Positions 1 through 64,000 of a stretch of DNA of 64,000 bases are shown one piece after another. The notes below the pieces were generated by a model, which did not search any database, was not told where the DNA came from, and saw nothing but the letters and a program-made list of their open reading frames with translations. Origin of the DNA: Pseudidiomarina terrestris. Its GTDB lineage: Bacteria > Pseudomonadota > Gammaproteobacteria > Enterobacterales > Alteromonadaceae. A program made the translations under genes and the position numbers. The DNA is taken from the NCBI RefSeq assembly GCF_030466405.1, contig NZ_JAGGJF010000001.1, positions 124,001 to 188,000 on the forward strand. Reading direction: 5' to 3'. Each line of letters opens with the position of its first letter. Within the stretch, counting starts at the first letter, position 1.

Positions 1-139
1 ACTTTGGCTCAAGCCCACTGGTCTCCAGATCGAGCGCCACATAACGCTGTTGGCGCCAGCTCTTACGCAACCGTCGCTGCCGCTGCCAATAGTTCTGTAA
101 GGCTGCTTTCCACTTGCCCAGCAACGCTTTCATTTGCAT
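1..139 (-). CDS. DEDDh 3'-5' exonuclease (DnaQ/epsilon-like), N-terminal part, cut by window edge
   Basis: Only about 46 codons are inside the window. The frame reads a basic, tryptophan-rich leader (about 32 residues) and then YVALDLETSGLEPK, the Exo I motif (DxE) of DnaQ-type 3'-5' exonucleases. The start ATG (139-137) overlaps the TAA stop of the upstream DUF294 gene as TAATG, so the two are probably translationally coupled. A second in-frame ATG lies two codons later. In Vibrio, Shewanella and Pseudomonas an epsilon-like exonuclease commonly follows the cNMP/CBS/DUF294 gene beside the acetate symporter, which supports the call. Its role in acetate metabolism is not established. The C-terminal catalytic motifs lie outside the window. 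Confidence 0.8.
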   Translation of the reverse strand, partial: MQMKALLGKWKAALQNYWQRQRRLRKSWRQQRYVALDLETSGLEPK

Positions 140-2031
140 TACCCAATGCGGCCAAATTTCAGGCCGACCCCTTGCTGGCAATCCTTCACGATGCGAAACG
201 CTGATTTCAGCTGCCGCCGTTTTAGTGTACTCAACTCATCAGGGTCCAGCGCATTCTTCGGTTGCGCGGTGCCCCACACCGCCAGCTGATGCTGCAAGCG
301 CAACTGCGTCAGAAATTGCCAGGCCTCGGCAAGCGCTTGGTTGTCTTTGCGATTAAGCAGCTTGCAGGATTCCAATAATTGCAACCGGGTCAGCGTGCGC
401 GGCTCGGTTAACCCTTCGTGCAAGCTATAGAGACGCACAATGTCATTGATAAGCGCAATCCCGTAGCGTTTGATATCCACCCAGTCACTGTCTTTACCTG
501 ACTCGGTGCCGCGGAACCTGTTAAATAAGCCTAATGGCACCTGTACGTTACTCTGTAAGCGGGCCAGATTGCCCAGGAAAAAGTCCGAGCGTCCCAGCTT
601 CGCGACATCCTCGCGGTAGGCTTGATAAAGACGTTTATTGCCGCGCACATTGCGGCTGTCGAAAAATATCTGGCAATACATCAGCGCTTTCGGCGTCGGA
701 CTCTCTGTCCAGCTCTGGAAACGTTCAAGCCAGCCAGCGCGAGTGCGCCGGCACTCGGGATTAGAGGCCATAATATTACCCGGGCATTTTGGCACACCAC
801 AGTCGGCCAGGCCCTCACAAACAAATTCTCCCAGCCCCGCAAACCAGTCTAACTGTGCTTGGTTCAAATCATTGGCCAGCAATAAGCCATTGTCCTGATC
901 AGAGCTTAAGGTCTGATCTTCCCGTCCTTGCGAGCCGAACGCCAGCCACACATACGAGGCCGGCGCGACACCGTGCTCCTGCTCGTAGAAATCAATCAAT
1001 TTGCGCGTCATGGTATCGGTAAGACTGGCCAGCAAGCGTCCCACCGCAGCAGCATCATTGACCCGCGCCGCAAAGCTGTGCATGTACTCCGGGATGTGAG
1101 CCGCCTCGGCAACCAATGCCTCGCGGTCGCCAACCTTATTCAAAGCACTGATGAGCATCACCGGTTCGCTCTTCTGCTCGCGCATCATGTCCGTATTGGT
1201 CAACATGCCGATAGGTTTGCCGTCCTCTTCAACCACCGGGAGGTGATGAATATTCTCCTGAGTCATCAATGCCAGCGCATCCACCAGACTCTGTTTCGCG
1301 CCGATCGTCGCAGGCGCCTGCGTCATCACCGCGTTGATATGAATGTCATAATTCAGCCCCTGGGCCACCACGCGATTGCGTAAATCGCGATCCGTCAGAA
1401 TACCCACCAGGCGTCCGTCATCGACCACCATAATCGACGACACCTTCTCCGCACGCATCGCCTGCGCCGCCTCCTGAATCGTCGCCGTACTACACAAACA
1501 CACCGCCGCCCTCTGCACCACCTCCCCAGCAAGGGCAGCCCTCTGTGGATAACTCGCCGAAGAAAGGGCTGCCCTTTCTGGATAAGTTTTGGGGTGGGGT
1601 TGGGGCTGGCTGAAGCTGGATTCGGTTAAGAACCGTTGTTCGTGTGCGCGAATGAAGTAATGTTCGAAGGCGCGGGAGGTCTGGCGCAAGTGATCAAAAT
1701 CGGCGGCGGCGACGATGTAAATGATACCGTCCTCGACGACCTCCAGTTGATTGACGATCGCACGGCCAGTCAACAATGAGGGGTAACCAAATAAGTCATG
1801 GGACTCGAGTCGCTCAATAAGCTGGCCATCGGGAGCAAGCAAATCAAAACCGCCTGAACGAACGATGTATAACGCGGGACTGTAGTTGGCGAACAGTTCA
1901 TCCACGTTATGTTCGTTGATATAGGCGGCTTTGATTTGCCCGGCTATCCACTGACGTTGGTCAGCATTGAGCTGATCAAACGGCGGACAGTCCAGTAAAA
2001 AACGATTTAATTCCGCGAAATCCGGCTGCAT
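139..2031 (-). CDS. cNMP-binding/CBS/DUF294 nucleotidyltransferase-like signalling protein with an in-frame REP insert
   Basis: The product is about 630 residues. In order it has an N-terminal cyclic-nucleotide-binding-like domain (about 15-120), a linker, two CBS domains (about 170-290), a DUF294 putative nucleotidyltransferase domain (about 330-460, with GSQGREDQTLSSDQD resembling the GlnD-type G-S...DxD active site) and a DUF294 C-terminal substrate-binding region. The start at 2031 is chosen for the AAAGGAG ribosome site just upstream; an upstream ATG at 2085 has no such support and lies in the terminator region. Residues about 150-168 are translated from an inserted repeat pair and read ERAALSS..QRAALAG; they fall in the linker before the CBS pair. 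The gene follows the symporter genes and overlaps the exonuclease start. A sensory role in acetate uptake is plausible but inferred. Confidence 0.88.
   Translation of the reverse strand: MQPDFAELNRFLLDCPPFDQLNADQRQWIAGQIKAAYINEHNVDELFANYSPALYIVRSGGFDLLAPDGQLIERLESHDLFGYPSLLTGRAIVNQLEVVEDGIIYIVAAADFDHLRQTSRAFEHYFIRAHEQRFLTESSFSQPQPHPKTYPERAALSSASYPQRAALAGEVVQRAAVCLCSTATIQEAAQAMRAEKVSSIMVVDDGRLVGILTDRDLRNRVVAQGLNYDIHINAVMTQAPATIGAKQSLVDALALMTQENIHHLPVVEEDGKPIGMLTNTDMMREQKSEPVMLISALNKVGDREALVAEAAHIPEYMHSFAARVNDAAAVGRLLASLTDTMTRKLIDFYEQEHGVAPASYVWLAFGSQGREDQTLSSDQDNGLLLANDLNQAQLDWFAGLGEFVCEGLADCGVPKCPGNIMASNPECRRTRAGWLERFQSWTESPTPKALMYCQIFFDSRNVRGNKRLYQAYREDVAKLGRSDFFLGNLARLQSNVQVPLGLFNRFRGTESGKDSDWVDIKRYGIALINDIVRLYSLHEGLTEPRTLTRLQLLESCKLLNRKDNQALAEAWQFLTQLRLQHQLAVWGTAQPKNALDPDELSTLKRRQLKSAFRIVKDCQQGVGLKFGRIG
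1531..1581. repeat. REP-like core pair inside the DUF294 gene
   Basis: Cores GGGCAGCCC at 1533-1541 and GGGCTGCCC at 1566-1574 are 33 bp apart in opposite orientation. A perfect DnaA box in reverse orientation (TGTGGATAA, 1544-1552) lies between them. The pair stays in frame with the host gene and encodes part of the interdomain linker. Confidence 0.9.
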
Positions 2032-2054
2032 ATAAACTCCTTTGCGGAGGTGAT

Positions 2055-2079
2055 AAAAAAGCCCGGCCGAAGCCGGGCT
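2055..2079 (-). terminator. Rho-independent terminator after the SSF symporter gene
   Basis: On the minus strand an 8-bp GC-rich stem (AGCCCGGC / GCCGGGCT, tetraloop) is followed by six T. It lies immediately after the symporter stop and just before the ribosome site of the DUF294 gene, so it would attenuate rather than fully separate the downstream genes unless they have their own promoter. Confidence 0.85.
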
Positions 2080-2085
2080 AAACAC

Positions 2086-3801
2086 TTAGTGGCTGGTTGC
2101 CACACCCGCACCTTTCGGATACCGGATAGATTCAACCAAATCCTGTGTTGCTTGCGGGGCATCACCCGTTAACTTGTGCACGATATAAGATACCGCAAAG
2201 TTTATGAGCATACCTAAAGTTCCGATACCTTCCGGCGAGATACCAAACAGCCAGTTCTCAGCGTTGTTCGCCGCCGGGTTCATGAACTTGAAGTAAATAA
2301 TATACGCCAGGGTGAACAGCACACCCACCACCATACCAGCAATAGCACCGGTACTGTTCATGCGCTTGTAGAAGATACCCAGAATGATCGCAGGGAAGAA
2401 GCTCGCCGCGGCTAAGCCGAAGGCAAAGGCCACCACCTGCGCCACGAAGCCGGGCGGATTAATACCAAACCAGGTCGACAATGCAATCGCCAGCCCGGCC
2501 GCAATCCGCGCCCACATCAACTCTTGCCGGTCAGTAATATTCGGTGCCAGAGTTCGCTTCAGTAGGTCGTGCGAAACCGACGTCGAAATAACCAGTAACA
2601 AGCCTGCTGATGTTGACAATGCGGCGGCAACACCACCGGCTGCCACCAAGGCCACCACCCATGCTGGAAGATCAGCGATTTCCGGGTTAGCAAGAACCAT
2701 AATGTCACGGTCCACGGTCATTTCGTTGCGCTCATCGCCCGAGTAGAACATACGACCATCATCATTCTTATCTTCCCAGGTAATGAGTCCGGTTTGCTCC
2801 CAGGTTTTAATCCAGGAAGGCGCCTGCTCATACTTCACACCCGTCAGGTCAGGACCATTGACGGTATTGATCAGGTTGACCTTAGCAAAGGCGGCAATCG
2901 ATGGTGCCGTCAGATAGACCACGGAAATGAATACCAGTGCCCAACCGGCCGAGCGACGCGCGTCACGTACCTTAGGCACGGTAAAAAAGCGTACGATAAC
3001 GTGCGGCAGACCGGCAGTACCGACCATCAGTGCAGCGGTAATCGCAAACACATCGATCTTCGATTTCACCCCGGAGGTATAGGCCGCCAGCCCCAACTCT
3101 TCGGACAAACCATCGAGTCGCTGCAACAGGTATTGACCTTCACCCGCCACGCCTTCGGCGATAGTGGCGCCAAAGCCAGTTTGCGGCAGGAAGTGTCCGG
3201 TCATGTAGATGGAGATGAAGATCGCAGGAACCAGATACGCGAAGGCAAGCACGCAGTATTGGGCAACCTGAGTGTAAGTAATCCCTTTCATGCCGCCAAG
3301 AACGGTATAGAAAAATACAATCACGGCGCCGATGAAGACACCCGTCGCAATCTCAACTTCCAGAAAGCGTGAAAACACCACACCCACACCACGCATCTGA
3401 CCGGCAATATAGGTGAAGCTGATCAGGATGGCACAGATAACAGCAATGGTACGCGCGGTTTGCGAGTAATAACGGTCGCCAATAAAATCAGGCACCGTGA
3501 ACTTACCGAACTTGCGCAAATAAGGCGCAAGACACAGGGCAAGCAACACGTAGCCACCGGTCCAGCCCATCAAATACACGCTACCGTCATAACCGGCGAA
3601 AGAGATAATCCCCGCCATGGAAATAAAGGATGCCGCTGACATCCAGTCGGCCGCAGTTGCCATCCCGTTCATGACAGGATGAACACCACCACTGGCAACA
3701 TAAAAATCATTTGTCGAGCCCGCTCGCGACCACACCGCAATAGCGATATAAAGTGCGAAGGTGAGGCCGACGATAATAAACGTGAGCGTTTGAATATCCA
3801 T
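2086..3801 (-). CDS. Sodium:solute symporter, acetate/ActP-like (VC_2705-type large subunit)
   Basis: The 571-residue integral membrane protein is of the SSF (SLC5) family. Hydrophobic segments run throughout, with the family-typical GGVHPVMNGMATAADWMSAASF stretch near residues 38-59 and an extracytoplasmic insert (about 310-370). It belongs with the large VC_2705-type symporters that pair with a DUF4212 small subunit, whose gene lies immediately upstream on the same strand with a 12-bp gap. The likely substrate is acetate or another short carboxylate; acs, crbS and crbR nearby support acetate, but substrate specificity is inferred. No truncation is seen. A strong terminator follows the stop codon. 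Confidence 0.9.
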   Translation of the reverse strand: MDIQTLTFIIVGLTFALYIAIAVWSRAGSTNDFYVASGGVHPVMNGMATAADWMSAASFISMAGIISFAGYDGSVYLMGWTGGYVLLALCLAPYLRKFGKFTVPDFIGDRYYSQTARTIAVICAILISFTYIAGQMRGVGVVFSRFLEVEIATGVFIGAVIVFFYTVLGGMKGITYTQVAQYCVLAFAYLVPAIFISIYMTGHFLPQTGFGATIAEGVAGEGQYLLQRLDGLSEELGLAAYTSGVKSKIDVFAITAALMVGTAGLPHVIVRFFTVPKVRDARRSAGWALVFISVVYLTAPSIAAFAKVNLINTVNGPDLTGVKYEQAPSWIKTWEQTGLITWEDKNDDGRMFYSGDERNEMTVDRDIMVLANPEIADLPAWVVALVAAGGVAAALSTSAGLLLVISTSVSHDLLKRTLAPNITDRQELMWARIAAGLAIALSTWFGINPPGFVAQVVAFAFGLAAASFFPAIILGIFYKRMNSTGAIAGMVVGVLFTLAYIIYFKFMNPAANNAENWLFGISPEGIGTLGMLINFAVSYIVHKLTGDAPQATQDLVESIRYPKGAGVATSH

Positions 3802-3813
3802 GAATCGGCCCCT

Positions 3814-4080
3814 TTAGTCTTCGTGAACTTCGTATTTGTTATCGAGCGCCGCCATTCGTTTGATGTAAATAAAAATCAAAATGACGAAAGTAATAATTGA
3901 CCCTTGCTGCGCGAACCAGAAGCCCAGCTTAAAGCCAAAAAAGGTGATCTGGTTCAGCCAGTCCACCAAAATGATTCCAAAACCATAAGACACGAGGAAC
4001 CAGACTGCTAATAGCTTCAGTACCAGTCCAATGTTCTCGCGCCAGTAGGCTTTAGCGAGTTCTTCGCTCTTAAAAGCCAT
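3814..4080 (-). CDS. DUF4212 sodium/solute symporter small subunit
   Basis: The product is 88 residues with two transmembrane helices (about 18-38 and 50-72) and a charged tail. The frame is open further upstream, but the start at 4080 is preferred because GGAGG lies eight bases before this ATG and MAFKSEELAKAYWREN matches the usual N-terminus of DUF4212 proteins. It precedes the large SSF subunit in the same transcription unit and presumably forms a two-subunit symporter with it. A short dyad, CTAGCAATCTAG at 4122-4133, lies in its upstream region and may be part of a regulator site. Confidence 0.88.
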   Translation of the reverse strand: MAFKSEELAKAYWRENIGLVLKLLAVWFLVSYGFGIILVDWLNQITFFGFKLGFWFAQQGSIITFVILIFIYIKRMAALDNKYEVHED

Positions 4081-4121
4081 AACGCCTCCAGGTTGTTCTG
4101 TTGTTATTGTGATTTGTTCAT

Positions 4122-4133
4122 CTAGCAATCTAG
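4122..4133. promoter_or_regulatory. Dyad CTAG-N4-CTAG upstream of the symporter operon (candidate operator)
   Basis: This small inverted repeat is 42 bp upstream of the DUF4212 start. On the minus strand it contains CTAGATTG, which also occurs beside the dyad in the acs/porin intergenic region (20882-20889). It is a candidate CrbR site, but one 8-mer in two places is weak evidence. Confidence 0.3.
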
Positions 4134-4199
4134 TCGGCTTCCGCACAAACACAAATACGACATTGGTCGAATGCAGCTAATTTCAGCAACCCACAGGCA

Positions 4200-4230
4200 T
4201 AAAAAAAACACCGCCAGAGCGGTGTTTTTA
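4200..4230. terminator. Terminator after the S9 peptidase gene, possibly bidirectional
   Basis: A hairpin with the stem core ACACCGC / GCGGTGT (loop CAGA) is flanked by an A-tract on the left and a T-tract on the right. On the minus strand it gives a classical stem plus U-run 18 bp after the peptidase stop codon. Confidence 0.85.
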
Positions 4231-4247
4231 AAGAACTAACGGGAGAC

Positions 4248-6212
4248 TTACTCGCCGATATACTTATCGAAAAACGCGAGCATTTTTTGCCAGCGTTCGA
4301 CATTGTTCTCTGGCTTGTAAAAACCATGCCCTTCGGCCTCTTTGTACATCCACTCGTACGGATGGTCTCGCTCTTTGAGCGCATCGCGCAAGGCAAATGC
4401 GTGAGCTTCAGGTACGCGCACATCAGCACCACCCTGGATGATAAATACTGGTGCCTTCAACTTGTCCACGTTATAGACAGGTGACTGGGCTTCACGGCCT
4501 TCTTCCGCTGACGGTAACACCTGGTCCAGGTAGTTGCGACCCGCACGCGCTTGCTGAATATCCCCTTGCTCGTACATCAGGTTCAAATCGTAAACGCCAA
4601 CAAAACCAACGATGCACTGATAAAGGTCAGGCTCGCGCACACCACTTTGTACCGCTGCGTAGCCACCATAAGAGGCGCCATACACACAAACACGGTCTTG
4701 GTCTGCAATACCTTCTTTAATCAAATGCTGCACACCATCGGTCATATCGTTGATCATGGTGGTGCCCCAGTTTTTATAGCCAAGTTCCAGGAACTCACGA
4801 CCATAACCACCTGAGCCACGGAAGTTGGGCTGAAATACCGCATAGCCGTGCTCGGCAAAGACCTTGGCATCACTGTCCATACGCGACATGGTATCGCGAA
4901 TGCCGTGCGGGCCACCGTGAGGTAATAAAATCAACGGCAAGTCCTTGGCGTCGCTGCCATTAGGTAAGGTCAGCAAGCCGTAGATATCCAGACCATCGCG
5001 GCTTTTGTAGACGATGGTTTTGGTTTTCGGAATCGGGTGCCCTTCCAGCCATGGTTTCGCCGCAGCGATCGAGGCTAGTTTGCCTTTGTCGCGGTCAAAC
5101 ATGTAAAACTTAGTAGGCGAATTCACCGACTCCACCCGTACCGTCAAAATACGATTGTCGCGAGTTGATGAATTAATGGATACGGACTGCCCCGGGAAGG
5201 TTGCAATCAAGCTCTGCACCAGGTTCGAGTAATCCTTATCTTTCACATCAGAAAAGAAAAAGGTATCGATGCCCTGCTGTTCAAAGGCAGCACCAATCAC
5301 TTCGTTGGCACGACCATTTTTCACACTCATGATCGGCATCAGGTCGGTTGCCGGATGCTCGGCAAGGATAGTTTCTTCTTTACTGCTGATATCCAACACG
5401 CTCAGCGCGCGGGTATCAGATTCACTATCACTTAACCCAACCACCTGGTCGGTGCCAGGCAACATCAGCAGAGGGACAAAACCGCCCTCTTCTTCATAAT
5501 AACTGGTCACTTCGTACCAGTCCTGATTAGCACCGTCACGGCCCAAAATCACAGTTTTATTACCGTCTTCTGGATCGATGCCCAATACCATGCGCGATAC
5601 ACCCTGATCGTCGAGAACCACCTGCACGTTAGTGCTGCGGTAAGCTTTGAGCGGGATCCGACCTTCCGAACGTTTACGCCCAGAGGTTATTTTCATGGTG
5701 TACAAATCAAGGTAAGGCTCGGCCGAGGTGAACGAACGCTGATAAATCATAATGGCATCAGGTTGTTCTGGTAGATAATCCACCACCTGGGCAAACACGT
5801 ATTCACCGCTTTCTGAGCGAGGTCCAGTCAGAATCACTTGCTTGGAACCGTCAGCGTCCATCGCAAACAGTTCACCGGTTGGCACCGGTTGATCCAGAGA
5901 GCCCACTTCGCGCACCATGGTCATGACCAAACGCTCGTTGTTGGCCCATTGAAAGGAGCCGACTGACTCATTTCCCTGCCCCTGAGTGACAGAAAGAATT
6001 TTGCTGTCATCGATATCGATGACCGTCAACTGCACAGAACCATCAGTAATGCGTGAGGTCGCTGCCAGGTAATCACCTTTAGGCGAAATTTTTACATCAA
6101 GGTACTGCGCATGCTTTGCGTAATTTTCCAACAGCTCCGTGTCTACTGTAGAGCTGAAGCTCAATGCCGGGATGACTAACGCCGCCAGCCCCACCAATAT
6201 TGAATACTTCAT
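4248..6212 (-). CDS. Secreted S9 family peptidase (prolyl oligopeptidase/DPP-like)
   Basis: The product is 654 residues. A signal peptide (about 1-20) is followed by a beta-propeller-like region (about 40-390) and a C-terminal alpha/beta-hydrolase catalytic domain (about 400-654). The nucleophile is Ser514 in GASYGGYA, with Asp597 (GGADVRVP) and His629 (EGHGFY) completing the triad. It would cleave oligopeptides in the periplasm or outside the cell. A ribosome site GAGGG lies before the ATG, and the gene is bounded by hairpin terminators on both sides. Its neighbour upstream on the same strand is a TonB receptor, and a peptide uptake/degradation pairing is a reasonable inference. Exact substrate preference cannot be read from the sequence. 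Confidence 0.9.
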   Translation of the reverse strand: MKYSILVGLAALVIPALSFSSTVDTELLENYAKHAQYLDVKISPKGDYLAATSRITDGSVQLTVIDIDDSKILSVTQGQGNESVGSFQWANNERLVMTMVREVGSLDQPVPTGELFAMDADGSKQVILTGPRSESGEYVFAQVVDYLPEQPDAIMIYQRSFTSAEPYLDLYTMKITSGRKRSEGRIPLKAYRSTNVQVVLDDQGVSRMVLGIDPEDGNKTVILGRDGANQDWYEVTSYYEEEGGFVPLLMLPGTDQVVGLSDSESDTRALSVLDISSKEETILAEHPATDLMPIMSVKNGRANEVIGAAFEQQGIDTFFFSDVKDKDYSNLVQSLIATFPGQSVSINSSTRDNRILTVRVESVNSPTKFYMFDRDKGKLASIAAAKPWLEGHPIPKTKTIVYKSRDGLDIYGLLTLPNGSDAKDLPLILLPHGGPHGIRDTMSRMDSDAKVFAEHGYAVFQPNFRGSGGYGREFLELGYKNWGTTMINDMTDGVQHLIKEGIADQDRVCVYGASYGGYAAVQSGVREPDLYQCIVGFVGVYDLNLMYEQGDIQQARAGRNYLDQVLPSAEEGREAQSPVYNVDKLKAPVFIIQGGADVRVPEAHAFALRDALKERDHPYEWMYKEAEGHGFYKPENNVERWQKMLAFFDKYIGE

Positions 6213-6257
6213 AAAGCCCTCGTTCTCTGTAGTTATAAATTATTGTAGTTATTCAAT

Positions 6258-6284
6258 AAAAAAGCCCCACCAAGGTGGGGCTTT
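6258..6284 (-). terminator. Rho-independent terminator after the TonB receptor gene
   Basis: An 11-bp perfect stem (AAAGCCCCACC / GGTGGGGCTTT) with a 2-nt loop is followed on the minus strand by a T-run. It lies 34 bp after the receptor stop. Confidence 0.88.
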
Positions 6285-6317
6285 GGTCATTCAAATTTAC
6301 ATATCGAATCTAATTTC

Positions 6318-9302
6318 TTAGAAGCTGTATGAAAGGTTGAAGAACGCACGACGGCCTAAGTAGTCAAGCTGTGATGCGAACAACGGCACATTACCAAATG
6401 TGTACGATGCTGTAGGGCTAACTTTAGGCGGCTGCTTGTCGAACAAGTTACCGATACCGAAGGTTACGTCCATATTGTCATTGAACGTAGTTGTCGCTGA
6501 CAATGAGTGCAGGACGTAGGTCGGAGTTTCGGCTACGAATCGAACCTGGTTTTCACGATAAGTCGTGTCGTCAAAACCGTAGTACGAGTAGTCTTCAGTT
6601 TTGTCGTAGTACGACATATTCCAGTTGAAGCTCCAGTCATCACGGTTCAACGTGGTGTTCAAGCTACCAACATGGCGTGGGTTACCCACTAAGCCGATGT
6701 TATTCTGTGGTTCATCCGTTGGGAACTGCTGGAATGAACGTTGGATCTGATTCGTATGATCCAATTTCACGCGCAGGTCACCAAAGTCAAACGAGTCTTG
6801 GTAAGTGACCACGATGTCAACACCGCGAACCACTTGTTCAGCTGTGTTCAAGTAACCACCACGAACCTGGATGATGCTCCAGTCGCCGTCATCAGAACCG
6901 TCGTTACGTTGGAACTGATCACAGAATGGTTCGTTTGCGAAGTCTTCTGAGTTGTAACACTGGCTCAGCACTGCGCCACCAGAAACGTTCGAGATCTGGT
7001 TGTTGATGACCACGTCATAGTAATCGATTGACGCCGCGAAAACGCCTTCTGGGCTGGTGTAAACCAAGCCGATACCTTCAGAGATTGAAGTCTCAGCTTT
7101 CAGCTGACCTGCACCACCACCAGAGATAGACAGAATTGAACCTGAGCTACCTAAAGTATCGGTGTAAGTTTCTGGAACGCCGTCTGCCGCACAGTTTTGA
7201 CGTACGCGTTCGTTGGTTGATTCAACCCAGTTCAAACATGGATCAGAATTTTGACTAATGAAGCCTGTTTGATTCTCTAAGTACAGCTCATAAAGTGCCG
7301 GAGCACGGAACGAAGACCCACGTGATGCACGAACACGGAAGCCCGCACCGATAGTCCAGTTAGCGCTTACTTTAAACGTAGTATCGCTACCGTAGGCACT
7401 TACGTCAGTCCAACGACCAGAAGCGGTCAAATCAAGGCTTTCAACGCCTGGAAGGTCACGCAATAGTGGCATTTGGAATTCAGCATAAACTGCACGAGTA
7501 ATTGCGCTACCTTGAGTGATACCAGCGCCGCTCAAGCCCCAAGAGTTCCCTGCAAGAGTGTTTTCTCCAGGAGTGTCTTTAAGCTCATCACGCTGCCAGT
7601 AAACACCAGCCGCAACACCCACAGGACCCGCAGGCATGTTGAACAAGTCGCCAGTGATGTAAGCATCAAAGGTATCTTGCTTATAGGTTGTGTTACCTAC
7701 GTCCTGACCAAACAAGAAGTCACGTGCTTCCTGGTTTTGGTTACCAAACATATTTTGTGGATCGAACCAGTCGTATTCGTAACAAGCACGACCCGATGTC
7801 TCAGTGACACGGCCTTCACAAGGAATACCCAACAGGTTTTCCTGAGCCATGATCATAGAGTCAAATAAGATGATGTCTTGCTTGTATTCGCCGCTGTTGT
7901 GCGAACGCTGGTAAGACGCATCCCAGTTCCAGAAACCGATTGAACCTTCTAAGCCAACCACTGCACGTGAGTAATCGACAGTAGTGTCGTTACCGTAGTG
8001 GTCAGTGTAATGTACTGGAAGTACGAAACTGCTACCTTCAAAACCTGGTACTGCGCTAATTGCCGAATAACCAATTTCCCGGGTCCAGAATTGACGTACG
8101 CTTTCAGATTTAGTGTTACGGCTGCTGTGTAACAACTCACCATACATAGAGGTGGTGTCAGTCAGGTCGTAATCACCCTGAAGGTAAACAGAGGCTACTG
8201 TCGTTTCAGGAATAACTGTTGCGTTCATACGTGCTGGGTGACGACCGCCATCCAACAAGCCGTCACCTTCTTTGTTATAGCCAGCCCAGTACCAACCGTC
8301 TGGCACAGCAGTTACGTAAGGGTTAGAGCCTTCACTGCCAATCTCTGGGTAGTAAGGGTTGATTGTAGTCGGGTCCTGAGCGTCGAAACCATCGTAGTTA
8401 TACTGGAAACGGCCGCCAGAAGTACCGGGCGGAAGACGGGTACCGGTTGCATGGAACAAACCAAAGCCACTTTCAGAACAGTGGTATTCACCGGTGCGTG
8501 GATCGATTGGATCGGCACGCTCACCTGTTTCATAATCGAACAGGTAACGCTCTGAACAGTCAAAGTAATCGCGGTCACCACGCTTAACACCCGTGTTCAC
8601 GTTGTAGTCAGCAACTACACGCCATGAACCACGGTCAAACGCTTTACCGTAAGTACCGTTTACACGATAAGTTTCACCGCCACCTTCGAAAGGAGCAAGG
8701 CCAGAAACGTTAACTTCACCGCCTTCGCCTTTTTTAGTGATGATGTTGATAACACCAGCAACAGCGTCAGAGCCGTAAAGTGAAGAAGCACCGTCTTTCA
8801 GGATTTCAACACGCTCGATGATGCTGATAGGTAATGCGTTCATGTCAAATGCAGAAACCGCACCACGTGTACCTGCAGGACCGGCACGACGGCCGTTCAA
8901 CAGGACGAGGGTACGACTTGCACCTAAACCACGCATAGAGATTGACTCTGCACCACTACCACCGTTGGTAACGAAACCAACAGAGTAGGCTGCGATCAAC
9001 TGGTCAGAACCAGCCGCCACAGTTGAGGTACGAAGTAATTCACCAAGAGTGCTTAAGCCCTGGTCTTCAGCGATATCAGTAGTGATAATCTCGATTGGAG
9101 TAGCGCTATCAAGACCGTCGGTACGGATACGTGAACCCGTAACCTGAATTTTCTCAACAACTGTTTCTTTTTCATCCGCACCTTGATCTTCTTCAGACTG
9201 TTGGTCTTGCGCAAAAGCTGGAGCGCCAGCCAATAACGCAGTACCAAAACCTGCCATCATGATAGAACGGATTGAACTCGACAAATATGACTGCTTAGCC
9301 AT
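6318..9302 (-). CDS. TonB-dependent outer-membrane receptor (large, 994 aa)
   Basis: A signal peptide ends near AGAPAFAQ (about 31). A TonB-box-like stretch (KIQVTGSRIRTD, about 51-62) is followed by a plug domain (about 60-190, with LVLLNGRRAG and VERVEILKDGASSLYGSDAVAGVINIITKK-type plug motifs) and a 22-strand barrel ending in the aromatic residue F (NLSYSF). GGGAG ribosome site before the ATG. The plug/barrel pattern resembles the large receptors of Alteromonadales and Xanthomonadales often linked to peptide or oligosaccharide uptake. Codon use looks more uniform and A/T-richer than in the neighbours, as expected for an abundant protein. The S9 peptidase downstream hints at peptide-derived substrates, which is inference. 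Confidence 0.92.
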   Translation of the reverse strand: MAKQSYLSSSIRSIMMAGFGTALLAGAPAFAQDQQSEEDQGADEKETVVEKIQVTGSRIRTDGLDSATPIEIITTDIAEDQGLSTLGELLRTSTVAAGSDQLIAAYSVGFVTNGGSGAESISMRGLGASRTLVLLNGRRAGPAGTRGAVSAFDMNALPISIIERVEILKDGASSLYGSDAVAGVINIITKKGEGGEVNVSGLAPFEGGGETYRVNGTYGKAFDRGSWRVVADYNVNTGVKRGDRDYFDCSERYLFDYETGERADPIDPRTGEYHCSESGFGLFHATGTRLPPGTSGGRFQYNYDGFDAQDPTTINPYYPEIGSEGSNPYVTAVPDGWYWAGYNKEGDGLLDGGRHPARMNATVIPETTVASVYLQGDYDLTDTTSMYGELLHSSRNTKSESVRQFWTREIGYSAISAVPGFEGSSFVLPVHYTDHYGNDTTVDYSRAVVGLEGSIGFWNWDASYQRSHNSGEYKQDIILFDSMIMAQENLLGIPCEGRVTETSGRACYEYDWFDPQNMFGNQNQEARDFLFGQDVGNTTYKQDTFDAYITGDLFNMPAGPVGVAAGVYWQRDELKDTPGENTLAGNSWGLSGAGITQGSAITRAVYAEFQMPLLRDLPGVESLDLTASGRWTDVSAYGSDTTFKVSANWTIGAGFRVRASRGSSFRAPALYELYLENQTGFISQNSDPCLNWVESTNERVRQNCAADGVPETYTDTLGSSGSILSISGGGAGQLKAETSISEGIGLVYTSPEGVFAASIDYYDVVINNQISNVSGGAVLSQCYNSEDFANEPFCDQFQRNDGSDDGDWSIIQVRGGYLNTAEQVVRGVDIVVTYQDSFDFGDLRVKLDHTNQIQRSFQQFPTDEPQNNIGLVGNPRHVGSLNTTLNRDDWSFNWNMSYYDKTEDYSYYGFDDTTYRENQVRFVAETPTYVLHSLSATTTFNDNMDVTFGIGNLFDKQPPKVSPTASYTFGNVPLFASQLDYLGRRAFFNLSYSF

Positions 9303-9886
9303 GTGAGTCTCCCTGATAATTTTTATTGTAAGTTAGGTTTCAATGGAACTTTTTATAAAATTCAATTGGTACAACCGTAGATTATGGTTCCACAGAAGAT
9401 GCTGCTAGGCTGCAGCTTGCCTTCCGAGTCTCAGTCAACCACAGTTCCAGGCCTTTTACAATAGTTTTAAGGCAAGTTGTAAACACTTTGAATGTAATAA
9501 TTCGGTGTAATAATTTGTGAGTATTTTTCAATCGAGCTCTATTCTATTTTGTTATGTAGCTAAGCCAATGTTTTTCTTTACATTTTTGACTTTAACCCCC
9601 TCTAAATATACCATATGTTATGTGTGAGCTGCGATTTCACAATTTTTGTCTATACAGCCTGCCAAGAGCAGCTTTCCGGTGGATGCCGCCAACGCCTATG
9701 TTTCGAGATGTTAATCAGTCAAATCGCCGGATAGTGCCGAGCGAAGGCACGTTCGGGACACGCGCTATGACGTTGTATAACTTTTAACCAGCCGGTAAGG
9801 CTCGTCGCTAGACCAAGGTCGTGCTTGACCGCTTCCCCTCCCCAAGCTACTGTTTTTGCTTTCGCCGAGAGTCCAGAACCACGACC
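9303..9886. other. Intergenic region between divergent TonB receptor and crbS
   Basis: This is 584 bp with no convincing gene. It is AT-rich from about 9340 to 9650 and GC-rich afterwards. It must carry the promoters of the receptor (minus) and of crbS (plus). An imperfect CRP-like dyad (TGTGA...TCACA) near 9625-9645 has a 9-nt spacer instead of 6 and is not called. No terminator or RNA gene was recognised. Confidence 0.5.
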
Positions 9887-12800
9887 ATGACCTTACTCCT
9901 GATTGTCGCAGCGCTCGCCTACGTTGCCGCCTTATTTGCAGTAGCACACTTTGGCGATAAAACCGGCTCCTGGGCCAACCGCCTCAGCTATAAGCCGACG
10001 GTCTACAGTATGTCGCTGGCAATCTACTGCACCTCATGGACCTACTATGGTGCGGTTGGCAACGCGGCGAACTTTGGCTGGGCCTACCTGCCTATTTTGC
10101 TCGGCCCTATGCTGCTCTTTTTATTCGGTCTGCCGCTGGTCGAAAAGCTGGTTTCGGTAAGTAAGCAGCAGAACATTACCTCCATCGCCGACTTTATCGC
10201 TAGTCGTTACGGCAAGCGCCAGCGCCTGGCCTTATTTGTCACGCTTATCGCCGCTTTGGCAACCATTCCCTACATCGCGCTGCAGCTCAAAGCCGTAGGG
10301 CTGACCTTTGTGGTGCTGACCGAAAACACCACCGCTCTTACCGAGTTTTCAATCAACGAGCTCGCAGCAGCGGCACTGATGGCGGTGTTCGCCATGCTAT
10401 TTGGCACGCGGCACATCGAAGTTACTGAATATCGCAATGGTATGATTCTGGCCATTGCCTTTGAATCGGCAGTCAAGCTCATTGCGCTACTGGCCGCGGC
10501 GTGGTTTGCCTGGTCAGTGTTTAGCGATGCCTCACCATTGAGCATGCTCGAGAGCATCCCGCTTGACGAGCGCAGCGACTGGTCCTGGCAGGCTTTCACC
10601 CGCTTTGACTTCATTGTGCAGACCCTGATGGCCGCCGGAGTTATTCTTTGCCTCCCCCGGCAATTTCACGTCACCGTCGTGGATAATGTAAATATTGACC
10701 ATTTACGCACCGCGCGTTGGGGTTTCCCGCTGTATTTATTCCTCATCGCGGCCGCCATAGTGCCTATCGCCGTCGCCGGTCAATACTTCTTCGGCAACAG
10801 CGTGGACGTCTCAACCTATGCGCTGCAACTGCCGCTCCTGCATGATCAGACCTGGCTAGCCGTAGTGATTTTTATCGGTGGTTTCTCGGCCGCCACGGCA
10901 ATGGTGATTATCGCGTCCGTGACCCTAAGTACCATGATCACTAACGATGTGATCATGCCACTGATTCTGCAGCGCGGTCATCGCTTCCCGTTCGGCATGC
11001 CCGCCGGACAGCAGCAAACAGAAGTACGCTCGTTTCAGGGGAGGTTGCTGTTAATTCGCCGCATCGCCATTGCCACCATCTTATTGTTTTCCTACTTGTG
11101 TTATTACCTGTGGGCAGCCAATACCAGCCTGGTCAGCATCGGCTTACTGGCCTTTTCCGTGGTGCTGCAGCTACTACCTGCCATTATTGGCGGTATGTAT
11201 TGGCGCCGCGGTCACGCCCGCGGCGTCTATATTGGCCTGGCCCTCGGCCTGTTGGCCTGGCTGTTCGCGGTCGCCTTCCCCATGTATCTGCCGCATACCA
11301 CCAGCGACACCAGTATCATCACCCAGGGCACCGTCATCAGCCTCAGCCTCAATCTCGCTGCCTATATCATTTTCTCGCTCGTGGCCCAGCCACGCCTGGT
11401 CGATCGCATCCAGGCCACGGCTTTTGTCACGCCGCGGAAGGTGGTACAGGAACATTCCATTAGTCGTCATCATCAGGCCACTAACGGCGACATGGTGCTG
11501 CTCCTCAAGACCTTCGTCGGCAATGAACGCACCGCGCAGTTGCTGGCATTTTACAGTGACGCCCAGCAGATCGTGATTAACGACACCAACAAGGACGATG
11601 TCGCCAGCCGGGAATTTATCGATTACGTGGAGCGCGCCTTATCCGGCGTGCTGGGAGCCGCTACCGCACGTTCCCTGGTCGAAGCCGCGTTACGTGATCG
11701 CCGCTTGCACTTAGAAGAAGTTGTGCACTTTTTCGATGACACCACCCAGGCACTGCAGACCCAGCAATCGATACTGTTCAGCTCGCTGGAAAATCTAGCG
11801 CAGGGCATCAGTGTAGTGGATGCCGAACTGCGTCTGGTGGCCTGGAACAAGCGCTATCTGGATCTGTTTGACTACCCCGACGGCATGGTTAAACCCGGCC
11901 AGCCCATCGCTGCCCTCATCCGCTATAACGCGGAGCGCGGCGAATGCGGCCCCGGGGAAACCGATGAACTGGTCGCTAAACGTCTGAACTACATGCAAAT
12001 GGGCTCTCCCCATCGTTTTATCCGTCGCCGTGGCGACGGGCGCGTCATTGAAATGGTCGGCAACCCCCTACCCAACGGCGGTTTCGTGACCAGTTTCACC
12101 GATATCACCGAACACGTGGAAACCGCGCAGGCGCTGGAAGAAGCCAACATCGACCTGGAACAGCGTATTCACGTGCGCCAGCGCAAAATCCGGGAAATCA
12201 ACAACGAACTCACGGAAGAAATTGACCGTCGCCGCAAAGTTGAAGTTGAGTTGAAAAAAGCCAAGCAAGAAGCCGAAGAGGCCAACGCCTCAAAAACCCG
12301 GTTTTTGGCACTGGCCAGTCACGACATTCTGCAGCCGCTGAATGCCGCACGTCTGTATTTGTCGGCCATGGATGAAACCACCTTATCCACTCAGAACTTG
12401 CAGCTGACAGGTAAACTCGATACCGCCCTGGCCTCCACCGAGCACTTGCTCAGTACCCTGTTGCAAATTGCCAAAATGGACCAGGGCGCGTTGCAGCCAA
12501 ACTTTCGCCACGTGCAGCTCAGCAGCATCGTGCAGCCGCTGATCCATGAATACAGCGTACTGGCCCAACAGCGCGGTATTGAACTCAAAACAAGCTGGCA
12601 GGATGCAGTCATCTATACAGATCCTACTTACCTGCGGCGCATCATCCAGAACTTTCTGTCCAATGCCATCAAGTACAACCGCGAGCAGGGCAAAGTGTTG
12701 TTGGGTATTCGCCGACGCGGTAGCAATCTGCGAATTTCAGTTTGGGACACGGGCCCCGGCATTACCCAGCAGCAGCGGCATCGCATTTTTGATGCTTTCT

Positions 12801-13384
12801 ACCGCGGTCAGAACACCCGGGTCGAAGGCGTCGGCCTCGGTCTTAGTGTCGCCAAGCGTATGAGTGAGCAGTTGCACTGCGAGCTCAAGCTGAAGAGTAC
12901 CGAAGGTAAAGGCAGCTGTTTTTCAGTTACTGTGCCACTTGGCTCGGCGGCAGAGGTCGTCAGCCAACCCTATGAACGGGAGCAGGCCCAACCCACGAAT
13001 GCCCTGACTCTGGTTTGTGTTGATGATGATCAGGAAAACCTCAGTGCGCTACGCGCCCTGCTTGAAAAATGGGGCTGTACAGTAGAAACCTTTACCAGCA
13101 GCGCCACTGCACTGGAGTATGCCCGCACCCATGAGCGACCGGATGGTATCTTGCTGGATTACCAGTTAGGCGATGACGAACACGACGGTTTGAGTCTTGC
13201 AGGGGCGTTACGTGAACGGTGGGGAGAGCGCCTTCATGGAGCCCTGGTGACCGCTATGCGGGACGATAATTTAAGGAAAGAAGTGCGGGCCTGCCAGTTA
13301 CACTTTTTGGCGAAACCGGTCAAACCCGCGGCTTTAAAGGCATTACTGAACCACTTGCAGGTTAACGCTCAGCGGTCGGACTAG
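9887..13384 (+). CDS. crbS: Hybrid sensor histidine kinase with SSF transporter domain (CrbS/MxtR type)
   Basis: The product is 1165 residues from the ATG at 9887; an upstream in-frame start at 9821 would add an unlikely 22-residue leader. The N-terminal half (about 1-550) is a multi-helix SSF/SLC5 transporter-like domain. A PAS-like domain (about 620-745), a coiled coil (about 750-800), a HisKA domain with phospho-acceptor His812 (ASHDILQPLNAAR), an HATPase domain (DTGPGI, GVGLGLSV) and a receiver domain with Asp1091 follow. This order is that of CrbS (Vibrio) and MxtR (Pseudomonas), kinases that control acs and acetate uptake through a LuxR-type regulator. The partner crbR and acs lie about 5 kb downstream. 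The stop overlaps the convergent lipoprotein gene by 23 bp. Confidence 0.9.
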   Translation: MTLLLIVAALAYVAALFAVAHFGDKTGSWANRLSYKPTVYSMSLAIYCTSWTYYGAVGNAANFGWAYLPILLGPMLLFLFGLPLVEKLVSVSKQQNITSIADFIASRYGKRQRLALFVTLIAALATIPYIALQLKAVGLTFVVLTENTTALTEFSINELAAAALMAVFAMLFGTRHIEVTEYRNGMILAIAFESAVKLIALLAAAWFAWSVFSDASPLSMLESIPLDERSDWSWQAFTRFDFIVQTLMAAGVILCLPRQFHVTVVDNVNIDHLRTARWGFPLYLFLIAAAIVPIAVAGQYFFGNSVDVSTYALQLPLLHDQTWLAVVIFIGGFSAATAMVIIASVTLSTMITNDVIMPLILQRGHRFPFGMPAGQQQTEVRSFQGRLLLIRRIAIATILLFSYLCYYLWAANTSLVSIGLLAFSVVLQLLPAIIGGMYWRRGHARGVYIGLALGLLAWLFAVAFPMYLPHTTSDTSIITQGTVISLSLNLAAYIIFSLVAQPRLVDRIQATAFVTPRKVVQEHSISRHHQATNGDMVLLLKTFVGNERTAQLLAFYSDAQQIVINDTNKDDVASREFIDYVERALSGVLGAATARSLVEAALRDRRLHLEEVVHFFDDTTQALQTQQSILFSSLENLAQGISVVDAELRLVAWNKRYLDLFDYPDGMVKPGQPIAALIRYNAERGECGPGETDELVAKRLNYMQMGSPHRFIRRRGDGRVIEMVGNPLPNGGFVTSFTDITEHVETAQALEEANIDLEQRIHVRQRKIREINNELTEEIDRRRKVEVELKKAKQEAEEANASKTRFLALASHDILQPLNAARLYLSAMDETTLSTQNLQLTGKLDTALASTEHLLSTLLQIAKMDQGALQPNFRHVQLSSIVQPLIHEYSVLAQQRGIELKTSWQDAVIYTDPTYLRRIIQNFLSNAIKYNREQGKVLLGIRRRGSNLRISVWDTGPGITQQQRHRIFDAFYRGQNTRVEGVGLGLSVAKRMSEQLHCELKLKSTEGKGSCFSVTVPLGSAAEVVSQPYEREQAQPTNALTLVCVDDDQENLSALRALLEKWGCTVETFTSSATALEYARTHERPDGILLDYQLGDDEHDGLSLAGALRERWGERLHGALVTAMRDDNLRKEVRACQLHFLAKPVKPAALKALLNHLQVNAQRSD

Positions 13385-13775
13385 CGATACAACGCCCACC
13401 CTGCATGGTCAGTTGTGGACGCGGAATCACTTCACAGGTACCGACCACATCGTGCCGTTGCTGATAGTTGATCTGCAACTGCCGATGTTCGGCGATCAAC
13501 TTCTGTAACACCGCTTCGTCGACGGTAGTCGTTGAATAGGCGATGTAGTACTGGGGCCCACCACAAGGCCGGTGGCCAACTTCCGCCAACCGGCATTGCT
13601 CGAGATTATCAGCGTACGCCATACCAATCATCGAGCGGATCTGCTGGTCCAGCCCCGCCATTTGCGCCTGAGGATCCTCCGCAGCCGCAGTTGGCTGGGA
13701 TTGTAACGGTTCCTCACTGGGTCCGTTACAGCCCGTCAACAGCGCTAGCGTTGCTCCTGCGATAAGGTATTTCAT
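13362..13775 (-). CDS. Small putative lipoprotein
   Basis: The product is 137 residues with a lipoprotein signal: MKYLIAGATLALLTGC, the lipobox LLTGC giving Cys16. After a low-complexity P/Q/A stretch the mature part has three further Cys residues (EQCRLAEV, RPCGGP, TCEV and GRC) and a helical segment rich in Gln. I do not recognise the family. It lies just downstream of the subtilase gene on the same strand with an 18-bp gap, so it may be co-transcribed with it, and its end overlaps crbS. Confidence 0.75.
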   Translation of the reverse strand: MKYLIAGATLALLTGCNGPSEEPLQSQPTAAAEDPQAQMAGLDQQIRSMIGMAYADNLEQCRLAEVGHRPCGGPQYYIAYSTTTVDEAVLQKLIAEHRQLQINYQQRHDVVGTCEVIPRPQLTMQGGRCIASPTAER

Positions 13776-13793
13776 AGCTGCTCCTTGTCTGTT

Positions 13794-16700
13794 TTAAGAC
13801 TGCGTCCGACGACGCAGCCAAATCAGTGGTAGTGCCAGCAGGCCTAACCAGGCGCCAAAGCTGCCTGATGACTCGTCGCCATCAGTGCCAGACTCCTGAG
13901 GAAAGACACTAATGGTCACTTCATCGGTGTCTTCCAGGGAACCATCGCTGACAGTTAACCGGAACGTCAAATCCTGTTCAGTGCTCACTGAAGGGGCGGT
14001 AAAGGTCGCCGTGACCTCGTCAGTGCTGGATAGGGTCACGGCTGGTCCTGCGGTTTGTTCCCAGCTGTAAGCCAGCGTATCGCCGTCTGGATCGCCACTA
14101 CTTTCACCGCTTAACGTCACTTGCTGCCCACTAGGTACGCGCGACAGCGCACTATTCGCATTAGCGTTAGGTGCAGTGTTCGCTCCCTTAAAGGTCACAG
14201 TGACAGTAGCGGTATCCTGTTGCTGACCGTCGGAAACCGTTACCTCAAACTCTGCAGTTGCACTCTGCTCCAGCGCTGGCACCACGATACTGGCGATGGC
14301 CTGATCGCTGTCGGCAATTTCAACATCAGGTCCTGACAGCTGTTGCCAGCTGAAGCTCAGGGTGTCGCCGTCAGGGTCGCTACTGCCGCTGGCATCAAGT
14401 TCGACGATAGCGTCGGCTTCTTTGGCCCCGTCAACCGGTGCCACCACGGCTTCCGGTGGATTATTGACCACCGTTACCTGCACCGTACCTGTTGTGGTTG
14501 ACTGTCCCGCCGCATCAACACCGCGGTAGGTAAAGCTGTCCGTACCGACAAAGTTTGCGTTGGGCAGGTAACGCAGGTTGTTGTTACTTAACACTTCTAC
14601 GGAACCATTGCTGGCAGTGCCAACGACTTCCACAGTAACATCGCCATCGGCAGCAATCTGCTGTGGCAGCGCAGCACTGTAGCTTGCTGAACCTGAGCTC
14701 ACTGTTGCCATGGTCAGCAAGTCGCGACCTGGTGCAGCAAATTCGCTGCTCAAGTCAACAGTGACTGACTCATCACGCGTTGTCTGCACGGCACGATTTG
14801 GCGCATCGGCGATAGTGTCCACCACCAAGTCGAAGCTCAACTCAACAGCGGCGCGTTCGCCACGCTCAAGGCTGGGTTGCAATGCCGTGCCGGCATTCGG
14901 ATAAGTTCCCAAACCGTCGTGATAACGTTGAATCCCAAGAATACCCAGAGCATCGGCAGGCGTCTGCGCGCCGATAGTCAGGCTTGCCGGTGCGCCCGTT
15001 GGTAAATCGATGTAATTGAAGTAAACGTTCGCGGTACCCAGCTCGTACCAGACCGAGAAGGTGTAACGATCACCTGAGTCATCGTTCCACTCACGCACAC
15101 TTGCAAATTCAATCACCAGATAGTCGGTGGTGCCATCACTCAGCACTGCGTAGTTAATTTGACCACCGCCCACATTGGATCCCATCTCCAGATCGGTCCA
15201 GAACGGCGCCCAGAAACCTGCCGAGCGACTGTCATCGGGAATGGGATTATTGCTTGCCGTGCCACTCATCGCCCCAGACTGTTCGCCGGCGGCAATAATA
15301 CCGTTGGTCGAAAGCGTCAGACTGTTATAGAGCACGTTATCCAGGTAAACGCCACCAGCATCGCCAATCGGCAGGGTAAAAATGTCGTCATCACAGCCAT
15401 CTGCGCAGAGGAAATTCGCAGGCGCAGAACCGGTTAAGTCTTCAATCGTCTGACCAGCAAAAAACTCACTGCTCGCCGCAGTAATGGTGTTGATGCTTTC
15501 TTCGTCAGTTTGCGAGCCGGTCCAGCTGATGCTGCGGCCGTCTGCTGCCAGCCCTTTTGAGGTCGCCGCGGAACGCGTTTCGGTGAAGCTCAGTGAGCCA
15601 TCCACCACGGTCGCACCTTCCGGGATCTGCACATCAATAGTGACCGGATCACTGGTGCTGCCCAGTGCTCCACGGGCATCAATGGTAAACGGCGTGCCCA
15701 CTTCGACAGTACCGGCCGAATGCGCCACAGTAACAATGGCTTCGTTATCGGAAGACGAAGCATACACCGCCACCGGCAGACGCAGGTTCGGGTGGCTGCT
15801 TGAGCTGCCAGTCACCAGCACCTCGGCAAAGGCCCAGCCGTCCGGCAACCAGCGGGTATCAAGGTCGAACTGGATTTCCTTACTCTCGCCCGCGGCCAGG
15901 TTGAAAATAGGCTCATCAATTACCGCAGTCATTTCCGGGTTTGCACTGGCAAACTCAACCGAAAAACTGACCGCTGCAGTGCCGGTGTTGGTGAAAGTGC
16001 GGGTGAACGAGCAGCTCAGTGAGCAGGCATTATTCGCCAGCGAAGGCTTGTCTACTACCACAAAGCTGTCTGCGGCAGTACTTACGTTAAGCCGGCCAGC
16101 ACCGCGATCGAACGGGGTGGTTGCACTGACAAAGTCATCGTCGCGCAGCCCGCTGTCCGTTGAGGTCATCAATAATGACTTCAGCTCATCAGCATCCAGA
16201 TTGGGGCGCTGATCTAACAATAAAGCTGCCGCGCCGGCAACGTGAGGCGATGCCATGGAAGTGCCTGATAAACTACCGATACTGTCATCAGGTACCGGTG
16301 CCAGAATATTGCTACCCGGCGCAGTAATATCAGGCTTGAGGAAGCTTGAGTCGCCATTTGGTCCGCGTGAGCTAAACAAGGACATGCTATCTTCAGCATC
16401 TTCATTAATGCGCGCTTCTGGCGCGTTAATGGTCGCCGTCGCTGCAGATGTCCATTCGGCGCGAATCGCGTCACCGGCCTGTTGGGTGATCATCACCGAA
16501 GGCAAGGTGGTCGCATTCATCGACATAGTTAGCAAACCGGCTTCGTTGTTGTACACGATCATGGCGACCGCGCCAGCATTTTGCACGTTCGTTGCTTTGC
16601 TTTCAAAAGTACAGGTGCCACGTTGCACCAGCACAATCTGGTTATTAAAACTGCCCGCAGGAAATGCCGAGCAGGCAAGGTTATCACCGGCATTACTGGC

Positions 16701-18032
16701 CAGCGCCAGCGCCGCAGAAATATCCTGAGAGATAGTGAAGTTACCGTCACCAATGACCGCATTCACTTCAGGCAATCCAGCCGCTGCAACCGTAGGACTG
16801 AGGTCCCGGCCATGCTGGCTACTGGCGACGGTCAAGCCGTCTTCGATACAGGCCGGACAGCCAATGGTGCGATCACCCGGGCCATCGTTTCCTGCTGCTG
16901 TGACCGTCAACACCCCAGCTGCACGCGCCGCCGCAAATGCGGCCTGGTACGGACTATCGGCCGGATCGCCGCCAGGACCACCGCCCCAGGAGTTATTAAT
17001 CACATCCGCGCCATCAGCAACGGCATCTTCCAGAGCAGGCAGCAGCATAGACGAACTGCCGCTGCCGCGGCCATCGGGGTCACTGAAAAGCGCTTTATAC
17101 ACCATCAGGTGCGCACCCGGTGCAACACCGGTAATATTCAGACTCACTCCATTGATGGTATAAGTACCGGGATTGCCCGCTGCAGTGCCTGCTACGTGGC
17201 TACCATGGCCATTGTAATCCGCCGGCGTTTCGGTTTCGTCGGGATGCACATCACCCGTTGGCTCATACCAGCGCGCGACAATAATTTTGTCATTACAGAA
17301 GGTAGGTGTGGTGGTGCAATAATCGGCTTTGCTGGGGCGACTGACACTCGGGTGACCGTTGTCTTCGAACAGCGGATGGTCGTGATCAATACCGCCATCG
17401 ATGATAGCGATTTTGACATTACGCCCGGCCTGACTCTGGCCGCCAAGTTGACTCCACACGCCGGGTGCCTGAATCAGATCCATTGACGTGGGCGTCGAAG
17501 CATAATATTTCGTGTCGGGGTAAACGCGTTTCACCCCCGGCACTTGTTGTAACTGAGCAAGGAGGGCCTGCTGGTCATGTTGCTTACCTGGCAACTCCAC
17601 CACCATACCGTTGAAGGTCAGAGTTAAGTGATGCTTCACATTCAATTGACCAACGCGCGCTTGCAGGCCACGCAGAACCTCGTTCTGCTGACTCAGCAAA
17701 TGTTGCTGATAGGTCTTGACCGGTTGCGAGCCTAACTGCAGACGCTCACTGCCGTTCGCCTTAGCTGAGGTCGGCGCAAATCCTGCGATACCTCCCTTGT
17801 ACACTGCGGCGGCCGGGTCTTTGAGCTCAACAATAAAGCGGGTGACATCATATTTTTTCACCACGCCCTGCGCCAGCGCGGACTTTTTCTCCACACCGTG
17901 CTGCTGAACCAGTTGCGGCGACTGCATCGTTTTCATACGCAATTCCTGCGCCGATGCCGCCGTCACTGTCAACGAGGACAGTACCGCCAGCGCGACCAGT
18001 GCAGGCCGCATCGCTTGAGAAGCATCTTTCAT
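13794..18032 (-). CDS. Large secreted S8 (subtilisin-like) serine peptidase with PA insert and C-terminal sorting signal
   Basis: The product is about 1412 residues from the ATG at 18032, which has AGGAAGG upstream; the in-frame extension to 18083 has no support. A signal peptide (about 1-30) and an I9-type propeptide precede the catalytic domain with Asp212 (AIIDGGID), His276 (NGHGSHVAGT) and Ser592 (SGTSMASPH). A PA domain is inserted before the Ser motif. The C-terminal half holds beta-sandwich repeats, including two PKD/cadherin-like modules with DPDGDTL motifs. The C-terminus (GSFGAWLGLLALPLIWLRRR) looks like a GlyGly-CTERM signal: small-residue motif, one hydrophobic helix and an Arg cluster. 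This type is processed by rhombosortase and linked to type II secretion. It probably degrades external protein. Confidence 0.9.
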   Translation of the reverse strand: MKDASQAMRPALVALAVLSSLTVTAASAQELRMKTMQSPQLVQQHGVEKKSALAQGVVKKYDVTRFIVELKDPAAAVYKGGIAGFAPTSAKANGSERLQLGSQPVKTYQQHLLSQQNEVLRGLQARVGQLNVKHHLTLTFNGMVVELPGKQHDQQALLAQLQQVPGVKRVYPDTKYYASTPTSMDLIQAPGVWSQLGGQSQAGRNVKIAIIDGGIDHDHPLFEDNGHPSVSRPSKADYCTTTPTFCNDKIIVARWYEPTGDVHPDETETPADYNGHGSHVAGTAAGNPGTYTINGVSLNITGVAPGAHLMVYKALFSDPDGRGSGSSSMLLPALEDAVADGADVINNSWGGGPGGDPADSPYQAAFAAARAAGVLTVTAAGNDGPGDRTIGCPACIEDGLTVASSQHGRDLSPTVAAAGLPEVNAVIGDGNFTISQDISAALALASNAGDNLACSAFPAGSFNNQIVLVQRGTCTFESKATNVQNAGAVAMIVYNNEAGLLTMSMNATTLPSVMITQQAGDAIRAEWTSAATATINAPEARINEDAEDSMSLFSSRGPNGDSSFLKPDITAPGSNILAPVPDDSIGSLSGTSMASPHVAGAAALLLDQRPNLDADELKSLLMTSTDSGLRDDDFVSATTPFDRGAGRLNVSTAADSFVVVDKPSLANNACSLSCSFTRTFTNTGTAAVSFSVEFASANPEMTAVIDEPIFNLAAGESKEIQFDLDTRWLPDGWAFAEVLVTGSSSSHPNLRLPVAVYASSSDNEAIVTVAHSAGTVEVGTPFTIDARGALGSTSDPVTIDVQIPEGATVVDGSLSFTETRSAATSKGLAADGRSISWTGSQTDEESINTITAASSEFFAGQTIEDLTGSAPANFLCADGCDDDIFTLPIGDAGGVYLDNVLYNSLTLSTNGIIAAGEQSGAMSGTASNNPIPDDSRSAGFWAPFWTDLEMGSNVGGGQINYAVLSDGTTDYLVIEFASVREWNDDSGDRYTFSVWYELGTANVYFNYIDLPTGAPASLTIGAQTPADALGILGIQRYHDGLGTYPNAGTALQPSLERGERAAVELSFDLVVDTIADAPNRAVQTTRDESVTVDLSSEFAAPGRDLLTMATVSSGSASYSAALPQQIAADGDVTVEVVGTASNGSVEVLSNNNLRYLPNANFVGTDSFTYRGVDAAGQSTTTGTVQVTVVNNPPEAVVAPVDGAKEADAIVELDASGSSDPDGDTLSFSWQQLSGPDVEIADSDQAIASIVVPALEQSATAEFEVTVSDGQQQDTATVTVTFKGANTAPNANANSALSRVPSGQQVTLSGESSGDPDGDTLAYSWEQTAGPAVTLSSTDEVTATFTAPSVSTEQDLTFRLTVSDGSLEDTDEVTISVFPQESGTDGDESSGSFGAWLGLLALPLIWLRRRTQS

Positions 18033-18136
18033 AATAACTACCTTCCTGTTTATCGTTTTTATAGTTAAACGATACCACGACATGCAAGGATCAGGTACAG
18101 AAAGTGTGTAAAGAATGTTACAAAACTTAACAGGAT

Positions 18137-18784
18137 TTAACTGACAGGAGCTTCCAGCTGCAGCCGCTCGGCTAACAGTACCGCCTGGGTGCGGCTATAC
18201 ACGCCAAGTTTGCGAAAAATAGCAGTAATATGAGCTTTCACTGTAGCTTCGGTGATGTTGAGCTGGTAGGCGATTTGTTTATTCAGCAAGCCCTCATGCA
18301 ATAGGTAAAGTACGCGGTATTGCTGTGGAGTCAGAGCTGCAACCTTACGCGCCAGTTGCTGGTCTTCGGCACTGATGCCATCCAAACGTCCGCGCATCGC
18401 CTCGGGCACCCAGGTATCGCCTTGTAAAATGGTATCGATGGCCTGCGCGATTTGGGCGGACGGTAGCGACTTCGGGATAAACCCTAAGGCTCCAAAGCCC
18501 ATACACTTGGCGACCACACTGGTATCGTCCGAGCCGGAAATAATGGCAACGGGCAACAACGGATAGTCTTCGCGGATGCGGATAAGTCCATACAAATCGC
18601 CGCTACCCGGCATATGCAGATCAAGCAACAACAGATCGAGATCATCGTCCTCGCCTAACGCCGCCAACGTTGCCTCAAGATCACCCGCCTCACGCAACTC
18701 AAGGTCGTCATAGTGATTCGCGAGCGCGCCTTGCAGCGCCTCGCGAAACAGTGGATGATCATCAGCAATTAAAAACTTCGCCAT
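18137..18784 (-). CDS. crbR: LuxR/NarL-family response regulator (CrbR type)
   Basis: The product is 215 residues. The receiver domain has acidic residues D8/D9 and phospho-acceptor Asp55 (LLLLDLHMPG), with conserved Lys near 105 (FIPKS). A LuxR-type HTH occupies about 150-210 (LTPQQYRVLYLLHEGLLNKQ and ITEATVKAHITAIFRKLGV motifs). It lies 36 bp downstream of acs on the same strand, and the CrbS-type kinase is nearby. In Vibrio and Pseudomonas the orthologous pair activates acs and acetate uptake genes. I infer the same role here. No separate promoter was identified, and read-through from acs is likely. Confidence 0.88.
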   Translation of the reverse strand: MAKFLIADDHPLFREALQGALANHYDDLELREAGDLEATLAALGEDDDLDLLLLDLHMPGSGDLYGLIRIREDYPLLPVAIISGSDDTSVVAKCMGFGALGFIPKSLPSAQIAQAIDTILQGDTWVPEAMRGRLDGISAEDQQLARKVAALTPQQYRVLYLLHEGLLNKQIAYQLNITEATVKAHITAIFRKLGVYSRTQAVLLAERLQLEAPVS

Positions 18785-18820
18785 TTCAGATGGATACCAT
18801 TAGTGGTGCGCGGTTGTCTG

Positions 18821-20767
18821 TTAGTCGCGGTTCAAGCGATTGTCTATCAGCGAATCTACCACAGTTGGATCGGCAAGCGTAGACGTATCGCCGAGGTTGT
18901 TAAACTCATTGGCAGCGATCTTACGCAAAATGCGCCGCATGATCTTTCCTGAGCGGGTCTTCGGCAGATCCGGCGCCCAGTGAATGAAGTCAGGCGTAGC
19001 AATCGGGCTGAGCTCTTTCCGTACCCACTCGCGCACTTCTTTGGTTAAATCTTCGCTGATTTCCGTGCCCGACATGGCGATCAGATAGACATAGATGCCC
19101 TGCCCCTTAAGGTCGTGGGGATACCCCACCACGGCAGCTTCTGAAACCGCCGGATGCTCGACCAATACACTTTCAATTTCGGCGGTGCCGAGGCGGTGAC
19201 CGGAAACGTTCAACACATCGTCAACGCGACCGGTGATCCAGTAGTAACCATCCTCGTCACGACGCGCACCATCGCCGGAAAAATAAAGGTTCTTATAGGC
19301 CGAGAAATAGGTTTGTTCAAAGCGCTCGTGATCGCCCCAGAGGGTGCGTGACTGTCCCGGCCAGGAATCCTTAATGACCAGATTGCCATCCACTGCCCCT
19401 TCCATTTCTTTACCATCTGCATCCACCAAGGCCGGCTGCACGCCAAAGAACGGCCGTGTCGCCGAGCCTGGCTTCAGGTCTGTTGCGCCCGGCAGTGGCG
19501 TGATCATAATGCCGCCGGTTTCCGTCTGCCACCAGGTATCCACGATCGGACAGCGACTGTCGCCCATAACCTTGTGATACCACTCCCAGGCTTCCGGGTT
19601 AATCGGCTCGCCCACCGAGCCCAGCGTGCGCAGTGAGGTGCGTTCACTGGTCTCCGCCGCCGCCGTGCCTTTCGCCATCAGCGCGCGGATCGCCGTCGGG
19701 GCCGTATAGAGAATATTAACAGCGTGCTTATCAATGACTTCGCCGATGCGGCCAATGCCCGGATAAGTCGGTAAACCTTCAAAGACCAAAGTGGTGGCGC
19801 CATTGGCCAAAGGGCCATAAACGATGTAAGTATGGCCGGTGATCCAGCCGACATCGGCGGCACACCAGTAGACATCGTCTTCATGGTAATCAAACACATA
19901 TTCGTGGGTCATCGAGGCCCACACCATGTAGCCACCGGTAGTGTGCAGCACACCCTTTGGCTTGCCCGTCGAGCCCGAGGTATAAAGGATAAACAGCGGA
20001 TCTTCAGCATTCATGACTTCCGGCTGGCACTCCGTTGGCACGTCCTTGATCAGTTGCTCCCACCAGCAGTCACGGCTGTCATCAAAACCGACCTCGCCGT
20101 GGGTGACCCTGGCCACTACCACGTGCTCAACCGTTGGGCAGCGGTCGTCTTTGAGGGCTTCGTCGACATTGGCTTTCAACGGCGTCGTTTTGCCGCCACG
20201 GCGGCCTTCATCGGCCGTGATCACCACTTTGACACCGCAGTCATTGACGCGATCAGCGATGGCATTGGGCGAGAACCCACCGAAAATAACCGTATGCACA
20301 GCACCGATGCGGGCACAGGCCAACATTGCGTACGCCGCTTCCGGCACCATCGGCATATAAATAGCGACCCGATCGCCTTTCTCGACACCAAGTTTTTTAA
20401 GGCCGTTGGCAAAGCGTGAAACTTCATCATGCAGCTGCTTGTAGCTGATTTCCTCGCTCACTGAAGGGTCATCCCCTTCCCAGATAATGGCCGTCTTGTC
20501 GCCGCGTTCAGTCAGATGGCGGTCGACGCAGTTGTAGCAAGCATTCAAAGTACCGTCTTCGAACCATTTAATACTGATGTCGCCCGGCGCAAAACTGGTG
20601 TTCTTCACCTTGCGATAGGGGCTGAACCAGCTCAGTCGCTGGCCGTGCTCACGCCAAAAGCTCTCAGGGTCATCAATACTCTGCTGATACATTTCCTGGT
20701 AGCGTTCATTGTCAATATGGGCGCGGTTCTTCGCCTCAGCCGGCACCTTATAAATACTATCCTGCAT
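18821..20767 (-). CDS. acs: Acetyl-CoA synthetase (AMP-forming)
   Basis: The product is 648 residues, the normal Acs length. It converts acetate, ATP and CoA to acetyl-CoA via acetyl-AMP in the cytoplasm. The adenylation P-loop [12 protein letters not shown] is near residue 265, the WWQTETGG motif near 412, and the C-terminal [11 protein letters not shown] contains Lys608, the lysine acetylated in Pat/CobB-regulated enzymes. AGGAGG precedes the start. It is followed by crbR and lies divergent to a porin gene across a 188-bp intergenic region that should contain the CrbR-controlled promoter. Confidence 0.97.
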
Positions 20768-20871
20768 AAAACCTCCTAATCATCGTACGCTTGACAGTCG
20801 TTGTTCGTACGCTGGTGTAGTTTGTACTTTGTAGTGTGTATACCTTCAGTTATTCAGGCGCGAGCGACCAT

Positions 20872-20885
20872 TAGACCATAGTCTA
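20872..20885. promoter_or_regulatory. Dyad TAGAC-N4-GTCTA in the acs/porin intergenic region (candidate operator)
   Basis: A perfect 5-bp inverted repeat with a 4-bp spacer (TAGACCATAGTCTA) lies about 105 bp upstream of acs and 70 bp upstream of the porin ATG. The adjoining CTAGATTG also occurs upstream of the symporter operon. It is a candidate site for CrbR, a LuxR-type regulator. Not proven. Confidence 0.35.
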
Positions 20886-20955
20886 GATTGATTAATTGCT
20901 GCAACCGTTCGATGCTTTTCCACGCAGATAACATCGAATCTACAGGAGCACAGCA

Positions 20956-22116
20956 ATGCTGCAGAAAACACTAACGAAATCGCTGATTGCCAGTGCCGTC
21001 GTGGGCGTTCTCGCCATGGTACCAGCCCACGCAGCTGAACCCGAATGGGACTTCGGCGGCTACATCAAACTTGATGCCTTCGTCTCCGATTATCAGGACG
21101 GACAGGCGCCAACGACCGGTTTCATCGGTCGTCAGTTCTATATTCCCAGTACCACGCCTGTAGGCGGCAATGGCGATGACATGGTCACCGATGTGCATGC
21201 CCGCCAGTCGCGCTTCTTCTTCAATGTCAGTCAGGATCTGGACAACGGTGAAACCATTAAGGCGCGCATTGAGCTCGACTTTATGACCGTACCCGTTGGC
21301 GATGAACGCATCACCAACTCCTATGCTCCGCGCTTGCGCCAGGCCTATTTCACCTACAGCAACTGGTTGGTCGGTCAAGCTTGGTCGAACTTTCAAAATT
21401 TAGCAATCCTGCCTGAGTCCGTCGACTTTATCGGTGCCACAGACGGCATTATTTTCATGCGCCAGCCACAGGTTCGCTACACCCAGGGCGGCTTCAGTGT
21501 CTCGCTGGAAAATCCGGAAACCACAGTAACACCCTACGGCGGTGGGGGTCGTATAACCTCAAGCGATGGGGTGCTACCTGATTTCACTGCCAAGTATGTC
21601 GGTACCTCCGGCGATTTCAGCTACAGTATCGCCGGTCTGGTCCGTCAGCTTACCCATGATGTTGGTGGCGACGGCAATGATGAAACGGTGTCAGGCTATG
21701 GTGTTTCGGTAGGCGCCAAATGGCAGCTTGGCCAACATGATCTTCGCGCTTCTGTGCAGACCGGTTCAGGCCTGGGCCGTTACCTTGGACTCAACCTGTT
21801 CAATGGTGCCGTTATCGACGCCAGTGGTGACCTAGAAAGCATTGATTCCAGTGGTGTCACGCTTGCCTATCGCCATGTCTGGAACGACACCACACGAACA
21901 AATCTGGTGTTCAGTCGGGGTTGGGCCGACCATGCTGTGAATTTGACCGGCAATGCCGTGACCGAGTACACCCAGCGCATTGGCGCGAACCTGATGTATT
22001 CGCCCGTGAAAAATGCCACCTTCGGTGCAGAGTTGTCACGCGCGACCCGGGAAACTGAGGCCGGAACTGACGGCGATATGTCGCGCTTGCAGTTCATGGC
22101 CATGTACAGTTTCTGA
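20956..22116 (+). CDS. DcaP-like outer-membrane porin
   Basis: The product is 386 residues. A signal peptide (about 1-26, cleavage after PAHA) is followed by a beta-barrel with an early GGYIKLDAF strand, HARQSRFFFNV, RLRQAYFTY and GQAWSNF motifs, and a terminal Phe (FMAMYSF). These fit the DcaP/DUF3138-like trimeric porins, which pass small anionic carboxylates. The ribosome site ACAGGAG is well placed. It is divergent from acs and shares its regulatory region, so carboxylate (acetate) entry across the outer membrane is a reasonable inference. Its 3' end is 12 bp from the convergent GGDEF/EAL gene. Confidence 0.85.
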   Translation: MLQKTLTKSLIASAVVGVLAMVPAHAAEPEWDFGGYIKLDAFVSDYQDGQAPTTGFIGRQFYIPSTTPVGGNGDDMVTDVHARQSRFFFNVSQDLDNGETIKARIELDFMTVPVGDERITNSYAPRLRQAYFTYSNWLVGQAWSNFQNLAILPESVDFIGATDGIIFMRQPQVRYTQGGFSVSLENPETTVTPYGGGGRITSSDGVLPDFTAKYVGTSGDFSYSIAGLVRQLTHDVGGDGNDETVSGYGVSVGAKWQLGQHDLRASVQTGSGLGRYLGLNLFNGAVIDASGDLESIDSSGVTLAYRHVWNDTTRTNLVFSRGWADHAVNLTGNAVTEYTQRIGANLMYSPVKNATFGAELSRATRETEAGTDGDMSRLQFMAMYSF

Positions 22117-22128
22117 GTCAGTTAGCCG

Positions 22129-24861
22129 CTAAAGGTTTTCCAGCGGGATGGGGCGGCCGAAGTAGTAGCCTTGCATGTAGTTACAGCCCAGATCCGTGAC
22201 AAATTCGGCTTGTTGCGGAGTTTCAATGCCCTCAGCCAGGACTGCAAAGTCCAGGCTCTGGGCAATTTTTATAACACTATCGATAAGCACCCGATCACTC
22301 TTGTGATGGCGGATACCGGCAATAAAGCTACGGTCGATTTTGACCGTATCAATAGGGAGTCGTTTCAGGTAGCTCAGACTTGAGAAGCCGGTGCCAAAAT
22401 CATCCAGCGCAATGGTTAACCCATGCTTACGCAGCTCATCCAGGCGCTGGATCGCGTATTGCGTGCCTTCCAGTAGAATCGACTCGGTCAGTTCCAGTTC
22501 CAGCCAGTTCGCCCGGCAGCCGGTTTCAGCGAGTGTGTGCAGCACAAAATCGACAAAATTGGCGCGATTAAAATGTAAAGCAGAGACGTTAACCGACATC
22601 CGTAACGAGCGCTCCCGCTGCTGCAGCCGCACCGCATCTTCGCAGGCGCGACGGAAAACCCATTCACTTAGCGGCACAATCTGGCCAGTCATTTCCGCGA
22701 GCGGAATAAACTCACTGGGCGGAATATAGCTGCCGTCTTCCTGCTGCCAGCGCAACAGCGCCTCCACCTGCACCGCGCGCTGATCGTTACAGCGCACAAT
22801 CGGTTGGTAATGCAGTTGCAGCTCATTGTTTTCGATGGCTTCCTGTAAGTTACTGCGCATAGACGTCGTCGATAACAAGCGCTGCGCCATGCTCTTGTCG
22901 TATTCCTGAACATGGTTGTAGCCATAACGCTTGGCCTGGTGCATGGCCATATCCGCACGCTGTATGAGTTCCAATGGCGTGCGCACGTCGCCGGTCTGAT
23001 GCGCCACACCAACACTGGCGGTCAGGTAAATTTTATGTTCTTCGATCCGGTAGGGTTGCGCCACTGTCGTCATGATTTCCTGCGCCAGGCTACTCACCCG
23101 GTCCGGGAAATTCACCGCACCATGCAGCACCATAATAAACTCGTCACTGGCAAAGCGCGCTAATTCGCTACGCCGCGGTTGCTGCTCCTGCAGGCGCTCG
23201 GCCAATTGCATCAGGATAGCATCGCCAATGTGTAAGCCCAGACTGTCATTGATCAAAGTAAAGCCGTCCAGATCGATAAATAATACCGTCACATCCTGGC
23301 TTTCATGAAAATGCTTGCCGATATACTCTTCGATGCTGCTGCGGTTCATTAATCCCGTTAACCCATCATGGCGGGCCTGGTAAAACAACTGCTTACCCTG
23401 CACCTCAAGGGTGACGTTGCGCTCCACCGCCAAGACCACTAACAACACCAGACCTATGCCGCCAACCACGATCAGCATCTGCAGATTCGACGTTTCCTGC
23501 AGGTTATCCAGTTGGTACAAATAGGCCATCACCGGAACATCCTGGGTGTGGTATAAATTGACGTTGCTGGTATCCAGCAAAATCGCGGTATCTTCCAGAT
23601 AGTTGCGGGTGACCGGGCTCACCCAGAAACCGGAACGATCCATCCACATACCCGGCAGCACTTCATCGTAGGTTTCGATATCCGTATCCAGGGTATTCAT
23701 CATGGCCGAGTCCAGCATCGCGCGCGCATCCAGCACCGCCAAAAGGCGATAAACCCCTGAGTCTTCGACGCCTTCTTCCTCAACAAAATCAACGGGCACA
23801 CGAACGATGATTTTTGCGCTTAAATCTTCGGTGGCAAACAGCGGCAGCAAAATATCAGTCGTCTGGTCTTCCTCCGCCAGTGCGTTAAGTACCACAGGAT
23901 CCGACATCACTTCCTCAAGATAACTGGACCGCGACGGTTTCAATCGCTCAAACACGACTTGTTCGTCAGGCGAGACCAGTAATAAAGCTTCAAGGAAATC
24001 GATGTGCTGCAAATAAGCATTCAGATCCACTTCCATCAGACGCGAGTGGACATTATAGGGATAGAGCTGCCAGCGTTCAGCCAGTCGCTCAAACAACTTG
24101 ACCGTGGTCTCGCCTATCGCTGCGCGGCTATCCCGCAGTTGCTTGATAGAACGGTCACCCTCGGCTTTCAAATCTGACATTTCCGTGTGAAACATGCCCA
24201 CGCCGAACACCAGAACCAGGAAAATCGCTAACGAAGCAAAGTTTGAGGATGAACTGGATAGCCGCGGTAACGGCCGCCGCCCGCGATAATGGGTGCTATA
24301 CACCGCCACCCCGGCAAGGATGCCAGTCACACATATCACTAAGCTACCGGTCGGGTGCTTCGCCAATAAGGGAGACTTTAAAAACAGGTGCAGCATGAGA
24401 AAGGCTACCGAGAAAGCAGCTAAACCTAACGCATACGCCGCATTTAACTTAATAAACTCTTGCTGCCACTGCTTGCGCTGTTCGGTACCTGAAAACACCG
24501 GCACCAAACTGATCGCCATAGGTAAAAAGGCAAGATAAACGAGGGTAGGAATTTGCGCATCAAAACGATCGAAGAGACTACCGATCAAGCCATCGACCAC
24601 AGCTAAAATTGCAACACAGGCAAGCGCGGACGACAGCCATCTATAGCTTTTCCGCTCACGCCGGTAACAGCGCAATAGCACACTGCCACCAAAGGCAATC
24701 ATCATCACTTGGAAGGATGAGCTGATGGAGTGATAAAGTAATTGTTGTGTCGGTTCGAGCAGGCGATACCCGAAAATTAGTAACCCAGCAAAAAATAGTG
24801 CTGTTGCCGTTACTAACTGTAAAACTGCTCTAGCCTGCAAATCCGTATTTATTATTTTCAT
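22129..24861 (-). CDS. Membrane GGDEF/EAL cyclic-di-GMP signalling protein, probably a phosphodiesterase
   Basis: The product is 910 residues. About six membrane helices occupy the first 200 residues; a seventh helix near 215-232 and another near 455-475 bracket a roughly 220-residue periplasmic sensor region. A GGDEF domain (about 490-645) has the signature degenerated to ASDEF, which argues against cyclase activity. A C-terminal EAL domain (about 660-905) keeps EALLRW, the DDFGTGFSS and KIDRSFI motifs, so cyclic-di-GMP hydrolysis is likely. No operon partner is seen: csrA and a small unknown gene lie upstream. The ligand of the sensor region is unknown. Confidence 0.9.
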   Translation of the reverse strand: MKIINTDLQARAVLQLVTATALFFAGLLIFGYRLLEPTQQLLYHSISSSFQVMMIAFGGSVLLRCYRRERKSYRWLSSALACVAILAVVDGLIGSLFDRFDAQIPTLVYLAFLPMAISLVPVFSGTEQRKQWQQEFIKLNAAYALGLAAFSVAFLMLHLFLKSPLLAKHPTGSLVICVTGILAGVAVYSTHYRGRRPLPRLSSSSSNFASLAIFLVLVFGVGMFHTEMSDLKAEGDRSIKQLRDSRAAIGETTVKLFERLAERWQLYPYNVHSRLMEVDLNAYLQHIDFLEALLLVSPDEQVVFERLKPSRSSYLEEVMSDPVVLNALAEEDQTTDILLPLFATEDLSAKIIVRVPVDFVEEEGVEDSGVYRLLAVLDARAMLDSAMMNTLDTDIETYDEVLPGMWMDRSGFWVSPVTRNYLEDTAILLDTSNVNLYHTQDVPVMAYLYQLDNLQETSNLQMLIVVGGIGLVLLVVLAVERNVTLEVQGKQLFYQARHDGLTGLMNRSSIEEYIGKHFHESQDVTVLFIDLDGFTLINDSLGLHIGDAILMQLAERLQEQQPRRSELARFASDEFIMVLHGAVNFPDRVSSLAQEIMTTVAQPYRIEEHKIYLTASVGVAHQTGDVRTPLELIQRADMAMHQAKRYGYNHVQEYDKSMAQRLLSTTSMRSNLQEAIENNELQLHYQPIVRCNDQRAVQVEALLRWQQEDGSYIPPSEFIPLAEMTGQIVPLSEWVFRRACEDAVRLQQRERSLRMSVNVSALHFNRANFVDFVLHTLAETGCRANWLELELTESILLEGTQYAIQRLDELRKHGLTIALDDFGTGFSSLSYLKRLPIDTVKIDRSFIAGIRHHKSDRVLIDSVIKIAQSLDFAVLAEGIETPQQAEFVTDLGCNYMQGYYFGRPIPLENL

Positions 24862-24933
24862 CGGCCAGCTGTCTATACGTTTACGCGCACGTCACATCAT
24901 ATAAACACACTTTTTTAAACTTGGGTAGGGCTT

Positions 24934-25173
24934 TTAATTGACCCGAAACGTCAACCAAATCAGCTTCAAGCGACTAAGATTTCGCTCAAGATGCCACTCA
25001 CGCCCATTGCGGTCGGTCACCACAGCGTGGGTGAGTCCAGGGTTTCTATGGAATTCATTACGTACGGTATGCAATATTTTCGCGGTGGATTCCGTCGCAT
25101 GCTGAGAGTAGTTCATGATAGCTTCGCTACCTCGGTACAGAGCCACTTTCCTTAGTTTACGAGTCTTACTCAC
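24934..25173 (-). CDS. Small basic protein of unknown function
   Basis: The product is about 79 residues from GTG at 25173, preferred because AAAGGA lies about nine bases upstream; an ATG at 25182 overlaps that ribosome site. The protein is basic, has no signal peptide or membrane helix, and contains a compact region (AKILHTVRNEFHRNPGLT then VVTDRNGREWHLERNL) that looks like a small alpha/beta fold. I do not recognise the family. The gene stands alone between the c-di-GMP gene and csrA. The coding call rests on the ribosome site, the amino-acid composition and the lack of any competing gene. Confidence 0.5.
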   Translation of the reverse strand: MSKTRKLRKVALYRGSEAIMNYSQHATESTAKILHTVRNEFHRNPGLTHAVVTDRNGREWHLERNLSRLKLIWLTFRVN

Positions 25174-25494
25174 TGATCGCATCCTTTCATTTGTTGTACG
25201 CTATCGCAGCGAAAAAACAGGGCGAAAGCTTACAATGTAAAGTCGTATATTACTAGAATAATTTGTAAATATAATGCTATCGAAATCAGACTGGAGTTGT
25301 GCGTTTTTACCATTTCTCAGCTTTGCCGCCAATATGATCTTCGGCAGATAGGGGCTTCGGTCATTGTTCAGATAAGAACCTGTATAAATGCAAAAAAAAG
25401 GCTCGAAACCTCACATGAAAATCATTTATACTTCACAATACTAAAACATTCGAAACACTCGGAATAATAAGAATAAACAAGGGATATCAACATC
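25174..25494. other. Intergenic region upstream of csrA
   Basis: This is about 320 bp, AT-rich, with no ORF of note and no clear hairpin terminator. It presumably carries the promoters of csrA and of the divergent small gene. I see no further structure in it. Confidence 0.4.
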
Positions 25495-25686
25495 ATGCTC
25501 ATCTTGAGTCGGAAGGCAGGGGAATCATTAAAAATCGGCGACAATGTCACTATCACCATCGCCGAAGTCCGCGGTTCGCAGGTCAGAATACAAATCGATG
25601 CACCACGTGACGTCGCAGTGCATCGCGAAGAAGTGTATTACCGGATTCAGCAGGAACTTGCTGCACAGAACAACACTTCGAACTGA
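25495..25686 (+). CDS. csrA: Carbon storage regulator CsrA
   Basis: The product is 63 residues and matches CsrA/RsmA from end to end: [16 protein letters not shown], then [13 protein letters not shown] and VHREEVY. It is a small dimeric RNA-binding protein that represses or stabilises mRNAs with GGA loops. The key RNA-contact residues Leu4 and Arg44 (in VHREE) are present. AAGGGA lies about ten bases before the start. Its last 40 bp overlap the convergent end of gabT, which is unusual for csrA and leaves no room for an own terminator. Confidence 0.97.
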
Positions 25687-26930
25687 TCCAGCGCTTCATT
25701 AAGCACGGATTCTTCAATGGTCAAGGCTGGCAAAAAACGGATGACATTGCCGTAGTAGCCGCAGGCCAGAAGAATAAGACCGTGCTCGGGCGCCAGTTTT
25801 ATGATGCGCTGAGTGAGTCCGGTATCCGGCTGCTCCGGATCGCCTTCGTGAACCAGTTCAATAGCTACCATTGCCCCCGTCTGCCGCACTTCTAAGATAC
25901 TTTCCGGATACTCTTTTTGTAACGCGCCCAAGCGCTGGTTAAATAGGGCGCCAATATGAGTTGCGCGCTGACAAAGGTCTTCTTGCACAATCACCTCAAG
26001 CACCGCCAACGCCGCCGCGCAGGCGACGGGCGAACCGCCATAAGTCCCGCCCAATCCGCCAGGCAAAGGCGCGTCCATGAGTTCAGCTTTGCCAACCACC
26101 GCTGCCAGCGGCAAGCCGCCAGCAATGCCCTTGGCCATGGTGATCAAGTCCGGCTCTACATCACTGTGTTCACAGCAGAACAACTTACCGGTGCGAGCAA
26201 AACCTGTTTGGATTTCGTCGGCGATCAGTACAATACCTGTGTCGTCACAAAGTTTCCGGAGGGCCTGCATAAAGCTCGCAGGAGCCGGATAAAAGCCGCC
26301 CTCGCCCTGCACCGGCTCAATGATGATCGCCGCCACATCACTCGGCGCGATGGCAGCCTTAAAAATATGCTGCAGCCCTTTTAATGCATCTTCCTCACTG
26401 ACGCCATGAGCCGCTACCGGAAACGGTGCGTGGTAGATGTCAGCAGGGAAAGGTCCAAACAGATGCTTGTAAGGTGCGACTTTACCGGTCAGACCCATGG
26501 TCATATTGGTGCGCCCGTGAAAACCGCCGGTAAAGGCAATGACACCACGCCGGCCCGTTGCAGCGCGGGCGATTTTTACACAGTTCTCGACGGCTTCCGC
26601 ACCTGTGGTGACAAACATGGCTTTCTTCACCGAAGGCCCGGGCGCTAAGCGCGTCAGCTTCTCCGCCAGTTCAACGGCTACTTCATAGGGATTGATCATC
26701 ACACAGCTATGCGAGAACTGTTCCAACTGCTGCTGCGCCGCCTTAACCACTTGAGGATGCGAATGACCGGTATTGCAGACCGCGATACCTGTGCCAAGAT
26801 CGATATATCTGTTGCCTTCCACATCCCAGACTTCAGCGTTTTTCGCCTTCGTCACATACACGGGGTACACATTGCCCTGACCACGGGCAAAAGCAGCGAG
26901 TTTGCGTTGTTGTAATTCCTGATTCGTCAT
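25647..26930 (-). CDS. gabT: 4-aminobutyrate aminotransferase
   Basis: The product is 427 residues, a class-III PLP aminotransferase that transfers the amino group of GABA to 2-oxoglutarate, giving succinate semialdehyde and glutamate. Visible motifs are [14 protein letters not shown], the PLP-region [14 protein letters not shown], and the Schiff-base lysine in [15 protein letters not shown] (near 267). The start overlaps the gabD stop by 4 bp (ATGA), so the order is gabD-gabT in one operon. The 3' end overlaps csrA by 40 bp in the opposite direction. Confidence 0.95.
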
Positions 26931-28408
26931 TGTCCACCTACACTTAAATACTTAATTGAAAGATAATCATCCAGCCCGTACTGCGAGCCTTCCCGGCCAT
27001 AGCCACTTTGCTTAATTCCACCGAAAGGCGCGGCAGCATTGGAGATCGCCGCATCATTCATGCCGACCATGCCAAACTTAAGCGCTTTCGCCACCCGCCA
27101 CAGCCGCCCGTGATCACGACTGTAGACATAGCTGGCCAGGCCAAACTCCGTATCATTTGCCAGCGCAATCGCCTGTCGCTCATCACTAAAGCGCAACAAC
27201 GGCGCCACCGGCCCAAAAATCTCCTCGCGCGCAATCGCCATCTCCGCCGTCACCCCCGTCAACACCACCCCCCCAAACCACGAAGAAAGGGCAGCCCTCC
27301 CCTTTTGTTCAGAGGGAGGGCTGCCCTTTCTTACAATGGTGGCGCCGGCGGCGACTGCGTTGTCGACGAGGGTGGCGACTTTGGCGGCGGCCTGGGGGTG
27401 AATGAGCGGTCCAAGTTCGAGTTGCTCGACCTGCTCCGCAAGGCGCTCAGCAAACTCGTCGTAGATGCTGTCGTGTACCAGAATACGATTAGCGCAGACG
27501 CAGGTTTGCCCAGCGTTGCGGAATTTCGCCAGCAGCACGCCTGCAATGGCGGCCTCAATATCAGCATCCTCAAACACTAGAAAAGGCGCGTTGCCGCCCA
27601 GCTCCAGTGATAACCGCTTCACCGTGCCACTGCACTGCGCAGCGAGCATCCGGCCAACTTTGGTTGAGCCGGTGAAAGTAAACTTTGCGACAGCGGGGTG
27701 TTGCGTCAGTACCTCACCAATCCCCTTCGCGTCGGTACCAACGATTAAGGCAAAGGCGGCGGCAGGAACTCCCGCGCGAATCGCCAATTGCTGCAATGCC
27801 AGAGCCGATAACGGCGTTTCCGCAGCCGGCTTTGCGACGATTGCACAGCCAGCAGCCAGCGCCGCAGCAGCCTTTCTCGCCAGCATCGCATTAGGAAAAT
27901 TCCAGGGCGTAATCGCAGCCACAACTCCCACCGGCTCTTTCACCACCACGATGTCCTTCGCCGGATTAGGCCCCGGAATCGTGGAGCCATACACACGCAC
28001 CGCCTCTTCTGCGAACCATTCAATATACGACGCACCATAGCCAATCTCGCCCTCTGCCTCGGCCATTGGCTTGCCCTGCTCCAAATGCAAAAGCTCCGCC
28101 AACACCTGCTTGTTCTGCATCAGTAGATCCGCCCACCGCCGCAAAATTCCCGCCCGCTCCCGCGCCGACCGTGCAGCCCACTTCTGCTGGCCATCCAGCG
28201 CCTGCGTTACAGCAATTTTGGCGTGCTCCGCTGACTGCTCACGTAACCAGGCGAAGCTGGACTGGTCCGCGGGATTTACCACCGCAAAATAGCTGGTGGC
28301 CTGCGCTCCGGCTGGCGGCTGCTCAGTGCGCACGGTCGCTGGTAACAGGTTATCGGCAATGACCTGCGCGACGCGGGCGGCTGCAGGTGTTGGCGGGTTA
28401 GATGTCAT
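26927..28408 (-). CDS. gabD: Succinate-semialdehyde dehydrogenase with a REP-derived segment
   Basis: The product is 493 residues of the aldehyde dehydrogenase family, oxidising succinate semialdehyde to succinate with NAD(P). The NAD-binding region ([22 protein letters not shown]), the catalytic Glu in LELGGNAPF and the catalytic Cys in GQTCVCANR are intact. Residues about 359-376 ([18 protein letters not shown]) come from an in-frame repeat pair and replace the usual GGxxxxGGxFFEPT loop before VLTGVT. A second oddity is a shortened region before GPLIHP, about a dozen residues fewer than typical GabD. The enzyme is probably still active, since both changes are in surface loops, but this is inference. 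Confidence 0.92.
27283..27332. repeat. REP-like core pair inside gabD
   Basis: GGGCAGCCC at 27289-27297 and GGGCTGCCC at 27318-27326 are 29 bp apart in opposite orientation, with outer ends AAGAAAGGGC and GCCCTTTCTT that are reverse complements. The element is in frame with gabD. Confidence 0.92.
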
Positions 28409-28533
28409 CGTTGGTCCCTCAGTTGTAATTGGCTCGAAACATGTGAGGCTATTGCAGCACGGAAAATTACCCTTTTAAATTTCAACCTATCAATTTATAG
28501 TTTGAAAAAAGTCAAACAAAGTAGAGGCTCAAA

Positions 28534-29478
28534 ATGTCGAGTAGTTGGATGCGCCGCGATCTCACCGATTACGACCTCAAGTTGCTCAAGGTCTTTCGCA
28601 CCGTGGTCGAGTGTGGCGGCTTCAGTGCCGCCGAAACCGAGCTGGGTATTGGCCGCTCAACCATCAGCATTCATATGAATAGTCTGGAAACGCGGCTGGG
28701 CTTGCGCCTGTGTCAGCGCGGCCGGCAGGGCTTTTCGCTGACACGCGAGGGCCAGGCGGTGTTTAACGCGATCCTCACACTTACCGACGCCCACGATGAA
28801 TTTCAGCACCAGCTCGCTCAGATCAACCAGGACCTCAGCGGTGAATTGATCCTGTTAGCAGCTGACCAGCTCGACGCGCCGCGCCAGCGCAACATCGCAA
28901 AGGCTATCGGCAAGATCACCGCCGAGGCACCACAGCTGCATATTCATTTTGACCTGTTACCACTGCAGCAAATTGAGCTAGCCTTGTTAAAAAATCAGGC
29001 GCATGTAGCACTGATGCCGGGCTACCGACGCATCGATGGCCTGTCTTACACGCCGGCGTTCAGCACCCCTATTTACCTCTGCTGTGGCGCCGAACATCCA
29101 TTGTTTGCGAGACCCGATACAGAGCTTGATGACCCATTATTAGCAGGCTTTGATGCCATTCACCCCGGCATCAACATCAACCCCGAAGGCCGCAAATTGC
29201 TGCAGCGCCTGAACACCACCGCCCGCGCCTACCAGTTCGACAGCCGTCTGAGCCTTATCTTATCGGGTGCTTATCTGGGCTTTTTACCGGACGCCATCGC
29301 AGCGCCGTACCTGGCCTCCGGAGAATTGCGTTACATCAGACCGGACACCTATCAGTATGCCTTTGAGCAATTCTATGTCCGCCGCAACCAGCCTCGGGAA
29401 CCAGAAAAAGTCGAACTGGCTCTGACTGCATTGCTTGCAGCATCCGCCAACGAGTCCGGTAAAAAAGGAGGTATGTGA
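28534..29478 (+). CDS. LysR-family transcriptional regulator
   Basis: The product is 314 residues. The N-terminal winged HTH (about 10-70, with FSAAETELGIGRSTISIHMNSLETRLG) is followed by a LysR substrate-binding domain (about 95-300). GAGG precedes the ATG. It is divergent from gabDT across 125 bp, so it may control that operon, and it ends in an overlap with a serine-hydrolase gene on the same strand. The effector is unknown; a GABA or amine-catabolism intermediate is possible. Confidence 0.9.
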   Translation: MSSSWMRRDLTDYDLKLLKVFRTVVECGGFSAAETELGIGRSTISIHMNSLETRLGLRLCQRGRQGFSLTREGQAVFNAILTLTDAHDEFQHQLAQINQDLSGELILLAADQLDAPRQRNIAKAIGKITAEAPQLHIHFDLLPLQQIELALLKNQAHVALMPGYRRIDGLSYTPAFSTPIYLCCGAEHPLFARPDTELDDPLLAGFDAIHPGININPEGRKLLQRLNTTARAYQFDSRLSLILSGAYLGFLPDAIAAPYLASGELRYIRPDTYQYAFEQFYVRRNQPREPEKVELALTALLAASANESGKKGGM

Positions 29479-30854
29479 TGTTGCTGCTGGCCAGTGTTTT
29501 TGCCTTACAACTCAACTTTGACCGCGCTGAAATTCCGACCGTCGAGACCCGGGTTGCACGTACTGAAGCGGGCCAATTTTACCCGCTTGAAAAGGGTTTC
29601 CAAGGTGACAAACCTTTTGGATTCGCACTGCAACCCGGCGCCGAGCTGTCGTTTGTTTTGCGCGAATTCAACGCAAACTGCTTGCACAATGGACGCATCC
29701 ATCTCTCACAAGAGCAAGAGCAGCAGCTGCTAGACGCTTCGGCGACGATACAATTGTCCGCGACCTATGCATTGACTGAACAAACCTGTGCGTACGAATC
29801 CTTTGATTGGCAGGGCGAAGTGCAGGTGCAGGCGACGCCATTGCAGGACGACCTGCCCGTCACGCCGGCAGTCAAGCCGCTGCGTGACGCCCCCTGGCAG
29901 CCGCAGCCCCAACAGCAGCAGCCGACAGTTTACGGCTGGGCGCAAACCGATGCTGACGGTAAGTTAATTGCCCATTACAGCAGTCAGCCGCACATCGCGG
30001 TGCCTGCTTACTCCCTGAGCAAGACCTTTATTGCCGCCGCCGCGGCGCTATTGATTGAGCGCCATAGTGTTACTGAGATCCTTGCGCTGAGTATCGCTTC
30101 GCTCATACCAGAGTGCGAACAAGCCAGTTGGCAACGCACCACCTTGCGCGATGCGCTGAACATGCGCACCGGACACTATCACCAGACAACAGCTAGCGCT
30201 GATGAAAGCGCCGAGGCCATGATCAACGACTTCTTTTTAGTCACCTCTCATGCAGAGAAGATCCGCCACGCCTGCAGTTATCCGGCCCAGCAAAGTGCAA
30301 GTCCGGCGCCTTTTGTTTATCAGAGCTCGGCCACCTATTTACTGGCCACAGCACTGCAAACGGGACTGCAGCAGAATCGTTTTGGCGAACTTGAGGGTTT
30401 GCATAGCGACCGGCGTCTTGATCAATTACTTTACGACAATCTTTGGGACCCGCTGCAACTCAGCCCACTTGCCTACAGCATTGATAGCACTAAAGATGCG
30501 CGCGCTCAGATTTGGGGTGGCTACGGACTCAGCCTGTTGCCCGGCGATCTGGTAGCTCTGGCACGATTTGTCCAACATGACCCGATGGAACTAGGCTTTG
30601 CTGAAATCCTGGCGCGTCCCGATCTGGCAACACCAGTGCCCGGCAACGAGAGTTTACGTTACCGCGCCAGCATCTGGTTCTGGCAGGATCCGGCCAGTGA
30701 GCAATGGTATCCATTTTTAAGCGGCTACGGCGGCATCATGGTGGTATTCCTGGACAGTCGGCACCTTTATTACCTGGTGAGCGACCAACATGACCACCGC
30801 TTCGCCGACGTCATCCGTGACTTCCAGCGCTGGCAAACCGAACTGGCCCCATAG
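29478..30854 (+). CDS. Beta-lactamase-fold serine hydrolase
   Basis: The product is 458 residues. The N-terminal 150 residues are not recognised. The C-terminal two thirds resemble class-C beta-lactamase/DD-peptidase-like serine hydrolases: S-x-x-K as Ser179-Leu-Ser-Lys182, a Y-Q-S-S stretch at the position of YxN, and a glycine-rich late motif (SGYGGIMVV). The start is the ATG at 29478, whose A is the last base of the LysR stop; GGAGG lies five bases upstream (a GTG three bases earlier is also possible). The first 15 residues are hydrophobic, but a signal peptide is doubtful. Substrate unknown; an amide, ester or peptide hydrolase fits the fold. Confidence 0.75.
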   Translation: MLLLASVFALQLNFDRAEIPTVETRVARTEAGQFYPLEKGFQGDKPFGFALQPGAELSFVLREFNANCLHNGRIHLSQEQEQQLLDASATIQLSATYALTEQTCAYESFDWQGEVQVQATPLQDDLPVTPAVKPLRDAPWQPQPQQQQPTVYGWAQTDADGKLIAHYSSQPHIAVPAYSLSKTFIAAAAALLIERHSVTEILALSIASLIPECEQASWQRTTLRDALNMRTGHYHQTTASADESAEAMINDFFLVTSHAEKIRHACSYPAQQSASPAPFVYQSSATYLLATALQTGLQQNRFGELEGLHSDRRLDQLLYDNLWDPLQLSPLAYSIDSTKDARAQIWGGYGLSLLPGDLVALARFVQHDPMELGFAEILARPDLATPVPGNESLRYRASIWFWQDPASEQWYPFLSGYGGIMVVFLDSRHLYYLVSDQHDHRFADVIRDFQRWQTELAP

Positions 30855-30875
30855 AAGCCAGCCAACTGGCGCTTT

Positions 30876-30970
30876 AGAAAGGGCAGCCCTCCATAGTAAT
30901 TTGACCGCAACAATGTAAGGGCTGCCCTCCCTATTTTTTTGTCTTGAAAATGTAAGGGCTGCCCTTTCTT
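30876..30970. repeat. REP-like triplet between the serine hydrolase and MFS genes
   Basis: Cores at 30881-30889 (GGGCAGCCC), 30919-30927 and 30956-30964 (both GGGCTGCCC), spaced 38 and 37 bp. Outer ends are AGAAAGGGC and GCCCTTTCTT. It fills most of the 137-bp intergenic gap. Confidence 0.93.
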
Positions 30971-30991
30971 ATAAAAATAAAAGGAACACAC

Positions 30992-32173
30992 ATGCCAAAG
31001 TCAGTTGCTGCGAACGGGCATCTTGCCCGGATTATGTTGGCGTTTCTCGCTACGGCGGGATTATTTTATGTGAATATTATGCCGGCACTGGTGTCGGGAT
31101 TGATCTCGGGGCTGGGATTTTCGAATCAGGATGCCGGATTCGTCGGTAGTCTGAATATCTATGGTGCTGCGGTCGGTGCTTTTTTTGCAATCTTCATCAT
31201 CCGCCGTATCGAGTGGAAGCCCGTTTGTATTGGCCTGCTAGTCGCGCTGATCGCCGTCGACTTTTGCTCCATGCTGCTGACCACAGAGTTTGCCATGATG
31301 GCCTTACGCGCTTTTCACGGCTTTATCGGCGGGATGCTGGTTGGCGTTAGCTTCGCCGTCATCGCCCGCACCGAGCACGTTCATAAAACCTTTGGCATGC
31401 TGCTGCTGGTGCAGTTCGGTCTCGGTGGTCTGGGCGTAATGGCGCTGCCGCCGCTGGTGCCGGTATTCGGCAGCTGGATTCTTTTCATGGCGCTCATCGC
31501 TTTCAGCGCCACCGCGTTGGTCATGCTGTTTTTCCTGCCCGATTACCCGGTTCAAATTCGTGACCCGGAAGCCATTGTCGCGCCGGTACAAAAACGCCCG
31601 CTGGCGGCATCAGTACTTGCGGTATTTTTATTTCAGGCCGCCAACATGGCGCTCTACGCCTATATTATCGATCTGGGCGAAAAAGCCGGGCTGACCCTCG
31701 CCACCATATCGCCTGCGCTTGGCGTTTCTGCTTGGATGGGCATTCTTGGCTCAGTTGCGGTCATCGTCCTGTCCACCAGATTTGGCCGGACCCTGCCCAT
31801 CATGCTGGGTATTTTCGTCACCGCCGCCGGCACCTTTGCCTTGCATTACAGCTTCAGCCCGCTGGTTTTCTGGCTAGCCAATATCGCGGTCGGCATCACC
31901 TGGGCCTTCTCCATCGCCTATCTGCTTGGCGTGTGTAGTGAGTTTGATAAAGCCGGGCAAATGGCTGCCCTGGGTGGCTTTGCCTCAAAAATGGGGCTGG
32001 CGTCAGGTCCCATGTTTGCCGCCTTTGTGGTCACCGAAAGCAACTATGAGCAACTCATCAATATCGCCGTCGTGCTGTTAGTCATTGCTGCCCTGGCGAC
32101 GATTTACCCATCGCGCCTGCTTGATCGACAAGGTCGGCAAGCGCTGCAAGCAGCTGTAGACAAAGAGGCCTAA
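30992..32173 (+). CDS. Major facilitator superfamily transporter
   Basis: The product is 393 residues with about twelve membrane helices. MFS features include a short cytoplasmic loop after helix 2 (RRIEWKP) and a long charged central loop (about 188-205). AAAAGGA lies before the ATG. The neighbouring genes (LysR, hydrolase, MocR regulator, amidase, gabDT) suggest transport of an amino acid, amine or amide, but no substrate can be assigned. It is followed after 22 bp by the MocR-type regulator on the same strand. Confidence 0.88.
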   Translation: MPKSVAANGHLARIMLAFLATAGLFYVNIMPALVSGLISGLGFSNQDAGFVGSLNIYGAAVGAFFAIFIIRRIEWKPVCIGLLVALIAVDFCSMLLTTEFAMMALRAFHGFIGGMLVGVSFAVIARTEHVHKTFGMLLLVQFGLGGLGVMALPPLVPVFGSWILFMALIAFSATALVMLFFLPDYPVQIRDPEAIVAPVQKRPLAASVLAVFLFQAANMALYAYIIDLGEKAGLTLATISPALGVSAWMGILGSVAVIVLSTRFGRTLPIMLGIFVTAAGTFALHYSFSPLVFWLANIAVGITWAFSIAYLLGVCSEFDKAGQMAALGGFASKMGLASGPMFAAFVVTESNYEQLINIAVVLLVIAALATIYPSRLLDRQGRQALQAAVDKEA

Positions 32174-32195
32174 AGCGACCTAAACTGCGGTGATG

Positions 32196-34070
32196 ATGCA
32201 ACCGCTATTTGTTTTAGACAGCACCAGCACTGCCAACCTGCAGCAGCAGCTGATTCAGAAATTGATTCACGCTATTCATAGCGGGCATTTTGCGTGTGGC
32301 AGCAAAATGCCCTCTTCGCGTAAGCTCGCAGAGCAACTTGGCATCGCTCGTAACACCGTGGTCAACGCCTACGAGCAGTTGATCGATGAAGGCTACCTGG
32401 TCAGTAAAGAACGTAGCGGAATTTACGTGCGCGACGACATCTACGAACAGCACGCGGCCGAGCCCGAGCAAGCCACAGCGACCAGCGATAGCCCGCAGCT
32501 CGAGCAAAAATGGCAAAGTCGCATGAACAAACTGCGGCTTGATAAACTGGCGCCACCGTATCCACATAACTGGCAGCAGTATCCCTACCCTTTTATTGAC
32601 GGCCAGTTTGATCCGAGCCTGTTTCCTGTCCAGCAATGGCGCGAATGCTCAAAACTCAGCCTGAACGTCAGCGAAATTCGCACCTGGGCCTCCGACAGCG
32701 GCCATGATGACGACCCCCTGCTGGCGGAAGAGATCCGCACCAAGGTCCTGCCGCGCCGTGGCATCTATGCCAATCCTGACGAGATCCTGGTCACATTAGG
32801 GTCCCAGCACGGCCTGTATTTGCTTTCGCGGCTGTTGCTCAATAACCAGACCCTGGTGACCACCGAAGAGCCCGGCTACCCCGGCATCCGCCAGCTTGCG
32901 CATCAATCCTACAGCCCGTTGCACTGTGCCGAAGTCGATGAAAATGGCATCTGTCTCGACCAGATCCCGGCCCATACCGATGTGCTTTATGTTACCCCCA
33001 GCCACCAGATGCCGACGGCTGTGACCATGCCACTTGAGCATCGCGAAGCCATTATCGCCAAAGCCAATCAGGATGACTTCATCGTGGTCGAAGATGACTA
33101 CGCCAGTGAAAGCAATTTTATGTCGCAGCCGCACCCCGCCATCAAGAGCCTCGATAGCGAAGGCCGGGTGATTTATGTGTCCAGCTTTTCCAAAGTGCTC
33201 GCGCCAGGGCTGCGGTTAGGCTTTATGGTCGGTCCGGCACCGCTGATCCGTCAGGCGCGCCAGCTGCGTACCCTGATTTCCAGACATCCGCCGGCGAACA
33301 ACCAGCGCGTGATGGGACTCTTCCTGTCACTTGGCTATTATGACCAAGCCCTGCGCAAGCTCAATCAGGAAATGGCCAGTCGCTGGCAGGAGATGCGCGA
33401 GGCGCTGAATCATTATTTATCCACCCGCATCGTGACCTCCCGCACCGTAGGCGGCAGCACCTGCTGGATTGAAGGCCCCAGCCAGCTAAATAGTCAGCAA
33501 TTCGCTGTTGAGGCGGCCAAACACGGCATTCTGATTGAGCCGGTGGAGCGTTTTTATGCTGGTAGCGAGCATCCTCATCACTATTTTCGCCTGGGGGTCA
33601 GCAGTATTCCGACCGAGAAGATCCGTGAAGGGGTCGAGTTGCTCGCTCAGATCATGCGCGAATGGGAACAGCAGGACAGCAAGAACCAACCTGAAATCAG
33701 CTGGGGCAAACTGTTAAAAGGCAAAGCACTGCGCGATTTCGCCAGCCGGGTTGAGTTTATTGGCCAGACCGTTTTTGGTGACCCCTATCGCATCAGGCTT
33801 TACCACGATGGCAGCATGGCAGGCTGGGAAGGCTATCAGGACGAGCGACAGGACAAAGGTCAGTGGTGGCTGGAAGGCGATCGCTGGTTCCGGCAATGGC
33901 GCGACTGGTCCTATGGCGAAACCCTCGGCTTCGATATTTACCTTTATAAAAATCGGATCAATTGGGTGCGCGACGGTAAGCTGGTGGATTCCGCTTTTTA
34001 CCGGCTGCATGACCCGACAGAAAAGACACCTTCCCCTGCCAGCGATGATCTGGCCCATAAAGTCACCTGA
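32196..34070 (+). CDS. MocR/GabR-type regulator (GntR HTH plus aminotransferase fold) with an extra C-terminal domain
   Basis: The product is about 624 residues. A GntR winged HTH (about 8-75, MPSSRKLAEQLGIARNTVVNAYEQL) is followed by a fold-type I aminotransferase-like domain (about 120-490), with the PLP lysine in SSFSKVLAPGLRLGF (near 334). Family members usually end near 470-500 residues. Here about 120 more residues follow, rich in Trp and Tyr (FGDPYRIRLYHDGSMAGW, WFRQWRDW, YLYKNRINWV), a beta-rich pattern like a small lipocalin-type domain. Three start codons (GTG 32190, ATG 32193, ATG 32196) are clustered and the ribosome site is weak. GabR activates gabTD in Bacillus, and gabTD is 4 kb away. 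Confidence 0.85.
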   Translation: MQPLFVLDSTSTANLQQQLIQKLIHAIHSGHFACGSKMPSSRKLAEQLGIARNTVVNAYEQLIDEGYLVSKERSGIYVRDDIYEQHAAEPEQATATSDSPQLEQKWQSRMNKLRLDKLAPPYPHNWQQYPYPFIDGQFDPSLFPVQQWRECSKLSLNVSEIRTWASDSGHDDDPLLAEEIRTKVLPRRGIYANPDEILVTLGSQHGLYLLSRLLLNNQTLVTTEEPGYPGIRQLAHQSYSPLHCAEVDENGICLDQIPAHTDVLYVTPSHQMPTAVTMPLEHREAIIAKANQDDFIVVEDDYASESNFMSQPHPAIKSLDSEGRVIYVSSFSKVLAPGLRLGFMVGPAPLIRQARQLRTLISRHPPANNQRVMGLFLSLGYYDQALRKLNQEMASRWQEMREALNHYLSTRIVTSRTVGGSTCWIEGPSQLNSQQFAVEAAKHGILIEPVERFYAGSEHPHHYFRLGVSSIPTEKIREGVELLAQIMREWEQQDSKNQPEISWGKLLKGKALRDFASRVEFIGQTVFGDPYRIRLYHDGSMAGWEGYQDERQDKGQWWLEGDRWFRQWRDWSYGETLGFDIYLYKNRINWVRDGKLVDSAFYRLHDPTEKTPSPASDDLAHKVT

Positions 34071-34136
34071 AACTGGCTCTACTCGAAAACCAGTTGCGCT
34101 CTTAGGCTGATAGCACTTCAGTCAACGGAGCTATGA

Positions 34137-34994
34137 ATGTCAGCTTTTACCTTAGCCGGGCTTCAACTTAGCCTAAGTGCCAGTGAGGATAACTTTGCGC
34201 TCATCGAGCAGCATGTGCTCGCGACGAAACGCCGTTACCCCAATGTGCAACTTATCCTGCTGCCCGAACTGGCGAACTTTGGCCCAGCGCCACGCCATGC
34301 GGCAGCCTTTCCCAATGCCACCGACGAAGCCTACCAGAACCTTGCCCGCGAGGCCGGTGTCTGGTTATGCAATGGTTCAATGTTCGAACGTGATGGTGAC
34401 CAGATTTATAACACCGCCTCGGTCTACGACCCGGCGGGCAACGTGGTCTGCCGCTACCGCAAGATGTTTCCCTTTTTACCTTATGAAGAGGGTATTTCCG
34501 CCGGTACCGAACCGCGTACCTTTACCATTCCTGGTGTCGGTGAGTTTGGCCTCTCTATCTGTTACGACATGTGGTTTCCGGAAACCATCCGCGCGCTGGC
34601 CTGGCAAGGTGCCGAAGTGATCCTGCATCCGACTCTGACCAACACCATTGACCGTGATACGGAACTTGCCATCGCGCGCTCCAGCGCCGCCACAAACCAG
34701 TGCTACATGATTGACATTAATTCGGCAGCACCCCTTGGCAACGGCAAATCCATCGTCGCCGGACCCGGCGGCGAAGTCATCCACCAGGCCGCTGACAATC
34801 TGGAAGCGATTGTTGTCGACCTGGATCTAGATTACCTGCGCCGGGTGCGCGAACAAGGGTGGCATAGCCTGGGGCAGCCGTTAAAAAGCTTCCGTGACCA
34901 CCCGCTCAGCTTTCCACAATATCAGGGCCAACGCTCGCCCGCTCTGGACCAGATGGGTCCACTGGCGAAGCCAAAAGCCAATACAAAAACATAA
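34137..34994 (+). CDS. Carbon-nitrogen hydrolase (nitrilase superfamily amidase)
   Basis: The product is 285 residues with the full catalytic set: Glu44 (LLPELANF), Lys109 (RYRKMFPF) and Cys142 (LSICYDMWFPE). Such enzymes hydrolyse amides, carbamoyl amines or nitriles in the cytoplasm. ACGGAG precedes the start, and a competing ATG four bases upstream is out of frame. It follows the MocR-type regulator on the same strand and precedes a TonB receptor. Context near gabTD suggests amine or omega-amide catabolism, but the substrate is not fixed by the sequence. Confidence 0.9.
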   Translation: MSAFTLAGLQLSLSASEDNFALIEQHVLATKRRYPNVQLILLPELANFGPAPRHAAAFPNATDEAYQNLAREAGVWLCNGSMFERDGDQIYNTASVYDPAGNVVCRYRKMFPFLPYEEGISAGTEPRTFTIPGVGEFGLSICYDMWFPETIRALAWQGAEVILHPTLTNTIDRDTELAIARSSAATNQCYMIDINSAAPLGNGKSIVAGPGGEVIHQAADNLEAIVVDLDLDYLRRVREQGWHSLGQPLKSFRDHPLSFPQYQGQRSPALDQMGPLAKPKANTKT

Positions 34995-35026
34995 TAAAAC
35001 TGCATAATAACCACAGGGGAATCCTG

Positions 35027-37447
35027 ATGAAACATACAGACAACTTTAAAATTGCACCACTGGCGATAGCCATCAGTTCCGCGCTCTGGCTCAGTGCTCC
35101 GGTACTTGCCCAAGAGACGGCGAGCGACGAAGATAAAGCGCAGAAAGAGCCGGAACGCATTGTCGTTACGGCTACGCGGCGTCCGCAAACGGTCAACGAA
35201 ATTCCTTACAACATCTCGGTGTTGTCCGGTGAGGATCTGGAAGAACGCCTTATCATCAACTCAGTTGATGTGATGCGGGAAACGCCGGGGATCACCGTGG
35301 TCGATCGCGGCTACCGCAACTCCGGCGTGATCAACAACATCGTCATCCGCGGCATGAACGTTGACTCAGCTGGTAACGGTGACTTTGCCCTGAATGCGGT
35401 GCCAACTGTGAGTACTTACGTTAACGACACGCCGCTGTTCGCCAACTTCATCCTGAAAGACATCAACGCAGTAGAAATATTGCGTGGTCCACAAGGTACT
35501 TTGTACGGTTCTGGCTCCCTGGCAGGTACCGTGCGCTATACCCTGAACAAGCCTGATCTGTATCAGGGCTACGCACGGGTTGATGCACGCTTGAGCCAGA
35601 CGCAAGGCTCCGACGGTTTCAACCAAAACTACGATGTATTGGTCAATCAGCCGCTCACTGACACCCTGGCAGTGCGCGGTTTTTTTGGCCGCATCGATAA
35701 CGATGGCATCGTTGATTACGTCAATGTTTATCAACTGAATGACTCGGGCGCCCCGGTTGCTGAAGGCGGTGACATCGCCAGTGGCGACCCGCAATTTACA
35801 ACCATCGAAGATGCCGACACTGTGGATATCGATTACGGTCGCGTCAGCTTGCTCTGGCAGCCCTCCACCACCTTCTCGGCACTGCTCAGCCATCACTATC
35901 AGAGCGATGATATCGGTGGCCGTCGACAAGTCACGACCGGCACCAACTGGGTGGGTGGCACAGAACAGTCCTACGGTGAGTACGAGAATGGTGCGGTACA
36001 CCGCGAACCTTCCGAGCGCGATGTCAGCCTGACCTCGTTAGAGCTGGAGTGGGACCTGGGCTTTGCTTCGCTGTCGTCCACTACCTCTGACTATGACCAC
36101 GACGGTAGCTCGATCAGCGACAACACCGGCTTCTACGCACAAAACAACTGGTTTGCCTGGTTCTATGGCGGCAGCCCGCGTCCACTCGCTATCGCCGAAC
36201 GCTTCTATGAAGAATCCGGCTTTACTCAGGAACTGCGTTTAGTCTCTCAGGGCGAGAATACCTTTGATTGGATCCTTGGTGCGTTCTACATGGACAAAGA
36301 CACAGCTTCAGGTCAGGACAGCTTTATGCCTGGCTTTAGCGAGTGGGCCGAGGCCAGTGGCTTTGACGACACACTCGCCAGTTGGGGCGGCGTCCTTGGC
36401 GATCAGGATTTCCGCTACCGCGATCAGCGCAACATCCGCGACCTTTCCGTGTACGGGGAACTGACCTGGAATGTTACCGACCGCTTTAGCACCACCCTTG
36501 GCTTACGTCATTTTACCAATGACATCAGTAATGAGACCACCATCGAGCTGCCAATTTACCCGGGCCCGGCCAACGTTGACTCAGAATTTGATGACGACGG
36601 CACCCTGTTTAAATTTAACGCTTCGTACGATATTTCTGACGATATGATGTGGTACGCCACCATCTCTGAAGGTTATCGTCGCGGCGGTACCAGCGCCGTG
36701 CCTATCACTGGCGGCTTTGCTGAGAACCCTGAGTACCTGCGTTACAGCCCGGACAGTGTGGTCAACCTGGAAACCGGTATTAAAGGTTCCGTGAACCGTC
36801 ACAATTACTCGGTGACCGTGTTCCGCATGAACTGGGACGACCCGCAACTGAACGTGGCCACACCGAACTGGGGCTTCTATGCTGCCGTCAACGGTGAGAA
36901 AGCGCGATCAGAAGGTCTGGAACTCGAACTCAAAGGTTTCCTGACCGACAGCATCAAGTACAACGTCGGCTATGCTTACGTCAACGCTGAACTTGGCCGC
37001 GACCTGGTAGTACCTTCCGGCACGGCAAGTTCGCCTTCCAGCTACGTTTACGCAAAAGCCGGTGAACAGCTGCCATCGATGGCGGAGCATACCTTTAGCG
37101 GTGGCCTGAACCATTCGATGGACCTGGCTTCCGGCATGTACCTGGTGACCAACTTCAGTACCTACTTCCAGTCCGACTCACGCAATGCGCTGGGCAATAA
37201 TCCGAAGTTTGACATTGACCTGCCACGCTTCTTTATCACCAATGCCAGCACCACCTTGCACGCCGATGAGTGGAAGGTTAGTCTGTTCGTTAAGAATATC
37301 TTCAACGAAAAAGGGGTTACTGGCGTGTTATCTGAAGCCTACATGGGTACCGACCCGGCTGAAAACTTCTACGGCAATAGCTCGAAGCAGTACATCAGCC
37401 AGCCACGCACGGTCGGCGTACGATTCAGCTATGAATTCGGCTGGTAA
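35027..37447 (+). CDS. TonB-dependent outer-membrane receptor
   Basis: The product is 806 residues. A signal peptide (about 1-29, after PVLAQ) is followed by a TonB-box-like segment RIVVTATRRPQTV (about 43-55), a plug (about 55-175, with VEILRGPQGTLYGSGSLAGTVRY, the usual plug motif) and a barrel ending in VGVRFSYEFGW. CAGGGGA ribosome site. A TPR-sulfotransferase gene overlaps its last 17 bp. This receptor/TPR-sulfotransferase pairing is common in Alteromonadales and sphingomonads. Substrate unknown. Confidence 0.93.
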   Translation: MKHTDNFKIAPLAIAISSALWLSAPVLAQETASDEDKAQKEPERIVVTATRRPQTVNEIPYNISVLSGEDLEERLIINSVDVMRETPGITVVDRGYRNSGVINNIVIRGMNVDSAGNGDFALNAVPTVSTYVNDTPLFANFILKDINAVEILRGPQGTLYGSGSLAGTVRYTLNKPDLYQGYARVDARLSQTQGSDGFNQNYDVLVNQPLTDTLAVRGFFGRIDNDGIVDYVNVYQLNDSGAPVAEGGDIASGDPQFTTIEDADTVDIDYGRVSLLWQPSTTFSALLSHHYQSDDIGGRRQVTTGTNWVGGTEQSYGEYENGAVHREPSERDVSLTSLELEWDLGFASLSSTTSDYDHDGSSISDNTGFYAQNNWFAWFYGGSPRPLAIAERFYEESGFTQELRLVSQGENTFDWILGAFYMDKDTASGQDSFMPGFSEWAEASGFDDTLASWGGVLGDQDFRYRDQRNIRDLSVYGELTWNVTDRFSTTLGLRHFTNDISNETTIELPIYPGPANVDSEFDDDGTLFKFNASYDISDDMMWYATISEGYRRGGTSAVPITGGFAENPEYLRYSPDSVVNLETGIKGSVNRHNYSVTVFRMNWDDPQLNVATPNWGFYAAVNGEKARSEGLELELKGFLTDSIKYNVGYAYVNAELGRDLVVPSGTASSPSSYVYAKAGEQLPSMAEHTFSGGLNHSMDLASGMYLVTNFSTYFQSDSRNALGNNPKFDIDLPRFFITNASTTLHADEWKVSLFVKNIFNEKGVTGVLSEAYMGTDPAENFYGNSSKQYISQPRTVGVRFSYEFGW

Positions 37448-38771
37448 GTCGAAGGCTGACGCCGCGCTTCGGGCCACCGAGCGCGGCGATTATACCCAGG
37501 CCTTAAACCTGTATGCCGAGGCGGTCCACATGACGCCCCGGCATCCGGTTCTGCTCTACAACTACGCCAGCCTCGCCCGCATCACCGGCGACCTGGACCT
37601 GGCCTTAACCCTGCTCAATCAAGTCATCGACCTCAACCCCGACGACACCGCCGCCTGGCACATGCGCAGCAACCTCCGCCGCTGGACCCCAGAGCACAAC
37701 CACATCGCCGCCCTCACCAAGAAAGGGCAGCCCTTACATTCTGACGACACCTCCGCAAGCAAGGGCAGCCCTAAACCGCTCAGCCCCAAGCAGCAGGTCG
37801 AGCTAAACTACGCGCTGGCGAAAGAACACGAAGACTGCGGCAACTACGCCGAAGCCAGGCAGCACCTGCTCTGCGCGGCCGCGCTGCGCCGCCAGCACCT
37901 CAACTACAACATCCAGGACGACCTCGACACCATCGCCGCCCTCAGCAAGAAAGGGCAGCCCTTAGATTTTAAAGAGGCTTCCAAAAGGAAGGGCTGCCCT
38001 TCCTCGAAGTGTGTTTTTGTTTTGGGGTTGCCGCGGGTGGGGTCGACGCTGCTGGAGCGCATGCTCAGTTGCGATAAGCGGGTGGTCGCCGCAGGCGAGC
38101 TGCCATTTTTCCCGCAACTGCTGGGCCGTGCGCTGCAAAGCGCCTTTATCAAGCAGAACGGCCCGCACGCCAGGCCGAAGAGCAAAACCGAACTGGTCAG
38201 TTACGTCGACAACGTCGACTGGCAGAAGTTAGGCGCAGACTACCTGGCGCAGTTGCCCGAAGGCGAGTTTGTTATCGACAAACTGCCCCTTAACTTCCTG
38301 AATATCGGTTTAATTCAGCGCGCGCTGCCCCATGCGAAAGTGATCTACATGCACCGCGACCAGCAAGATCATGAACTCGCCCTGATGAAGCACTTGTTCA
38401 ACCAAGCTTACCCATGGTCCTATTCGCTCGCCGAAATTCGCCAGTATTATGAAGCCGCAACCGCGCTCTGCGAACGTGCCTGCGCACAGTCGCCCAAGAC
38501 GATTCACAAAGTCAGCTATGAAGACTTAGTTGGCACACCAGAACAGACATTAAAAGAAGTGTCAGATTACTGTGGACTTAACTGGCAGCAAAAGGATCTA
38601 CGCCAGGCTCTGCAGTTTGCATCGCACAACCAAAAGGCCAGTACCACCGGCAGCGCCAGTCAGGTGCGGAGTCAGCTGCACCAGCGCTCGGTCGGGCTCG
38701 CCAAGAAGTACGGCTGGCCTGCCACAGACCTCAGCGCCACGCAGCTTAGTCCGCCATTCGCGACCAGATAA
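37431..38771 (+). CDS. TPR-repeat sulfotransferase-family protein with two in-frame REP inserts
   Basis: The product is 446 residues from the ATG at 37431, inside the end of the TonB gene; a longer frame from 37185 lies wholly in the receptor gene and is rejected. TPR helices (about 5-95 and 118-170) precede a sulfotransferase domain (about 194-420) with the PAPS-binding loop VLGLPRVGSTLLERM (about 198-212) and the 3'-phosphate region VIYMHRD. Two repeat-derived segments are translated: residues about 97-115 (KKGQPLHSDDTSASKGSP) and about 173-192 (KKGQPLDFKEASKRKGCPSS). Both follow an IAAL motif. They lie in linkers, so the fold may survive. The 3' end overlaps the convergent dehydratase gene by 26 bp. 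Confidence 0.87.
   Translation: MNSAGKSKADAALRATERGDYTQALNLYAEAVHMTPRHPVLLYNYASLARITGDLDLALTLLNQVIDLNPDDTAAWHMRSNLRRWTPEHNHIAALTKKGQPLHSDDTSASKGSPKPLSPKQQVELNYALAKEHEDCGNYAEARQHLLCAAALRRQHLNYNIQDDLDTIAALSKKGQPLDFKEASKRKGCPSSKCVFVLGLPRVGSTLLERMLSCDKRVVAAGELPFFPQLLGRALQSAFIKQNGPHARPKSKTELVSYVDNVDWQKLGADYLAQLPEGEFVIDKLPLNFLNIGLIQRALPHAKVIYMHRDQQDHELALMKHLFNQAYPWSYSLAEIRQYYEAATALCERACAQSPKTIHKVSYEDLVGTPEQTLKEVSDYCGLNWQQKDLRQALQFASHNQKASTTGSASQVRSQLHQRSVGLAKKYGWPATDLSATQLSPPFATR
37718..37773. repeat. REP-like core pair inside the TPR-sulfotransferase gene (first insert)
   Basis: Two cores in the same orientation, GGGCAGCCC at 37725-37733 and 37763-37771, exactly 38 bp apart, in frame with the gene. 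Confidence 0.92.
37947..38003. repeat. REP-like core pair inside the TPR-sulfotransferase gene (second insert)
   Basis: GGGCAGCCC at 37953-37961 and GGGCTGCCC at 37991-37999, 38 bp apart, in frame. The left flank (about 20 bp) is almost identical to that of the first insert. Confidence 0.92.
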
Positions 38772-40650
38772 GATCGTTAATGCCCTCTTCGCTTGGCGCG
38801 TAACCTGTCGGAGCGCGTAGCAAAATAGCGCGCAGCTCGTCGATGCGGAAATTAATACAGGCATCATTTAATTCTTCCAGCAAAACCTCGACTGCGGGCC
38901 AGTCCAGCGCCAGCTCTTGCGCGCGACAGATGCGCGGGTGATCGCAGGCGACCACATCGTCACCAATCAACAGCTCCTCATAGAGCTTCTCGCCGGGCCG
39001 GAGTCCAGAATAAACAATCTCGATATCGCCGTCAGGATGCGCTTCGGAACGCACCTCAAGCCCGCTCAAGTGAATCATTTTTAGCGCCATATCGACGATT
39101 TTCACCGGCTCGCCCATGTCGAGCACAAACACCGCACCCGTGTCTCCCATAGTGCCGGCCTGGATCACCAGCTGCGCGGCCTCGGGAATGGTCATAAAAT
39201 AGCGGGTAATGTCAGGATGAGTCACCGTCACCGGTCCACCCTGTTCAATTTGCTTCTTAAACAGCGGCACCACGGAACCTGACGAGCCCAGCACGTTACC
39301 AAAGCGCACCATCGCAAACCGTGTCGCTGAACTATTACGTTGCGCCAGTCCTTGCAGGACCAGCTCAGACAGACGTTTGGTGGTTCCCATCACATTGGTC
39401 GGCCGCACTGCCTTGTCGGTCGAAATAAGCACGAATAGCTCAACATTTGCCGCAATCGCTGCCTCAGCCGTGTGCCAGGTGCCGAAAACATTGTTACGCA
39501 CACCTTCGACCATGTTGAACTCAACCAAAGGCACATGCTTATACGCCGCCGCGTGGTACACCGTTTGCACGTGAAAAGATTTCATCACCGCAGCAATGCG
39601 ATTGCGCCGCTGCACGGTGCCAATAATAGGATAAATCGTGATGCCGTCGAGCTTATGGCGACTGATGATCTCCCGCAGTTCCCGCTCAATGCTGTACAAA
39701 CCGAACTCGGAAATCTCATACAACACCAGCGCTTTCGGCTTCTGCATGACAATCTGCCGGCACAGCTCCGAACCAATCGAGCCGCCCGCACCTGTGACCA
39801 GCACGACTTTGCCACGAATGTGCTGCTGCATCAGCGCCGGGTCCGGATCTACGGGATCGCGGCCCAGCAAGTCCTCGATACGAACATCCTGTAACTGGTC
39901 AATGGCCATCTCACCATTCACCATATCGGCCATACCCGGCACGGTTTGCACACGAACATTAAGGGTTTCGAGTGATTCAAGAATCGTTTTACGCACGGCC
40001 CGCGACGCACTTGGCAACGCCAGTAAGATACGCTCGATACCCAGTCCCTCAACTGCATCAGGGACCTGCGCAGGATCGATAACGGGAATACCCAGCAACA
40101 CCGTTTTTTGCAACGTCTTGTCATCGTCCACCAGCACCACCGGCGAAAACTCTTCTCCATTATTAAGCGCCTGGGCGAGCTGACGCCCCGCTGAACCCGC
40201 ACCGTAAATCATCACCGGGATTTTCTTACGACTGACCATACGATGGTAAATCGCACGCATGGCAAAACGACTACCGCCGATCAGCAGCAAGGTGGTCAAG
40301 CCATAGTTGACGATGCCCGTTGCTGGTAGGTTCACATTAAACGCGAACAGCAAGCCATACAGCAGTAAAGTTGAAAAGATTGCGCCGGTCAGCACCACCC
40401 CAAAGGCACGCACTGAGACATAGCGCACCACCGCTCGGTACAGCCCTAGCTTTACGAAGACCGCTATAGATCCAACCAAGAGCCACGTCACCACACCCAG
40501 CCAGCTCACTGCCGAACTAATGCTAAACACATCACGGCTTAGCAAAAGCGCCAGAGTCAAAGAGGCCAGGATCGCAAAAATATCGATGATCACGCTAATT
40601 GCGCGCTTCGCGGGACGCGGGAGTTGCAGCAATGAGGTAAGTAGCTTCAC
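38746..40650 (-). CDS. Membrane-bound nucleotide-sugar 4,6-dehydratase/epimerase (WbpM/PglF/CapD family)
   Basis: The product is 634 residues. Four membrane helices (about 12-120), a first Rossmann region (about 140-260, MIYGAGSAGRQL) and a C-terminal SDR catalytic domain (about 285-600, VTGAGGSIGSELCRQI, then ISTDKAVRPTNVMGTTKR) match FlaA1/WbpM/PglF-type enzymes, which convert UDP-GlcNAc to 4-keto-6-deoxy sugars for surface glycans. The gene stands alone here; no glycosyltransferase cluster is visible. Its 3' end overlaps the convergent sulfotransferase gene by 26 bp. Confidence 0.92.
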   Translation of the reverse strand: MKLLTSLLQLPRPAKRAISVIIDIFAILASLTLALLLSRDVFSISSAVSWLGVVTWLLVGSIAVFVKLGLYRAVVRYVSVRAFGVVLTGAIFSTLLLYGLLFAFNVNLPATGIVNYGLTTLLLIGGSRFAMRAIYHRMVSRKKIPVMIYGAGSAGRQLAQALNNGEEFSPVVLVDDDKTLQKTVLLGIPVIDPAQVPDAVEGLGIERILLALPSASRAVRKTILESLETLNVRVQTVPGMADMVNGEMAIDQLQDVRIEDLLGRDPVDPDPALMQQHIRGKVVLVTGAGGSIGSELCRQIVMQKPKALVLYEISEFGLYSIERELREIISRHKLDGITIYPIIGTVQRRNRIAAVMKSFHVQTVYHAAAYKHVPLVEFNMVEGVRNNVFGTWHTAEAAIAANVELFVLISTDKAVRPTNVMGTTKRLSELVLQGLAQRNSSATRFAMVRFGNVLGSSGSVVPLFKKQIEQGGPVTVTHPDITRYFMTIPEAAQLVIQAGTMGDTGAVFVLDMGEPVKIVDMALKMIHLSGLEVRSEAHPDGDIEIVYSGLRPGEKLYEELLIGDDVVACDHPRICRAQELALDWPAVEVLLEELNDACINFRIDELRAILLRAPTGYAPSEEGINDLIWSRMAD

Positions 40651-40850
40651 GGGTATTTACATCCGAGTAAATGGGTGGATTTCTATCTTCCTAATAAGCG
40701 CAAGAGTATAGCCAGTGAAGGCCTCACCGACAACCTTTACGATAGTTTTACTTTGCAGATATTCATAACCTGTGTTAGCTTTTTGTTTTTGTCATGTACG
40801 AATGATAAATGTTTTTTTGGACCAATTTTACTATGGAATGGTGAGGCTCA

Positions 40851-41210
40851 ATGTTCGTTGCTCTCTCAATTTGCTCAGCCTTAGCGCTTGTTATTGCTAG
40901 CTTTAGTGGTAACCCGATGGTCTGGTTGCTTACTATCGGAGCGATTGTATGTAGCGCGGTTATTGGTTTTGGTCACAAAAACTTTATAAATGCCTCACTC
41001 GTGAGTGGCCCATTTTTCATTTTGTCGGGCTTTGCTTCACTGCATGTTTCCCTGCTCGGCATGAGTGACGTCACGCTCTACGAGAACCTGCCGGTATTGG
41101 TCAGTGCCTTCTCCCTCATTTTAGTGGCGACACTTAGCGTTTGTATTAGCATGGTCGAGCGGGCATCACAGCAACATGAAACTATGCCTGCCAGCGAGTT
41201 TAAGCGTTAA
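40851..41210 (+). CDS. Small membrane protein of unknown function
   Basis: The product is 119 residues with four hydrophobic segments (about 2-18, 22-42, 50-72 and 80-104) and a polar C-terminal tail. GGTGAGG lies before the ATG. Its stop overlaps the ATG of the beta-CASP nuclease gene (TAATG), so the two are probably translationally coupled. I do not recognise the family. Confidence 0.7.
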   Translation: MFVALSICSALALVIASFSGNPMVWLLTIGAIVCSAVIGFGHKNFINASLVSGPFFILSGFASLHVSLLGMSDVTLYENLPVLVSAFSLILVATLSVCISMVERASQQHETMPASEFKR

Positions 41211-42715
41211 TGACAGCCCAGCCGCAGGTGAAGCATCACGGTGCTTTCGCGGGTGTGACCGGGTCCTGCCACGAACTTTTTCTGGGCCCCGCGGACTCGG
41301 TTCTCATCGATTGCGGCTTATTTCAGGGTGCTGAAACCTCCGGTACAGGCGCAACGTCAGCTTCCTCTGAAATCGACTTTTCGCTTGCCTCGGTACGTGG
41401 GTTAGTCATCACTCACACTCATATTGACCACGTCGGCCGCATCCCTTATTTGCTGATGGCTGGGTTTAACGGGCCCATCTTTTGTACCTCGGCAACGGCT
41501 CATCTACTACCCCTGGTTATCGAAGATGCCCTGAAAATCGGCTTAACCCGTGACCGCGACCTCATTGCCGGCGTGCTGTCGCGGCTGCGGCGCATGCTGA
41601 TCCCTTTTGACTACGACGAGTGGCAGCCCCTTGCCTGTGATAACTCGGGTCATGCTGTGCGCGTAAGGTTTCGCCAGGCCGGACATATCTTAGGTTCAGC
41701 CTATGTTGAGTTTGAATGGGGCGATTCTGGTGGGGCTTTGCGTGCTGTTGGGGGTGATCGGGGTGATCGGGGTGATCGGGGTGTTGGGGGTGTTGGGGCT
41801 GTTGCGGCGGACCAGCCGCTCAAGGTGGCGTCGCTGTATCCGCTTGCCGAGGGCTATCGAGTGGTATTTTCGGGTGATCTTGGCTGTCGCAATACGCCAT
41901 TACTTCCGGATCCGCAGCCGCTGGAGCGTGCCGACCTGCTATTTTTAGAAAGCACTTATGGCGACCGTTTGCACGAATCACGCCAGGACCGCTCGGTGCG
42001 CCTCAAAACCGTGATTGAGCGCTGCGTTAGTGATGGTGGGGCGGTGCTCATCCCGGCATTCAGCATTGGCCGCACGCAGGAGTTGCTCTATGAAATCGAA
42101 GATCTCATTGCCAGCAATGCCGGCTTCTGGCCGACCATCACCGTCATTCTCGACTCGCCAATGGCGGCAGAGTTTACTGCACTTTACCAGCAGCTCGCTC
42201 ATTTGTGGGACCAAGAGGCACTGCAGCGACGCGCCGCAGGCCGCAATCCACTTGATTTTTCACGTCTGCACACGGTCGCAAGCCACGCCGATCACGAACA
42301 CATCGTCAACTTTTTACGCACCTCCGGCGAACCCTGCATTGTCATTGCCGCCAGCGGAATGTGTGCCGGCGGCCGCATGGTCAACTATCTGAAAGCACTC
42401 TTACCAGACCCGCGCACCGACGTCCTTTTCGTCGGTTACCAAGCCAGCGGCACCCCCGGACGCGCCATTCAGGAATACGGCCCCAACGGTGGTTATGTTG
42501 AACTTGATGACGAGCGCATCACCATCCGCGCCGGCATACACACCCTCGGCGGCTACTCCGCCCACGCCGACCAGGCCGAACTCATCGACTTCGTTCTCGC
42601 CGCCTCACCCCCCGTCGGCGAAGTTCGCCTCATCCACGGCGACAGCGGCGCCCGCCGCGCCCTCGCCACCAAACTCCAAGAAAGGGCAGCCCTTACATTT
42701 CATAGCCCAACTTAG
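41210..42715 (+). CDS. Metallo-beta-lactamase/beta-CASP RNase-like protein whose C-terminus is repeat-encoded
   Basis: The product is 501 residues. The metallo-beta-lactamase motif HTHIDH (residues 69-74) and further metal ligands, the beta-CASP insert (ILIPAFSIGRTQELLYE) and the RNA-specificity C-terminal domain (GASGMCAGGRM-like, GYSAHADQ) place it with bacterial CPSF73-like RNases. Between residues about 182 and 198 a slipped 9-bp repeat (GGTGATCGG) encodes GDRGDRGDRGVGGVG. The last dozen residues (ERAALTFHSPT) and the stop codon come from the start of the downstream repeat cluster, so the native C-terminus was probably replaced. Confidence 0.88.
   Translation: MTAQPQVKHHGAFAGVTGSCHELFLGPADSVLIDCGLFQGAETSGTGATSASSEIDFSLASVRGLVITHTHIDHVGRIPYLLMAGFNGPIFCTSATAHLLPLVIEDALKIGLTRDRDLIAGVLSRLRRMLIPFDYDEWQPLACDNSGHAVRVRFRQAGHILGSAYVEFEWGDSGGALRAVGGDRGDRGDRGVGGVGAVAADQPLKVASLYPLAEGYRVVFSGDLGCRNTPLLPDPQPLERADLLFLESTYGDRLHESRQDRSVRLKTVIERCVSDGGAVLIPAFSIGRTQELLYEIEDLIASNAGFWPTITVILDSPMAAEFTALYQQLAHLWDQEALQRRAAGRNPLDFSRLHTVASHADHEHIVNFLRTSGEPCIVIAASGMCAGGRMVNYLKALLPDPRTDVLFVGYQASGTPGRAIQEYGPNGGYVELDDERITIRAGIHTLGGYSAHADQAELIDFVLAASPPVGEVRLIHGDSGARRALATKLQERAALTFHSPT
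41750..41805. repeat. 9-bp tandem repeat in the beta-CASP gene
   Basis: GGTGATCGG is repeated three times and followed by degenerate GGTGTTGGG copies, coding for a Gly/Asp/Arg/Val stretch. Such a tract can change length by slippage without a frameshift. Confidence 0.8.
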
Positions 42716-42775
42716 AAGGAAGGGCTGCCCTTACATTTCATAGCCCCACTTACAAGGAAGGGCTGCCCTCCCTTA
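42678..42775. repeat. REP-like triplet on the 3' side of the RAYT gene
   Basis: Cores at 42684-42692 (GGGCAGCCC), 42722-42730 and 42760-42768 (GGGCTGCCC), spaced 38 and 38 bp. Units two and three are an almost perfect 38-bp tandem copy. It supplies the last codons and stop of the beta-CASP gene and abuts the transposase stop codon. Confidence 0.95.
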
Positions 42776-43465
42776 TCATTTATCAGTTTTTATTGTTGGT
42801 AATTGGTAACCCAGTTTGGTACTCATTCTTTCCCGGAAGGCATCACTTCCATAAGCAGACTGCTTTATTTGCGCACGCCTGATCTCACCTCTAAGAGCAT
42901 CAAAAACGGCGCTCGTGACATCGGTCTGGTTGACCAGGTTTCGATAGACTTTCTGGCACTCTTGTAAATTCCGGCCCATTCGAAGGAAAGAGAAGTGCGG
43001 AACGATGAATGAAGACTGCAGTCCCTCAGCATTGTGACGATAAGATCCCCAGTGCCATTGCCTTGGATGTGCGACCAGCCCAGCCTTTACCGGATTGAGT
43101 TCAATATAGCGGTAGATAGTTAGCGCGTAGTCGTCATCATCTACTAAGGCTGAAAAATAGCGCTTTTCGTAAAGGGTCCCAGTGCGCTTATACTTGTTGT
43201 TGTAAAACCTAGTGTAAGCGCCACTTATGCACATCATCATCCGGCCTGTGGTTTTGCGTTCTGCCGGCGTCACCAGTAGGTGAATGTGATTCGGCATAAA
43301 CATCCAGGCGTGCACAGCAATACCATATTTATCGGAGTACTTAATCAGCAATCCCGCAAACCGCTGGTAGTCTTCGGTCTCACGAAAAATGAGCTGGCGA
43401 TTGTTCCCACGCTGAGTGATATGCAGTGCGACCCCAGGTACATCATTCCTTCTATCGTTAGGCAT
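42776..43465 (-). CDS. REP-associated tyrosine transposase (RAYT, Y1_Tnp family)
   Basis: The product is 229 residues with the Y1/HUH transposase fold: HITQRGNNRQLIF at the N-terminus, the HUH metal motif His60-Ile-His62 in MPNHIHLLVTP, and the RAYT-typical YRYIELNPVKAGLV segment (about 118-131), which holds the likely catalytic tyrosine (Tyr118 or Tyr120). RAYTs nick and join single-stranded DNA at short palindromic REP sequences and are thought to spread them. Here the gene is single-copy in the window and bounded on both sides by triplets of the GGGC(A/T)GCCC repeat, the layout expected of a RAYT with its own REPs. AGGAGG precedes the start. It looks intact. Confidence 0.95.
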   Translation of the reverse strand: MPNDRRNDVPGVALHITQRGNNRQLIFRETEDYQRFAGLLIKYSDKYGIAVHAWMFMPNHIHLLVTPAERKTTGRMMMCISGAYTRFYNNKYKRTGTLYEKRYFSALVDDDDYALTIYRYIELNPVKAGLVAHPRQWHWGSYRHNAEGLQSSFIVPHFSFLRMGRNLQECQKVYRNLVNQTDVTSAVFDALRGEIRRAQIKQSAYGSDAFRERMSTKLGYQLPTIKTDK

Positions 43466-43500
43466 AACAACCTCCTTGTTGTTTGGAGGTTAATTATAGC

Positions 43501-43596
43501 AGCAAGGGCAGCCCTCGCTGCTTGAGCAGAAACCAAAAAGGAAGGGCAGCCCTCCCTTTTCAAAATCTCTTTAAAACGGAAGGGCTGCCCTTTCTG
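43501..43596. repeat. REP-like triplet on the 5' side of the RAYT gene
   Basis: Cores at 43506-43514 and 43544-43552 (GGGCAGCCC) and 43582-43590 (GGGCTGCCC), spaced 38 and 38 bp. It ends 5 bp before the stop of the Coa1-like gene. Confidence 0.95.
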
Positions 43597-43600
43597 GAGT

Positions 43601-43990
43601 TTAAAGCGAGTCGTTCGGAGCGATGATTTGAAGGCGCTCGTGGGCGCCATCGATATCCACGACTACGCGTTGCAACTGCCACTCCCCTGTATCTCTAATC
43701 GCATAAGCAAAAACTGTACCTTCCCCCTTGGGCCCAGAGATACTGTACTGTAGCTCCGCGTTGCCGCCAGGCCCACTGATGTTTACGTTACCGAGTACTA
43801 GAAAGCCGGGTTCAATTGGCTCACCAAGCAGCACTTGAACCGCCGCATGCTTAGAAACAGCGGCGAGCGACAAGTCATAGGCTTCGCCTTTCACCAGCGA
43901 CATCACGAAATAGACGAACAAAACAAAAACCGCCATGAGGGCCGCAGCGATCCCCAATCCAATAATCAGCCACTTAATATCTCTTTTCAC
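43601..43990 (-). CDS. Coa1-like (cytochrome oxidase assembly factor 1 family) membrane protein
   Basis: The product is 129 residues with one N-terminal membrane helix (about 7-30) and a small extracytoplasmic domain (LSLAAVSKHAAVQVLLGEPIEPGFLVLGNVNISG) resembling the bacterial Coa1-family proteins. The start codon is GTG at 43990 with AAAGGTG seven bases upstream. No cytochrome oxidase gene is nearby, so a respiratory role is not supported by context. The start abuts an array of 11-bp repeats. Confidence 0.7.
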   Translation of the reverse strand: MKRDIKWLIIGLGIAAALMAVFVLFVYFVMSLVKGEAYDLSLAAVSKHAAVQVLLGEPIEPGFLVLGNVNISGPGGNAELQYSISGPKGEGTVFAYAIRDTGEWQLQRVVVDIDGAHERLQIIAPNDSL

Positions 43991-44000
43991 GGGTCACCTT

Positions 44001-44208
44001 TTACTCATAGATAAATATTATTTGACTCACCACTGGCTCACCGTTGACTCATCGCTGACTCACCGATGAGTCATTATTAAGTCTTGTTGAACTCCGTCGT
44101 GACTCATCCATGAGCCATAAACGATTCAAACATGAGCTACATGTAACTCATGCATGCACCACCTCAGCTTCACTTAAGCTCACTGATGACTCATCTACGA
44201 CTCACATT
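44001..44208. repeat. Array of about 18 degenerate 11-bp repeats built on TGACTCA
   Basis: Heptamers TGACTCA or one-mismatch versions occur at 44001, 44023, 44034, 44045, 44056, 44067, 44100, 44111, 44144, 44187 and 44198, in an 11-bp register that weaker copies fill in (44078, 44089, 44122, 44133, 44155, 44166, 44177). The consensus is about TGACTCAYCNN. Six copies are exact TGA(C/G)TCA palindromes. There is no open reading frame with RBS in it. The 11-bp phase places each palindrome on nearly the same face of the helix. Confidence 0.85.
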
Positions 44209-44274
44209 CAAATCGCTACAGTGTAAATACATTCTCGCAGTATATCCCGATCAGGAACGCAGTAGCACTTATAT

Positions 44275-44370
44275 AAAAAAGGGCTGCCCTTGCTCCTGAT
44301 GACATCCTTAAATCGTTAGGGCTGCCCTTCCTTTTCCAGGCGCGGCAAAATGAAAGGGCTGCCCTTTCTT
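44275..44370. repeat. REP-like triplet upstream of the ECF sigma gene
   Basis: Cores GGGCTGCCC at 44281-44289, 44319-44327 and 44356-44364, spaced 38 and 37 bp, all in the same orientation. It ends 11 bp before the proposed -35 element of the sigma gene. Confidence 0.93.
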
Positions 44371-44380
44371 GGTTTTGCGG

Positions 44381-44409
44381 TGCATCCAACACGGCGCATC
44401 AAACGTACT
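44381..44409 (+). promoter_or_regulatory. Candidate ECF-sigma promoter of the sigma/anti-sigma operon
   Basis: TGCATCCAA (44381-44389), 14 bp, then CGTACT (44404-44409). The same motif pair with the same 14-bp gap precedes the DUF4331 operon (45703-45731). Form and position (about 35 bp before the ATG) fit an autoregulated group IV sigma promoter. Confidence 0.65.
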
Positions 44410-44443
44410 ATACTCTGAAGCATAACTACAATAAGGAGCACAT

Positions 44444-44989
44444 ATGAGTACGCCAGAACAACTGGGGCGGCAGCTGCAGCAGATAGCCCTGGGCAACCGG
44501 GAGGCATTCCAACAGCTGTATCTCGCCACATCCGACAAACTGTTTTCCGTCAGCCTGCACATCCTGCGCCGCGAAGACTGGGCAGAAGAAGCCCTGCAGG
44601 ACGCCTTCATCAAAGTCTGGCACAGCGCCAGCGACTACTCAGTTCAGCGCGGCAGCGTCATGAACTGGCTAATCAGCATGGTGCGCTATCGCTCCATCGA
44701 TATGCTCCGCAGTAAGGGTAACCAAACCCTCGGCAGCGACGCATTACCTGATCTCCCCAGCAGCGAAGATGACCACCTGGACATAAAGTTGAGCAATAGC
44801 GAAAACGCCGAACAACTCGAACGCTGCCTCGACGAACTGCAACCCAGCACACGGCAAAGCATTCAGCTCGCCTTTATCTACGGCCTCAGCCATCACGAAG
44901 TTAGTGCTTACTTAAGCGAGGCACTAGGAACAGTCAAAAGCTGGATCCGCCGCGGTCTGGACAGCCTGAAGGGGTGCTTACAACGATGA
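44444..44989 (+). CDS. ECF (group IV) RNA polymerase sigma factor
   Basis: The product is 181 residues with sigma region 2 (about 20-90, EEALQDAFIKVWHSA and MNWLISMVRYRSIDMLR) and region 4 (about 125-178, RQSIQLAFIYGLSHHEVSAYLSEALGTVKSWIRRGLDSLK). AAGGAG precedes the ATG. Its stop overlaps the anti-sigma start (ATGA). The pairing with an RskA-like anti-sigma factor and a DUF4331 operon is a known ECF context. It probably directs transcription from the shared TGCATCYAA-N14-CGTA motif found before itself and before the DUF4331 gene. Confidence 0.95.
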   Translation: MSTPEQLGRQLQQIALGNREAFQQLYLATSDKLFSVSLHILRREDWAEEALQDAFIKVWHSASDYSVQRGSVMNWLISMVRYRSIDMLRSKGNQTLGSDALPDLPSSEDDHLDIKLSNSENAEQLERCLDELQPSTRQSIQLAFIYGLSHHEVSAYLSEALGTVKSWIRRGLDSLKGCLQR

Positions 44990-45672
44990 ACTATCAATCG
45001 ACCGAACGCCAACACCAACTCGCCGCCCGTTATGTACTGGGCAGCATGCGCGGCCAGGCACGCGCTAAATTCCAGCGCCTGCTCATGGAGTATCCAAAAC
45101 TCAGAGACGAAGTCACCTTCTGGGAGCAACATCTGAATGAGCTCGCGGCCCAACTGCCGGACAAGTCCGCTCCGAAAAGCGCCTGGGAGGCCATCGAACG
45201 CCGCCTTGGCTGGCGCAGACAGCAAGTCACATCAAACAGAGGGTGGCGCTGGTTGACCGCAACACTGGCGGCAATTCTGGTCGTGGTCACGTTAAGTCAG
45301 ACCTTGCTCGCCCCCATGCCAGGCGTCCCCCAGGCTGAGCGTATCGCTGTTATCCAAAATAGCGATGCCCGCACCTTGTGGCTGCTCGAACAACGTGAAC
45401 AAGTGCTCGACGTCGCCGCCGTAGGCGCTATCGACCCGCTCGCCAACGAGGATTACGAGCTCTGGATGCTTCCTGAAGGAGGGGCACCCCCGATTAGTTT
45501 AGGCCTGTTACCGCAACAAGGAACACGAACGCTGAACGTACCGGCAAATGTCGATCTGCAAAACATCGCAGCCCTGGCCGTCAGTCGTGAACCACTCGGC
45601 GGTTCACCGCTCGCAGTGCCCAGTGGCCCTGTGCTTTTCACAACTGACTTTGTAGTAGTTTCAAAGACTTAA
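44986..45672 (+). CDS. Anti-sigma factor, RskA-like
   Basis: The product is 228 residues from the ATG at 44986, which overlaps the sigma stop codon. A cytoplasmic N-terminal region (about 1-80, ARYVLGSMRGQARAKFQRLL) resembles the anti-sigma helical domain, followed by one membrane helix (about 88-108) and a periplasmic RskA-type domain (about 115-228) with the DYELWMLPEGGAP motif. It should hold the sigma factor inactive at the inner membrane until a periplasmic signal triggers its loss. The signal is unknown. Confidence 0.9.
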   Translation: MNYQSTERQHQLAARYVLGSMRGQARAKFQRLLMEYPKLRDEVTFWEQHLNELAAQLPDKSAPKSAWEAIERRLGWRRQQVTSNRGWRWLTATLAAILVVVTLSQTLLAPMPGVPQAERIAVIQNSDARTLWLLEQREQVLDVAAVGAIDPLANEDYELWMLPEGGAPPISLGLLPQQGTRTLNVPANVDLQNIAALAVSREPLGGSPLAVPSGPVLFTTDFVVVSKT

Positions 45673-45702
45673 AGTAACACTGGCTATTTTTTCATCTTTT
45701 TT

Positions 45703-45731
45703 TGCATCTAAGTCATCCTCGCAATCGTAGT
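45703..45731 (+). promoter_or_regulatory. Candidate ECF-sigma promoter of the DUF4331 operon
   Basis: TGCATCTAA (45703-45711), 14 bp, then CGTAGT (45726-45731), matching the motif before the sigma gene in sequence and spacing. Confidence 0.65.
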
Positions 45732-45770
45732 TAGTTATGCAAGACAACCTAACAACAACGATTGCGAGGA
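45716..45770. promoter_or_regulatory. 13-bp perfect inverted repeat spanning the -10 and the ribosome site of the DUF4331 gene
   Basis: TCCTCGCAATCGT (45716-45728) and its exact reverse complement ACGATTGCGAGGA (45758-45770) are separated by 29 bp; imperfect pairing continues inward. The left arm overlaps the proposed -10, the right arm contains the GCGAGGA ribosome site of the ATG at 45777. Confidence 0.6.
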
Positions 45771-45776
45771 ACTACA

Positions 45777-47393
45777 ATGAACAACATTAACAGAAACACT
45801 AGCCGCGGCGCGACCGCGAAAAAAAGCTGTGTGGCACTAGCTGTCACCACTCTCTTACTCGGCGGTGCAGCGCAAGCATCGAGTCACCGCGAAGCGCCGA
45901 ACATCACCCGCTTCCCCACTGTCGATTCGACCGATTTTTATCTTTTCAATAGCTACGAGACCGGTCGCGAAGGCTACATCACTGCGATTGCCAACTACGT
46001 GCCATTGCAAGATGCCTATGGTGGTCCGAACTATTTCGCAATGGATCCGGCAGCAGTCTATGCCATCCATATCGATGCTGACGGCGATGCCGTCGAAGAC
46101 TACACCTTCGAATTTCGCTTCCAGCAAGATCAACCGAACGGCGGCGTAAAACTGACCGTCGGCCCTGAGGGCGACACCCGCGAAGTCAGCGTGCCGCTCA
46201 AGCACATCGGCGGCGTCAGCGCCGGCGATAACAGCGCACTGAACTTCCGTGAAACCTATCAGGTTGAACTGGTCAGCGGTCCGCAAGATTCAGGTAGTCG
46301 CAGTGCCGTCAACGGTGCCAGCGGTGAAATGGAGTTCGTCAAACCTTACGCCTATGTCGGCGACAAGACCTTTGGCAACCCCAGTGCCTATCAGGACTAC
46401 GCGGATCAGTACGTGTACGACATCAATATTCCGAACTGTTCCAGCCCTGGTCGCGTGTTTGTCGGTCAACGTAAAGACCCCTTCACCGTTAACCTTGGCG
46501 AAACCTTTGACCTGGTCAACTACGTTCCAGTCGAAGGCGATAGCGCGCCGGGCGCAGGCGACGGCGGCGGCTTCCCAGGTGGTATCACCCAGGACACCGC
46601 TAACGATGATCTGGCCGATAAAAACGTCAACACCATTGCCTTAGAACTGCCCACTGATTGTGTCACTGCATCAGGTAACGGTGTCATTGGTGCCTGGACC
46701 ACAGCAAGTTTGCCACAAGCGCGTATCCTTAATCCGGAAGCCGACTTAGCCAAGCCTGAAGTCAACGGCGGTGCATTAGTGCAGGTTTCACGTTTAGGTT
46801 CACCGCTGGTGAACGAATTGGTGATTGGCCTTGATGCCAAGGATACCTTCAGCGGAGCCGCGCCAAGCGCAGACGGTCAGTTTGCTGACTTTGTCACTCA
46901 CCCTACCTTGCCAGTGATTCTGGATCTGCTGTTCCGTGATGCCGTGAATGCGACATTAGGCACCAATTTTGAAACCATCGCGCCGACCAACTATCCGCGT
47001 GAAGACCTGGTTGCAGCTTTCTTAACCGGCTTTCCAGGGGTCAACCAGCAGGCCACAGTAACGCCTTCTGAAATGTTACGCCTGAACACCGCCATCCCGG
47101 CGACACCGGCGATGTTGCAGTCTCCGTACGGCGTTGCCGGCGATGATTTAGCAGGCTTCCCGAATGGTCGTCGCCCGGGTGACGATGTGGTTGATATCGC
47201 CTTGCGTGTGGTCATGGGTGCCCTGTGTCACGACATCCCCGTGAACGGTACGCCAACGAATCTGGGCTACTGCGCACCGGAAGATGCCAACGTCGGCTTT
47301 GCACCCTTTACCGATGGCGCGCCGATTGACGCTAGCTTTGTCGACAGCAGCTTCCCGTATCTGATCACGCCAATTTCTGGTTCAGCAGAATAA
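45777..47393 (+). CDS. DUF4331 family secreted protein
   Basis: The product is 538 residues from the ATG at 45777 (ribosome site GCGAGGA). A signal peptide ends near AAQAS (about 34). The mature protein begins SSHREAPNITRFPTVDSTDFYLF, the DUF4331 signature, and contains Asp/Gly-rich loops (IDADGDAVEDYTFEF, APGAGDGGGFPGG) that may bind metal. It is the first gene of a four-gene set (DUF4331, lipoprotein, TPR protein, HupE/UreJ-like) behind an ECF sigma promoter, a combination seen in other gammaproteobacteria. Biochemical function unknown. Confidence 0.9.
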   Translation: MNNINRNTSRGATAKKSCVALAVTTLLLGGAAQASSHREAPNITRFPTVDSTDFYLFNSYETGREGYITAIANYVPLQDAYGGPNYFAMDPAAVYAIHIDADGDAVEDYTFEFRFQQDQPNGGVKLTVGPEGDTREVSVPLKHIGGVSAGDNSALNFRETYQVELVSGPQDSGSRSAVNGASGEMEFVKPYAYVGDKTFGNPSAYQDYADQYVYDINIPNCSSPGRVFVGQRKDPFTVNLGETFDLVNYVPVEGDSAPGAGDGGGFPGGITQDTANDDLADKNVNTIALELPTDCVTASGNGVIGAWTTASLPQARILNPEADLAKPEVNGGALVQVSRLGSPLVNELVIGLDAKDTFSGAAPSADGQFADFVTHPTLPVILDLLFRDAVNATLGTNFETIAPTNYPREDLVAAFLTGFPGVNQQATVTPSEMLRLNTAIPATPAMLQSPYGVAGDDLAGFPNGRRPGDDVVDIALRVVMGALCHDIPVNGTPTNLGYCAPEDANVGFAPFTDGAPIDASFVDSSFPYLITPISGSAE

Positions 47394-47405
47394 GGAGAGA
47401 TCGTC

Positions 47406-47687
47406 ATGAATTTACGTACAAGTTTGACCACCTTGCTGGTCGTAACCGCTGCACTGGCTCTTGCCGGCTGCAACAACGAAGTTAAGCGCGCGGAGACGCC
47501 GCCACCTCCTCCTACGGGCGGGGGTGACGACAGCACCTCATTTCGCATCTTAGTACGCGATGCTTACGCGCAAGAATCGACCGCGGCACCGATCACGGTG
47601 AACGACAAGGATATCGACTTTGATGTCCTCGATACCGCGGAGTTTGATGACCTTATCGCTTCGGGGACGATCAATGGACGCGACTAA
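47406..47687 (+). CDS. Small lipoprotein in the DUF4331 operon
   Basis: The product is 93 residues. The lipoprotein signal ends in the lipobox LAGC (Cys22), followed by a proline run (PPPPP) and a short acidic domain. GGAGAG precedes the ATG. It lies 12 bp after the DUF4331 gene, and its end overlaps the start of the TPR gene by 14 bp. Family not recognised. Confidence 0.8.
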   Translation: MNLRTSLTTLLVVTAALALAGCNNEVKRAETPPPPPTGGGDDSTSFRILVRDAYAQESTAAPITVNDKDIDFDVLDTAEFDDLIASGTINGRD

Positions 47688-48699
47688 CCCGCAGCGCGCT
47701 GACGGCACCCGCCGCAGTGGGGCGCTGCGCTCGCTGGCACTGGCTATGCTGGTGCTGGGGAGTTTAGCAACCGCTGCGGCGAGTGCCGCGCCAACGGTTT
47801 CCAGGGATAGCTTCACCACGGACGGTGAAGCTAATTTGCTGGCCGAGGCTGATGCCCTGCAGTACGGACATCGTTTCGCCGATGCCCTGGAACTGCTGGC
47901 GATACTTCTCGAGCGTGACCCTGCACATGTACAAGCACGACTGATGCAGGCGCGCATTCATTTAGCACAAGGCAGTTTAATGGCTGCCCAACAAAGCTGC
48001 CAGGAGCTCCTGGGGCAGACGGATATGACCATCACCGCGACTTGCTTACTGGAAGTTGCCGGCCGTCTTAAGCCTGAGCGTTTGCCGGACACCTATCAGC
48101 AACTGCAGCGCCTTTATCTGCAACAACCGGCGACTGTCGCAGTACGGCACTGGCAACAGCAGATCCTTGCCGAACAAGCCTTCGAACTGGGCCAGTACCA
48201 GGCCGCGATTGACTGGTTCGGGACGCGCAATTTTGCCGCGCAACCGGTGGTAAACCAGAAACTCATTATCGACGCCTGGCTCTTATTACAAGAACCCCGG
48301 CAGGTTTTGTCGCATTACTCAGCCTGCCCGCGGGTGGGACAGTTGCCCGAAGATAGCGTGATTGTGCGCCTGGCGCATGCTGAGCGCCTGGCGGCTGCGG
48401 AGGCTGCTGATGTTGCGGACTCGGCTGCTGGCTCGGCTGCTGGCTCGGCTGCCGCGGACCAAGAGCAGCAAGTGCGTCGCTGCTGGCGTCAGCTGGCCTC
48501 GGAACGCATGCAAGTCCGCATTGCCCGTGATGATGCACTGCACACCTCCGATATTGCCTATTACTTTCTTTATGTCGACGTCAACGCCACGCAAGCGTTG
48601 CACTACGCCGAACTTAACTTTGCAGTCGCGGAAGAGCCCGCTGACCAGCGTCTACTCGATGCTGCCCGCACGCTCACCGGAACTCGCGCACAAAACTAA
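47674..48699 (+). CDS. Secreted TPR-repeat protein in the DUF4331 operon
   Basis: The product is 341 residues from the ATG at 47674, inside the lipoprotein gene. A Tat-lacking signal peptide (about 15-40, after RRSGALRSL) leads to a periplasmic helical protein with TPR-like pairs (ALQYGHRFADALELLAILLERDP and following). A 12-bp slipped repeat (48418-48453) encodes SAAGSAAGSAA near residue 255. It probably acts as a scaffold for the other products of the operon. No catalytic motif is visible. Confidence 0.82.
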   Translation: MDATNPQRADGTRRSGALRSLALAMLVLGSLATAAASAAPTVSRDSFTTDGEANLLAEADALQYGHRFADALELLAILLERDPAHVQARLMQARIHLAQGSLMAAQQSCQELLGQTDMTITATCLLEVAGRLKPERLPDTYQQLQRLYLQQPATVAVRHWQQQILAEQAFELGQYQAAIDWFGTRNFAAQPVVNQKLIIDAWLLLQEPRQVLSHYSACPRVGQLPEDSVIVRLAHAERLAAAEAADVADSAAGSAAGSAAADQEQQVRRCWRQLASERMQVRIARDDALHTSDIAYYFLYVDVNATQALHYAELNFAVAEEPADQRLLDAARTLTGTRAQN

Positions 48700-48708
48700 G
48701 GAACTGTT

Positions 48709-49140
48709 ATGCGTCACTCTACCTTTATCGATTCAGTTTTGCTGGTATTGAAGTCACTGCGCAATAAGGCTCTCGTTGTGATACCTCTGGTTGCCATGCC
48801 ACTTGCTGCGCAGGCCCATGATTTCAGTACCAGCTTCTTAAACTTAGAGCCCGCTGCCAACGCCTCAAAGCTACAGTGGCAATGGCGCTTTACCGAACAC
48901 GACCTGGAGGTCCTGCTCGGCACCTCGGAGCCCACCGCAGCGTTGCCAGCTTTACCGCAATGGCTGACCCTTGGCAGCTCTTGCAAACTCGAGCCTGTTG
49001 CAGAGTTTGAGCAAGGCGTATTCGCCGGCGAGCGCACCATCACCTTCCGCGGCACCGCACCCTGCGCCTACAGCCCGGACCTGCAAGTCACCGCGCACCT
49101 CATCCACCACCGCCTCCCCGACCACAAAATCCTCCGCTAA
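48709..49140 (+). pseudogene. HupE/UreJ-type protein truncated after its periplasmic domain
   Basis: The open frame gives 143 residues. A signal segment (about 18-36, ending AQAH) is followed by a beta-rich domain with two Cys residues (SSCKLEP, TAPCAYSP) and ends in TAHLIHHRLPDHKILR. This matches the extracytoplasmic N-terminal part of HupE/UreJ_2 proteins found in DUF4331 clusters, which normally continue with several membrane helices. The frame stops at that junction, and a repeat triplet begins a few bases later. I infer loss of the membrane part by a deletion at the repeat. It has a good ribosome site (AAGGAA), so a short secreted product may still be made. Confidence 0.55.
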
Positions 49141-49144
49141 CCCC

Positions 49145-49240
49145 AAGCAAGGGCAGCCCTTACATTTTAGGAGTGTCTACGGAAGCAAGGGCAGCCCTTG
49201 CTCCTGAGGTGGTCTTTACAATATAAGGGCTGCCCTCCCT
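49145..49240. repeat. REP-like triplet after the truncated HupE/UreJ gene
   Basis: Cores at 49151-49159 and 49189-49197 (GGGCAGCCC) and 49227-49235 (GGGCTGCCC), spaced 38 and 38 bp. Confidence 0.95.
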
Positions 49241-49314
49241 GATTTCCGTGAATTGTTAGTGCTCAGATTGCGCAACCTCTGGTAAGCTAGGCGAGCACAA
49301 CTTAAGGAAGCACC

Positions 49315-49845
49315 ATGAACTCACTAATAACACTAGCCTTTTTAGCTTTAAGCACGGGCGAATCTCCCGTACAGGAACCGACAGTAACAGAGGAACAGCA
49401 GAGTGATTATGTGACCTCAAGCTTTGAACGAGCACAAGACGTTGGCGTCTCAAAGTGCCTTGAAACCGTGAAATCGCTTTCCGGCGTCCTGGTTGATGAG
49501 CATGCGCACGGCTCGCACGACATGTGGAGCACCGACGCTCCTGACGAACGAGTATTCGACTCGGTGATTGTCAAAGGTTACAGCGACACCGACAGCCACA
49601 TTTCAATGACCGTGGTACCTCGCGATGGCGCTTGCGACTGGCGTTATACAGAAACCTATGTGGTCGAAAAAGCCTGTACCGTTATCCGCGACGATTGGTT
49701 TGGTGAATTCGGCTACCTTGGTGCGTTGAACGAAACCTCACTCGCTCTGAGCAGCGAAGAAAACGTCAACATCTACCTCACCCCGGTAGTCCAAGGCAAG
49801 ATGTGCCTGGTCAGCAAGCGCGAAACCTACATCGCGGAAAACTAA
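49315..49845 (+). CDS. Secreted protein of unknown function
   Basis: The product is 176 residues with a short signal-like N-terminus (about 1-14), then an acidic region with four Cys residues (SKCLETV, GACDWRY, KACTVIR, KMCLVSK), which could form two disulfides. AAGGAAG precedes the ATG. It is isolated between two repeat triplets (49145-49240 and 49866-49962). I do not recognise the family. Confidence 0.75.
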   Translation: MNSLITLAFLALSTGESPVQEPTVTEEQQSDYVTSSFERAQDVGVSKCLETVKSLSGVLVDEHAHGSHDMWSTDAPDERVFDSVIVKGYSDTDSHISMTVVPRDGACDWRYTETYVVEKACTVIRDDWFGEFGYLGALNETSLALSSEENVNIYLTPVVQGKMCLVSKRETYIAEN

Positions 49846-49865
49846 GTCTCCTCTCTTTGTAATTC

Positions 49866-49962
49866 TCAGGAGGGGCAGCCCTCCCTCCTGAAAAGCCTCA
49901 AAACTGGAAGGGCAGCCCTTGCTTCCGAAGGCACCTCGAGACAGGAAGGGCTGCCCTCCCTT
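49866..49962. repeat. REP-like triplet before the zinc-ribbon gene
   Basis: Cores at 49873-49881 and 49910-49918 (GGGCAGCCC) and 49948-49956 (GGGCTGCCC), spaced 37 and 38 bp. Confidence 0.95.
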
Positions 49963-50042
49963 GAGGTTTGTTATAGTGCTGGAACTTTTCCCCGGTAGAT
50001 GTATCTTAATTACCACTAAACCAAAACAACCAGGTGGAAGCT

Positions 50043-50321
50043 ATGAAATGTCCAGTATGTGCTGACGAGAACTTAATGATGACCGAGCGACAAGGTGTCG
50101 AGATTGACTATTGTCCGAAATGTCGGGGCGTTTGGCTCGATCGCGGCGAGCTCGACAAAATCATCGAGCGTACCCAACCTGAAGCACCGCAAGCGCGGCC
50201 AGCTCCTGAGCCCCGCGAACCACGGCATGTACAACAGCCTCATTATCAAAATCCAAACGACAGCTATGGCTATAAAAAGCGCAAAAAGAAAAGCCTTCTG
50301 GGTGAGCTCTTCGACTTTTAA
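50043..50321 (+). CDS. TFIIB-type zinc-ribbon protein
   Basis: The product is 92 residues from the ATG at 50043, which has AGGTGG upstream. Two CPxC knuckles (MKCPVCADE and IDYCPKCRGVWLDRGEL) form the zf-TFIIB zinc ribbon found in many small bacterial proteins. A Pro/His-rich middle and a lysine-rich tail (YKKRKKKSLLGELFDF) follow. Function is not established for the family. Confidence 0.88.
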   Translation: MKCPVCADENLMMTERQGVEIDYCPKCRGVWLDRGELDKIIERTQPEAPQARPAPEPREPRHVQQPHYQNPNDSYGYKKRKKKSLLGELFDF

Positions 50322-50362
50322 CTTTGCCCTGATTCTGCGGAAAGGAGTCATCTTTGAAGCGA

Positions 50363-50386
50363 CCCGGCGCCAGACCAGGCGCCGGG
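50363..50386. other. Strong GC hairpin between the zinc-ribbon and ZIP genes
   Basis: A 9-bp perfect stem (CCCGGCGCC / GGCGCCGGG) with a 6-nt loop lies between the convergent genes. There is no T-run on either side, so it is not a classical intrinsic terminator. Confidence 0.6.
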
Positions 50387-50476
50387 GGCGCACAACCATG
50401 CAAGGCGACCGGCGTGAGCCCGCACTTTGACCCTAGGAGGCAAACGTTTATAACCTCGTCGCCCGCTATAAAAAAT

Positions 50477-51184
50477 CTAGCCTGCGAGCAACTGATGCCC
50501 CACCATACCAACAACGAAACCGATAACCGCACCCAACGGCGGCGTCCAGTGTCGACGCATCGTCGATTCGGGTGCGATGTCCTGAAAGATAAGGTACAAA
50601 ATGCCCCCGGACGCAGCCGCCATAATAACCGCGGTGGTCTGTAAAAAATCACCCAGCCAATAATAGCCGGCGAGCGCTGCTATAGGACCGACGAAGGACA
50701 CCAGGAAAAAGCCAACAAGACGGCGCCTGGCGGATACCTTAGAATCCTCCAGTTCACGGAACGCATTAAATCCCTCCGGAAAATTCTGCAAGCCAATAAA
50801 TAGCGCCAGCAACATCCCAAAGCTCGGATTCACAGCAAACATTGCCCCAAGACTTAATGCTTCAGGGACGAAGTCGAGCAACATCGCCAGCAACTGAGAA
50901 GCGCGACTCATCTTCTTCGCCAACCACTCGTCGATGATACAAAACGTCACGCCTCCACCGATAAACGCCGCGGCCACTGACCAAACAGAAAGATATTTAT
51001 TCGCCTCGGGCAAAAGCGCATACATGACCGCAGCCAGCAAGATACCGCCACCAGCAGCTACCACGCCATGCACAAAACGCTGCTTAAATAACGTCCCGGC
51101 GCGGCCCTCCCATTTCGCCAGCACCGCGCCAACAAAAGCCGCAAGCCCAGCGAGCCACGTGACGAACAACATTTTTAATACCAT
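50477..51184 (-). CDS. ZIP-family metal transporter
   Basis: The product is 235 residues with about eight membrane helices. The metal-binding helices carry LLDFVPEALSLG (about 108-120) and GLQNFPEGFNAF (about 131-143), the ZIP helix IV and V motifs, with Asp in place of the usual first His. It would import or redistribute zinc or another divalent metal across the inner membrane. The TFIIB-type gene is convergent and an HNH nuclease gene is divergent. Confidence 0.88.
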   Translation of the reverse strand: MVLKMLFVTWLAGLAAFVGAVLAKWEGRAGTLFKQRFVHGVVAAGGGILLAAVMYALLPEANKYLSVWSVAAAFIGGGVTFCIIDEWLAKKMSRASQLLAMLLDFVPEALSLGAMFAVNPSFGMLLALFIGLQNFPEGFNAFRELEDSKVSARRRLVGFFLVSFVGPIAALAGYYWLGDFLQTTAVIMAAASGGILYLIFQDIAPESTMRRHWTPPLGAVIGFVVGMVGHQLLAG

Positions 51185-51201
51185 CCAAACCTCCAGTATT
51201 A

Positions 51202-51300
51202 GAAGAAAGGGCAGCCCTAGCTTTTCAAAGCGCCGTTAAATCATAAGGGCAGCCCTTCCTCCCAGTGGCACCTTCAAATTGTAAGGGCTGCCCTTTCTGT
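51202..51300. repeat. REP-like triplet between the ZIP and HNH nuclease genes
   Basis: Cores at 51209-51217 and 51247-51255 (GGGCAGCCC) and 51285-51293 (GGGCTGCCC), spaced 38 and 38 bp. It occupies the divergent promoter region. Confidence 0.95.
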
Positions 51301-51364
51301 TGGCGGTCTCGCCGAAATGCCGTACGATAAGCAAAAGACTTACATCATAATAGGTTAATGTCGC

Positions 51365-52108
51365 ATGAAATGCTTCCGAGGGGTGCGCACGGCCATGAAG
51401 ACTGCAGCGGTAGTTTTCGGTATCTGCTGTGCCGTGCTGGTTGCGACCTTGCCGGCGCAAGCTGTTTTAGCCGCAACGGTTAAAATGAGTAAGTCTAAAA
51501 TCTGCCACGACTGGCGCAGCCCCTACTACGAGCGCATAAAAAGATTCACTAGCTACCCATCACTTGACGCTTGCCTTGCTGATGGAGGCCGCTTGCCCAA
51601 GACTAACCGCGGCAATAAACCAGACGAAGCGAACCGTGGATACTCCCGTAGCGCATACATCCATTGGACTGACGCCGACCGGGACTGTTTGAACACGCGG
51701 CATGAGCTATTAACCGAGCTATCAACCATTAAAGTGAGCACTACTCCAGATGGTTGCCGTGTGCTGCGTGGCCGTTGGAATGACCCGTATTCGGGAGAAA
51801 TTATCTTCGATTCGAAAGACATCGATATCGACCACCTCGTGCCTCTGGCCTGGGCCTGGCACCATGGCGCTGCCAATTGGCCTGCCCAACGACGGAAAGA
51901 GTTCGCCAATGACCCTGTCAACCTGTTCGCAGTAAAACTCGAACTTAACCGCAGCAAAGGCGCTCACAGCCCGCTGGAATGGCTGCCGCCCAACCAGAAG
52001 TTCCATTGCCAGTACGTAACCCGCTATTTACGGGTGATGCTGATCTACGACTTCACCAGCAATTCACGCGACGAGATCCGCCAACTGCGCGATAAGATTT
52101 GCGACTAG
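51365..52108 (+). CDS. Secreted HNH (DUF1524-type) nuclease
   Basis: The product is 247 residues. A signal peptide (about 10-37) precedes a cysteine-containing domain and an HNH motif in DIDIDHLVPLAWAWHHGA (about 159-176), with the NPVNLFAVKLELNRSKG-like segment that follows in DUF1524/GmrSD-type nucleases (here DPVNLFAV). It probably degrades extracellular or periplasmic DNA. Starts at 51365 (AGGT upstream) and 51395 (GAGGGG upstream, giving a tighter signal peptide) are both possible; the longer is listed. No toxin or immunity partner is visible. Confidence 0.87.
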   Translation: MKCFRGVRTAMKTAAVVFGICCAVLVATLPAQAVLAATVKMSKSKICHDWRSPYYERIKRFTSYPSLDACLADGGRLPKTNRGNKPDEANRGYSRSAYIHWTDADRDCLNTRHELLTELSTIKVSTTPDGCRVLRGRWNDPYSGEIIFDSKDIDIDHLVPLAWAWHHGAANWPAQRRKEFANDPVNLFAVKLELNRSKGAHSPLEWLPPNQKFHCQYVTRYLRVMLIYDFTSNSRDEIRQLRDKICD

Positions 52109-52148
52109 CCCCTCGTGCTCGCCTCCTTTAGCTCGCCCAAAGCAGCAA

Positions 52149-52215
52149 AGTTATCCACAGAGGGCAGCCCTTTCTCCTGATAGCACCCTGATCCACAAAG
52201 GGCTGCCCTTTCTTA
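52149..52215. repeat. REP-like core pair with DnaA box, after the HNH gene
   Basis: Cores GGGCAGCCC at 52162-52170 and GGGCTGCCC at 52200-52208, 38 bp apart. TTATCCACA (52151-52159) lies two bases before the first core; a near match, GATCCACA, precedes the second. Confidence 0.93.
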
Positions 52216-52290
52216 TATCTTTGCGGGTATAGTTGAATTCGTGCGCACAGCCGCTAACTTTATAAGGAAGCCCGAAAAAAAGGAGTGAGC

Positions 52291-53034
52291 ATGGCCAAGC
52301 AAGCGAAAATTTATCGTATGGTGATGGACAAGCACATCTGTCCGTTTGGCATGAAATCGAAAGATTTACTCGAGCGCGAAGGTTATGAGGTGGAAGACCA
52401 TCACCTGACCACGCGCGAAGAAACCGAAGCGTTTATGGACAAGCATGACGTCGATACCACACCGCAAACCTTTATCGACGGCGAGCGTATTGGCGGCTAC
52501 GAAGAACTCCGCGACTATTTCGGCAAAACCAAACCTGAAGACAAGTTTGCCGCCGCATATCGGCCGGTCATTGCCATCTTTGGTCTGGCTCTATTGATGG
52601 CCCTCGCGGTGACCTGGAGCATGGGCACTGCGCTTTGGTCCATCCCCACCGCCGAGCGCTTTGTGGCCTTTAGCATGGCCTTGCTGGCGCTGCAAAAGTT
52701 GCAGGACGTTGAAGCTTTTACAAATCAGTTTCTCGGTTACGACCTGCTTTCCCAGCGCTGGGTGCGCTACGCCTACATCTACCCGTTTGCGGAGGCTTAC
52801 GCCGGTATCGGCATGCTGGCCGGCATCTGGGGCTGGCTGGTCGGCCCGGTGGCTATCGTTATCGGTGTTGCCGGCAGTATTTCGGTCATCAAAGCCGTGT
52901 ACATTGATAAACGCGAACTCAAATGTGCCTGCGTCGGCGGTAACAGTGATGTTCCACTCGGCTTTATCTCACTAACCGAGAACGTCATGATGTTCATCGC
53001 CGGCCTGTGGATGATCATCCATGCCTCGGTTTAG
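52291..53034 (+). CDS. Glutaredoxin-MauE/DoxX fusion membrane protein
   Basis: The product is 247 residues from the ATG at 52291 (AAAGGAG upstream). A glutaredoxin-like domain (about 1-82) has a monothiol-type HICPFGMKS motif and TPQTFIDGERIGGYEEL. Four membrane helices (about 90-245) of the MauE/DoxX redox-associated type follow, with a Cys pair in LKCACVGG. Such proteins are thought to pass reducing equivalents across the membrane or supply disulfide exchange. It is flanked by repeat clusters and has no evident operon partners. Confidence 0.85.
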   Translation: MAKQAKIYRMVMDKHICPFGMKSKDLLEREGYEVEDHHLTTREETEAFMDKHDVDTTPQTFIDGERIGGYEELRDYFGKTKPEDKFAAAYRPVIAIFGLALLMALAVTWSMGTALWSIPTAERFVAFSMALLALQKLQDVEAFTNQFLGYDLLSQRWVRYAYIYPFAEAYAGIGMLAGIWGWLVGPVAIVIGVAGSISVIKAVYIDKRELKCACVGGNSDVPLGFISLTENVMMFIAGLWMIIHASV

Positions 53035-53050
53035 TTCGCTCTAACCCAAC

Positions 53051-53206
53051 TTACCCACAAAGGGCAGCCCTTTCTGCTGGCATCAAAACAAGTTATCCAC
53101 AAAGGGCAGCCCTTTCTGCTGGCGTCAGAAGCTGCGGAAGTTATCCACAGAGGGCAGCCCTTCCTTCTTAAAGTGCCTTTACAATGTAAGGGCTGCCCTT
53201 TCTTGG
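53051..53206. repeat. REP-like cluster of four cores with adjacent DnaA boxes
   Basis: GGGCAGCCC at 53062-53070, 53104-53112 and 53152-53160, GGGCTGCCC at 53190-53198; spacing 42, 48 and 38 bp. DnaA-box sequences precede the first three cores: TTACCCACA (53051), TTATCCACA (53093) and TTATCCACA (53141). It fills the space between two convergent genes. Confidence 0.95.
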
Positions 53207-53222
53207 CGGGGGGCAAACGAAA

Positions 53223-54536
53223 CTACAACCCAAACGGATAAGTATCTGGCATACGACTGGCATCGCCCTGCAGGTCGAGCGCGTGCAAAGCCTGGGTTTC
53301 AGCAAAAAAGATAAAGTGATCGTAACGTTCAGGAATCAGCGTCGGCACATAGTTACCGTAACGCTCATGCTTGGGGTGATAGACCACACCCACAGCACGA
53401 TGCGGAATAGCGCGTTGCAAGTCGGCAACATCAGGCAAATCTGCTGAGGCAATATAGAACTGATCGCCAGCCTCATAGCACAAGTCTTCCCAGCTGCCGC
53501 TGCGCGCTTCCGGCAGCTTCATCTCCTGCGCGCGTGAGCCCCAGGAACTGCCTGCCATAACGCTGCCGCGATAGCCGCCAAACCCTACCAGCGCCACCTC
53601 ATCACGACCGTATTCGTTTCGCCCCAGCTCGCCGAGATTAAACAATCCGGCAGATTTCATATCGGTATAGGAGGCATCGCCAATATGAGTGTTGTGCGCC
53701 CAGACAATGCCCTTAGCGTCGGCACCATGAAACTCCATCAGCCGGTTCAGGGTGTCCATCATGTGGCGATCCCGCAGATTCCAGGTCGAGTCACCCGAGT
53801 CGCCAGACCCACCCGACGCCATCACCCGGTAATAGCGCTCGGCATTGTTGCTCACCAGCGCGTTTTGCTCGGTGCTAAAGGCATGTTCACGGTCGGAGTT
53901 GTAGGTCGGCACCTTGCGCCGGATCTCCTGCAGCATCTTGGTCACCTCGGCGCTACAGCCCTCCGGCACCAGCCGGGTCGACAGCGCATAACTTTGCCCG
54001 TCCTGATCGCGGTAAGGCTCAAAGCAACGCACGGCCTCCTGCGCTGTTGCTAATGCCGCAGGGTCTTCGCGCGCCAGATAGTCCATGATGGCGTCCAGCG
54101 ACTCCCACAGACTGTACACATCCAGCCCATAAAAGCCTTTGCGCTGGTCCTGCGCCAGCTGCTGATTAAACTCGCGCAGCCACTGCGACCATTCGTGCAC
54201 CTCCCAGTTGGCCCACATCCAGGAAGGCCAGCGGGAAAACTCTTGCAGCGCATCGCTGGTTTTAGCAATAGCATCATCGTAGCCTTTCACATGCCGGTTC
54301 AGCTCATAGCAGGCCGGCCAGTCGCCCTCAACAGCAACAAAATCAAAGTCATACTCCTCAAGCAGAACTTTTGAAATCGAAGCACGCCATTTATAGTATT
54401 CATGGGTGCCGTGCGATGCCTCGCCGAGCATCACCAGCCGCTTGTCTTTGACGGACTCCAGCAATGGCCGCAGATGCGCAATGCTGGCAAAGTCGCGTTT
54501 ATGTGTCGCTAAACTATCAATCACTCTGTCGCTCAT
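53223..54536 (-). CDS. Erythromycin-esterase family protein
   Basis: The product is 437 residues. Family motifs are GEASHGTHEYYKWR (about 38-51), the AVEGDWPACYELNRHV segment and IVWAHNTHIGDASYTDM, which carry the conserved Glu/His residues of the erythromycin esterase (EreA/SuccEst) fold. Chromosomal members are rarely tested for drug inactivation, so resistance should not be assumed. It lies 37 bp downstream of pcm on the same strand, a common pairing in proteobacteria. Confidence 0.88.
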   Translation of the reverse strand: MSDRVIDSLATHKRDFASIAHLRPLLESVKDKRLVMLGEASHGTHEYYKWRASISKVLLEEYDFDFVAVEGDWPACYELNRHVKGYDDAIAKTSDALQEFSRWPSWMWANWEVHEWSQWLREFNQQLAQDQRKGFYGLDVYSLWESLDAIMDYLAREDPAALATAQEAVRCFEPYRDQDGQSYALSTRLVPEGCSAEVTKMLQEIRRKVPTYNSDREHAFSTEQNALVSNNAERYYRVMASGGSGDSGDSTWNLRDRHMMDTLNRLMEFHGADAKGIVWAHNTHIGDASYTDMKSAGLFNLGELGRNEYGRDEVALVGFGGYRGSVMAGSSWGSRAQEMKLPEARSGSWEDLCYEAGDQFYIASADLPDVADLQRAIPHRAVGVVYHPKHERYGNYVPTLIPERYDHFIFFAETQALHALDLQGDASRMPDTYPFGL

Positions 54537-54573
54537 AGCATACCCTCCTTCAGCTCGAGGACGAACTCGAAGA

Positions 54574-55206
54574 CTAACTCGACGACTCCGCCTGCCCGGT
54601 CATCGGCACAAAACGCACCGGCATCAGCAACTGCTCGGTAAACTCATCCTCGCTGACCCGCTCAATCAGCTGCAATTGCTGCTGCAAACGCCCGACCGGA
54701 GCCAGCAGTTTGCCGCCGATTTTCAGCTGTTGTTTTAGAGTTTCGGGGATCTTGGGCGGCGCGGCGGTGAGCTCAATCGCATCAAACGGCGCCTCCTCCG
54801 GCCAGCCGTCATAGCCGTCGCCAAAGCGCGCGCTGATGTTATCGCTATCGATTTTGGCGAGATTTTTCTGCGCCAGATCGGCCAGCCATTTTATGATTTC
54901 AATGGAATACACTTCATCGGCAAGCTGACCAAGAACCGCGGCGTTGTAGCCACAGCCGGTACCAATCTCCAGCACCCTATCATCTTCGCTCAGCCCCAGC
55001 GCCTGCGCCATGTAGGCAACAATGTAGGGCTGACTGATGGTCTGCTCTTTACCAATAGGCAGCGGGCTGTCGGCATAGGTGTGATGCTGCAAATCCTCCG
55101 GCACGAACAAGGATCGGTCGACGGCCCGCATGGCGTCTAAAACCCGCTCATCGTGAATATCCCTGCCCTTCAAATGACGCTCAATCATCCGCTCTTTGCT
55201 ATCCAT
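54574..55206 (-). CDS. pcm: Protein-L-isoaspartate O-methyltransferase
   Basis: The product is 210 residues from the ATG at 55206 (AAGGAG eight bases upstream; a longer frame to 55236 is less likely). It repairs damaged isoaspartyl residues by S-adenosylmethionine-dependent methylation. Motifs are PLPIGKEQTISQPYIVAYM (substrate loop), VLEIGTGCGYNAAVL (motif I, with Cys where Ser is usual) and LLAPVG. It is in a likely two-gene operon with the erythromycin-esterase-like gene. Confidence 0.93.
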   Translation of the reverse strand: MDSKERMIERHLKGRDIHDERVLDAMRAVDRSLFVPEDLQHHTYADSPLPIGKEQTISQPYIVAYMAQALGLSEDDRVLEIGTGCGYNAAVLGQLADEVYSIEIIKWLADLAQKNLAKIDSDNISARFGDGYDGWPEEAPFDAIELTAAPPKIPETLKQQLKIGGKLLAPVGRLQQQLQLIERVSEDEFTEQLLMPVRFVPMTGQAESSS

Positions 55207-55296
55207 AACCTGTACTCCTTCGTTGCTTACCAACAACTATAGTAAGGGATAGCGGAGAGGGCCAAATGCGCGCGGCACTCCCAGGCCAGCTACGGG

Positions 55297-57702
55297 CTAC
55301 CCCGCGCTCACGCCGATTTCCATCGCGATGCGCTGATCATCATCCCCAACGTCGACTGCCTCAGGCGCCAGCAGGCGCACGCGCTCTGCAGCAACACCGG
55401 CCGCGTCTTGCGGACTCACTAAAGCCTGATACACCGCCTGCGCGCGGGCGTTGCCAATGACTTTCAGCTCGGCCTCTGTGACATTTTGGGCGTCAATAAT
55501 TTGCTCGGCCAGATAGTTCCGGTACGCCAGCGCGTCGAACTGAGCTTCGCCGCCGGGCGATTCTGGCTCCGCGGTAAAGTAATCGATGAGCTCAGCCAGC
55601 GGCGTGTCCGAATAGTACGACTGGAACATCGCCTCGACCAGGTCCTGGTTCGCCTCTGCGGTCAAGCTCGGCTCTGCCGCAGCGCGCTCAGCCTCAGCCA
55701 GCCGCAGCTGCAGCTCTTCAACAGCTTTTTCTTTTTGCAACAGCGGCGCATCGAAGTCACGACTGTAGGGACCGGCCAGCTCCAGTACCAACTGCGGTCG
55801 CTGATTCAGCGCCTCACGCAACTTATTCACGCGTTGTTGCTGCGGCGGCAGCAGATCCATGCGTCCGGCGGCAAACTCGACCCGGCCCAGATCATCACTC
55901 TCAAAGCCAACCAGACTGGCGAGGAAACTAAAGGGCGCAGTCACCACCGAGGTGATAGCATTGCCGATCGCCTGGCGGATGATTTTGCTGAAATCAAACT
56001 GCGGATTGCCCACATCTCCCGTCACAGGCAAGGTGAGGTCAATCACGCCATTACTGTCCTGCAGCAGTGCAATCGCCAGATTCAACGGCAGATCCATGGC
56101 ATCGCTCGAGGCCATTTTCTCGCCCAGTTTGAGATCGTGCAGCACCAGATTGTTCTCACCTTCAAGCTGGCTGTCGTCGATGCTGTAGTCCAGATCAAGG
56201 TCCATGGTGCCACCAGCGATCTTACGCCCGGCAAAATTGACCGTATAAGGGGAATATTCAGGCACCTGAAGATTACGAAAACGCAGCTGCACATTGGTCT
56301 CACGCATAGGATCCCATGCATTGACCGCGCCATCGACAGTCACCAGACCGTACTCGGCAACCTCGCCTTCAAGGTTTACCCGCGCAGGCTCCGCTGAAGT
56401 CGAACTCAAGGTCGTGAGCTCGCCGTTGAGCGCATGAATACGGGTTGAAAACGGCAATGGCAGCGAGTTATCGGCAAATTGCAGGCCACCGTCGTTGAGC
56501 TTGATGCCCTCGATAACAATAGCAAAGGGCGCCGCGCTCTCACCTTCAGCCGACGCATCGGCCGTAGCATCGGCCGTAGCATCAGCCGCAGCATCAGAGC
56601 TATCACTTGCCTGCGCGTCGCCGTTCACCAGCTGCCCAAAATTGGTCGTTTGGTCAGCGTAAATCACGACTTTACCGGATAGCCCGTCCACGGTAATGGA
56701 TTCGGTTTTCAGCTGCTGATCGTTGAGGCTTACCGAGAACTGCGGGGTTTGCACACTCTGCCAGCCAATCAGCGCTTCGCCGTTGGCGCCATTTTTGATA
56801 TCCAGATCATCAATGCCAGCCGAGCCCTGCAGGGCAAAAGGTTGCTGCGCATCGGTCTGCAGTTGACCATCAACGGTCAAGGTGCCGCTTTCCAGCTGCA
56901 CATTCATCACCTGTCGCAGATACGGCTCAGCCTGCTTCAGTGCCAGATCACGAATACTCGCGCTGGAGTCAAATGCCAAAGTAGGCAGCAGTTGCAGGGT
57001 GCCGTCCAGCGCCAGTTGACCACCCGCCTGGAGCTGACCGTTAAAGCTCACCGGGAAACTCTGCCCTTCCTCCAGACTAAAATCGCTCAGCGACAGGCCG
57101 ATTTGCTCCAGGGTGAGCGCAGCTTGTGCCGAGGAACTCGCATCTGCCGTAGCCTCACGCAGATGATCGGTAAAACGCACGCTGCCGTTGTTGATCTGCA
57201 GCGAGCTGATTTGCAGGGCCGGCAGCACCGCTGGCTCTTCGGTTGCCGGGGTTTGCTCAGAGGCTGAGGTAGACGAGACTTGCGCAGCCAGACGCGACCA
57301 GCGGGTCTCGCCGGAAACAAAGCGCTCTTCCTGAATCACCGGAGCGTCGAGCTGGATAGTTGTGAAGGTCCAGGCCCGATGAGTAATGCTCGACCAGGAC
57401 ATATCAACGAACAGTTGCTCCCAGCCCAGCAGCTGCTCGCTGTCGGTATCATGCAGCGCAACACCGCTCAGACGCACCGTCAGGGTGTAGGGATTGGTTT
57501 GCACAGAGGCAATGCTAAGTTCGCGGTCGTAGTCTTCGGTTACGGTTTTTTCAGCAAAGTACTGAATCATCCACGGCGCGCCAAAAAAGCCCAGCAAGGT
57601 GTAAAGCACCACCAGCAGTACCAGCCAGAATCTTATCCGCCGGGGCGAGGCCCATTTTGTCCGCAGATAACAACCCAAACGGTGCAGTGAACCGCCCTCC
57701 AT
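55297..57702 (-). CDS. DUF748 (AsmA-like) envelope protein
   Basis: The product is 801 residues with one N-terminal membrane helix (about 23-45) followed by a very long beta-rich region of AsmA/DUF748 type, including SVQTNPYTLTVRLSGVAL and LDLDYSIDDSQLEGENNLVLHDL. The C-terminal third is helical with Glu/Ala-rich segments. A 12-bp slipped repeat (56556-56598) encodes DATADATADASA. AsmA-like proteins are proposed to bridge the envelope and move phospholipid; that role is not shown for this member. Confidence 0.85.
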   Translation of the reverse strand: MEGGSLHRLGCYLRTKWASPRRIRFWLVLLVVLYTLLGFFGAPWMIQYFAEKTVTEDYDRELSIASVQTNPYTLTVRLSGVALHDTDSEQLLGWEQLFVDMSWSSITHRAWTFTTIQLDAPVIQEERFVSGETRWSRLAAQVSSTSASEQTPATEEPAVLPALQISSLQINNGSVRFTDHLREATADASSSAQAALTLEQIGLSLSDFSLEEGQSFPVSFNGQLQAGGQLALDGTLQLLPTLAFDSSASIRDLALKQAEPYLRQVMNVQLESGTLTVDGQLQTDAQQPFALQGSAGIDDLDIKNGANGEALIGWQSVQTPQFSVSLNDQQLKTESITVDGLSGKVVIYADQTTNFGQLVNGDAQASDSSDAAADATADATADASAEGESAAPFAIVIEGIKLNDGGLQFADNSLPLPFSTRIHALNGELTTLSSTSAEPARVNLEGEVAEYGLVTVDGAVNAWDPMRETNVQLRFRNLQVPEYSPYTVNFAGRKIAGGTMDLDLDYSIDDSQLEGENNLVLHDLKLGEKMASSDAMDLPLNLAIALLQDSNGVIDLTLPVTGDVGNPQFDFSKIIRQAIGNAITSVVTAPFSFLASLVGFESDDLGRVEFAAGRMDLLPPQQQRVNKLREALNQRPQLVLELAGPYSRDFDAPLLQKEKAVEELQLRLAEAERAAAEPSLTAEANQDLVEAMFQSYYSDTPLAELIDYFTAEPESPGGEAQFDALAYRNYLAEQIIDAQNVTEAELKVIGNARAQAVYQALVSPQDAAGVAAERVRLLAPEAVDVGDDDQRIAMEIGVSAG

Positions 57703-57785
57703 ACGTCAGTCTCCTTTAAAATGAGTCTAACGCATAGTGTAGATGGAATTGCTCACAGCGGCAAAACGGCCTCGCTTACTGCTGC

Positions 57786-58691
57786 TTACTGATGCGATAG
57801 ATTCAACGCGTTGCGCAGCATACGTGCTTCGGTGTAATCAATCACGCCGTCGTCTACTAAGTTGTAGCTGACTTGTTTCTCACAATAGTTTGGACCGCTA
57901 TACACTGGCTGGAACCAGCCCCATGGCGACGTTGGCGCGCTTGTCGTGTCATCTGCGCAAGCCGCGTAATGGTCCATGATGGAACAACCGTTAGCGTCGA
58001 CATAGTTCGGCACACCCGAATCAATAACGCCGAACATCGCGTTTGGATCCAGCACTGAAGCAGGACAGGTGTCCAGCGTGTCGGCAATGCCATCGCCGTC
58101 GGCATCCTGAATGAAGTAGCGCAGTGTGTGAACACCTACATACACCCACGACACATTAAACCCGGCGCCATTGTCGATGATCAGAAGGCTTTCATAAGCA
58201 TCTGGCTCATTGAGGATTTCCTGAAACCGGGGGAAAGCCGTTAGCTGTGAAAAAATCGTGGGACGCACGTTGTCCTGCATATTAAAATACGCCATGTAAT
58301 TCTCACTGTTCAACGAGTAGGCCAACGTGTTAAATGAATACGTCTGATTATCCGTTTCAAATGAGCCAAATAAATTGACCGGAGTCGCTAATGGCGGCAG
58401 CTGGTATGGCGCAGGCAGTCCAAAATTAACTGGATTTCCCATGGCATCACGAAACTCATACGTGACTCGGATCAGGTTTCCATTATAAGTAAATCCCGTT
58501 GCTGCTGAACCGGTTAAGGGAATTGAAGTATCGTAAGTAAAATTCACGGTGACCGACGTTGCCGTCGAAGCACCTATGGTTCCGTCCGCGGTATAAATCT
58601 CACCAATGAATTCGCCCGATAATTCCTGAGCAGAAAGAGAGACACTGAACAGACCTGCAGCGATGAGCAGTAACGCTTTATTATGCTTCAT
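57786..58691 (-). CDS. Secreted protein of unknown function with a thrombospondin-3-like motif
   Basis: The product is 301 residues from the ATG at 58691 (AAGG upstream; the frame to 58769 has no ribosome site). A signal peptide (about 1-22) precedes a beta-rich domain (FIGEIYTADGTIG, VNFTYDTSIPLTG) and a calcium-binding type-3 repeat, DADGDGIADTLDTCP (about 198-212). The C-terminal part has Cys residues and ends NLSHQ. Likely extracellular; family not recognised. Confidence 0.75.
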   Translation of the reverse strand: MKHNKALLLIAAGLFSVSLSAQELSGEFIGEIYTADGTIGASTATSVTVNFTYDTSIPLTGSAATGFTYNGNLIRVTYEFRDAMGNPVNFGLPAPYQLPPLATPVNLFGSFETDNQTYSFNTLAYSLNSENYMAYFNMQDNVRPTIFSQLTAFPRFQEILNEPDAYESLLIIDNGAGFNVSWVYVGVHTLRYFIQDADGDGIADTLDTCPASVLDPNAMFGVIDSGVPNYVDANGCSIMDHYAACADDTTSAPTSPWGWFQPVYSGPNYCEKQVSYNLVDDGVIDYTEARMLRNALNLSHQ

Positions 58692-59098
58692 TTTTAGTAA
58701 CCTTATTTCTGGAGGGCAGGAATAAGATATAGGTGCTGTATAAAAATTAAGCAATATGCGGATGGTCATAGCGGCAAAACTGCCTCCGCCGAATCAGATA
58801 CCATCTGCCTGACGACCGACCGCATGGTAGGTAATCGCCCCAAGCCTCGTCAGTCCATGACAACAGACGGCTACTCATCGATTAGGTCTCGATTTTTGCT
58901 TTTGCCAGCTTTGTATTGTGCTATTGAACGATTCAGATGTGCAGCATGCTGTACATCTCATTTCACCATCTCCCCAAAAGAGATCTCTCAGCTTTCGGAT
59001 CTACCGAGCGCGCGCAAATGTCGGTATGATAGCCAGCTCACGCACCAGTAAGCATGCACAGGGCAATATCGCGACTCGACGTCCGCAAAGGATAAAGC
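58692..59098. other. Intergenic region between divergent secreted-protein and cysQ genes
   Basis: About 400 bp with no supported gene. TATGAT at about 59024-59029 could be the -10 of cysQ, without a clear -35. No hairpin or repeat was found. Confidence 0.4.
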
Positions 59099-59875
59099 AT
59101 GATCACAGCCTCCAGCCTCAAAGAACTCGAAGCCATCGCCCGCCAAGCCGGTGATGCGATCATGGCCATTTATAACGCCGACGACTTTGCCGAGCGCATC
59201 GCCGTGCAGGCCAAAGGTGACGACAGCCCGCTGACCCAGGCCGATCTGGCGGCGCATGACATCATCAAAGCCGAACTCACCAAACTGTCCGATAGCGAGC
59301 TTGCCGCCCTGCCGCAGCTCTCCGAAGAATCCGCCGCCGTGCCCTGGCAAGAGCGCCAGCAATGGCAAAGCTACTGGCTCATCGACCCCCTCGATGGCAC
59401 CAAAGAATTCATCAAGCGCAACGGCGAATTCACCGTCAACATCGCACTTATCCACAAAGGGCAGCCCTTCGCTGGGGTAGTCTATGCGCCCGCTACCGAC
59501 ACCATGTACAGCGCTGCCGAAGCTCTAGGCGCATGCAAAAATGGCAAGCCGATACGCGCACGTCAGGATGCAGACGCCGAAACCTTAAAAATCGTCGGCT
59601 CACGTTCGCACGCCTCACCCGGCTTGCAGGACTACCTCGACCAGCTCGACAAGCCTTACGAAATGGTGCCCATGGGCAGCTCATTGAAACTGTGCCTGGT
59701 CGCCGAGAGCAAAGCCCATTTGTACCCGCGCTTAGGTCCCACCAGCGAGTGGGATACTGCCGCAGCGCATGCAGTAGCGGTGGCTGCAGGCGCCAGCGTC
59801 ACCACCACCGACGGTGAACCACTGCGCTACAATCAAAAAGCGTCGTTACTGAACCCATATTTCATAGTGAAGTAG
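59099..59875 (+). CDS. cysQ: 3'(2'),5'-bisphosphate nucleotidase CysQ
   Basis: The product is 258 residues of the inositol-monophosphatase superfamily. It removes the 3'-phosphate of PAP released when PAPS is used. Metal-binding motifs are intact: SEES near 79 and LIDPLDGTKEFIKRNGEFTVNIA (about 98-120), then GSSLK, WDTAAAHA. AAAGGATA precedes the ATG. It belongs with cysD and cysNC downstream. One REP core with its DnaA-box flank is embedded at 59448-59475 and codes for IHKGQPFAG, where other CysQ proteins have a same-length, similar strand. The TAG stop lies in the arm of an inverted-repeat element. Confidence 0.95.
   Translation: MITASSLKELEAIARQAGDAIMAIYNADDFAERIAVQAKGDDSPLTQADLAAHDIIKAELTKLSDSELAALPQLSEESAAVPWQERQQWQSYWLIDPLDGTKEFIKRNGEFTVNIALIHKGQPFAGVVYAPATDTMYSAAEALGACKNGKPIRARQDADAETLKIVGSRSHASPGLQDYLDQLDKPYEMVPMGSSLKLCLVAESKAHLYPRLGPTSEWDTAAAHAVAVAAGASVTTTDGEPLRYNQKASLLNPYFIVK
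59448..59475. repeat. Single REP-like core with DnaA box inside cysQ
   Basis: TTATCCACA (59448-59456) is followed two bases later by GGGCAGCCC (59459-59467). The 22-bp block 59448-59469 matches the repeat at 53093-53114 exactly. No extra length is added to the protein. Confidence 0.8.
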
Positions 59876-60001
59876 CCCGTAGTTCTACTACGGGTCCAGC
59901 CAGCCGCACGCACCTCGGTTCGCTGCATTGCAGCAAGATGCTGATATACCCCACCACCGCAGCCGAATCAGCATTTGCCCCGCAGTAGAACTACGGGCTA
60001 C
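59872..60001. mobile_element. 130-bp element with 18-bp terminal inverted repeats (possible MITE)
   Basis: GTAGCCCGTAGTTCTACT (59872-59889) and its perfect reverse complement (59984-60001) enclose 94 bp. The left arm also forms its own hairpin (CCCGTAG TTCTA CTACGGG). No coding capacity and no obvious target duplication. It sits between cysQ and cysD and supplies the cysQ stop codon. It is unrelated in sequence to the GGGC(A/T)GCCC repeats. Confidence 0.6.
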
Positions 60002-60034
60002 AATCGATGCATCCATAACTAGAATAAGAAAGCG

Positions 60035-60934
60035 ATGCATCTGACCCATTTGCAGCAACTGGAAGCCGAAGCCATTCATGTCATGCGCGAAGTGGTGGCG
60101 GAGTGTGGTAATCCAGCCATGCTCTACTCCGTCGGCAAAGACAGCTCGGTGATGCTGCATCTGGCGCGCAAAGCCTTTGCGCCCGGGCGTATTCCGTTCC
60201 CACTGCTGCACGTCGACACCACCTGGAAGTTCCGGGAGATGATCGCCTTTCGCGATAAAATGGCGGCCAAACACGGCTTCAAGTTGCTCACGCACACCAA
60301 CCCTGACGGCCTCAAGCAAAACATCGGCCCGTTCACGCACGGCAGTGCCACGCACACCGACATCATGAAAACCCAGGCGCTGAAACAGGCACTCAATCAG
60401 CACCGCTTCGATGCCGTATTCGGCGGCGCCCGCAGAGACGAAGAAAAATCCCGCGCCAAAGAACGTATTTTCAGCTTCCGGGACGAAAATCATCGCTGGG
60501 ATCCGCGCAATCAGCGCCCGGAGCTATGGAACATCTACAACACCCGCATCAAGCCCAAAGAAAGCCTGCGCGTGTTTCCGCTCAGCAACTGGACCGAACT
60601 CGACATCTGGCAGTACATTTACCGCGAAAGTATCGAAATACCTAGCCTGTACTTCGCCGCCAAACGGCCCGTGGTCGAACGGGACGGCACCCTGATCATG
60701 GTCGACGACGAGCGCATGCCACTTGAGCCCAACGAACAGCCGCAACAAAAAATGGTGCGCTTTCGTACACTGGGCTGCTATCCGCTTACCGGCGCTATCG
60801 AATCCAGCGCCACCACCTTGCCGGAAATTATTCAGGAAATGCTACTTGCCACCACCTCCGAACGCCAGGGCCGCGTCATCGATCACGATAGCAGCGGCTC
60901 AATGGAGAAAAAGAAAATGGAGGGGTACTTTTAA
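60035..60934 (+). CDS. cysD: Sulfate adenylyltransferase subunit 2 (CysD)
   Basis: The product is 299 residues, the usual length. CysD joins sulfate and ATP to adenosine phosphosulfate with GTPase CysN. The PAPS-reductase-like nucleotide loop [15 protein letters not shown] (about 28-42) and [14 protein letters not shown] are present. It lies 18 bp before cysNC in one operon; AAGAAAG precedes the ATG. The downstream partner is fused to APS kinase, so the operon can make PAPS. Confidence 0.97.
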
Positions 60935-60952
60935 CAGTACCGACGCGCAATC

Positions 60953-62860
60953 ATGAGCCATCAGTCCCCGTTAATCGCTGAAAACATAGAAGAGTACCTC
61001 AAGCAACACGAGCGCAAGCAGCTGTTAAGATTTATCACCTGCGGCAGCGTCGACGACGGTAAAAGCACCCTCATCGGCCGCTTATTGCATGACAGTAAGC
61101 TGATTTACGACGATCAGTTACAGGCCCTGAAACGCACCCACAGCGACGAGGAAGTGAACCTTGCCGATCTGGTCGACGGCCTGCAAGCTGAGCGCGAGCA
61201 AGGCATCACCATCGACGTTGCGTACCGCTACTTCAGCACCGACAAGCGCAAGTTCATCATCGCCGACACCCCAGGCCACGAGCAATACACTCGCAACATG
61301 GCCACCGGTGCCAGCACCAGCGAGCTGGCCATCATCCTGATCGACGCCGCCAAAGGCGTACAGACTCAGACCAGACGTCACAGCTTTATTGTCAGTTTGC
61401 TCGGCATCAAACACGTCATCGTTGCCGTCAACAAGATGGACAGTGTCGACTACAGCCAGGCCCGTTACAAAGAGATCCAGCAACAGTACATCGAGCTGGC
61501 CGGGATCCTGGACATTCCCGACATCCACTTCGTGCCGATCAGTGCGCTCAAGGGCGACAACGTGGTTCACAAAAGCGAGCACACGCCCTGGTTCCGCGGC
61601 CGTACCCTGATGCAGTACCTCGAGACGCTCGAGATCCAAAAAGCCCAAGACAACGATTTCCGCTTTCCGGTGCAATGGGTGAATCGCCCATCGGCAGACT
61701 TTCGTGGCTACTCCGGCAACATTGCCTCGGGCACCGTGCACGTAGGCGATACCATTCGGGTGTTGCCCTCGGGCAAAGTCACCACGGTGAAGAGCATCGA
61801 AACCTTCGACGGTGCATTGCCGCAAGCACGCGCGCCACAGTCCATCACCCTGACCTTGAATGACGAGCTTGATGTTAGCCGCGGCGATATGATTGTCGAA
61901 AAAGACGCGCTGCCACACATGTCCAAACGTGTTCGCGCCAAGGTGGTGTGGATGCATGAGGAAGCGCTGCAGCCGGGTCGCGAGTACCTCTTGAAAATGG
62001 GCGCGCAGACGGTCACGGCGCAGTGTGAAAAAGTGCGCTATCGGGTCGACATCAATACCCTCAAAGAAGTCGACGACACCCAGTTGGGACTTAACGAAAT
62101 CGGCCTGATTGATCTCAGTGCACTCAAGCCTTTGGTGTTTGATAGCTATCAAAACAATCGCGCCACGGGCGCCTTTATTCTGATCGATAAGCTCTCTAAC
62201 GCCACCGTCGCTGCGGGCCTGGTCACCCAGCCGTTAAGTGACGCCGAAGAGTCAGTCGAGCAACAACGCACCGGTCCGGTGGTGTGGCAAGAGACCAGCG
62301 TCACCCAAGCCCAACGCGCAGCGCTGAAGCAACAAAAGCCAGTAGTGCTCTGGTTTACGGGTCTGTCGGGTGCAGGGAAATCGGCGATTGCCAATGCTGT
62401 GGAAGAGCGCTTGCACGCGTTGCAAAAACATACCTATTTATTAGATGGTGACAACGTTCGTCACGGTCTGAACGAAGGGCTGACCTTCAGTGAGGCGGAT
62501 CGAATTGAAAATATCCGCCGTATTGGTGAAGTCGCAAAACTCATGACGGACGCAGGTTTGATTGTGCTAACGGCATTCATCTCGCCGTTACGGGCAAACC
62601 GTGAATTCGTGCGCTCGCGATTAGAGGACGGCGAATTTGTCGAGATTTTCGTCGACACACCATTAGCTGTGTGTGAGCAGCGTGACCCGAAAGGCCTCTA
62701 TCAAAAAGCCCGTGCGGGCCAAATCGCCAACTTCACAGGCATCAGTTCGCCCTACGAGGTACCGCAGGCGCCCGAGCTTCGGCTCGACACCTCGGCCTTA
62801 ACCATTGAACAAGCCACTGACCGCGTCATCGCCTACCTTACCGACCACAACTACTTGTAG
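60953..62860 (+). CDS. cysNC: Bifunctional sulfate adenylyltransferase subunit 1/adenylylsulfate kinase (CysN-CysC)
   Basis: The product is 635 residues. The N-terminal CysN part has a translational-GTPase domain (P-loop [12 protein letters not shown] about 31-42, [12 protein letters not shown]) and two beta-barrel domains (to about 430). The C-terminal CysC part (about 455-635) has the APS kinase P-loop [12 protein letters not shown] (about 469-480) and [10 protein letters not shown]. Together with CysD it makes PAPS from sulfate. PAPS is the donor for sulfate reduction and for the sulfotransferase-family protein encoded at 37431-38771; that link is inference. Confidence 0.96.
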
Positions 62861-62872
62861 GGTTGAAAATAA

Positions 62873-63262
62873 ATGCATACGCCAAAGGAAGTACGACAAG
62901 CTATCATCGCTATATGGCTGACCATTTTCATTTCAGCTGTTATCGAGTTAGCGAACTACTGGACCGGCAATATCTCAGTCAATGATTTCGTTACTTTGGC
63001 TCTATTTTTCTGCATTCTCGGCCTATTCCCGTACAAAATTGCGAAAGGGAGTAACCGCGCCCGATGGGTTTACTGCACACTCGCCGTTCTTTCGGTCACC
63101 TTAAGTTTAGGAGGCGTTTTTGAAAGCACGACGACGATCGATTGGATTGGAACAGTTGTTATTATCCCGCTTGATATTTTCACGGTCATAAAACTATTCC
63201 AGGCGGACGCTTCAAACTGGTTTGAAAGCCACAGCAAGGCTCAGCCTAGTCAAAGCGTGTAG
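62873..63262 (+). CDS. Small membrane protein of unknown function
   Basis: The product is 129 residues with four hydrophobic segments (about 10-30, 38-58, 66-84 and 90-108) and a soluble tail. It starts 12 bp after cysNC, so it may be co-transcribed, but nothing links it to sulfur metabolism. A clear ribosome site is lacking (GGGTTGAAA upstream). Confidence 0.65.
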   Translation: MHTPKEVRQAIIAIWLTIFISAVIELANYWTGNISVNDFVTLALFFCILGLFPYKIAKGSNRARWVYCTLAVLSVTLSLGGVFESTTTIDWIGTVVIIPLDIFTVIKLFQADASNWFESHSKAQPSQSV

Positions 63263-63321
63263 TTAGAACACGAGAACGCCTGGGGAACCTGAAAAACAAG
63301 GTGTAATCCCCCTTATCCACA

Positions 63322-63600
63322 TCACTTCTTCAACAGCGTCCCACGTATCAGGTATTGCAGCACCGCAATCGCCAGAATCACCCCAGCAATTAAGTTCAGT
63401 ATATAACGCACGAGCTCGAACATGGGTTGCATAGTGTCGGCAGTTATCACACCAGCCGAATCTCTCGCGGGCGTCAGTAAGAGCTCAAAGATAAATCCTA
63501 CACCCCATAGCGCCAGGGCTAGTAAGATGCCAGCAACCAAGGCTTGCGCTGGTGGCTTTTTAATTGTTCGATTGATGAAGTTCGTGCTTTGTCCTCTCAT
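63322..63600 (-). CDS. Small two-helix membrane protein of unknown function
   Basis: The product is 92 residues with hydrophobic segments at about 20-42 and 65-84. Its start overlaps the stop of the HTH gene upstream by 4 bp (ATGA), indicating coupled translation. The TTATCCACA sequence at 63313-63321 lies right after its stop codon. Family not recognised. Confidence 0.7.
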   Translation of the reverse strand: MRGQSTNFINRTIKKPPAQALVAGILLALALWGVGFIFELLLTPARDSAGVITADTMQPMFELVRYILNLIAGVILAIAVLQYLIRGTLLKK

Positions 63601-64000
63601 ACTGCGCCATACCCGTTGACGTCAGTTTCGCGATTCAGCTTCGATGCCGCGAAGGCAGCCTCGCGAAGCGCATCATTTTTAATGACTGTTCCGGCTTCTT
63701 CTAGCACGTCTATGACGGTCACCAGCCGGAAAATTTGGGTATTTCCGACGCAAGTCATGGCATGTACACCGAGTGTCTTGTCCCGGAGAATGCTCTGGAT
63801 TCGCTGACGAGAAACATCATAGAATTTCGCGATATCTGTTGGTCCGACGTAGTCAGGCTTAGCTTCCAGTATTCGTGCGCCAGGAAGCGCTGCTAACACT
63901 TGCTGTTTCGCATTCATGAGCGCATCAAGCGCAGCATTATCCTCGCGACTAAACTCGAGTAGCACCTCGCCTTTACGACCATGGCTTACCAACGCGTCAT
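63597..64000 (-). CDS. Putative HTH DNA-binding protein, 5' end cut by window edge
   Basis: The frame is open to the right edge (…DALVSHGRKGEVLLEFSRED), and the GxxG…FxR pattern belongs to the family core, so the true start lies beyond 64000; a TTG at 63992 is not credible as start. The family has an N-terminal small domain with ALPGARILEAKPDYVGPTDIA and a helix-turn-helix (FYDVSRQRIQSIL, about 50-75 of the visible part). Proteins of this type are small regulators often next to a membrane protein gene, as here. Target unknown. Confidence 0.7.
   Translation of the reverse strand, partial: DALVSHGRKGEVLLEFSREDNAALDALMNAKQQVLAALPGARILEAKPDYVGPTDIAKFYDVSRQRIQSILRDKTLGVHAMTCVGNTQIFRLVTVIDVLEEAGTVIKNDALREAAFAASKLNRETDVNGYGAV

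What the first reader, a model, noticed from the sequence alone, without database searches (positions are those of the whole stretch)
42678..43596. RAYT transposase bracketed by two triplets of its probable REP family, with 36 cores in the window
A Y1/HUH RAYT gene is flanked by a GGGC(A/T)GCCC triplet on each side, and the same core occurs 36 times in 14 places here. The outer ends of most clusters are AAGAAAGGGC and its reverse complement. RAYT-with-REP pairs are known; this core and density look like an active or recently active family. The link between enzyme and repeats is by position, not shown directly.
Basis: partly seen in the sequence, partly recalled or inferred. Interest (0 to 1): 0.75.

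Follow-up and report, generated by a model that had tools for sequence, protein, structure and literature searches.

The report
Hairpin-repeat halo around RAYT gene
A single-copy transposase-like gene sits in the middle of a dense cloud of small DNA hairpins that it probably makes, and relatives of the gene in other bacteria sit in similar clouds, which suggests that these hairpins are copied mainly close to the gene rather than across the whole chromosome.

Summary
In detail: 36 GGGC(A/T)GCCC cores in 14 places (chance about 0.8), with a triplet on each side of a 229-aa Y1/HUH gene, the genome's only Y1_Tnp match. 'Most outer ends AAGAAAGGGC' is overstated (10 of 28 exact). The unexpected part is geography: 19 of the genome's 34 regularly spaced core pairs lie within 12 kb of the gene, 33 of 34 within 180 kb. 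A RAYT-centred concentration appears in 10 of 12 genomes counted, including another family where 19 of 19 copies lie within 14 kb. Published cases (Thauera, Marinomonas) were read as following arrival of the gene; here related genes sit in two recurrent seats, and the occupied seat is the richer in 6 of 6 genomes. Against this: the vacant seat is also rich, and G003 has 74 cores and no RAYT; my trees do not settle whether it lost the gene. Best reading: a RAYT family whose repeats spread locally and change in concert. A permissive region is the main rival. No biochemistry was done.

The parts
42776..43465 (-). RAYT: 229-aa Y1/HUH transposase-like protein, HIH motif, Y---NP motif (YIELNP), NPVKAG; only Y1_Tnp match of the genome
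42678..42774 (.). REP triplet downstream of the RAYT (cores 42684, 42722, 42760); its first unit codes the last residues of the beta-CASP ORF
43500..43596 (.). REP triplet upstream of the RAYT (cores 43506, 43544, 43582)
1527..1580 (.). REP pair inside ORF 139-2085; carries a TTATCCACA box on the minus strand
27283..27332 (.). REP pair (inverted, folds as one long hairpin), inside ORF 26927-28408
30875..30970 (.). REP triplet, intergenic
37719..37777 (.). REP pair inside ORF 37185-38771
37947..38005 (.). REP pair inside ORF 37185-38771
44275..44370 (.). REP triplet between the Coa1-like gene and an ECF sigma factor gene
49145..49241 (.). REP triplet; site S1, alignable place in G004 with a different stem
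49867..49962 (.). REP triplet
51203..51299 (.). REP triplet; site S7, alignable place in G003
52156..52214 (.). REP pair beside TTATCCACA; site S5, alignable place in G003
53056..53204 (.). REP quadruplet, two units preceded by TTATCCACA; site S6, alignable place in G003
59459..59467 (.). single core inside the inositol-monophosphatase-like gene, coding LIHKGQPFAG; conserved coding sequence, possibly not a REP insertion
41210..42715 (+). beta-CASP metallo-hydrolase gene beside the RAYT (seat A); a relative of at least 54% over its main stretch in 16 of 17 genus genomes searched
43601..43990 (-). Coa1-like gene on the other side of the RAYT; in G003 it lies directly beside the beta-CASP gene with one core between and no RAYT

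Best explanation
This is a long-resident RAYT (HUH/Y1 enzyme) with its own family of triloop-hairpin REPs. New REP copies are made mainly near the gene, and the local population is kept fairly uniform in sequence. Proposed mechanism: the enzyme binds REP hairpins on transiently single-stranded DNA, nicks at the AG-containing 5' foot, and joins the unit to a nearby target, often beside an existing REP. That would give pairs and triplets at a 38-bp period. Because the enzyme comes from one gene and acts close to it, donors and targets lie close by, so a halo forms. Repeated REP-to-REP exchange would replace old stems by the current type. Shown by comparison: the association, the concentration in 10 genomes, the two seats, and stems that differ by species. 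Inferred: binding, nicking, strand transfer, that nearness to the gene is the cause, that the gene is inherited vertically, and that stems are replaced in place.
For: Own genome: of 34 genome-wide pairs of cores with a 25-35 bp gap, 19 lie at C6:154.9-177.2 kb around the RAYT at 166.8-167.5 kb, 33 at C6:154.9-346.2 kb, 1 elsewhere (pairs with other gaps are not in this count). Places per 10 kb: 3-5 within 10 kb of the gene, 0.27 at 400-740 kb. Cores within 20 kb of the RAYT, k of all in the genome: G000 34/114, G004 23/74, G016 13/44, G012 22/78, G002 13/36, G025 31/72, G013 37/116, G049 19/19, G011 10/22, G017 10/23, 19- to 100-fold over uniform (positions). Seat A, within 4 kb of the 3' end of the beta-CASP gene: G000, G004 (next to it), G002, G012, G016. 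Seat B, between orthologues of G000 genes 230165 and 263508: G025, G013, G011, G017, G014. Within 15 kb of the occupied seat against the other seat: 31 v 14, 20 v 10, 31 v 18, 10 v 4, 10 v 6, 34 v 10, the occupied one richer in 6 of 6. Stems: the -1/+1 pair is A-T in 49 of 54 (G000) and 18 of 18 (G016) but G-C in 49 of 51 (G025); -2/+2 is G-C in 16 of 18 (G016) and A-T in 37 of 51 (G025). Stems also differ at alignable sites S1, S5, S6, S7. Five window places fold better than shuffles, z -3.4 to -7.8.
Against: Both seats are rich in repeats in the six genomes compared. G003 has no RAYT match but 74 cores, 16 of them at C1:35-47 kb beside its beta-CASP gene. Its tree position is unsettled: FastTree on five genes groups it with G004, IQ-TREE on the same genes with G025 and does not reject a place outside the seat-A group; a ten-gene quartet with G025 rejects grouping with G000 or G004, a six-gene quartet with G016 favours G004, one with G002 is ambiguous. 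So loss is not shown. The RAYT tree rejects the best tree of six neighbour genes (AU 0.002), although those genes do not reject the RAYT tree (AU 0.27), so vertical descent is allowed, not proven. Within seat A the RAYT is up to 3.7 kb from the beta-CASP gene and turned round in G016. Repeat patches without a RAYT exist: G000 C6:289-346 kb, G012 C1 and C5, G013 C12 and C14, G011 C8, G017 C11; contig order is unknown. G053 and G039 had 3 copies each of the chosen 11-mer, 2 and 1 beside the RAYT. The binomial values treat cores of one array as independent. G003 and G004 stems are mixed (G-C 10 and A-C 7 of 17; G-T 17 and G-C 14 of 33). No clean empty site of a single REP. Kinship leaves perhaps 4-5 independent cases.
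Confidence: 0.55

Rival explanations
1. Regional hot spot: the chromosomal neighbourhood of the two seats tolerates or favours both RAYT and REP insertion, so the two co-occur without one causing the other's position.
For: Both seats carry repeats in the six genomes compared. G003 has its densest patch near the beta-CASP gene with no RAYT. By eye, hairpins of other types lie beside or inside the beta-CASP gene in 5 of the 17 loci printed (G011, G014, G017, G019, G022), and G022 has no P0001-like RAYT.
Against: The richer seat is the one that holds the gene in 6 of 6 genomes. G049, another family, shows no gene of this neighbourhood in the fetched 40 kb but 19 of 19 copies within 14 kb of its RAYT. 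GC skew is negative in 18 of 18 10-kb bins around the RAYT in G000 (G004, G025 and G012 have one bin each of the other sign), so an origin or terminus at the gene is unlikely.
Confidence: 0.27
2. Recent arrival: the RAYT came in lately and its REPs have not had time to spread (close to the reading given for Thauera and Marinomonas).
For: Published reading of two similar cases (passages of PMC2817692; section 10 of PMC8266576). G049 copies are nearly identical, which fits a recent burst there. The RAYT tree rejects the best neighbour-gene tree (AU 0.002).
Against: Same neighbourhood in five species with RAYTs 65-72% identical to P0001; REP places alignable between species; two RAYT clades with shared seats; neighbour genes do not reject the RAYT tree (AU 0.27).
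Confidence: 0.1
3. The hairpins are host elements (terminators, mRNA stabilisers) kept by selection in this region, and the RAYT is incidental.
For: Stem pairing is kept with change on both sides between species and some places are alignable.
Against: Six of 14 places lie in or overlap ORFs. Repeat type differs with the RAYT lineage and, G003 apart, copy number is higher in genomes with the close RAYT. A host role for some copies is not excluded.
Confidence: 0.07
4. Coincidence of a frequent 9-mer.
For: Distant cores mostly look like chance: of 36 further stretches fetched, 28 hold one core without a fully paired five-base flank.
Against: 36 against 0.83 expected in the window; regular 38-bp spacing; inverted outer units.
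Confidence: 0.01

Closest known systems
RAYT/REP systems (REPtrons) of group 2 and 3, e.g. E. coli TnpA-REP
   Same: Single-copy HUH/Y1 gene with Y---NP and NP(V/L)(K/R)xG motifs, flanked by its own hairpin family in pairs and clusters; the one solved-structure hit is TnpA-REP 4er8
   Different: No GT(A/G)G tetranucleotide at the hairpin foot; the foot is A(G)NRR. The REPs are centred on the gene, while most REPs are said to be distributed genome-wide (passage of PMC8266576)
TIRYT / TIRtron (Di Nocera 2013; subclass 2.1 in the 2018 HuH phylogenomics paper)
   Same: The protein's relatives in G039, G047, G049 and G053 have GGGGTCAG repeats in their flanks, which fit the TIRYT motif GGGGWSAS
   Different: The window repeat itself does not fit GGGGWSAS; no C-terminal DnaA-like or HTH domain was found; and REP-like hairpins are present, whereas none were reported near subclass 2.1 genes (section read)
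REPINs (Bertels and Rainey 2011)
   Same: Outer units inverted, folding into one long hairpin
   Different: Triplets are common here and the spacing is 38 bp; in P. fluorescens SBW25 triplets are rarer than expected (passages)
Thauera and Marinomonas RAYTs with REPs near the gene
   Same: Local concentration of REPs at the RAYT (passages; section)
   Different: There it was read as following acquisition or recent arrival; here the concentration recurs across related species with the gene in two recurrent seats

Membership tests
RAYT (REP-associated tyrosine transposase) | HUH motif and Y---NP motif | tested here: met
   PNHIHLL and YIELNP in P0001; motif definition from passages of PMC6006769
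RAYT (REP-associated tyrosine transposase) | NP(L/V)(R/K)xG beside the tyrosine | tested here: met
   NPVKAG; definition from a passage of PMC2817692
RAYT (REP-associated tyrosine transposase) | Curated family model above cut-off | tested here: inconclusive
   NF047646 75 bits, cut-off 80
RAYT (REP-associated tyrosine transposase) | Single copy, flanked by its own REP family that is repeated elsewhere in the genome | tested here: met
RAYT (REP-associated tyrosine transposase) | Binds and cleaves its REP on single-stranded DNA | not testable with these tools
   needs purified protein
Canonical REP (GTAG type) | GT(A/G)G at the foot of the hairpin | tested here: not met
   position frequencies in the mapped regions of seven genomes show A(G)NRR instead
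TIRYT / subclass 2.1 | GGGGWSAS motif in flanking repeats | tested here: not met
   window repeat AAGGGCAGCCC does not fit; flanks of relatives in G039, G047, G049, G053 do
TIRYT / subclass 2.1 | C-terminal HTH or DnaA-like domain | tested here: not met
   only Y1_Tnp found at E up to 1 in P0001 and its G004 and G025 relatives
REPIN | Two inverted REPs forming one unit | tested here: met
   11 of 13 multi-core places begin with centre A and end with centre T; folds. That the pair moves as a unit was not tested

The most novel reading that the evidence does not exclude
The RAYT works as a local editor: it copies hairpins only within tens of kilobases of its own gene and continually rewrites existing ones to the current type, so a chromosome carries a positional record of where the gene sits now and where it sat before. 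The halo would be a lasting property of this family, not a sign of recent arrival.
Probability: 0.38. Interest if true: 0.76.

Novelty: new variant of a known kind. Interest (0 to 1): 0.58.

Why it matters
How REPs spread is poorly understood (start of the abstract of PMC8266576); most known families are genome-wide, which hides any link between donor, enzyme and target. A family in which copies stay near the gene, with two alternative seats of the gene among close relatives and at least one relative with repeats but no gene, makes local copying, the role of nearness to the gene, and concerted change of the hairpins directly testable by comparison and by experiment.

Tried and rejected
Chance: rejected. 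Recent arrival: disfavoured, with the tree result partly the other way. Alien island: G000 region genes have reciprocal best matches in relatives (54 in G004, 49 in G002, 37 in G003, 25 in G025, 22 in G016, 14 in G012); around the G049 RAYT several of the ten genes scanned look housekeeping, e.g. glutathione synthetase and peptidase M3. Some of the ten genes in the G025 quartet may be paralogues; I did not check each. Broken RAYT left in G003: none found in 80 kb, no candidate genome-wide. Clean empty site of a REP: S9 not informative, S8 and S2-S4 only partly alignable. Typing the protein to a published subclass: not settled, no reference members at hand; Bertels 2017 was not held. Former RAYT seat as the cause of the G012 C1 patch: only 1 shared gene found, not supported. 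Rows dropped: G047 gave no readable RAYT frame in the tree script and is not in the tree; G053 and G039 (3 copies each) are not in the table; genus RAYT carriers G014, G015 and G019 were not counted for their own repeat; loci L019-L021 were not examined for repeats. For G002 only cores in the first 100 kb of the RAYT contig were used as near positions. For G000, 100 of 114 core places were listed (the RAYT contig whole); for G013, 100 of 116 (the RAYT contig whole).
Full report
What is there. The window holds 36 GGGC(A/T)GCCC cores where shuffles give 0.83, in 14 places, mostly pairs and triplets at 37-38 bp spacing. The gene at 42776-43465 (minus strand, 229 aa) matches Pfam Y1_Tnp with 54.7 bits, is the only match to that family in the genome, and has HIH, YIELNP and NPVKAG motifs. 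Its one solved-structure hit is TnpA-REP 4er8, E 0.00045. NCBIfam's REP-associated tyrosine transposase model scores 75 against a cut-off of 80. A triplet lies on each side, as reported. The claim that most cluster ends read AAGAAAGGGC is too strong: 5 of 14 left ends and 5 of 14 right ends are exact.

Anatomy of the repeat. Read as GGGCAGCCC, the unit can form a hairpin with a CAG triloop and a stem that continues into the flank; a 21-base consensus folds with a 9-bp stem (7 of 200 shuffles fold as well). Before the core the bases are A(G)NRR, not the GT(A/G)G of canonical REPs (definition from passages of PMC6006769). In 11 of 13 multi-core places the first core has centre A and the last centre T, so the outer units are inverted; in the five arrays folded, units pair with each other. 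Six of 14 places lie in or overlap ORFs of at least 120 aa; three of these ORFs were aligned to orthologues, and the REP-coded residues fall in variable stretches.

Where the copies are. Genome-wide there are 114 GGGCAGCCC matches, but distant single ones mostly lack a paired flank: 28 of 36 further stretches fetched. A cleaner count is of paired cores with a 25-35 bp gap: 34 in the genome, 19 of them at C6:154.9-177.2 kb around the RAYT, 33 at C6:154.9-346.2 kb, 1 elsewhere. By places, density is 3-5 per 10 kb within 10 kb of the gene, 2 at 10-20 kb, 0 at 20-40 kb, 0.1-0.8 between 40 and 180 kb, 0.1-0.3 beyond. The fall is not smooth: there is the gap at 20-40 kb and a second patch at 120-180 kb.

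Same pattern elsewhere. Of 26 genomes of the genus searched (G000 included), 12 have a relative of the protein, six of them (G000, G004, G002, G016, G012, G025) at 55-100% identity. I counted a repeat genome-wide in 12 genomes that have a RAYT. Copies within 20 kb of it: G000 34/114, G004 23/74, G016 13/44, G012 22/78, G002 13/36, G025 31/72, G013 37/116, G011 10/22, G017 10/23, and G049 of another family 19/19. G053 and G039 had 3 copies each, with 2 and 1 beside the RAYT. The fold excess over uniform is 19 to 100 in the ten. Binomial values are tiny but overstate, because cores in one array are not independent and the genomes are kin.

RAYT presence and copy number. Genus genomes with a RAYT at least 55% identical hold 36-114 cores. 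The 14 with no match hold 5, 74, 6, 28, 16, 7, 8, 3, 15, 20, 22, 5, 5 and 11; the 74 is G003. The six with a distant RAYT hold 5-23. In G003 the Coa1-like gene lies directly beside the beta-CASP gene, with one core between and no trace of the RAYT in 80 kb, and 16 cores lie at C1:35-47 kb. I first read G003 as a loss nested among carriers, from a five-gene FastTree tree. Further tests do not bear this out: IQ-TREE on the same genes puts G003 with G025 and does not reject a place outside; a ten-gene quartet with G025 rejects G003 with G000 or G004, a six-gene quartet with G016 favours G003 with G004, and one with G002 is ambiguous. Loss remains likely on general grounds (repeats of this type without an enzyme), but it is not shown, and G003 counts partly against the reading.

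Two seats. In G000, G004, G002, G016 and G012 the RAYT lies within 4 kb of the 3' end of the beta-CASP gene: next to it in G000 and G004, 1.5-3.7 kb away in the others, and turned round in G016. In G025, G013, G011, G017 and G014 it lies between orthologues of G000 genes 230165-231613 and 263508-264335, with up to about 3 kb on one side. In the RAYT tree G025 is sister to the first group (support 0.962), and G013, G014, G011, G017 and G019 form the next clade (0.957; the seat of G019 was not mapped), so the second seat is probably ancestral. Copies within 15 kb of the occupied seat against the other seat: 31 v 14, 20 v 10, 31 v 18, 10 v 4, 10 v 6, 34 v 10. The peak goes with the gene, but the vacant seat is never empty, which leaves room for a regional cause. 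The RAYT alignment rejects the best tree of six neighbour genes (AU 0.002); those genes do not reject the RAYT tree (AU 0.27) and are themselves poorly resolved. Vertical descent is therefore allowed but not proven.

Concerted change. The stem pair next to the core is A-T in 49 of 54 units mapped in G000, 18 of 18 in G016 and 22 of 32 in G012; it is G-C in 49 of 51 in G025 and 10 of 15 in G002; G-T or G-C in 31 of 33 in G004; and G-C in 10, A-C in 7 of 17 in G003. The next pair is G-C in 16 of 18 in G016 and A-T in 37 of 51 in G025. At sites S1 (G000/G004), S5, S6 and S7 (G000/G003) the flanks align and the arrays sit at the same place, yet the stems differ between the species. Of nine sites tried, these four are clear, S2-S4 partial, S8 and S9 not informative.

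Other lineages of the same enzyme. Near more distant RAYTs there are different repeats: GGTCCGGACC-type in G011 and G017, AGCTGGGGCCGC in G014, AAGGGGCAGGCAC in G013, GGGGTCAG-type in G049, G053, G039 and G047. Near the Rugamonas and Duganella relatives (L022, L023) nothing stood out. GGGGTCAG fits the TIRYT motif GGGGWSAS (section read in PMC3733652). In G049, 6 of 19 copies directly follow a partial copy ending near GGGGTCA, as if new units join beside old ones; this is inference.

What is known. RAYTs with flanking REPs, REPtrons, REPINs and TIRYTs are known. Long vertical inheritance of RAYTs, and more REPINs in E. coli genomes that have the gene, are in print (passages of PMC8049555). Concentration near the gene is in print for Thauera (passage of PMC2817692) and Marinomonas (section 10 of PMC8266576), read as following acquisition or recent arrival; the latter paper says most REPs are distributed genome-wide (passage). 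The searches (listings and abstract starts) and the passages opened showed no paper that reports a halo recurring across related species, a halo that goes with the seat of the gene, or stems that change at fixed places; only open-licence papers were searched, and Bertels 2017 was not held.

Mechanism and verdict. Best reading: an HUH enzyme that copies and exchanges its hairpins on single-stranded DNA mostly near its own gene. The association and geography are shown; binding, nicking, transfer and the reason for nearness are inferred from the enzyme family. The main rival is a permissive region that hosts both. I file it as a new variant of the RAYT/REP kind: defining enzyme motifs met, own repeat family met, GTAG foot not met, TIRYT features not met in the window itself.

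Noticed in passing
G000 C6 84-268 kb (window and neighbours); G003:C1 35.8-37.9 kb: TTATCCACA, which fits the DnaA-box consensus quoted, occurs 9 times in 184 kb of G000 and 7 of the 9 lie within 6 bp of a core; in G003 4 of 4 do; in the other mapped regions 3 of 11 do. One instance in each of G000 and G003 is conserved coding sequence of the inositol-monophosphatase-like gene, so the tag may have been picked up from there and spread. Unexplained.
   Followed up: partly
L016 (G013 RAYT gene) and G013:C7 about 228.2 kb: The open frame of the G013 RAYT runs on to 357 aa with repeated KGQAL peptides that its own repeat would code, as if REPs had inserted into the gene's 3' end.
   Followed up: partly
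L070, L072, L073, L074, L075 (flank or inside of the beta-CASP gene): Hairpins of other types sit beside or inside the beta-CASP gene in G019, G011, G022, G017 and G014 (by eye); G022 has no P0001-like RAYT.
   Followed up: partly
window 51365-52108: ORF with a GmrSD_C (restriction endonuclease C-terminal) domain between two REP arrays.
   Followed up: no
G012 C1:449-489 kb and C5:112-133 kb; G013 C14:60-93 kb: Secondary repeat patches away from the RAYT contig; they may be contig neighbours of the RAYT region or former seats.
   Followed up: no
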